A model generated the notes under the pieces. The model made no database searches. It was not told where the DNA came from and saw only the letters and a list, made by a program, of their open reading frames with translations. Source: a virus. From it: DNA of 26,362 nt. Positions 1-26,362 of the stretch are shown here, one piece after another. The stretch is taken from positions 1-26,362 of the IMG/VR virus record IMGVR_UViG_3300020469_000224, one strand, 5' to 3'. The translations under genes and the position numbers were made by a program. Every line of letters starts with the position of its first letter. Within the stretch, counting starts at the first letter, position 1.

Positions 1-402
1 GATTGTTTTGACTATAACATTACAGTTGTAGAGAAACCTATCCTTGGTCGCTGCTCTTTCTTTGGTAAGGATAAGAAGATGCATCCTGGTGAGTATGAGT
101 TTACTATCGACACAGCACATCCTGACTTCTCTGTATTAGATACAAACTTCTCAGAGCATGATCCAGAGCACAAGACATTTAATATCATTGCACTAGACAA
201 CGGACAGTTTGCTGCACAACCTAACAACAGATGTCAATTCTTTGACAACAGTCTGGTTGATAATGATAACCTAAAGAAACCTGACTTTAAAGTCTGCACA
301 CAAAACTATGCAGTAGAGACACTACCTAAATGGTGGTCAGTCGGACACACAGATGAGTGGGCGTACAAGACTAAAGATGAGGAAATAAATAAAGATACCT
401 AA
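1..402 (+). CDS. C-terminal part of a probable virion structural protein (5' end outside window)
   Basis: The frame is open from base 1 to the TAA at 400-402, giving 133 residues of a longer protein. An internal ATG at 79 is not needed as a start because the frame continues upstream of it. The visible part is acidic and rich in Asp, Asn and aromatic residues, has several Cys (for example in GRCSFFG and NNRCQFF), and ends in a charged tail. No catalytic motif is seen. It lies 9 bases before the large Cys-repeat virion protein. The short xRCxFF elements loosely recall the RCYG elements of that neighbour, so a virion surface role is likely but inferred. I do not recognise the family. Confidence 0.7.
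   Translation, partial: DCFDYNITVVEKPILGRCSFFGKDKKMHPGEYEFTIDTAHPDFSVLDTNFSEHDPEHKTFNIIALDNGQFAAQPNNRCQFFDNSLVDNDNLKKPDFKVCTQNYAVETLPKWWSVGHTDEWAYKTKDEEINKDT
384..391 (+). promoter_or_regulatory. Candidate T4-type late promoter (AATAAATA)
   Basis: The octamer AATAAATA fits the NATAAATA late motif described for T4-like cyanophages. It is 21 bases before the start of the large virion protein gene and inside the last codons of the upstream gene. Short A/T motifs occur by chance in this composition, so the support is mainly positional. Confidence 0.4.
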
Positions 403-411
403 CTAGTTGTA

Positions 412-3400
412 ATGACAGCGGATCCAAGGTGTTATGGTGGGAGTTACTCTCCGACCATCCCGCAACTACAATCTAATGCACTAGACGCTCAGAATCCTCG
501 TAACATTACGAGGTATATTCCTAGTGACCCACGATCTAACGTGCAGTCTAGTGACCCTGTGCTTGGAGCAGATGGAAGGTGCTATGGTCCTTTCAGAGAA
601 GAGAGTCTTACACCTAACCCTTTAGATTCATCTAACCCTATACAGATAACGTTAGTAACACCACCTGCAGCAGAATCTAGTGGTGCACCAACGTATCAAA
701 GTCCTGCAGACAACCCTGCTAATAGATGCTATGGTCCTATTCCACTACCTAACAGTGTAGACCGAGGCACATCTCCAGACTTACCTACACCTCCATCTGC
801 ACCTCCATCTAATGAGGACATAGATCCTAGAGCAGTGATTAGATCTTTGGTGGGAAGATGTTATCCACCAAGAGCAACAGATGATAGTGGTATTGGTCAA
901 CCCGATGTTGATATACCTACACCATCTATACCCTCACTACAGACAGACCCACCGATCGATATGATCTGTGACATGTTTCCATACCTACCATTCTGTCCAG
1001 AGTGTGAGAAGTATGCTACAGATCCTAGGACATGCACAGAATTTCCATTGGGTCTACCTCCTATAGGTGGTGGTATATTTCCACCTACTCTAGGCACAGG
1101 TGATAAGAATTGTGATAAGTTATGGCAGTTTCAAAGAGATAATTTAGTTACTGATCTTGGCGATGGTAACTGGGAGAGGACTGATACTAAAGAAAGATTC
1201 TATTGTCCACCAGAGCAATCAAATAGTGGTTGGGCAGCATGTGTAGAGGATGCACTCGAGTGTCTCTTCAAACCATACGTTGACGGTGCATGGAAACCAC
1301 CAAGTCAAGACTGTGTTACCTTCTACCCTAGAGGATACAATGGTAATGTTAAGTCATTCTGTATTGCTAACTGCTTCCCTAACAGAGTTGGTATCTACGA
1401 GTATGTAAAAGGCAAGGGTGCTATCCTTGCATTCAAACCATATGGAAGTGGTCTACACAATCTACTAGGTGTGACTACAAACTATGATGGCACATGGAAT
1501 GGAAATAAGATTGAGAATCCTGGCGGTAACAGTATATGGAATACCACTTCTACTAAAACATATACAGCTACGATAGGTAGTGCTACTGTAACTCTTACAG
1601 TCGAGCCATTCTTAGATGGTGGTGAGTATGATAGTAACTGGTATGCGACATACACTGGCACCTTACCTGCTGTAGGTACAGAGGCATCAGCTACATTCAC
1701 AGGTGACCTCGCTAGTTTCAACGTTGCACTCATGGTCATCGAGGGTAATGCTGCTGGCACTAACCATGACTATGGCACATCATCCACAGCACCATCAGGA
1801 TATACTCTGACATCGAGTCAACCTGTATTTTATTTGCATGAGAGAAAGAAAGATGATAGATCAGTCCCAGTATACAAATACTATTCCTCTGCAACAGTAG
1901 ATACATTTCTTACAACTAATCCAGGACAACCAGACGCTGAAGGTGAAGGTGAGAGAGCGACTATGAATGCCTCTCAACAGGGTTTCGTTGAGATATTAGG
2001 ATATGCATATGAAGATCCTGCTGCCATGGCACCTTATCTGACTAGCGTAGAGAAGGGAATGGCATTGCACAGATACTTAGATAGAATCAAGACTCCTAAC
2101 ACAGTTGTATTCTCTGGTAATAATATCGTAGTAGCAGGTGGCAGTGTTGACTTTACTATTGAGTGGTCATGGAAAGATACATACAACTCAGCAGGAGTTT
2201 GCCTTGACTCATTTACTATTGACAATAGGACTTTCACTCGTAACAACAACTATACTGGTAGGCAGACTGAAAGATTCACTAACATAGGTGTAGGATCATA
2301 TCCTATTTCATTCCAGAATTTAAACAGTAGAAACTCACCACTAGCAGATAGAATATACAATGGTGGTAAGTCTATCTGTCTATTTGATGACCTTCATGAT
2401 GATTGTAATGGCACTATAAGAATATCTAATATCTCTAAGGCGAACTCAGGAATAACAGAAGATCATGATCATTACTATACTATCCGTAAGCAAACTGTAT
2501 TAGAGCCACCAACTAAAGCTTCTAATAGGAATTACTATCTCATTCCTAATGATGTTAGCAATGTCATAGTAATGAATATTGATGTAGAGAAGGGTGGAGC
2601 AGGTTATAGAAATACTTTGTTTGCATACATTGAAACAGATGGTGTGCCGAGGTGGGCTCAGCTCTTGGTCGTAGATGCAACCAATCAAACTGGTATGTCA
2701 CAACATACTATACCTATCACTATCCTACAACAATACAAGGGAGGAAACTTAGGGTTTGCCCTTGTGTCCAATGGTGCTCAACTAAACTCATACAATGTAG
2801 GTGATACATTCACATCATTCTCTCAGCTCTCTGATGGGTGGAGGATTACTGGTATTGCATCAGCAGAATCTAATTACACACTCTTCTCTAATGATGCATT
2901 GAATCCTAGAGGATCTGTAAGTGATAGTAGAGACTATACAGTATGGAAGGGTGACCACTGGCAATGGTGGGAAGATCTGATTGGTGGTGACAGTGACTTT
3001 GATGACTGTAAATTCTGGCATGAAGTCATATGGGCAGGTGGATCAACAACATATGAAGGTATTCAATGTTATGTTTGGGAGAATGATTCACCTACACCTG
3101 TAACCAAACCTATGCTCACTAAGAATGACTGTGATCCTAGATTGTTTAAGACTTCATTCAAAGATGTCATGCTGATGAGAGCTGACTGTGGATCTCTAGT
3201 TGTAGATGTGACAGGTAATAGTAGTGACGTAGGGTGTGGTAAATGTATTGGTGAATATCTATTCCAAGTTAATAGGACACAGAAATCTACGATACTACAC
3301 ACTGGAAAGTTTTCTCTTCGTAGTATGGGTGGTATCACTCAAGGTCTATCAGGTGACTGTATTGTATTTGTATTACAACTATCAGTTAATGGATCTGCTG

Positions 3401-4764
3401 TTTGGGAAGGCAAGTTTAAAGCAGGTGAGTGGCCAGAGATAGGAAAGAAACTACACACAGAAGAATTCTTCAGTGTTGTCAAGGATGATGTAGTTAAATT
3501 TAAAGTTACTGAGATCAAGCGTGGTCCTACTGTTGGTAATGTTACACCACGCATAGCAATACTTGATGAGGAATCATATCTCTTCGAGAGCACCTTCTCT
3601 ATGCGTCTACAAACGCAAGACGGAGACGCTAGGTCTATTCCATACCCTTCGACTGTAAATCCAGAAGCTGAGTCAGCTAAAGGAGTTGGTGGAGCAATCA
3701 CTGGGTTTGACATGTGTTACATACACAACAACGAAGACAGACATAAGAATGCAGAGATCGAAGAGTCGCAGAAGTGGTATAAAGTATGGGAGAATTCTGC
3801 TGCTGTTAATACTGATGCCACTTACAACAACACTACAAACTATACTAAGTATCAGACATGGACTAACCGTAAAGGATCAGTCATTCGTGGATGGGATGGC
3901 ACAGATAGGAATTCATACATTGATACCTATGGTTTCCATACCGATGACAAGTCACAGCACTTTAACCTGTTGCTCACCAGAATGTTATTCAAAGATGGTA
4001 AGACAGGTCCTCAGTATATTGATGGAGTCAATGCACCTAACGATGTGAAGAGACACATACAAACACAGACACACTACGCTAGACTACAGAAGTATGCTTC
4101 TGATTCTTTTGCATGGTATGAATCTAAGATGAATGGGTTTGCAGAAGATGCTGACACACAGTGGATGGTTGACAACCTATACAATGGTATGCAACAGAAT
4201 CCTGAGGTTAATACAAGACTTGAGCCAGGTTATTTCATACAGGACTACTGGTTGATACCAGAGGATGATGAAAACCAAGAAGACCATGGCATCGGTGCTA
4301 ACACTGCTAAGATCCGTGTTGGTATAACATTCTGGGCAAAGAATGAGGGTTATGGCACAGGTAGTAGACGAACAACTAACTTCTATGCTACAATAGAATT
4401 ATTGGAAGTCCTTGATTATGGTGACGGTTATGGAGAGGGTCAAGAGTTTGTATTCTATTGGCCACCAAAGTATACTGATCGCATCACTGATTATTCTACT
4501 GCCAATTCTGTATCACCTTTCTCTCCGACGTTAGATCCACATAGATCAGTCTCTGGTAGTTACAATCCTGTAAGTAAACTCATACCTGCAGAAATTGCAA
4601 TCAACTATGAGCCAGGTGGAAGAGGGTATAGAGATACTAAGAGACCTGTTTATGATGCATACTATCAAGAGTCACATAATAGGGAATCAATGTATTGGTT
4701 TATAGATAAGAAAGAATACAAGGACAGAGTGAAATTTAAAGTACGTATCAACGGAGTACAGTAA
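412..4764 (+). CDS. Large multidomain virion protein with N-terminal RCYG repeats and DUF5648/DUF4114-like regions
   Basis: This is a 1450-residue protein, probably exposed on the virion (fibre, adhesin or baseplate periphery). Residues 1-165 are Pro-rich with four RCY[G/P] elements at C7, C57, C106 and C150, about 44-50 residues apart. Residues about 185-335 are Cys-rich. Around 465-545 there is a PVYKYYS...LTTNP...GERA...GYAY pattern like DUF5648 modules of secreted bacterial proteins. Residues about 695-870 resemble DUF4114, ending in the acidic WWEDLIGGDSDFDD element (about 850-865), a likely calcium-binding signature. The C-terminal third is unrecognised and rich in Tyr and Asn. No signal peptide is present. 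The start ATG at 412 has no clear ribosome binding site. The stop overlaps the next start (TAATG). The virion role is inferred from size, composition and phage context; the domain names are from memory of family patterns. Confidence 0.8.
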   Translation: MTADPRCYGGSYSPTIPQLQSNALDAQNPRNITRYIPSDPRSNVQSSDPVLGADGRCYGPFREESLTPNPLDSSNPIQITLVTPPAAESSGAPTYQSPADNPANRCYGPIPLPNSVDRGTSPDLPTPPSAPPSNEDIDPRAVIRSLVGRCYPPRATDDSGIGQPDVDIPTPSIPSLQTDPPIDMICDMFPYLPFCPECEKYATDPRTCTEFPLGLPPIGGGIFPPTLGTGDKNCDKLWQFQRDNLVTDLGDGNWERTDTKERFYCPPEQSNSGWAACVEDALECLFKPYVDGAWKPPSQDCVTFYPRGYNGNVKSFCIANCFPNRVGIYEYVKGKGAILAFKPYGSGLHNLLGVTTNYDGTWNGNKIENPGGNSIWNTTSTKTYTATIGSATVTLTVEPFLDGGEYDSNWYATYTGTLPAVGTEASATFTGDLASFNVALMVIEGNAAGTNHDYGTSSTAPSGYTLTSSQPVFYLHERKKDDRSVPVYKYYSSATVDTFLTTNPGQPDAEGEGERATMNASQQGFVEILGYAYEDPAAMAPYLTSVEKGMALHRYLDRIKTPNTVVFSGNNIVVAGGSVDFTIEWSWKDTYNSAGVCLDSFTIDNRTFTRNNNYTGRQTERFTNIGVGSYPISFQNLNSRNSPLADRIYNGGKSICLFDDLHDDCNGTIRISNISKANSGITEDHDHYYTIRKQTVLEPPTKASNRNYYLIPNDVSNVIVMNIDVEKGGAGYRNTLFAYIETDGVPRWAQLLVVDATNQTGMSQHTIPITILQQYKGGNLGFALVSNGAQLNSYNVGDTFTSFSQLSDGWRITGIASAESNYTLFSNDALNPRGSVSDSRDYTVWKGDHWQWWEDLIGGDSDFDDCKFWHEVIWAGGSTTYEGIQCYVWENDSPTPVTKPMLTKNDCDPRLFKTSFKDVMLMRADCGSLVVDVTGNSSDVGCGKCIGEYLFQVNRTQKSTILHTGKFSLRSMGGITQGLSGDCIVFVLQLSVNGSAVWEGKFKAGEWPEIGKKLHTEEFFSVVKDDVVKFKVTEIKRGPTVGNVTPRIAILDEESYLFESTFSMRLQTQDGDARSIPYPSTVNPEAESAKGVGGAITGFDMCYIHNNEDRHKNAEIEESQKWYKVWENSAAVNTDATYNNTTNYTKYQTWTNRKGSVIRGWDGTDRNSYIDTYGFHTDDKSQHFNLLLTRMLFKDGKTGPQYIDGVNAPNDVKRHIQTQTHYARLQKYASDSFAWYESKMNGFAEDADTQWMVDNLYNGMQQNPEVNTRLEPGYFIQDYWLIPEDDENQEDHGIGANTAKIRVGITFWAKNEGYGTGSRRTTNFYATIELLEVLDYGDGYGEGQEFVFYWPPKYTDRITDYSTANSVSPFSPTLDPHRSVSGSYNPVSKLIPAEIAINYEPGGRGYRDTKRPVYDAYYQESHNRESMYWFIDKKEYKDRVKFKVRINGVQ
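427..867 (+). repeat. Protein-level tandem repeat, four RCYG units
   Basis: Four diverged units of about 44-50 residues begin with RCYG, RCYG, RCYG and RCYP at residues 6, 56, 105 and 149 of the large virion protein. Units 1 and 2 also share an LDxxNPxxIT element (residues 24-33 and 71-80). The repeat is visible in protein, not as exact DNA repeats, so it is old or under selection. Confidence 0.7.
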
Positions 4765-5129
4765 TGAGTGGTTTTGGTGAGCAGCCAGGTCGTAAGAGAC
4801 ACAAGGACTGGGCAGAAAAATCTCTACAAAAAACAACAAGAGAATTGAAAGTCCTTCGTGACGTCATTGAAAAGTATAAGGATGATCCAAAGGGTCGTGC
4901 TAAGATGCTTAAGAAGATGAAAAGGTATTGGAATAGTCCTATTCAGACCATTAGAGATCTGGATATGAAACCTACTGGAAAGAATATAGTTGACGAATTG
5001 AGAGAAGTACCCTATGATAAGATGGTGGAAGATTATCGACAAGAAGTTGGTATAGATTCTCCTCATGATCCTGTTGATACTTCAACAGATGAGGCAGAAA
5101 ACATTAGAAATTATCTAGAAGGTAAATGA
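4764..5129 (+). CDS. Small basic/acidic helical protein, function unknown
   Basis: A 121-residue charged protein with no signal peptide or membrane segment. The N-terminal half is Lys/Arg-rich and helical (RKRHKDWAEKSLQK, then MLKKMKRYWNSPIQTIRDLD); the C-terminal third is acidic. ATG 4764 overlaps the upstream stop by one base, and the gene's own stop overlaps the halogenase start (ATGA), so it is translationally coupled between a virion protein and an enzyme. No catalytic motif or family is recognised. A small virion or assembly protein is possible, but this is only inferred from position. Confidence 0.75.
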   Translation: MSGFGEQPGRKRHKDWAEKSLQKTTRELKVLRDVIEKYKDDPKGRAKMLKKMKRYWNSPIQTIRDLDMKPTGKNIVDELREVPYDKMVEDYRQEVGIDSPHDPVDTSTDEAENIRNYLEGK

Positions 5130-6271
5130 AGGTAGCTGTGATCGGTAGAGGTAGTGGTGGATTGATATCCATCATGAATCTATTGACGTACGACATCCAA
5201 GTCGATTGTTATTATGATCCCGAAACTTCCCAACTCCCTGTCGGTGAGTCAACCACACCTCAATTTGCATCGCTGATTGAATGCACTTTAGGTTTAACCA
5301 TTGATGATCTTATATCTCTTGGTCTTGCTTCACGCAAGAAAGGGATTGAGTTTGTTGGATGGGGTAAGTCTGAGCATTTCTTTCATAGATTCTTACAGAG
5401 AGATGCAATACATTTCTATACCAAAACTCTCAACCCATTTCTTCAAGAGAATCTTGAGAAATATAAAGGGGTAAAGTTTATTGGCAAACGTGTTACTGCA
5501 TTGCATGCACTGCAGAATGAATACGATTTTGTTATTAACTGCTCGGGTGCTCTAAGTAATTATAGAAAAGAGATTGACATACCATGTGTTAATAGTGTAT
5601 TATATTTTGACGACCATAAAATAAATGGTCATCCAGAGTATACATATCATCTGGCACATGAGTATGGGTGGAAGTTTAGTCTTCCTTTTCCTGAGAAGGG
5701 ACTTTCTAGAACGGGTTACCTCTACAACAGGAAGTATCAAACTCATCTCGACGCAGAGATCCTCTATTCACAAGGGGATCTTTATGAATGGGTGCCTTCA
5801 TACGCACCCGATATGATTGTCAATAACAAGTTGGCACTGAATGGTAACGCTTTACTATTCTTCGAGCCTCTTCAAGCACTTTCACTTCTCCATTACGATA
5901 TGGTCGCAAAAAGAATCTGCGACTATATTGTTAATGGCCAAACATTAGAGGAGAAATTGCTAGGTAATCTCTGGTATCGTAGAATGATCGAGGCATACAT
6001 TGATGCTCTCGCTTTTCATTATCAGTATGGTAGTAAGCACAATTCTGGATACTGGGAAGAGGTCAGTAAAAAAAGTGCCACAAGGGTTGGACACAAATGG
6101 TGGAATGATGGTATGCTTATACATCAGGTGCGATCTTCTTGGGAATCGGGTAGGAATACTCACCTAACAAGTCACCCTGATTACTATTATGCACCCGATC
6201 ACACAGGCATTTTCGGCATCACTTGCATGTATCAATTACATCAGGGACTGTCAGGAGGTGCACACCGTTGA
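5126..6271 (+). CDS. Flavin-dependent halogenase-like protein (tryptophan halogenase family)
   Basis: 381 residues. The N-terminal VAVIGRGSGG (residues 3-12) is an FAD-binding GxGxxG loop, and PVGESTTP (38-45) matches the conserved flavin-region motif of tryptophan halogenases. K71 in SRKKGIEF aligns with the catalytic lysine (K79 of PrnA). GWKFSLP (181-187) is a conservative form of the diagnostic WxWxIP motif, with Phe for the second Trp and Leu for Ile. The chloride/glutamate segment, PLEST in PrnA, reads PLQAL here (248-252): the aligned catalytic Glu is Gln250 and the next Ser is Ala. The protein is shorter than the roughly 500-residue bacterial enzymes. Related halogenases are known in T4-like cyanophages. 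FAD binding is likely, but the substrate, and whether it halogenates, cannot be told. It is coupled to the upstream gene by an ATGA overlap. Confidence 0.8.
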   Translation: MKVAVIGRGSGGLISIMNLLTYDIQVDCYYDPETSQLPVGESTTPQFASLIECTLGLTIDDLISLGLASRKKGIEFVGWGKSEHFFHRFLQRDAIHFYTKTLNPFLQENLEKYKGVKFIGKRVTALHALQNEYDFVINCSGALSNYRKEIDIPCVNSVLYFDDHKINGHPEYTYHLAHEYGWKFSLPFPEKGLSRTGYLYNRKYQTHLDAEILYSQGDLYEWVPSYAPDMIVNNKLALNGNALLFFEPLQALSLLHYDMVAKRICDYIVNGQTLEEKLLGNLWYRRMIEAYIDALAFHYQYGSKHNSGYWEEVSKKSATRVGHKWWNDGMLIHQVRSSWESGRNTHLTSHPDYYYAPDHTGIFGITCMYQLHQGLSGGAHR

Positions 6272-6296
6272 CATTCAGACGGTAATAAGGTATACT
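6268..6296 (+). promoter_or_regulatory. Sigma-70 type promoter, TTGACA-N17-TATACT
   Basis: A perfect -35 box TTGACA (6268-6273) is followed after exactly 17 bases by TATACT (6291-6296), one mismatch from consensus. Initiation is expected near 6303, giving an untranslated leader of about 107 bases before the secreted-protein ATG at 6410. The -35 box overlaps the TGA stop of the halogenase gene. It is the best host-type promoter I see in the window and suggests early expression by the host polymerase. Confidence 0.8.
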
Positions 6297-6301
6297 AAAT
6301 A
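6295..6301 (+). promoter_or_regulatory. Candidate late promoter (CTAAATA) overlapping the sigma-70 -10 box
   Basis: CTAAATA fits the cyanophage/T4 late -10 motif. It overlaps the last two bases of the TATACT box, so host and phage-modified polymerase could start at nearly the same base. The motif is short and could be a coincidence. Confidence 0.4.
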
Positions 6302-6330
6302 CCAATACAAAGGACTCGAAAGATCGTAAC

Positions 6331-6392
6331 CCTGCGTAGATAAATGAGACCCATGTCGGGGCACTCTCACATCCGCAGGATTTTTTTCTGCG
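6331..6392 (+). promoter_or_regulatory. Structured 5' leader with mutually exclusive hairpins
   Basis: Segment A, CCTGCG (6331-6336), is complementary to segment B, CGCAGG (6374-6379). Between them is a nested hairpin (GAGACCC 6345-6351 against GGGG..CTC 6358-6367). Seven T follow B at 6381-6387, so the A:B stem resembles an intrinsic terminator. B can instead pair its CGCAG (6374-6378) with CTGCG (6388-6392), looping out the T run. This gives two competing folds, as in attenuators or riboswitches. Pairing was done by eye; no ligand is known. Confidence 0.5.
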
Positions 6393-6409
6393 AGAAACTA
6401 AAAACAACA

Positions 6410-6766
6410 ATGATTAAATCAACAATCGCTGCAGTAGCAGCATCTCCATTCCTATTAGCTGGTGCAGCCTTTGCTGGTCCATATGTTAATATAGAAGCAA
6501 GTGGATCTTATCCTGATGGAGCATATACATCTGGATCAATCGAAACAGTAGTTGGATATGAAGGAGAAACAGAAGGTGGAATTGGATACTATGTATCTGG
6601 TGGTCCTACAGTGACTCACACAGAGACAAGTGACGAATTCGGTGATGTAGAATTCATCGGTTATGTCGGTGGATCATACGATAAGTTCTACGGAGAAATC
6701 TCTGGAGTAACTAATGACTCTGACATTGACTGGGGTGCTAAAGCAGGCGTTAAGTTTGTATTCTAA
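6410..6766 (+). CDS. Small secreted beta-barrel-like outer membrane protein
   Basis: 118 residues. The start chosen is ATG 6410 because it gives a textbook signal peptide: MIKST, a hydrophobic core, then AGAAFA with predicted cleavage after A22. An in-frame ATG at 6344 would add 22 residues and bury the signal inside the leader hairpin. The mature 96 residues alternate polar and aromatic/aliphatic residues with many Gly and Tyr, in about 6-8 possible beta strands, and end in VKFVF; a terminal Phe is typical of outer-membrane barrels. It has its own promoter, leader and terminator, so it is a single-gene unit. Insertion in the host outer membrane during infection is plausible (receptor masking, permeability), but no family is recognised and function is unknown. 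Confidence 0.75.
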   Translation: MIKSTIAAVAASPFLLAGAAFAGPYVNIEASGSYPDGAYTSGSIETVVGYEGETEGGIGYYVSGGPTVTHTETSDEFGDVEFIGYVGGSYDKFYGEISGVTNDSDIDWGAKAGVKFVF

Positions 6767-6788
6767 GTCAAATCCTATATAATAAACT

Positions 6789-6817
6789 AGGGGTCATATG
6801 ACCCCTTTCTTTTTCTT
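6789..6817 (+). terminator. Rho-independent terminator
   Basis: The 18-base perfect palindrome AGGGGTCATATGACCCCT (6789-6806) is followed by a T-rich tract TTTCTTTTTCTT. It lies 22 bases after the stop of the secreted-protein gene and closes that unit before the glutaredoxin gene. Confidence 0.85.
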
Positions 6818-6826
6818 TATAATATT

Positions 6827-7078
6827 ATGGCAAAGATTCCTGCTACTACAACAATCTATACAAGAAACGGTTGTCCCTATTGCACAAAAATAAAAGAGGT
6901 GTATAATATGAATCGATGGAGTTACAACGAGATGAAACTTGATGTTAACTTCGGACGCGATGCATTCTATCAAGAGTTTGGTCGTGGTGCTACCTTCCCA
7001 CAGGTAATCATTGGTGGGCAAAAAGTTGGTGGATGCACCGACGCTGTAAAACATCTACGAGAAGGAAAATTCCTCTAA
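6827..7078 (+). CDS. Glutaredoxin
   Basis: 83 residues, the usual size of a monothioredoxin-fold glutaredoxin. The dithiol active site is CPYC (C16-C19) after TIYTRNG. The cis-proline motif is TFPQV (56-60), and VGGCTDA (67-73) is the glutathione-binding GG segment. It should reduce disulfides with glutathione, probably supplying ribonucleotide reductase for phage dNTP synthesis, which fits ThyX downstream. It starts right after the terminator, so it needs a promoter of its own or readthrough. Its stop overlaps the next ATG (TAATG). The gene at 15202 encodes a relative of this protein that lacks the cysteines. Confidence 0.93.
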   Translation: MAKIPATTTIYTRNGCPYCTKIKEVYNMNRWSYNEMKLDVNFGRDAFYQEFGRGATFPQVIIGGQKVGGCTDAVKHLREGKFL

Positions 7079-7425
7079 TGAAAATCAGAGACGCTAACGA
7101 ATTGTATGAGTTGATCGAGAGATCAATCGATGAGGCATTCGAGAAGAAGCGTTTCCTCTTTAACATGTATGGGTATCTCAAGGGAGCACAGTATACTCGT
7201 AAAGAAACTACTAACTTCATTGAATCCCCTACTGCAAACTCACTCAGCGAAACCGTCCTAGATCTGGACTCATACATCAAGGGAGGAGACAAAGTATTGC
7301 GTGAAGCATACGGACACATCCCTAAACCAGAAGCAAGAAAGATCAGGAAGTATCTCTACAAAATTCTAGAAGATGCATGGAAGTATGAAAGAGACCGACG
7401 ACCTGGTCGTAAGCAGGCTAAATAA
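7078..7425 (+). CDS. Conserved-looking small basic protein, function unknown
   Basis: 115 residues. ATG 7078 was chosen over an in-frame ATG at 7033 because it overlaps the glutaredoxin stop by one base, as most junctions here do. The protein is charged and probably helical: an acidic N-terminal helix (DANELYELIERSIDEAF), an aromatic centre (FLFNMYGYLKGAQY), and a strongly basic C-terminus (RDRRPGRKQAK) that could bind nucleic acid. No Cys cluster, nuclease motif or membrane segment is visible, and I cannot name a family. It is cotranscribed with the glutaredoxin gene. Confidence 0.75.
   Translation: MKIRDANELYELIERSIDEAFEKKRFLFNMYGYLKGAQYTRKETTNFIESPTANSLSETVLDLDSYIKGGDKVLREAYGHIPKPEARKIRKYLYKILEDAWKYERDRRPGRKQAK
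7418..7424 (+). promoter_or_regulatory. Candidate late promoter (CTAAATA)
   Basis: The motif overlaps the AAA-TAA end of the upstream gene and is 26 bases before the ATG at 7450. That ATG also has a good ribosome binding site (TTAGGAG, 7437-7443). Confidence 0.4.
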
Positions 7426-7449
7426 AACTAACAGTATTAGGAGTAACCT

Positions 7450-7689
7450 ATGGAAGATCTAACTTTTCTTTATATCTCCTTCTTTCTCACCCTTGGAAGT
7501 TTTCTTGTTGGGTTTTTGATATCATGGAATATCAAAGCAGCATTTGACGAGTGGCAATCCAAGGCAGACTATGCTAAGATAGTTATGCACCCAGAAATGT
7601 ATGATGAGAATGGTAATTTCCATGACGGAGATCTATTCTACTTGCGTTTAACCGAGGAAGATGATACAATTACTGACACTGATGATTAA
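7450..7689 (+). CDS. Small single-pass membrane protein
   Basis: 79 residues. Residues about 6-28 (FLYISFFLTLGSFLVGFLISW) form one membrane helix; the rest is hydrophilic, with an acidic tail (EEDDTITDTDD). The AGGAG before the ATG is one of the few clear ribosome binding sites in this run. Proteins of this form are common in T4-like cyanophages with no known function. It probably sits in the host inner membrane with its C-terminal domain in the cytoplasm, but topology is inferred. Confidence 0.75.
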   Translation: MEDLTFLYISFFLTLGSFLVGFLISWNIKAAFDEWQSKADYAKIVMHPEMYDENGNFHDGDLFYLRLTEEDDTITDTDD

Positions 7690-7691
7690 TC

Positions 7692-8132
7692 ATGCAAAAA
7701 CTATTGATATGTGAGGTCTTGCAAAAGGCTCACTCTGCTAAGACAAAGGCAGAGAAGATTAAAATTCTTCGTGATAATAACAGTCAAGCACTACGCACAA
7801 TGTTTATCATTAACTTTGATGACACCGTTGTGCCAAGAGTGCCACTCGGAGAGGACGTACCTTACCGACCCAACGAAGCACCGATGGGGACTGAGCATAC
7901 TAACTTGCTTGTCGAAGCAAAGAAAGTATACTACTACTTTAAAGGTGGAGCAGACAATCTATCCAACATGAAGGTTGAGAATATGTTTATTCAACTACTG
8001 GAAGGTTTGTATAGAGATGATGCTACTGCATTTGTTAAGGCAGTAAACAAAGTCTTACATAAGAAGTATCGTATTACCAAGGCGGTAGTATCAGAAGCAT
8101 TTCCAGAAATTAAATGGGGTAACAGATCTTGA
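7692..8132 (+). CDS. Conserved T4-like phage protein (DUF6433-like)
   Basis: 146 residues with no signal peptide or membrane segment. The pattern (LICEVLQKAHSAKTKAEKI near the N-terminus, then a long helical C-terminal half ending VSEAFPEIKWGNRS) resembles a conserved protein of T4-like cyanophages that I recall as DUF6433; this name is from memory and unverified. No catalytic residues stand out. It starts 2 bases after the previous stop and overlaps the next gene, whose TTG start lies on its TGA stop. A role in the early or middle programme is inferred only from its neighbours. Confidence 0.75.
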   Translation: MQKLLICEVLQKAHSAKTKAEKIKILRDNNSQALRTMFIINFDDTVVPRVPLGEDVPYRPNEAPMGTEHTNLLVEAKKVYYYFKGGADNLSNMKVENMFIQLLEGLYRDDATAFVKAVNKVLHKKYRITKAVVSEAFPEIKWGNRS

Positions 8133-8407
8133 GCGTCTATATTGATCCAAGAAAAACTAAAGAAGTTAAACAAGAAGAAGTCGAAGCACCTCCTACTGAG
8201 GAATGGATGGCGAAGATTGATAAGATGGACAACGAAGAGTTGGGTCGCAAGATCGCAGCAGGTTTTGGTTACCTCTTGATATCTCCGCTTGTTTTTATGT
8301 TCTTCTGGAATTGGATCATGCCAAGTCTCTTCGGACTAGCAACGCTAGGATATCTGAAGTCACTTGGACTCCTTGTAATTGCACGACTAATTTTTAAGCA
8401 TGACTAA
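8129..8407 (+). CDS. Small two-helix membrane protein, TTG start
   Basis: 92 residues. The only suitable start is TTG 8129, which overlaps the upstream stop (TTGA). The N-terminal 38 residues are charged (many Glu and Lys). Two hydrophobic stretches follow: about residues 44-66 (AGFGYLLISPLVFMFFWNWI) and 68-88 (LFGLATLGYLKSLGLLVIAR). The predicted form is a hairpin in the inner membrane with both ends in the cytoplasm. No family is recognised. It overlaps thyX by 8 bases, so the two are likely coupled. Confidence 0.7.
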   Translation: MSVYIDPRKTKEVKQEEVEAPPTEEWMAKIDKMDNEELGRKIAAGFGYLLISPLVFMFFWNWIMPSLFGLATLGYLKSLGLLVIARLIFKHD

Positions 8408-9089
8408 TAAAGTTTGTTTGATTAGTGTCACCCCTGACGCAGAGAAAACTATGGGATACGTTGCTCGTGTGAGTAACCCTAACAATCAAGACAATCCAAA
8501 CGTAGCAGGACTTCTGTCCTACTGTATCAAGCATCAGCATTGGTCTGTGTTTGAGCAGGCACACCTGACACTAGAGATCAATACCTCTCGTGCTATTGCA
8601 GCACAGATATTGAGACACAGGTCATTTACATTCCAAGAATTCTCACAACGCTATGCAGCAGTTGAGAAAGAGATTCCTGTCCCTGATCTACGTCGTCAAG
8701 ACGATAAGAATAGACAGAATAGTATCGATGATGTGCCACAAGAAGAAAAGTATTTCCTACAAGGTAGGATTGCACAGTATTTTAATGAAGGAGTAGATTT
8801 ATATAACGAGTTATTGAGACACGGAATTGCTAAAGAGTGTGCTAGAATGGTATTACCTTTATCAACCCCCACTAAGATATACATGACAGGATCAGTCCGC
8901 TCATGGATTCACTACATAGATTTACGGTCTTCTCATGGCACACAAAAAGAACACATGGACATTGCAAATGCTTGTAAGAAAGTATTCATGTGTCAATTCC
9001 CTATCGTCGCTAAAGCACTTGAATGGTGCGAAGACTGTGGGTGTCCCGATGAGTGGGACGATTTACAACCGTGTTTAAGGATAGACTAA
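8400..9089 (+). CDS. thyX: Flavin-dependent thymidylate synthase ThyX
   Basis: 229 residues, normal length for ThyX. The signature is RHRSFTFQEFSQRY at residues 72-85, the phage form of RHRxxSxNExSxRY. The SVFEQAHLTLEI stretch (49-60), the RMVLPLSTPTKIY segment and the RSSHGTQKEH segment also match the family. The enzyme makes dTMP from dUMP with methylenetetrahydrofolate and reduced FAD in the cytoplasm, supporting phage DNA synthesis. In the signature, Thr stands at the conserved Ser position and Gln at the Asn position. It sits in an overlapping run with small membrane and unknown proteins and precedes phoH by one small gene. Confidence 0.95.
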   Translation: MTNKVCLISVTPDAEKTMGYVARVSNPNNQDNPNVAGLLSYCIKHQHWSVFEQAHLTLEINTSRAIAAQILRHRSFTFQEFSQRYAAVEKEIPVPDLRRQDDKNRQNSIDDVPQEEKYFLQGRIAQYFNEGVDLYNELLRHGIAKECARMVLPLSTPTKIYMTGSVRSWIHYIDLRSSHGTQKEHMDIANACKKVFMCQFPIVAKALEWCEDCGCPDEWDDLQPCLRID

Positions 9090-9319
9090 TGCCAATCTAC
9101 AATGTAAAAAACAAAGAGACAGGAGAAAAGAAAGAGTTTCAAATGTCTATCTCATCCTACGAAAAGTGGAGAGAAGAGAATCCCGAATGGGATAAAGACT
9201 GGCAAGCAGGTATCGCAGGTACGACCTACGGATTACCTAAACAGACTGACGGATTCAAAGAAGTCATGTCTAAAGTCCAAGCAGCACACCCCTTAGCAAA
9301 CCTTAGCCGTTACACCTAA
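9089..9319 (+). CDS. Small conserved-looking protein, function unknown
   Basis: 76 residues, starting at ATG 9089, which overlaps the thyX stop by one base; a longer in-frame start at 9053 lies inside thyX and is less likely. The N-terminus MPIYNVKNKETGEKKEF looks like the beta hairpin that starts small zinc-ribbon proteins, but no Cys is present, so no zinc site can form. The middle has SYEKWREENPEWDKDW, and the C-terminus is a short helix. Wedged between thyX and phoH with one-base overlaps on both sides. No function can be assigned. Confidence 0.75.
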   Translation: MPIYNVKNKETGEKKEFQMSISSYEKWREENPEWDKDWQAGIAGTTYGLPKQTDGFKEVMSKVQAAHPLANLSRYT

Positions 9320-10062
9320 TGCCAGGAAGGAAACAGAAAACACTAGCAAACATCCCAACTAAGGTGATGCGAAGAAAGAAACCTATCAATCTTGAGCATC
9401 TTAAAACCATTGAGCCTCTTACTGAAAACCAAGAGAAGATCTGGAAAGCATATGGTGAGGAGCAGAATCTTGTGCTCCATGGAGCAGCAGGTACGGGTAA
9501 GACATTCATCTCTTTGTATCTTGCATTGAAGCAATGTCTTGATCCATCATCCAAGTATGAGAAATTATACATGGTGAGATCTCTTGTGCCTACACGAGAG
9601 ATTGGTTTCCTACCAGGTGACCATGAAGATAAGTCAAACCTTTATCAGATTCCTTATAAGAATATGGTGAAGTATATGTTTGAGATGCCAGACGATAATA
9701 GTTTCGAGGCATTGTATTCTAATCTTCGTGCTCAAGAAACAATAAGTTTCTGGTCTACCTCGTTTATCAGGGGTACAACATTTGACAACTCAATCATACT
9801 AGTGGATGAGTTTAGTAACTTGAATTTTCACGAGTTAGATAGTATAATTACTCGTGTAGGCACAGACTGTAAGATTATTTTCTGTGGTGATTACTTTCAA
9901 TCAGACTTAGTTAGATCTAATGAGAGAGAAGGTATCTTAGACTTCCTTAGAATTCTAAAACAGATGCCATCCTTCACCTGTGTGGAGTTTGGTATCGATG
10001 ACATCGTGAGGTCAGGTCTTGTTAAAGAATACCTCGTGTCTAAAATACAACTTGGATATTAA
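9319..10062 (+). CDS. phoH: PhoH-family ATPase
   Basis: 247 residues, the size of the single-domain PhoH core. LTENQEKIW (34-42) precedes the P-loop GAAGTGKT (55-62). PTREIGFLPGD (91-101) is the PhoH-specific sensor segment. VDEFSNLN (162-169) is the Walker B region, with Ser-Asn where many PhoH proteins have Gln-Asn. IIFCGDYFQSD is sensor I. PhoH proteins are RecA-fold nucleotide hydrolases, possibly RNA or DNA remodelling; despite the name, a link to phosphate stress in phages is not proven. It overlaps the upstream gene by one base and is followed by a nuclease gene after 5 bases. Confidence 0.93.
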   Translation: MPGRKQKTLANIPTKVMRRKKPINLEHLKTIEPLTENQEKIWKAYGEEQNLVLHGAAGTGKTFISLYLALKQCLDPSSKYEKLYMVRSLVPTREIGFLPGDHEDKSNLYQIPYKNMVKYMFEMPDDNSFEALYSNLRAQETISFWSTSFIRGTTFDNSIILVDEFSNLNFHELDSIITRVGTDCKIIFCGDYFQSDLVRSNEREGILDFLRILKQMPSFTCVEFGIDDIVRSGLVKEYLVSKIQLGY

Positions 10063-10067
10063 TTATT

Positions 10068-10742
10068 ATGTTTAATTATGTGGGACCTCCTTGTGAGATT
10101 CCTGAGTTAGAATCACGCACCTTAGAGCAAGGTAGATTCTATAAACTTGACACCGCATGGGTGCCATCTGTGACTACTGTCATAGGTCATCAATCCAAAG
10201 CAGGTATTATGGAGTGGCAGAAACGTGTCGGTTTCCATGCTGCAGAAAAGATTCGTATGAAATCTTCATGGAGAGGGACAAAGTATCACAACCACGTTGA
10301 AAAGTATTTGAGGAATGAAAATGTTGAGGCACATCAGAAAGGCGAAGGTCTTACCAACTACCTTTTTAGGGCTGCTCGTAAGGAGCTTGATCGTATTACT
10401 GATATCCATCTTATTGAAGCCCCTCTTTATTCTAACAAGTTATTTCTTGCTGGTCGTGTTGATTGCCTTGCTCACTTTGATAACGAGTTAGCTGTAATTG
10501 ATTTCAAAACTACAAGAGAGTTGAAGAAACCTCAGTGGTTGGAGAATTATTTTGTGCAGTGTAGTGCTTATGCTTACATGTATTATGAGCACACTGGTAT
10601 TGAAGTAGACAAACTTGTAACTATCTCTGTGTCTGAAGCAGGTGAGATGCAAATAGAGCAGAGATATGACAAGGAAAAGTATATTAATAAACTCCTTGAT
10701 TATATCAAAGAGTATAGGGATTTCATTGAGTCACGTCTATGA
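10068..10742 (+). CDS. PD-(D/E)XK exonuclease, RecB/MGME1-like
   Basis: 224 residues with the RecB-nuclease motif order: GTKYHNHVEKY (70-80, the GxxxH..E helix), E117 in LIEAPLYS, GRVDCLA with D132, and VIDFKTT with D145 and K147 as the D-x-K catalytic pair. QCSAYAYMY (about 165-173) fits the QxxxYA motif of this nuclease superfamily. It should cut DNA with two-metal chemistry; a role in recombination or recycling host DNA is inferred. Cyanophages commonly carry this gene, annotated simply as exonuclease. It overlaps the next gene by 4 bases (ATGA). Confidence 0.88.
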   Translation: MFNYVGPPCEIPELESRTLEQGRFYKLDTAWVPSVTTVIGHQSKAGIMEWQKRVGFHAAEKIRMKSSWRGTKYHNHVEKYLRNENVEAHQKGEGLTNYLFRAARKELDRITDIHLIEAPLYSNKLFLAGRVDCLAHFDNELAVIDFKTTRELKKPQWLENYFVQCSAYAYMYYEHTGIEVDKLVTISVSEAGEMQIEQRYDKEKYINKLLDYIKEYRDFIESRL

Positions 10743-11362
10743 AAGACACCTTCTTAGGTATTCCTTTCTATCGTTTCTATTATCCTGGTGATGTAGAAAA
10801 GGTTGCACATGACTTAGAGAATGAGCAGTGGAATCGTAATGATACTAACTGGATCTGGGCAGGTATTAATGCTCGTGGCACAGGACGTAACATACATGAT
10901 GAGCCAGTGTTTGCTGATCTATTTGTATGGATAAATGAATGCCTTGAGGAAGTAAGAAAAGATATAGCACCCAACGCTACATCATTAAAGTTATGCTCAT
11001 CGTGGGCAAACAAGAATGATCCTGGCGATCATTTCTTTGACCACACACATCCAAATTGTTTCCTGAGTAGTAATTATTATGCATCTGGACACAATAGGGA
11101 TAAAACAGTTTGGCTTTTACCAAATCCATGGTATACTAATACTAACATCTCTCCCTTTGGAGATTATACTGATACTAAGTATCATATTATGCATGAAGAA
11201 GAGACTGAGCCAGGAAAATACATTTGTTTTCCTCCCAGTATCAGACACTATGCACAACCAAATACAACAGAAAGACCTCGCATGACAATCGCAGCAAATG
11301 CATTTCCCTCGGGACTCATTGAGTCTGGTGGAGTCTCTCGCTTAAGACTGGAGGTCTCATGA
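10739..11362 (+). CDS. 2-oxoglutarate/Fe(II)-dependent oxygenase-like protein
   Basis: 207 residues. The double-stranded beta-helix pattern is visible: DHTHPNCFLSSNYYAS (101-116) carries candidate iron ligands H102/H104 and resembles the HxHPN..LSGVYY motif of the TIGR02466-type putative oxygenases. FPPSIRHYAQPN (164-175) gives the distal His (H170), and R181 in ERPRMTIAANAFP is the likely 2-oxoglutarate-binding Arg. The substrate is unknown; cyanophages carry several such enzymes, thought to modify proteins or nucleic acids. It is coupled by 4-base ATGA overlaps to the nuclease gene before it and to gp33 after it. Confidence 0.85.
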   Translation: MKDTFLGIPFYRFYYPGDVEKVAHDLENEQWNRNDTNWIWAGINARGTGRNIHDEPVFADLFVWINECLEEVRKDIAPNATSLKLCSSWANKNDPGDHFFDHTHPNCFLSSNYYASGHNRDKTVWLLPNPWYTNTNISPFGDYTDTKYHIMHEEETEPGKYICFPPSIRHYAQPNTTERPRMTIAANAFPSGLIESGGVSRLRLEVS

Positions 11363-11604
11363 ACGACATCGAAAAAGAATTTATGACGCAAGGAAAATTT
11401 ACCTCTCTGGTAGAAAATCTTGTCAAAGAAAGTAAAGGTCTAACAAATTATATCGAAGCAGTAACAACTATCTGTGAAGAATACGGTATAGAGATAGAAG
11501 TTGTCAATAAATTAATCTCACGTCCTCTAAAGGATAAAATTAAGTGGGATGCTCAGCAACTAAATTATGTTAAACGCACAAGTAGAGGAGTCTTGCCATT
11601 ATGA
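11359..11604 (+). CDS. gp33: Late-transcription coactivator gp33
   Basis: 81 residues, about the size of cyanophage gp33 and shorter than T4 gp33 (112). The helical core (FTSLVENLVKE, TNYIEAVTTICEEYGIE, VNKLISRPLKDKIKWDAQQLNYV) parallels T4 gp33 in order: IIEKMVEE, SYLEATTAFLEENSI, FAKFIPSGIIEKIQSEA. In T4, gp33 bridges RNA polymerase and the sliding clamp gp45 to activate late promoters recognised by gp55. The T4 protein ends in a hydrophobic clamp-binding tail; the equivalent here is the short SRGVLPL end. This assignment fits the late-promoter-like motifs seen in the window. It overlaps both neighbours by 4 bases. Confidence 0.8.
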   Translation: MNDIEKEFMTQGKFTSLVENLVKESKGLTNYIEAVTTICEEYGIEIEVVNKLISRPLKDKIKWDAQQLNYVKRTSRGVLPL

Positions 11605-11963
11605 CCGAGAGTAATGAAGAATTTTTTCAGAGTGATGTAGTAAGAAATTCTCTTGATGATATCCAGACTACATACACAGAGTTACTTAAGATGTCTGCAG
11701 GATTTGCAGAGTATGATATAAAGAAAAGAGTAGAGCACATTGACAAGACACTAGAGTTGATTGCTAAACAGAAAGTATTTTATGCACGACTAGCACTCGC
11801 AGCACATGAAGATGATTCAGATGAAGCAGTAGAATTTATTAAAGATAGAGTAGACACACTGTCATTCAAAACCACAGGTGGTATGGATCTTATGTCTGTC
11901 TTACAAGTTATGGAGGACAAACTTATAGGATGGAAGAAGGAGATGAATGATGCCGAACAATGA
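11601..11963 (+). CDS. DUF1825-like protein
   Basis: 120 residues, mostly helical. The start (EEFFQSDVVRNSLDDIQTTY) and following segments (AGFAEYD, EHIDKTLELIAKQKVFYARLAL) match in order the pattern of cyanobacterial DUF1825 proteins (FF.SE.V......Y..L, ..Y.KFD, IE.ME.LM.RYRIF..R..L), which have no known function. This is a recalled similarity, not a search result. A cyanobacterial family next to gp33 supports a cyanophage identity. Its 3' end overlaps the start of the next small gene. Confidence 0.75.
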   Translation: MTESNEEFFQSDVVRNSLDDIQTTYTELLKMSAGFAEYDIKKRVEHIDKTLELIAKQKVFYARLALAAHEDDSDEAVEFIKDRVDTLSFKTTGGMDLMSVLQVMEDKLIGWKKEMNDAEQ

Positions 11964-12102
11964 GCAACTATGGGAAGACATGAAGCGTCTTAACGATGTC
12001 ATGGAAGAGTTACTTTGGGATCCAGATGATGAGATTATATTCTCTCATGATGGTACGGATATCATCATAAAAAATAAGACACAAGGTCTTGACAAAACCT
12101 AA
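11950..12102 (+). CDS. Small acidic protein of 50 residues, unknown
   Basis: ATG 11950 opens a 50-residue frame (MPNNEQLWEDMKRLND..., ending TQGLDKT) that overlaps the end of the DUF1825-like gene by 14 bases and fills what would otherwise be a 199-base gap before gp32. An alternative in-frame ATG is at 11980. GGAAGAAGGAGATGA upstream (11933-11947) gives a strong AAGGAG ribosome binding site 5 bases or so before the ATG. The protein is very acidic in the middle (DPDDE) with a short hydrophobic strand (DIIIK). No function is known. Confidence 0.65.
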   Translation: MPNNEQLWEDMKRLNDVMEELLWDPDDEIIFSHDGTDIIIKNKTQGLDKT

Positions 12103-12105
12103 ATA
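12099..12105 (+). promoter_or_regulatory. Candidate late promoter (CTAAATA) upstream of gp32
   Basis: The motif overlaps the TAA stop of the 50-residue gene (12100-12102) and lies 57 bases before the gp32 ATG. In T4, gene 32 is transcribed from both middle and late promoters, so the position is sensible. Confidence 0.45.
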
Positions 12106-12162
12106 GTATGTCATCATATATCGGTGGCACAAATGCCAAATACAAACACGGAGAATACAAAG

Positions 12163-13056
12163 ATGTCATTCGCATCACTCAAGAAAGCCTCAGGCTCATC
12201 CTTTGCAAAACTTACAAAGGAGATTGAAAAACTACAGAAACCTGCAGGCAGTGCTCAAGTTGATGAGCGTCTATGGAAACCGTCTCTAGATAAGAGCGGT
12301 AATGGGTATGCTGTTATTAGATTCCTACCAGAGCCAGAAGGTGAAGACCTTCCTTGGGCACAAGTATGGAGTCATGCCTTCCAAGGTCCTGGTGGATGGT
12401 ACATTGAGAATAGTCTAACGACTTTAGGACAAAAGGATCCTGTGTCTGACCTCAACAGAGAGTTGTGGAATAGTGGACAGGATACAGACAAGGAAATTGC
12501 GAGGAAGCAGAAGAGAAAACTCTCTTACTACAGCAACATCTATGTCGTTAAGGATGAAATGAATCCAGAGAATGAAGGAAAAGTTTTCCTTTATAAGTAT
12601 GGTAAGAAGATCCATGACAAGATTGTCGCTGCTGCACAACCTGAGTTTGAAGATGAGCAAGCAATCAATCCATTCGATCTATGGAATGGTGCAGACTTTA
12701 GATTAAAGATCTGTAAGGTTGCAGGTTTTTGGAATTATGATAAGAGTGGGTTTGCAAACCCTTCTACATTAGCAGGTAAAACTGACGCTGAGTTGGAAGC
12801 AACTTGGAAAGAATGTTATAGTCTTAAAGACTTTACATCACAGTCACAGTTTAAAACCTATGAAGAGTTAGAGACACGTCTCAATTCTGTCTTGAAGGTT
12901 ACACCTAAGAGACCTGACCCAGAAACATTAGAGGAGGAGTCCACTTCACAAAGTGTCCCTAATCTACGCACAGGGTTTGGTGATAAGGTAGAATCATTAA
13001 AGAGTGAAGAGGATGTAGATCTTTCTTACTTTGCAAAACTCGCTGAAGAAGACTAA
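12163..13056 (+). CDS. gp32: Single-stranded DNA-binding protein gp32
   Basis: 297 residues (T4 gp32: 301). The core matches T4 gp32 in order: LDKSGNGYAVIRFLPEPEG, PWAQVWSHAFQGPGGWYIEN, KQKRKLSYYSNIYVVKDEMNPENEGKVFLYKYGKKIHDKI, FRLKICKVAGFWNYDKSGF, then an acidic C-terminal tail (SEEDVDLSYFAKLAEED) used in T4 for partner binding. The Cys/His zinc site of T4 gp32 is missing, as in cyanophage homologues. I chose ATG 12163 (MSFASLKKASGS) because GGAG lies 9 bases upstream and the basic N-terminus fits the cooperativity element; a GTG at 12124 would add 13 unconserved residues. It coats ssDNA in replication and recombination. Confidence 0.92.
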   Translation: MSFASLKKASGSSFAKLTKEIEKLQKPAGSAQVDERLWKPSLDKSGNGYAVIRFLPEPEGEDLPWAQVWSHAFQGPGGWYIENSLTTLGQKDPVSDLNRELWNSGQDTDKEIARKQKRKLSYYSNIYVVKDEMNPENEGKVFLYKYGKKIHDKIVAAAQPEFEDEQAINPFDLWNGADFRLKICKVAGFWNYDKSGFANPSTLAGKTDAELEATWKECYSLKDFTSQSQFKTYEELETRLNSVLKVTPKRPDPETLEEESTSQSVPNLRTGFGDKVESLKSEEDVDLSYFAKLAEED

Positions 13057-13490
13057 TGAAGTCAATCGTAACCGCAATAGCACTGTTTGCTGCTACACCT
13101 GCATTCGCACACCACAATGGATACATTAATCCTACTACTGGTGAGCGTGAGCGATCCGAATATGAATATAGAGGATGGTCTGGGTGGACTTCATCTCGTA
13201 CATGTTATGAGGAGAAGTATAAGGAGGTCTATAGACCTGGCACAGCAAATAGTCCTGGTTACGTTGATGTTTATCGCACTACAGTTGAAGTGCCTTGTGG
13301 TTGGAGGAGATCTTCTCCTCCCTCTATTAGAAGAGACACAGCACCCAGTGAGTGTAATGAAGATGGTGCTTTCCTAGGTGGTATCCTAGGTGGAGGAGTA
13401 GCAGCAGGAATATCCGATCCTGATGCGATGGCATGGTCAATACCACTTGGTATTGTTACTGGTGCAATTACAGGATGTCAAATTGATTGA
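13056..13490 (+). CDS. Secreted Cys-containing protein with C-terminal glycine zipper
   Basis: 144 residues. MKSIVTAIALFAATPAFA is a clear signal peptide with cleavage after A18. The mature part has a Tyr/Arg-rich domain with C50 and C81, then C100 and C141 bracketing a Gly-rich hydrophobic hairpin (FLGGILGGGVAAG ... PLGIVTGAITG, about 106-140) like glycine-zipper two-helix segments. Four Cys could form two disulfides in the periplasm. ATG overlaps the gp32 stop by one base. It may insert in or span the host envelope; this is inferred. Family unknown. Phages use such proteins for superinfection exclusion or lysis control, but nothing here shows which. Confidence 0.75.
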   Translation: MKSIVTAIALFAATPAFAHHNGYINPTTGERERSEYEYRGWSGWTSSRTCYEEKYKEVYRPGTANSPGYVDVYRTTVEVPCGWRRSSPPSIRRDTAPSECNEDGAFLGGILGGGVAAGISDPDAMAWSIPLGIVTGAITGCQID

Positions 13491-13497
13491 GGTTATT

Positions 13498-13710
13498 ATG
13501 TTTGCAGTTGTTGGAGATCTTGCTAACGCATACAATACTATTGCGTGGGAAGATGCCATCCCATTTCTTGCTATCATCATTGGTCTTTACTGGTTGAAAG
13601 TAAAGATAGATACAAGAGCAGGTCTTGGTAAAAAGAAATCAAGAGAATTAAAAAAGATTATTGTTGATGCAATAGTCGAAGGTCATAGACAAGCACACAA
13701 AAAAGATTAA
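13498..13710 (+). CDS. Small single-pass membrane protein with basic tail
   Basis: 70 residues, starting at ATG 13498 rather than the in-frame ATG at 13423 that lies within the previous gene. Residues about 18-35 (AIPFLAIIIGLYWLKV) form one membrane helix; the rest is a very basic helix (RAGLGKKKSRELKK...GHRQAHKKD) expected to face the cytoplasm. The stop overlaps the next ATG by one base. It belongs to the envelope-protein cluster after gp32. Function unknown; a holin-like role cannot be excluded but has no specific support. Confidence 0.7.
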   Translation: MFAVVGDLANAYNTIAWEDAIPFLAIIIGLYWLKVKIDTRAGLGKKKSRELKKIIVDAIVEGHRQAHKKD

Positions 13711-13916
13711 TGGCATTATCAAAACAAGTAGAAGAAAGTCTGAAGGCAGCGGAAACTAATCTTCGTGAAGCACTTGCTTTTGCAGCAAGATCCGAGAGAC
13801 CTTTCATTGTCAGAGAGTTGGGAGCATTGATCTCACATCTAGACACCGTGATGTCTACAGATACTATGTTTGATAAGTTGGACGCAGCAATTCAAATTAG
13901 GGAGGACGAAGAATAA
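13710..13916 (+). CDS. Small soluble helical protein, unknown
   Basis: 68 residues, predicted all-helical, with Ala/Glu-rich heptad-like segments (QVEESLKAAETNLREALAFAA, LGALISHLDTVM, FDKLDAAIQIREDEE). No Cys, signal peptide or membrane segment. It begins on the stop of the preceding membrane-protein gene and ends at the base before the next one, so it lies between two membrane-protein genes and might partner with them. No family is recognised. Confidence 0.7.
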   Translation: MALSKQVEESLKAAETNLREALAFAARSERPFIVRELGALISHLDTVMSTDTMFDKLDAAIQIREDEE

Positions 13917-14204
13917 ATGTTAGCATTCTTATTTTCAATGGCAGGTTTACTAAACCTGTTGTTTTATGTCTTTGCTATTGGGTTTGTAATCTCACTAATA
14001 TTGGAGCAGATTCTTAAGGCAAGACCTTTAACAGTTGACAAGACAATGAATGAGAGAAACAATTATATTGTCCAGACTAACAGAAAATATTGTTGGAGAC
14101 AAGCATGGATGGTTAACATCTATTGGTTTGCTTGTAATGTAGGTTTGTATTTCATCTCGAGAAACATGGCAACACCAACTGATACATTTTGGAATGGGAT
14201 GTGA
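13917..14204 (+). CDS. Small two-helix membrane protein
   Basis: 95 residues. The first hydrophobic segment is about residues 2-30 (FLFSMAGLLNLLFYVFAIGF and on), the second about 62-80 (AWMVNIYWFACNVGLYFIS), joined by a polar loop with many Asn, Lys and Arg. A hairpin in the inner membrane is likely. The stop TGA overlaps the GTG start of the next gene. No family is recognised. Confidence 0.7.
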   Translation: MLAFLFSMAGLLNLLFYVFAIGFVISLILEQILKARPLTVDKTMNERNNYIVQTNRKYCWRQAWMVNIYWFACNVGLYFISRNMATPTDTFWNGM

Positions 14205-14512
14205 AACGTAAGTTAGTTACCATATGGTCTGTATTAATTATGGCATGGGTAATTCTAATAGGATTGCCAAGTCGTGCTAGTGCAAATCATTTACCAGTAA
14301 TGTATGTGCAAGTGCCTCAGTGGGCAGATGATTGGGCAGTGTGTGCAGTAGATGTGCCTGACGCTAAGTGTCATTGGTATGTCATGTCACCTGACAATAC
14401 ATTCGGTGAAGGTTTTGATTGGGAAGAAGCACCATGGTTTGATGCGAATGGATTGAATGACATTGCACCCATGGGTAAAGAAACAGTGGTAGAAAAACTA
14501 CAGAAACAATGA
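14201..14512 (+). CDS. Small secreted acidic protein, GTG start
   Basis: 103 residues from GTG 14201, which forms a GTGA overlap with the upstream stop; a TTG at 14189 is the alternative. Residues 1-29 are a signal peptide (KRKLV, a hydrophobic core, then LPSRASA). The mature part is Trp- and Asp-rich (VPQWADDWAVCAVDVPDAKCHWYVM) with two Cys that could form one disulfide, and ends with a short helix. Periplasmic or outer-membrane location is predicted. Function unknown. It is the third signal-peptide protein in the window. Confidence 0.7.
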   Translation: MKRKLVTIWSVLIMAWVILIGLPSRASANHLPVMYVQVPQWADDWAVCAVDVPDAKCHWYVMSPDNTFGEGFDWEEAPWFDANGLNDIAPMGKETVVEKLQKQ

Positions 14513-14982
14513 GTGACATCCACTTTAATAAGCATCGTGTGTTTAGAGAGACAGATGATGTTATTTTTTATGACATAACAGTAGAAGCATCCAATGCTTC
14601 TGACCTTGTAGTCCATACTGGTGCTGCTATATCACCCCCACCCGATGTGGTTGGTGCTAAACAGTTTTATATACATCAATACCAAGATGATTATAATAGA
14701 GTGGTGCAAGGAGAGAGGACTTTTGAATTAGTCAATGAGACATGGAAGTATCCCTATCACATAGTGAATCTTAATCGTGCTAGTGGTGCTTTAGTTATAC
14801 CTCGTGGCACATTTCATAGGTCACAATCAGGAGAGTCAGGTAGCATCGTGATCAACCAGTCACATAGGTATGAAGGGTTTGATGTTGGCACTGAGTTTAT
14901 ACCAGTGTCGTGTGCAGATGATGCCAGACTATATAATATATTGAAGACAGAAAAACCTGTCATACATACTTTAGGTGAATGA
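14509..14982 (+). CDS. Cupin-like (jelly-roll) protein
   Basis: 157 residues, no signal peptide. The centre reads like a WxcM/FdtA-type cupin: QFYIHQYQDDYNRVVQGERTFEL (strand, turn, strand), then NLNRASGALVIPRGTFHRSQSGESGSIVINQSHRYEGFD. The IPRGTFH element matches the second cupin motif, and the QSHRYEGFD end parallels the conserved SxxYdexD end of FdtA-like proteins. In those families the fold isomerises or acylates nucleotide sugars. A sugar-related or lyase role is possible, but metal ligands are incomplete (only H102 or so in motif 2 is clear), so function is not assigned. It overlaps both neighbours by 4 bases. Confidence 0.7.
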   Translation: MSDIHFNKHRVFRETDDVIFYDITVEASNASDLVVHTGAAISPPPDVVGAKQFYIHQYQDDYNRVVQGERTFELVNETWKYPYHIVNLNRASGALVIPRGTFHRSQSGESGSIVINQSHRYEGFDVGTEFIPVSCADDARLYNILKTEKPVIHTLGE

Positions 14983-15212
14983 AAACTACTGAATCATATG
15001 AGCAACTCATCGCTCGTTTTACTAAGCGTACTATGCAACTGTCTGCTAGACAGGATGAATTAAAAGGTTGGTATGACGAGTATGTTAAGAATGAAACTGA
15101 TCTCAAAAGACTAGAGGGATCAATGCAAGCAATTCAATACGTTGCGTATGGTAAGATGCCAGGCGACGGTAACCACGACAAATTCAAGGATCACAAACCT
15201 CATGGTAATTAA
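14979..15212 (+). CDS. Small coiled-coil-like protein, unknown
   Basis: 77 residues with a charged helical middle (YEQLIARFTKRTMQLSARQD and NETDLKRLEGSMQAIQYVAYG) and a His/Asp/Lys-rich tail (GDGNHDKFKDHKPHGN). No catalytic motif, signal peptide or membrane segment. It starts at an ATGA overlap with the cupin-like gene and overlaps the next gene by 11 bases. Function unknown. Confidence 0.7.
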   Translation: MKTTESYEQLIARFTKRTMQLSARQDELKGWYDEYVKNETDLKRLEGSMQAIQYVAYGKMPGDGNHDKFKDHKPHGN

Positions 15213-15525
15213 AGTAGACAAGAGTCAAGAGTTTGTAGATAGTGGACAGAAACTTATCTCAGAGTATCCACCACTAAAAGAAAAACCTGTCACCATCTAT
15301 TCAGATAGTGGACAGGAATCTCATCGAGCATGTCAACTAGTGGCAGCACTCGGTGGTAAGTATGTAGAATATCTAGTGGATAATGATTTTACTACGCAGC
15401 AATTTCAAATGGAATTCGGTGGTGATGCATCCTATCCACAGCTAACACTTGATGGTGTGCACCTTGGATCATTAAAGGAAGCACTGCACTTTTTAAAAGA
15501 GAAAGGTTATCTAAACCAAAAATGA
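15202..15525 (+). CDS. Glutaredoxin-fold protein lacking the active-site cysteines
   Basis: 107 residues from ATG 15202; an in-frame ATG at 15142 would overlap the previous gene by 71 bases. VTIYSDSGQESHRACQLV (30-47) aligns directly with TIYTRNGCPYCTKIKEV of the glutaredoxin at 6827, so CPYC has become QESH (38-41). ASYPQLTLDG (76-85) keeps the cis-proline, and HLGSLKEALHFLKEKGYL parallels KVGGCTDAVKHLREGKFL. The fold is kept but dithiol and monothiol chemistry should be lost; C44 is nearby but out of place. It may be a binding, scaffold or regulatory relative. It is the last gene before a strong terminator. Confidence 0.8.
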   Translation: MVIKVDKSQEFVDSGQKLISEYPPLKEKPVTIYSDSGQESHRACQLVAALGGKYVEYLVDNDFTTQQFQMEFGGDASYPQLTLDGVHLGSLKEALHFLKEKGYLNQK

Positions 15526-15541
15526 CTTCCAGTTCCACGAG

Positions 15542-15571
15542 ACCCCGAAAAAAAATTCGGGGTATTTTTTT
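15542..15571 (+). terminator. Rho-independent terminator
   Basis: ACCCCGAA (15542-15549) and TTCGGGGT (15556-15563) form a perfect 8-bp stem with an A6 loop, followed by A and seven T. It ends the plus-strand run just before the converging gp53 gene. Read on the minus strand the stem lacks a downstream T tract, so it acts mainly on the plus strand. Confidence 0.88.
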
Positions 15572-15600
15572 GTCTGTAGGGTCGCGATAAGTAAAAATAC

Positions 15601-16578
15601 CTAGTAACCCCCTCCATAACCCGATCCGCTACTTCCACTACTACTGCTGCTAGAGCTACTACTGCTGCTACTGCTAGATGAAGAAGAAGAGCTACTGCTG
15701 TCACTAGTGCTACTATCCGTGCTTGTGCTTGTGTCTGTGAAGGATCCACTTGAATCATAAGGTGATAAGGTTGCTGCAACGTTTGTGCCATTCTCTGTAG
15801 ACCCAGTTGCAGGTGTATACACTCTTGAGGTAAGTTGCTGTTGTGCCAAGAATGTGAGAGATGGTGATTTTCCGATTTCGGTCGAATATTCCTTTTTGGT
15901 TGGTTTGAAGATTTCTTCGACTGTGCGATGAGTTATCTTTGTTGACTTTCCAAGCGGATCTATCTCTAATTCGTCATTTGGTAGATATGAGACTAAACTG
16001 AAGAATTCCTCTACAAAGTCATCTAGGTATTCTTGACGTAAAATGTAAATAAGACGTTTTCGCTCATTTTCCTTCATTTCGTGTTGGTAGTAAGAAACAG
16101 GATTTACAAGATCTGCCCTAGGAATGACTACACCGTCTGGAAACGAATATTCAAAGTTTTCTGGCACTTCTAGGTCTGACGCTAAATGCACTCTACCGTC
16201 TCTCTTTACTTCTTGTGTTACCCAATGTCTAGTTTGACCAATATCACTAGGATTGCTAAAATTGTATTTTCTCATTATATATTGAGTCAATTCATGCTCA
16301 TTCATTGGCCAATCGTTGTATATATTGGTTATTTCATTGCATACTAAAATAACCCAGTCATACTTAGTATCATTATAAAACTTCTTAGCAAGTTGATCTG
16401 GTCTTTCAGCATTCTTGATATAATACTTCTCAAAACCCAAAATGATGTCATTTAACTCATCACGGATTTTGACTCTTCTGAAGATATTCTTCGCATTAAC
16501 ATAAGGAGACGTGCTATCTTCACGATAACCAGTTTGCCTTACATTAATATTAGGTAGATATGAGAAATAATTAGACAT
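15601..16578 (-). CDS. gp53: Baseplate wedge subunit gp53 with a poly-Ser C-terminal extension
   Basis: 325 residues against about 196 in T4. The family core is at the N-terminus: YYIKNAERPDQLAKKFYND (52-70) and YDWVILVCNEITNIYNDWP (73-91) match T4 YYIKGSPRPEELANAIYG and YWVLLMCNDNYDPYYGW. gp53 joins wedges into the baseplate ring. After about residue 245 the sequence is low-complexity, with 21 consecutive Ser (294-314) and a Gly/Tyr end (GYGGGY). No LysM domain is evident. It is cotranscribed with gp48: its ATG overlaps the gp48 stop by one base. Both lie opposite to all other genes in the window. Confidence 0.88.
   Translation of the reverse strand: MSNYFSYLPNINVRQTGYREDSTSPYVNAKNIFRRVKIRDELNDIILGFEKYYIKNAERPDQLAKKFYNDTKYDWVILVCNEITNIYNDWPMNEHELTQYIMRKYNFSNPSDIGQTRHWVTQEVKRDGRVHLASDLEVPENFEYSFPDGVVIPRADLVNPVSYYQHEMKENERKRLIYILRQEYLDDFVEEFFSLVSYLPNDELEIDPLGKSTKITHRTVEEIFKPTKKEYSTEIGKSPSLTFLAQQQLTSRVYTPATGSTENGTNVAATLSPYDSSGSFTDTSTSTDSSTSDSSSSSSSSSSSSSSSSSSSSSGSSGSGYGGGY
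15637..15699 (-). repeat. Poly-serine tract in gp53
   Basis: 21 consecutive Ser codons, residues 294-314. By eye they are 8 AGC, 7 AGT, 5 TCT and 1 TCA. Mixing of the AGY and TCN families, which cannot interconvert by one silent change, argues for selection on serine and not for simple codon expansion alone. Confidence 0.85.
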
Positions 16579-17594
16579 TAGCTTGTTGTAGTTTCGCTTT
16601 CATCACCATTCCATTCTTCCCAATTCCATTCGCCATCTTCACTATACTGATATTCGGAATCGTAGAAGTTTTTAACCATAAGTGCTGTTTCACTGAAGGT
16701 AAGTGATAGATTGTAACTTACAGGACCGTAATCATAGTCACTGTTACCACCTGATTTACCAAAGAATGATTTAAGGGAGGCATAGTTGCCATCAGGTGCA
16801 TAATCAATACCCATGTCTGTTAAGACAAGTTTAGTTGGGAATCTATATAAATCTTGCAATACACCGCCTTCTTTGCCAGGTGCAGAAATCTTTTCAGTTG
16901 TGCCATCGTCACTATATCTAATTAGACTGATTTTGAAGTAATCAGGTATAGTTAACCACATCTTTTTACTTGAGCCAGGTAACATAGAGACACGAAGTGT
17001 CTTAATGATGGTAGATATCATTTCTACGTCTTTTGCACTCTTAGGCACTAATTTGAAGTTAAAATTATGTTTTCTATAATTCATACCCTCAAAAGTGGTC
17101 TCTTCGTAGGGGTTAAAGACTCTTTTTTGAGTTAGAGCAGAAAGACTGTTAGCAGAAAGACTTGATTTTCCTCCTGTTGCACCAACCACTGCATTTATTG
17201 CTTGGGATCCCATTTTGAATCCTAATTGTGCTTTAGCACCTGTTGCAGCAGCTTTTACTTTGTCATTAAAACCATCACCCATACCTCCAGGTGAAGCAAG
17301 ACCTAATGCAGCATTACCTGTCTGACCCATTTTGTGATTTGTGTAGTTAGCACTAAATTGCTCAGATATTTTGGGTGGGAGGTATAAATAAATTGAGGAT
17401 CCTACAGTTGCGGTTGAATCTCCTCCTATATTATTATAGGGGTTACCACTCTGACTATCGAATATATCTAATTTAAGGTAATCAACCACCTGAGTTGGAT
17501 ATGCGTCATTATGCGATACATCGCCCCTAGTCTCAGAGCGACTTGCACCGTATGGTTTTGATCTTGGAAATACTAGTAGTCTATTATTTGACAT
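16578..17594 (-). CDS. gp48: Baseplate tail-tube cap gp48 (gp48/gp54 family)
   Basis: 338 residues (T4 gp48: 364). The N-terminal region has LLVFPRSKPYGASRSETRG, the middle is Gly/Ala-rich, and NPYEETTFEGMNYRKHNFNF (161-180), followed by LVPKSAKDVEMISTIIKTLR, is the conserved core of T4 gp48/gp54-type tail-tube initiation proteins. gp48 caps the hub and starts tube polymerisation. Assignment as gp48 and not gp54 rests on length, on pairing with gp53, and on a separate gp54-like gene at 18488. Its start codon (CAT at 17592-17594) overlaps the start of gp4 on the other strand by two bases. Confidence 0.82.
   Translation of the reverse strand: MSNNRLLVFPRSKPYGASRSETRGDVSHNDAYPTQVVDYLKLDIFDSQSGNPYNNIGGDSTATVGSSIYLYLPPKISEQFSANYTNHKMGQTGNAALGLASPGGMGDGFNDKVKAAATGAKAQLGFKMGSQAINAVVGATGGKSSLSANSLSALTQKRVFNPYEETTFEGMNYRKHNFNFKLVPKSAKDVEMISTIIKTLRVSMLPGSSKKMWLTIPDYFKISLIRYSDDGTTEKISAPGKEGGVLQDLYRFPTKLVLTDMGIDYAPDGNYASLKSFFGKSGGNSDYDYGPVSYNLSLTFSETALMVKNFYDSEYQYSEDGEWNWEEWNGDESETTTS
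17383..17390 (+). promoter_or_regulatory. Candidate late promoter TATAAATA for gp4, inside gp48
   Basis: An exact T4 late consensus on the plus strand, 202 bases before the gp4 ATG and antisense inside gp48. There is no intergenic DNA at this divergence, so a promoter for the rightward operon must be inside gp48. Such an A/T octamer is expected a few times by chance in this window. Confidence 0.5.
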
Positions 17595-18027
17595 GAGTTA
17601 CTCGGGTAGGTACAGACCATCACATCCGAAAAAATATAAAGGAGATCCTACAAATATTATTTATAGGAGTTTGTGGGAAAGAAAGTTTATGGTCTGGTGC
17701 GATAAGAATGAAAATGTGCTCCAATGGGGTAGTGAAGAGATAGTTATACCCTATATCTCACCTGTTGATCGTCGTGTGCACCGATATTTTCCTGATTTTT
17801 ATGTAAAAGCGAAGACTAGAGACGAGCGTATTAAGAAATATATCGTTGAAGTCAAACCAGAGAAACAATGTATGGTGCCTAAGAGACCTAAAAGACAAAC
17901 AAAGAATTACATCACTGAAGTGAAAACTTTTGGTATCAACCAAGCAAAATGGAAAGCAGCAGTTGAATACTGTAAGGATAGAAATATGGAATTTATGATA
18001 TTAACTGAAAAACACCTAAAAGTATGA
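17593..18027 (+). CDS. gp4: Head completion protein gp4 (TnsA/PD-(D/E)XK-like)
   Basis: 144 residues (T4 gp4: 150). SLWERKFMVWCDKN (26-39) contains the conserved Glu (E29), RYFPDFYVK (64-72) the PD motif with D68, and KYIVEVKPEK (82-91) the E-x-K pair (E86, K88). This is the TnsA-like nuclease arrangement of T4 gp4/gp50 head-completion proteins, and the catalytic set looks complete. The protein is needed for heads to become able to join tails. It begins the rightward structural operon and overlaps the next gene by 4 bases. Confidence 0.88.
   Translation: MSYSGRYRPSHPKKYKGDPTNIIYRSLWERKFMVWCDKNENVLQWGSEEIVIPYISPVDRRVHRYFPDFYVKAKTRDERIKKYIVEVKPEKQCMVPKRPKRQTKNYITEVKTFGINQAKWKAAVEYCKDRNMEFMILTEKHLKV
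17658..17665 (-). promoter_or_regulatory. Candidate late promoter TATAAATA for gp48-gp53, inside gp4
   Basis: The plus strand reads TATTTATA, so the minus strand carries the exact T4 late consensus. It ends 63 bases upstream of the gp48 start, inside the gp4 coding sequence. It mirrors the plus-strand site at 17383. Confidence 0.55.
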
Positions 18028-18491
18028 GTTTCAAGGATATTAGAGATCTAGCAAGTGGGGCGAGCAAATCAAAGGATTGGTATCGCTCACAGGTTAGGTA
18101 TGAACTAGAGCCTATAGGGCGTCCTTTACAAGCAGGTGATATCATATTCTATGACTATGTAGCACAGTCAGCTAATTTAGACTGGTATGACATGCATCCG
18201 CTAACCTATGTGAGAGAGATTGATAGTTTTCTACAGCAGTTTAACGGTGGTAATATCCATTATCTACGCCCATCTATACGACAAGCAGTAGGAAAATCAT
18301 TTGCATCGGGAGGTACGACATATCCCGCTAAGTGCCATCATAAATACTTTATGTCGGCAGCATCGAATATATACTTAGTGCCACCCGAATATTTTACAGA
18401 TTATGTGCCACTACCTTTAGAGCAGTTTCTGTTTACAAGAGCAGGAGTGAAAGTGGAAGTCCCTAGTAGCTTTATCTGGAGCAAAGTATGA
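18024..18491 (+). CDS. Conserved-looking phage protein, unknown (structural operon)
   Basis: 155 residues, no signal peptide or membrane helix. PLQAGDIIFYDYVAQSANLDWYDMHPLTYVREI (about 34-66) looks like a beta-barrel segment (GDIIFYDY...PL.YV) that I associate with unnamed T4-like phage proteins. The C-terminal half is Tyr/His-rich (KCHHKYFMSAASNIYLVPPEYF). It lies between gp4 and the gp54-like gene with ATGA overlaps on both sides, so it is probably a virion or assembly protein. I cannot assign a function. Confidence 0.75.
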   Translation: MSFKDIRDLASGASKSKDWYRSQVRYELEPIGRPLQAGDIIFYDYVAQSANLDWYDMHPLTYVREIDSFLQQFNGGNIHYLRPSIRQAVGKSFASGGTTYPAKCHHKYFMSAASNIYLVPPEYFTDYVPLPLEQFLFTRAGVKVEVPSSFIWSKV

Positions 18492-19306
18492 GTTATAGAG
18501 AACCCAACTCGTTTAATAGATTTAGAGATCAGATCAACTCAGGTAATAAGACACCTGCGAGATCCAATCTCTTTCAAGTTGTAGTGAACCCTCCCCCAGT
18601 AATGTCTTCTATTGGTGGTCTATTCCACTCAAAGTCTTCAAATGGTACGCAATTCTTAGATGAAGCACTTGGATTAGTGGATAATCAAGCAGGGTTAATG
18701 AATAGATATCGTGAGCACGCTGAAATGATGAATTACTTTGCTGATACAGTGTCTATACCTGGTAGACGAATCACTGTTGGCACAGTAAGAGATGTAGGTG
18801 CAATGAGGAGATTTGCCACAGATACAACATTTAGTGAGATGCAAGTGTCATTCTTACTACCTAAAGACATGTATCATAGAGAATACTTTGAAAGATGGAT
18901 GAATTTCACAGCATCTGACTCAGAAAATAGAGTTGGCATGTATGATCAATATACGACTACAATGCGGTTGATTAAGTGGGAATTGGCATCTAATTACATG
19001 GGAAAACAAGGAATATCAGAAGATAAAGAAGTTACAAGACGTTTTAATGGTGTATCATCATGTTGGACAATGTATGGGGCATTCCCATTTGACATGTCTG
19101 CAATCACCCTAAATAATGGACCTACTGATCTAATTAAGTTAGATGTTTCTTTCTATTACGAAAGATACCGTATGGATACCCCTAACAATGCTAAGATGTT
19201 TAAGGGGTCACTTAAAGATATCACTATCCCAATGGATAACAACGAAGTGCTATCTTCCCTTAGCATAGACTCCAGCCTCGAGAATTTTGTCGGGATTGGT
19301 CTCTAA
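18488..19306 (+). CDS. Tail-tube-fold protein, probable baseplate tail-tube initiator gp54
   Basis: 272 residues. TPARSNLFQVVVNPP (22-36), FADTVSIPGRRITVGTVRDVG (84-104), FSEMQVSFLLPKDMYHREYFERWMNFT (115-141) and the end (ITLNNGPTDLIKLDVSFYYERYRM) form the pattern of myoviral tail-tube (gp19) fold proteins, where the SIPG loop and final beta strands are typical. Position next to gp4 and before gp26 and the tape-measure genes suggests the initiator gp54 more than the major tube protein. A gp19-type tube paralogue is the alternative. It probably forms the first ring on which the tube assembles. Confidence 0.72.
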   Translation: MSYREPNSFNRFRDQINSGNKTPARSNLFQVVVNPPPVMSSIGGLFHSKSSNGTQFLDEALGLVDNQAGLMNRYREHAEMMNYFADTVSIPGRRITVGTVRDVGAMRRFATDTTFSEMQVSFLLPKDMYHREYFERWMNFTASDSENRVGMYDQYTTTMRLIKWELASNYMGKQGISEDKEVTRRFNGVSSCWTMYGAFPFDMSAITLNNGPTDLIKLDVSFYYERYRMDTPNNAKMFKGSLKDITIPMDNNEVLSSLSIDSSLENFVGIGL

Positions 19307-19309
19307 ATA
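19303..19309 (+). promoter_or_regulatory. Candidate late promoter (CTAAATA) before gp26
   Basis: The motif overlaps the TAA stop of the gp54-like gene (19304-19306) and is 21 bases before the gp26 ATG. The 24-base intergenic gap here is one of the few in this operon. A second copy of CTAAATA occurs inside the gp54-like gene at 19109-19115. Confidence 0.5.
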
Positions 19310-19330
19310 TAATTACAATTTGAGTATATT

Positions 19331-20041
19331 ATGCCTTTACCCAAACTTGCGTTACCTGAGCATGACCTTACGATCCCTCTTACAGGTAAGAAATTATCTT
19401 ACCGCCCATTCCTTGTTAAGGAAGAGAAACTCCTCTACCTCGCAATGGAATCGAAGAATGAGAAGGAGATGGTTAAAGCAGTCAAGACAATTATCAAAAA
19501 CTGTACATCACTTTCAGAGAAGGACGTTGAAAAACTTGCGACTTTTGAAATTGAGTATGTTTTCCTCAAGATCCGCTCAAAGGCGGTCGGTGAGGTCAGT
19601 GAATTCAAGGTAACCTGCCCAGATGATGAAAAGACACAGGTAGATGTAAAAGTCCCACTTGATCAAGTCGAGCTTGAAGTACCTGAAGATCATGATCCTA
19701 AGATTATGTTTACTGATGATGTAGGTGTCCTCATGAAGTATCCTTCACTTGACATCTTTGTTCAGCAAAACATGACTGAAGGAGATCAGACTATTGATGA
19801 TGTTTTTCAATTAGCAGCGGGTTGTATTGCCCAAGCTTTTGATGGTGATGAAGTTTATGATAGTTTCACTAAGAAGGAAGCAGTTGATTTTCTTGAGAGT
19901 CTAAATTCAGACCAATTCGCTAAAATCCAGACATTCTTCGAGACTATTCCAAAACTCACATACACTATGACTGTGCGAAACCCTAAAACCAAAAAAGATA
20001 ATGATATAACATTTGAGGGATTAGCAGCTTTTTTCGCATAG
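19331..20041 (+). CDS. gp26: Baseplate hub subunit gp26, 0-frame product
   Basis: 236 residues (T4 gp26: 208). KLSYRPFLVKEEKLLYLAMESKNE (21-44) is the hallmark of T4 gp26-type baseplate proteins, followed by a Cys-containing central beta region (FKVTCPDDEKTQVDVKVPL) and a helical C-terminus (ASLNSDQFAKIQTFFETIPKLTY-like). In T4, gp26 takes part in assembly of the central hub. The stop TAG at 20039-20041 comes just after T_TTT_TTC at 20029-20035. A -1 shift there would extend the protein into the gp51-like frame to give about 302 residues (19331..20035 joined to 20035..20238). The position before the tape-measure genes suggests a chaperone role like lambda G. Confidence 0.88.
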   Translation: MPLPKLALPEHDLTIPLTGKKLSYRPFLVKEEKLLYLAMESKNEKEMVKAVKTIIKNCTSLSEKDVEKLATFEIEYVFLKIRSKAVGEVSEFKVTCPDDEKTQVDVKVPLDQVELEVPEDHDPKIMFTDDVGVLMKYPSLDIFVQQNMTEGDQTIDDVFQLAAGCIAQAFDGDEVYDSFTKKEAVDFLESLNSDQFAKIQTFFETIPKLTYTMTVRNPKTKKDNDITFEGLAAFFA

Positions 20042-20068
20042 CCCTGTTGCACGATTCTCTAGAGAATC
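20015..20068 (+). other. Probable programmed -1 ribosomal frameshift site
   Basis: The canonical slippery heptamer T_TTT_TTC (20029-20035) is in register with gp26 codons, two codons before its stop. A GAGGG stretch at 20015-20019 lies 9 bases upstream, like the Shine-Dalgarno-type stimulators of dnaX. A perfect 16-base palindrome GATTCTCTAGAGAATC (20053-20068) lies 17 bases downstream and can fold as a hairpin, although stimulators usually sit 5-9 bases away. Slipping -1 enters exactly the gp51-like frame. Phage P2 uses a similar T6-type heptamer in its tail chaperone gene. Confidence 0.72.
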
Positions 20069-20238
20069 TTTATAAGACGAATTTTGCGTTAATGCAACAT
20101 CATAAGTATTCTTTGACCGAGTTAGAGAATATGATCCCATGGGAAAGAGATGTTTACGTTAATTTGTTACTAGGTTATCTTCAAGAGGAAGAAAGACGAC
20201 GTGCAGCAGAGAATAACAGAAATCGAGTAAATCTTTAA
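20035..20238 (+). CDS. gp51: gp51-like C-terminal frame, probably expressed as a gp26 fusion by frameshift
   Basis: The frame is open from the slippery site to TAA 20236-20238 and adds 67 residues to gp26 after the shift. It has no ATG near its beginning; the first possible start, TTG 20047, has no ribosome binding site and gives 63 residues. The sequence NFALMQHHKYSLTELENMIPWERDVYVNLLLGYLQEEERRRAAE is like the short C-terminal frames of tail assembly chaperones (hydrophobic helix, MPW, charged tail). Cyanophage annotations usually call this ORF gp51, the hub assembly catalyst, although T4 gp51 is much longer (249). The one-base overlap with the next gene (TAATG) fits coupling to the tape-measure gene. 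Confidence 0.75.
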   Translation, partial: RIALLHDSLENLYKTNFALMQHHKYSLTELENMIPWERDVYVNLLLGYLQEEERRRAAENNRNRVNL

Positions 20239-23018
20239 TGAGTGCAATTAGGTCATTCGTAAGAGTTAAAGCGTTTAAGTCCACGACCGCTGTAGGTCGC
20301 AACATGAATGGGCTTAGGACGAGCGTGAACAGACTCGGACGGACGACTACTAGTATTGGTAAATCATTTGAGTCAACCTTAACACTACTTGAGTTTCAAA
20401 AAAGTTTTATAATTGAAACGAAGGGAAGAGATAAAGCATACGAATCAGCGAAAAATAAAGAAAAGAAGTTGCTTGCAGCTCGATTAATAGTGCAAGAAAA
20501 AAGAGCAAAGTTTAAACAAAAACGTGAGGACTCTGCAAAATTAGCAAAGAAACTTGCTAAGGAAAAGCAAGAGATACAAAAGAAACGAGGTAAAGAAATA
20601 CTATCTCCTTTCAAGAAGATGCTTGCAAGGATCGGAGGTTTCTTTGGTACTTTATTCGGAGCATTTGCTATATTTGGTGGTCTTACATGGATGCAGAATA
20701 ATGGAGAAGCAATTCAAACTGTATTCAAAATAATTGGATCACTGGTAAAGTTTACATATAAGATTGCTAGTTTTGGCATAGGTCAGGTCTTTAATGGCAT
20801 GGTTAACATGTTTGGGACTGGCGTGCCTGGTGAAAATAAGATACAAAGGACATTCCGCTTCTTTACAGGTGGTATGCAGTTTTTATTGGGTCTTGCAGCT
20901 CTTAGAAGTGCACAATACATCCTTATGCCATGGAAGTTGTTTGGTGACGTAAATGGATTAACAAGTATTTTTCGAGATGCTAAGACAGCTGAAGAAGGTG
21001 CTAAACAAGCATCACAGAGAGTAAAAAGTGGATATTTCGATAAGAAGACTGGTCGTTACTATACAAAGCAAGAGTATAATACGATGCGTAAGTCTGCTAG
21101 GAAACAACCTGGCGGTATAAAATCATTTGAGAATAGAGTTAGACCAACCACAAAGATTGGTGGTATGAGAATGGGTGCTACCAGACGTATGGGTAACGCA
21201 TTCAAAGGAATTAAAGGAAGGATACCTGGCGGTGGTGCTACGATGTTAGCAGGTGCTACATCTGCAATAGGTGGAATATCAAGAGCATTAGCAGGAGATC
21301 AAGAAGGAGAAGCAGCAGGTACAGCAGTGGGAGCAGGTGTAGGAAAGGCAGTTGGTGGTATAGCAGGAGCAGCAGCAGGTGGAGCATTGTTACCATTCTT
21401 AGGTCCTTTCGGTCCTATGATAGGTGCTGCTATTGGTGATTTCTTAGGTGGATTTATTGGTAGTAAGATAGGACCTATTGTCCAACCTATCTTTGAGCCT
21501 ATGGCACGAGCATTTGGCATGATGAAGGAGATATTCTTAGCACCACTTATGCCAGTGATTGAGCCAATGAAAGAGTTACTTGGCACATTCTTCAGTGCAT
21601 TGGGTAATATTATTAGCACTGTCTTGAAGGCATTTACTCCTATCATGAAGTTTGTGGGTCTCGTATTGGGCACAGGTATTAAATTAATATTTAAGACACT
21701 ATCATTTACATTCAATTTAATTAAGAATATTGTTGCATTCACTATAAATCCTATAGGATTTGCATATGATGTCATAAGACGTAAGGATCCTGGCGAAGAC
21801 ATAGATCTAGATCAGGTAGCAAATGCAAAAGGATCAGAGAAAAAACCAGATTTTGATCAGTTTGCTAAGGGTGGAAAATATTTTGGAAAATTCTTCAATG
21901 CTGAGGTTATTACAGGAAATGCAGATGAAAACTTAGTAGCACCTAAGATCGTAATACAGAAACCAAATGTAGCAAAACCAGAAGAGTATGCTACAGGTGG
22001 AATATTTAGATTTGCTCTCAAAAAGACATTAGTTTTCTTTGCAACAGGTATGATAGCTGTCCTTAAAAAAGCAGTAGCAAAACTAGAATCAGGAGATAAA
22101 CCAGAAGAGAAAGCTGCAGGTGGTAATGTAAAAGTCCCATATGACTTTGTAAAAGCAAAGTTAGGTATAGATCCAGACGTATGGGATACCTATAGAAATA
22201 CAATAGGTGCCATTGAGTCTGGTAATAATTACCTTGCAAAAGGTGGCAGTAGTGATAATTATGATGGTAGATATCAAATGGGTGCCATGGCAAAGTCTGA
22301 TGGTGCAAGGTTGTTTGGTATTGAAGATCCTGGTCATAATCCTGTAACGAGACTGTTTTTCAGAAGGAGTCCACAACTACAGGAGAATCTATTTGCAGGA
22401 TATACTGCTGCGAATATGTCATACTTAACTCCATATAAAGAGTTTATTAATCAACCTAAGTTAGATCAGATGGCAATCTTGGGTTACGCACACAACACAG
22501 GGTGGAATGCTGCATTAAAATGGTTAGAGACAGGTCAGGTATCTACAGATGGATTTGGCACAAAGAGCACTAAATTCTATGACGCATTAAAAAAAGCATT
22601 TGGAGATCCAAGTAATTTCAAACCTACTATTACGCCAACACCTATCGTTGAGCCTACAATAAAACCGTCAAAAGAGGACTCAGACTCAGAGTTAGAAATA
22701 AAAGATGATACGCAACCGAAATCAGAAAAAGGAAATTTAATTGATAATCTAGAAGACTTATTTAGGAAAATAGGTGAGGCATTTAAGGGTGTTACTATAA
22801 AAAGTGCTCCCACACCTCCTACAACAGTAAGTAACGTCACAGATTATAGTAATAAAATAAAAACAAGTGCACAACAACAAAAAGATTTGGAAAATGGTGC
22901 AATGATGTCAGGTAACATTATCCCAGTCTCTGTCCCAGTGCCAATAAATAATAGTGCTACCCCCACTTCAAACCCTGTCCAAATCTTTACTCCCTTACAT
23001 CCAGCTATTCATAAGTAA
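20238..23018 (+). CDS. Tape-measure-like tail protein with lysozyme-like domain
   Basis: 926 residues. After a basic N-terminus, residues about 62-120 are a Lys/Glu coiled coil; 131-151 are hydrophobic (IGGFFGTLFGAFAIFGGLTWM). Residues about 332-414 are a Gly/Ala zipper, followed by long hydrophobic helices (to about 510), a tape-measure-like composition. Residues about 640-800 look like a lytic transglycosylase or lysozyme: IGAIESGNNY with probable catalytic E660, YDGRYQMG, and YAHNTGWNAALKWL. The C-terminus is polar and acidic with Pro and Asn. The domain would cut peptidoglycan during DNA injection. It directly follows the gp26/gp51 frameshift cassette and overlaps the next gene, a relative, by one base. 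T4 places its lysozyme in gp5. Confidence 0.82.
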   Translation: MSAIRSFVRVKAFKSTTAVGRNMNGLRTSVNRLGRTTTSIGKSFESTLTLLEFQKSFIIETKGRDKAYESAKNKEKKLLAARLIVQEKRAKFKQKREDSAKLAKKLAKEKQEIQKKRGKEILSPFKKMLARIGGFFGTLFGAFAIFGGLTWMQNNGEAIQTVFKIIGSLVKFTYKIASFGIGQVFNGMVNMFGTGVPGENKIQRTFRFFTGGMQFLLGLAALRSAQYILMPWKLFGDVNGLTSIFRDAKTAEEGAKQASQRVKSGYFDKKTGRYYTKQEYNTMRKSARKQPGGIKSFENRVRPTTKIGGMRMGATRRMGNAFKGIKGRIPGGGATMLAGATSAIGGISRALAGDQEGEAAGTAVGAGVGKAVGGIAGAAAGGALLPFLGPFGPMIGAAIGDFLGGFIGSKIGPIVQPIFEPMARAFGMMKEIFLAPLMPVIEPMKELLGTFFSALGNIISTVLKAFTPIMKFVGLVLGTGIKLIFKTLSFTFNLIKNIVAFTINPIGFAYDVIRRKDPGEDIDLDQVANAKGSEKKPDFDQFAKGGKYFGKFFNAEVITGNADENLVAPKIVIQKPNVAKPEEYATGGIFRFALKKTLVFFATGMIAVLKKAVAKLESGDKPEEKAAGGNVKVPYDFVKAKLGIDPDVWDTYRNTIGAIESGNNYLAKGGSSDNYDGRYQMGAMAKSDGARLFGIEDPGHNPVTRLFFRRSPQLQENLFAGYTAANMSYLTPYKEFINQPKLDQMAILGYAHNTGWNAALKWLETGQVSTDGFGTKSTKFYDALKKAFGDPSNFKPTITPTPIVEPTIKPSKEDSDSELEIKDDTQPKSEKGNLIDNLEDLFRKIGEAFKGVTIKSAPTPPTTVSNVTDYSNKIKTSAQQQKDLENGAMMSGNIIPVSVPVPINNSATPTSNPVQIFTPLHPAIHK

Positions 23019-25747
23019 TGGATAAACCTAAGACCACTATTAAAAAACCTACTCTTTATAAGATGGTATCTTTTAAGGGAGTGGATAATAGTGCGAGTAA
23101 AGAAACCAAGGATGTACAATCGGGTTTGAAGGCAAATATAAGTGCTGTCAATAGTATTGGTGGCACACTAAACTCTCTTTCATTAGTTGCTAATAAGATG
23201 GCAGGCACTATGAAAGAGATTGTAGACTTTCAGATATCAGAGAGAGGTATACAGGAGAGATATAGGAAGAGACAAGATGAAGATGAAAAACGTGACAGAA
23301 ATAGAGAAACGATAAGGAAGAAGAAAGTAACTCAAAGAGAGAATAGAGACGAAGCTGCAGAAGTAAAGAATACATCTAGTAAATTTGCTGAGAGACTTGG
23401 AGCAGTAACTAAGGCAATGTTTGGAGGTTTCTTTCAGACATTTGCTAATATTGCAGGTTGGTTATTCTCAGGTATAGTTAAGTTTGCAATATTTGATTTT
23501 TTAGCTAAGAATCCAGAGAAAGTTAAACGATTAGCAAAGGGTCTGTATCAGATAGGTAAGTGGGCATTTGGTGTGATTAGTTTCCTTGGGGGATCTGCAG
23601 CAAATGGTCTTATGAAGTTTCTAGAGAATCCATTAAGTTTGAAAGGATTCTTTGGGGTAATGCAGTTTGCGTTATCATTGGCACCTATATTTGCAGGGTT
23701 TGCTCTACTTTCCAATCCAATAGCAGCACTTAAAGGTATTAAGGCAGTAGTAGGCATGCTATTTGGCATGGTGAAAAACCTAATGAAGGCAGGTAAACTG
23801 GGAAGCAAACTTAAGAAATTTGGAGGAGCAGTTTTAGGTAGTCGTCTAGGTCGTGGTGTAGCATTTGGTGGTGCAGCATATGCAGCTGCACGCATGAGTG
23901 GCATGGATCAGGCAGAGGCAATAGGTACTGGTGTTGGAGCAGGAGCAGGATCACAGATAGGTGGTGCTATTGGAGCAGCATCTGGAATACCTGGCGGAGC
24001 AATGTTAGGTCAAGCAGCAGGTGCATTTGTTGGTGGAGCAGCAGGTAAAGGTATTGCTCAAGCAATGGAGCCTATTATTGCACCAATCAAAAGATTCTTT
24101 GGACAAGTTGCTGAAGTATTCTCAGCAGTCTTTACACCCATACAGGAGGCAGCAGGGGACTTCTTTAAGGCACTTGGTAATGCATTCACTCAGGTCTTAG
24201 ATTTTATTGAGCCAGCAATGCCAACTATCAAGAAAGTTGCCACATTCTTTGGCTCAGCAGCATTTGCACCCTTGATTGGATTGATGAAAGCATTGACTTT
24301 TGTATTAGGTTTCTTTGCAGGTGGATCGGATAAAGAGAAGAAAGCTCCGAAAAAAGAGAAACCAAAAACAAAAGTTACAAAGACTACTACTAAGAAAACT
24401 ATATCGAGTCGATTCGATATGGATTCTGGTAAGGGATATATTAACGATAAAGAAGTTTCTACAGATGAATATGTTGCTTACTTCAATATGAGTCGAGCTG
24501 AAAAGCTTGCTAATTATGGTGTACCTGCGAAAGCAGAAGGTGGTGTTGTAGTTGTCCCACAAATGGCAGAAGGTGGAGAAAGTGCAGATTTATCAGTGGC
24601 ATCTGAAGATAATGATGTCAATGGTGCACTAGGTAGTGTCTTAGGATATATGAAAAAGTTGGTCGGACTCCTAAAGGAAGGAGACGGCGGTGGTGGATGG
24701 TTGAATCCTAGTAACTGGTTTGCAGGTGGTGGTAAATTAGGTGGATGGATCAATGGTCCTCAATCTGGTTATCCTGTAAGTTTAAATGGTGGTAAATCTA
24801 CATCATTTATTGGTCACGGTTTGGAGTGGGTTGGATATCCTAAGAAAGCAAGTGGTGGATCAGCATTCATTGTCCCATTCAATACACCTAAGACAAAATC
24901 AAATGCAGGTCTAACTGATCAGAGAATGAAAGAAGCAAAGAGTAAAGGTTATGCTTTACCTTTCGCTGCAGGTGGTGAATATAATTCGTATCAAGAGTTG
25001 ATTGCAGCAGGTGGAAATGTAGAAGATACTGCTGCGGGTGATTTTAGAGCTGTTGAAATTTATGGACCTTGGGAATACTATAGGACAGGTTTCTTAGGAT
25101 TAAAGAAAGGAAAGAGGAGAGCTGTAAATAAATTCTATGTAGATGGTGACTATAAGCAGGCACAAATGCCTATCGCTGATTATGTTAATATGAAGATGGG
25201 TTGGAATGAGACCAACGCAACAGCAACTTTAAAGTCAAAAGCTGAGATTGAAGAGAAGAATAAGAAAAGGAAAAATCTAAGAGGACAGGGTGCTAAAGAT
25301 AGAGGTAGAGAGGGTGGTAACTTTAGTGGTGACCAACAGATGAATGAGAGGGGTGAATATGCATTTAAAAATAGAGAAAATGAGAAAAAGATATCACCTT
25401 ATAAAAAGTCAGGTGATCTAGACAAACTAAAGATGTATCTTTCTGATGAGAAAGAAGTCAAGAAGTCTGGTGAAACAATAAGTGAATTTAGAATACAAGA
25501 GAATGCTGAGTTACAAAAGATGGTAACAGAAAGTAACGCAGACATGGCAGCTGCCGTTGAGCAACAGAATCAAATGGTAGCAAATATGGCATCACAGTCT
25601 AGTGGAGGTGGTGGTCAGGCAGAAGATGTCCCTATCATTACACCTAACTTCTCACAATGGAATGAAGCAGATCCATTCTTTGTTTCTAAGTTTGATAACT
25701 TTAGAAGCATTAAACCTGATATGCATTGCACTAACAAACTTAAATAA
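23018..25747 (+). CDS. Second tape-measure-like tail protein, related to its upstream neighbour
   Basis: 909 residues. The plan repeats that of the previous protein: coiled coil at about 75-125 (ERYRKRQDEDEKRDRNRETI), hydrophobic segment (GGFFQTFANIAGWLFSGIVK), Gly/Ala zipper about 267-347 (IGTGVGAGAGSQIGGAIGAA), then EPIIAPIKRFFGQVAEVFSA matching QPIFEPMARAFGMMKEIFLA. No lysozyme signature is found. Instead about 575-620 has GGWINGPQSGYPVSLNGGKS and FIGHGLEWVG with repeated AxGG elements, a motif I associate with cyanophage tail proteins. The C-terminus is charged and Gln/Asn-rich. It is likely a tail-length or hub-core protein; it and its neighbour appear to be an ancient duplication. Confidence 0.78.
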   Translation: MDKPKTTIKKPTLYKMVSFKGVDNSASKETKDVQSGLKANISAVNSIGGTLNSLSLVANKMAGTMKEIVDFQISERGIQERYRKRQDEDEKRDRNRETIRKKKVTQRENRDEAAEVKNTSSKFAERLGAVTKAMFGGFFQTFANIAGWLFSGIVKFAIFDFLAKNPEKVKRLAKGLYQIGKWAFGVISFLGGSAANGLMKFLENPLSLKGFFGVMQFALSLAPIFAGFALLSNPIAALKGIKAVVGMLFGMVKNLMKAGKLGSKLKKFGGAVLGSRLGRGVAFGGAAYAAARMSGMDQAEAIGTGVGAGAGSQIGGAIGAASGIPGGAMLGQAAGAFVGGAAGKGIAQAMEPIIAPIKRFFGQVAEVFSAVFTPIQEAAGDFFKALGNAFTQVLDFIEPAMPTIKKVATFFGSAAFAPLIGLMKALTFVLGFFAGGSDKEKKAPKKEKPKTKVTKTTTKKTISSRFDMDSGKGYINDKEVSTDEYVAYFNMSRAEKLANYGVPAKAEGGVVVVPQMAEGGESADLSVASEDNDVNGALGSVLGYMKKLVGLLKEGDGGGGWLNPSNWFAGGGKLGGWINGPQSGYPVSLNGGKSTSFIGHGLEWVGYPKKASGGSAFIVPFNTPKTKSNAGLTDQRMKEAKSKGYALPFAAGGEYNSYQELIAAGGNVEDTAAGDFRAVEIYGPWEYYRTGFLGLKKGKRRAVNKFYVDGDYKQAQMPIADYVNMKMGWNETNATATLKSKAEIEEKNKKRKNLRGQGAKDRGREGGNFSGDQQMNERGEYAFKNRENEKKISPYKKSGDLDKLKMYLSDEKEVKKSGETISEFRIQENAELQKMVTESNADMAAAVEQQNQMVANMASQSSGGGGQAEDVPIITPNFSQWNEADPFFVSKFDNFRSIKPDMHCTNKLK

Positions 25748-26362
25748 TGGCAAATAGAAGATCAAAAATTGTAGAGCTGAATGAAGCATCTATTGCCTTT
25801 GGTGAAACAGGTAAGATGCAGTGGAATGAAGCATTGTCACCTAAAGCAAGACTTAAGGGTGATGATGTATATGACATTCGTGATCTTGTTGCATCTATAG
25901 AATACTATGAGTCTATTGACAGTCCGTTTCTAAGAGCAGACATAGCAATAGTTGATTCTATTGACTTATACAAATCAATTCGTGGTAAGGAAGTTGTAAA
26001 GCTTAAATTCACATCAGAGAGCTCAGACAATGATCCTCTAGAGGTTGTTTTCCGTGTGTTTAAACTTGGTAGTTTCATTAAGAATGAAAGAGCAGCGATG
26101 TATATTTTACATCTAACATCTCATGAGGCATTTTTGAATGAAGCAAATAGAATTTTTGGTGCATTTGGTCCTTGTGTAAAACATAAAGATAAAGATAATT
26201 TTCCTCAATATGTTGCAAAGGATGTATTGAAAGGTGGAGAGAAAGTAAGAGCAGCGAATTTTGAAAAACATAGTAAAGTATGTTTCAGCTCTCCTAATTG
26301 GAGACCATATGATGCTATTACATATGTTGCAGATAAAGTAATAAGACTTCAAGGTAAGGGTA
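25747..26362 (+). CDS. N-terminal part of a gp27-like baseplate hub protein (3' end outside window)
   Basis: ATG 25747 overlaps the stop of the second tape-measure-like gene (TAATG), and the frame stays open for 205 codons to the window end. It begins MANRRSKIVELNEASIAFGE. Beta-rich segments follow: DIRDLVASIEYYESIDSPFL, ADIAIVDSIDLYKSI, PLEVVFRVFKL, AAMYILHLTSHEAF, and then a helix-rich part with FEKHSKVCFSSPNWRPYDAITYVADKV. The xNWRPYDAIxxVA element resembles the RRPFDAIxxLA helix of gp27/Mu gp44-type hub proteins. A central hub role also fits its position after the tape-measure genes. Assignment is by pattern only. Confidence 0.72.
   Translation, partial: MANRRSKIVELNEASIAFGETGKMQWNEALSPKARLKGDDVYDIRDLVASIEYYESIDSPFLRADIAIVDSIDLYKSIRGKEVVKLKFTSESSDNDPLEVVFRVFKLGSFIKNERAAMYILHLTSHEAFLNEANRIFGAFGPCVKHKDKDNFPQYVAKDVLKGGEKVRAANFEKHSKVCFSSPNWRPYDAITYVADKVIRLQGKG

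Follow-up and report, generated by a model that had tools for sequence, protein, structure and literature searches.

A probable -1 frameshift junction between gp26 and gp51 in T4-like phages, with features of a lambda G/GT-like tail chaperone pair and a two-gene counterpart in T4

The lambda proteins gpG and gpGT are described as acting on the tape measure protein, with neither of them present in the mature virion (PMC5009743). They consist of a short form and of a -1 extended form, as does the pair of products predicted for the locus reported here, a likeness that was drawn without sequence comparison. Lambda G/GT slips on a different heptamer. In the Vandenendeviridae and Andersonviridae, a poly-T -1 site has been proposed for the TAC gene that precedes the tape measure gene, the site being a GTTTTT motif and the phage families differing from that of the present locus (PMC12846349). 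For T4-like phages, the core of the matter is already known: their chaperone genes were identified by Vladimirov, Gautam & Davidson (2022, Virology 566:9-15), and the idea of a chaperone pair, which had been put forward in a preliminary description of this DNA, is therefore not new. Sources that cite this work report one short gene and one fused long gene in some T4-like phages (PMC10885494) and, for the TAC-N genes of T4-like phages, known poly-T -1 slippery signals (PMC12846349).

The TAC-N and TAC-NC genes of that study are apparently the same as those of the cassette examined here, which belongs to an uncultivated relative of P-TIM40. Genes 26 and 51 of T4 are reportedly treated there as separate, and the frameshift is said to be kept in several T4-like groups; as this content agrees with the sequence results given below, the core was classed as already known. 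In T4, gp26 and gp51 are presented as hub assembly chaperones, gp51 being described as an essential protein that has no known function and that the particle lacks, and the location of gp26 in the hub being backed by genetic studies (PMC3004832). This last point counts against a chaperone reading since a transient chaperone would not be expected there.

The window, i.e. the whole stretch of DNA that was analysed, comprises 26,362 nt of an IMG/VR virus record (IMGVR_UViG_3300020469_000224). The features that bear on the cassette are the following.

18488-19306, + strand: gp19-like gene for the tail tube protein, shortly before gp26 (phrog_45, E 2.4e-43).
19331-20041, + strand: gp26 ORF of 236 aa, putative short form, TAC-N-like (PF12322 / phrog_150).
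20015-20019, + strand: SD-like GAGGG, ending 9 nt before the heptamer.
20029-20035, + strand: slippery heptamer T_TTT_TTC (TTTTTT[C/T/A] in 194/194 junctions).
20035-20238, + strand: -1 frame extension, gp51-like and TAC-C-like, RIALLHDSLENLYK..., joined to gp26 by the predicted slip.
20039-20041, + strand: gp26 stop TAG in the 0 frame, one sense codon 3' of the heptamer.
20053-20068, + strand: 16-base palindrome located 17 nt past the heptamer and forming a 6-bp hairpin with a 4-nt loop; lacks conservation and is of doubtful role.
20238-23018, + strand: 926 aa ORF adjoining the cassette, lysin/tape-measure-like (phrog_90, phrog_167).

The 3' end of gp26 reads GCT TTT TTC GCA TAG, which places the heptamer in the X_XXY_YYZ phase, and a -1 slip would yield FF-RIALLHDSLENLYK..., via CGC at 20035-20037, up to a stop ending at 20238. 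The preliminary description had reported T_TTT_TTC in register near the gp26 stop with -1 entry into a gp51-like ORF, a GAGGG nine bases upstream and a perfect 16-base palindrome 17 bases downstream, all of which were confirmed at these spacings, with one sense codon between heptamer and stop. It had also noted that the gp51-like ORF is devoid of an ATG and of a ribosome binding site at its TTG; indeed, no ATG was found near the start of this frame, whose first start codon is the TTG at 20047, and no SD-like sequence was found 5' of that TTG. The product of gp26 matches PF12322, T4_baseplate (gp26), with 223.3 bits (cut-off 24.5) over positions 2-219 of the 219 in the profile. Against phrog_634, labelled "baseplate hub assembly catalyst", the stretch in the -1 frame gives E 3.6e-30 over positions 52-120 of the 121 in the profile; in T4 gp51, the corresponding in-frame part is the C-terminus. 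The stretch also matches positions 227-276 of 282 of phrog_150, the gp26 family (E 3.8e-08), and this match to the C-terminal part suggests that some members of phrog_150 are fused proteins.

The gp26-gp51 cassette is very probably a chaperone pair resembling lambda G/GT, which would arise through -1 frameshifting in the window and through a gene duplication in T4. Most ribosomes would halt at the gp26 stop and give the short form, while some would slip by -1 on T_TTT_TTC and give the gp26-gp51 long form, aided by the SD-like element that precedes the heptamer by ca. 9 nt and, for many clades, also by a hairpin downstream. If lambda gpG and gpGT are taken as a model, the N-domain would attach to the tape measure protein, and tail tube subunits would be brought in by the C-terminal tail. 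T4-type Straboviridae would obtain these two forms from separate genes, 26 for the short one and 51 for the long one. What the sequences themselves show is the heptamer and the phase with their conservation, the SD-like bias, compensatory hairpin changes in two classes, the kinship of T4 gp26 and gp51 with each other and with this pair, and the difference in copy number between the records examined. Slippage in vivo, the ratio of the two products and the chaperone role are the parts of this scheme that we infer.

Homologues were taken from IMG/VR and from named phages, giving 244 sources including the window; the IMG/VR matches amount to at most 80 loci in each of four searched groups and are samples rather than full counts. 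Six T4-type two-copy loci were removed before counting, and among the matches listed an in-phase heptamer near the gp26 end together with gp51 in the -1 phase was found in 234 of the 238 single-copy sources. Of the four exceptions, two (L038 and L153, both cut by contig ends) carry the heptamer and break off 25 and 43 nt past the stop, one is a fragment of T4 gp26 (L087) and one is Vibrio K393 (L096), which is without the heptamer. These four were dropped, and the removal of 40 near-duplicates from the 234 left 194 non-redundant junctions.

All 194 junctions carry the heptamer TTTTTT[C/T/A] in phase and gp51 in the -1 phase, NNT TTT being followed by TTC (170), TTT (23) or TTA (1), and the gp26 stop lies one sense codon past the heptamer in 170 of them. 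At other codon positions of gp26, in-frame TTTTTTY occurs 3 times out of 41,516. The junction therefore goes beyond chance, because heptamer and -1 phase have both been kept in every one of the non-redundant homologous junctions. Outside this set, T_TTT_TTN was found in 13 of 27 later loci, namely four Aeh1-like loci (one being Aeh1 again), phi-ST2, P-SSM2, P-SSM4, P-TIM40, L264-L266, RL38J1 (with TTG) and XG4 (with TTA); the remaining 14 correspond to nine Ackermannviridae-like and five two-copy T4-type loci. At the junction of the Rhizobium phage RHph_I1_18 (L094, ca. 2199-2209), T_TTT_TTA overlaps with T_TTA_AAC so that two slippery sites are on offer, and gp26 is several codons longer before its stop.

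A poly-T junction could also be a relic, with gp26 working alone and the -1 frame decaying, and gp51 is indeed unannotated in some records. This reading has next to no probability in our assessment: the -1 frame is open over 55-69 codons in 192 of the 194 junctions (those in which the contig reaches its stop), and that of the window matches phrog_634.

The ACKERMANNVIRIDAE-like (Ackermannviridae-like) loci, ten in number (L096, L244-L247, L252, L258, L259, L267 and L268), represent nine genomes as L258 is, judged by length and identity, phiMAM1 again. An open frame in the -1 phase follows gp26 in 10/10, and the gp51 profile matches this frame in eight, with no match for K393 and VPALA. NTT_TTC with an A after it stands where T_TTT_TTC would be expected, and this lack of the canonical heptamer counts against the frameshift reading. 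Four of the ten loci have TAATG (K393, PP35, Cygsa01 and Gloob) and the rest have ATT, ATC or ACG. A T7 gene-10-like slippery site would fit these loci, in line with the poly-T comparison made in PMC12846349.

Whether gp51 has a start of its own was examined over codons 1-14 of the -1 frame, in which an ATG is present in 110 of the 194 junctions, only GTG or TTG in 27 and none of the three in 57. The ATG is most often the fourth codon, a few bases past the gp26 stop (71 of the 110). The preliminary description had named as a check whether heptamer and -1 phase are conserved across homologues while a gp51 ATG is absent; the first part held throughout the junctions whereas the second is not general. 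The frequency and position of the ATG, together with the TAATG of the four Ackermannviridae-like loci named above, would agree with gp51 being a separate protein made by termination-reinitiation just past the gp26 stop. We nevertheless consider this very unlikely. An SD-like 4-mer precedes the ATG in only one of the 110 ATG-bearing junctions, 57 junctions offer no start codon of the three kinds, and the heptamer is retained even where an ATG is present. Furthermore, the peptides encoded between slip and ATG (RIAL / RISM) are alike in lineages with and without the ATG, and S8, phiMAM1 and VPALA show ATT, ATC or ACG in place of the ATG of their relatives. As either L or M occupies the common ATG position in otherwise alike peptides, the ATG looks more like a codon that supplies a hydrophobic side chain than like a start that is required. 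Frameshifting thus remains the preferred source of the gp51 part, and reinitiation may be an extra route in ATG-bearing lineages. The suggestion that a separate gp51 gene may be a misannotation gains support from the junctions lacking all three start codons and from the near absence of SD-like 4-mers at the ATGs. In public records, gp51 is annotated from starts inside the -1 ORF in six loci (L088, L089, L090, L257, L254 and L255) and is unannotated in two (L093 and L244); such annotations likely correspond to a misannotated long form. One Acinetobacter record names gp51 "tape measure protein assembly chaperone".

Upstream of the heptamer, an SD-like 4-mer was found within 22 nt in 178 of the 194 junctions versus 659 of 3492 control windows from the same genes, and the gap between the heptamer and the nearest 4-mer is 8-9 nt in 171. 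The Glu codon at position -5 is GAG in 102 cases and GAA in 39, compared with 1245 and 2938 in gene bodies (Fisher p 1.8e-24), so that selection appears to act on the nucleotides and not on the residue alone. This nucleotide bias, along with the conservation of heptamer and phase, supports the earlier proposal, in which -1 frameshifting gives gp26 and gp26-gp51 as a pair of chaperones.

Downstream, RNA folding of 45 nt taken from 3 nt past the heptamer gave a mean z of -2.47 over the 194 sequences, and offsets of 0, 5 and 8 gave -2.10, -2.28 and -1.66, against +0.38 to -0.96 for nine control offsets located at least 12 nt downstream or at least 60 nt upstream (z-scores from an approximate dinucleotide shuffle, 15 shuffles each). 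Stems of at least 8 bp follow the heptamer in 80/194 junctions (shuffled mean 21.1) versus 53/194 at the control offset -300, and the corresponding counts for stems of at least 7 bp are 116/194 and 97/194; because the -300 offset is rich in stems, these counts alone are weaker support than the z-scores. Across the 194 gp26 genes, long stems are in fact commoner ca. 300 nt upstream of the heptamer than at the rest of the control offsets. A single universal hairpin was rejected, since the hairpins fall into several clade-specific classes and the stem scan found no stem of 5 bp or more in 12/194.

Compensatory changes were assessed in two hairpin classes, with rows picked by sequence motif, a choice that favours their stems. 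Class A (11 bp, 5 nt past the heptamer, 37 rows) has 93.4% of its cells paired and 11 compensatory cells versus 2.1 when shuffled, and class B (5 bp, 10 nt past the heptamer, 42 rows) has 86.7% paired and 23 compensatory cells versus 9.1; these values of 11 and 23 were each reached in 0/500 shuffles, a test that kinship among the rows inflates. Slid controls gave 25-43% paired cells with up to 8 compensatory cells for class A, and 9-54% with up to 6 for class B. One pair of class A occurs as UA in 26 rows, AU in 4 and GC in 3. With a weaker covariation measure, in which pairs changed on both sides are counted, the observed value was matched by 15/500 shuffles for class A and by 101/500 for class B.

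The palindrome of the window (20053-20068) is common to the near-identical contig L001 and absent from P-TIM40, which is ca. 90% identical in gp26, and close relatives carry other stems. It was consequently rejected as a conserved stimulator. Its spacing of 17 nt is also long for a frameshift stimulator. No SD-like element or hairpin at the T4-like chaperone site was found in the literature searched, and Vladimirov et al. (2022) may contain them.

These elements also bear on the nature of the slippage. Some transcriptional slippage sites are runs of T or A, and the six-T runs at the junction, with seven or more T in 23/194, could lead RNA polymerase to slip and give an edited transcript instead of ribosomal slippage. 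The run is however exactly six T followed by C or A in 171/194, the T-run always falls in the X_XXY_YYZ phase, and an SD-like element at a near-fixed 8-9 nt combined with downstream hairpins is a feature of ribosomal sites. Polymerase slippage is on these grounds highly improbable, even more so than reinitiation, and slippage by the ribosome is retained as the explanation.

PF12322, the family of gp26 of the window, also matches gp26 (208 aa, 215.6 bits) and gp51 (249 aa, 177.5 bits) of T4, and T4 gp51 has an extra tail at its C-terminus, a part that also matches phrog_634; T4 gp51 is thus composed of PF12322 and the gp51 tail in one frame. The situation in T4 is that of two divergent neighbouring genes, 26 and 51, whereas the window has one frameshifted gene. 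In RB43 (L249, 2482-3791), the gp51-like and gp26-like copies are in tandem on one strand while those of T4 are divergent. When PF12322 was searched in 22 records chosen for diversity and not at random, two copies were detected in T4, RB43, 44RR, Acinetobacter DLP2, Krischvirus FL15 and Proteus Pm5461. The other 16 records have one copy and include cyanophages, a Methylophilales phage, Aeh1, phi-ST2, D490 (KVP40-like), alphaproteobacterial phages, a Stenotrophomonas phage, K393, two Ackermannviridae and L001. The single copy was found both in P-TIM40, which is complete, and in L001, a fragment (43.9 kb contig); the window covers only 26 kb. Aeh1 and phi-ST2 are also classed in the Straboviridae, yet they have a single frameshift gene. 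In a tree of 50 rows, likewise chosen for diversity, the 14 T4-type rows form one clade versus the 36 single-copy rows (98/95), with several long branches and a root that is not fixed, a topology that, as far as sequences go, is consistent with one duplication.

An AlphaFold model of the window gp26 was obtained with a pLDDT of 92.1. For its residues 1-88, the best of 741 aligned chains was 2ob9, a tail assembly chaperone from HK97 (Z 7.5, rmsd 4.0, 84 aligned), and the second was 3klu, YqbN (Z 7.2, rmsd 3.9, 86 aligned), the next having a Z of 5.2; values of Z under 8 can reflect a common arrangement, and the Foldseek E for the HK97 match is not significant (1.4 and 2.0). We take YqbN to be a relative of the tail assembly chaperones. 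HK97 gp13 and B. subtilis YqbN thus appear to resemble the N-terminal domain of the predicted gp26 model, and they are 107 and 119 residues long, gp26 being about twice that length. A PDB sequence search returned no relative of gp26 (best E 0.098, unrelated). For a model of T4 gp51, no tail-chaperone row was present among 994 aligned chains (best Z 3.3), which by the rule of the search tool is not evidence of a different fold. The chaperone pair is further supported by the tentative fold match of gp26 to tail assembly chaperones and by T4 gp51, in which a gp26-like protein and the gp51 tail share a single frame.

The cassette had been described as lying upstream of two tape-measure-like genes, a statement that gains no more than partial support. 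The 926 aa ORF matches phrog_90, "endolysin", with E 5.5e-138, and its best tape-measure family is phrog_167, with a weak match (E 2.8e-10); among the eight families matched by the 909 aa ORF, none is labelled tape measure. Both ORFs, which are adjacent at 20238-25747, match endolysin-labelled families (phrog_90 and phrog_1200). The annotations of phiM12 and RHph_I1_18 place a tape-measure-like gene one ORF further down from gp51.

Taken with the Ackermannviridae-like and T4-type loci, the candidate stimulators incline us, by a small measure, towards a composite recoding signal in Kyanoviridae and their relatives. In this signal, an SD-like element at 8-9 nt and covarying clade-specific hairpins would tune the chaperone ratio, the hairpin classes having been replaced repeatedly while the heptamer stayed fixed. 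In Ackermannviridae-like phages, the heptamer would have become NTT_TTC A with the -1 phase kept, and in T4-type Straboviridae one duplication would have replaced the frameshift.

On the chaperone-pair reading, the classical T4 genes 26 and 51, long presented as hub assembly factors whose role is unclear, would be tied to the general lambda-like chaperone pair. An annotation habit would be corrected as well, as several of the records examined present gp51 as a free-standing "baseplate hub assembly catalyst", place its start within the -1 frame or leave it out. Should the stimulatory elements prove real, they would constitute a natural series of frameshift signals and, with T4, a case in which recoding has been replaced by gene duplication.
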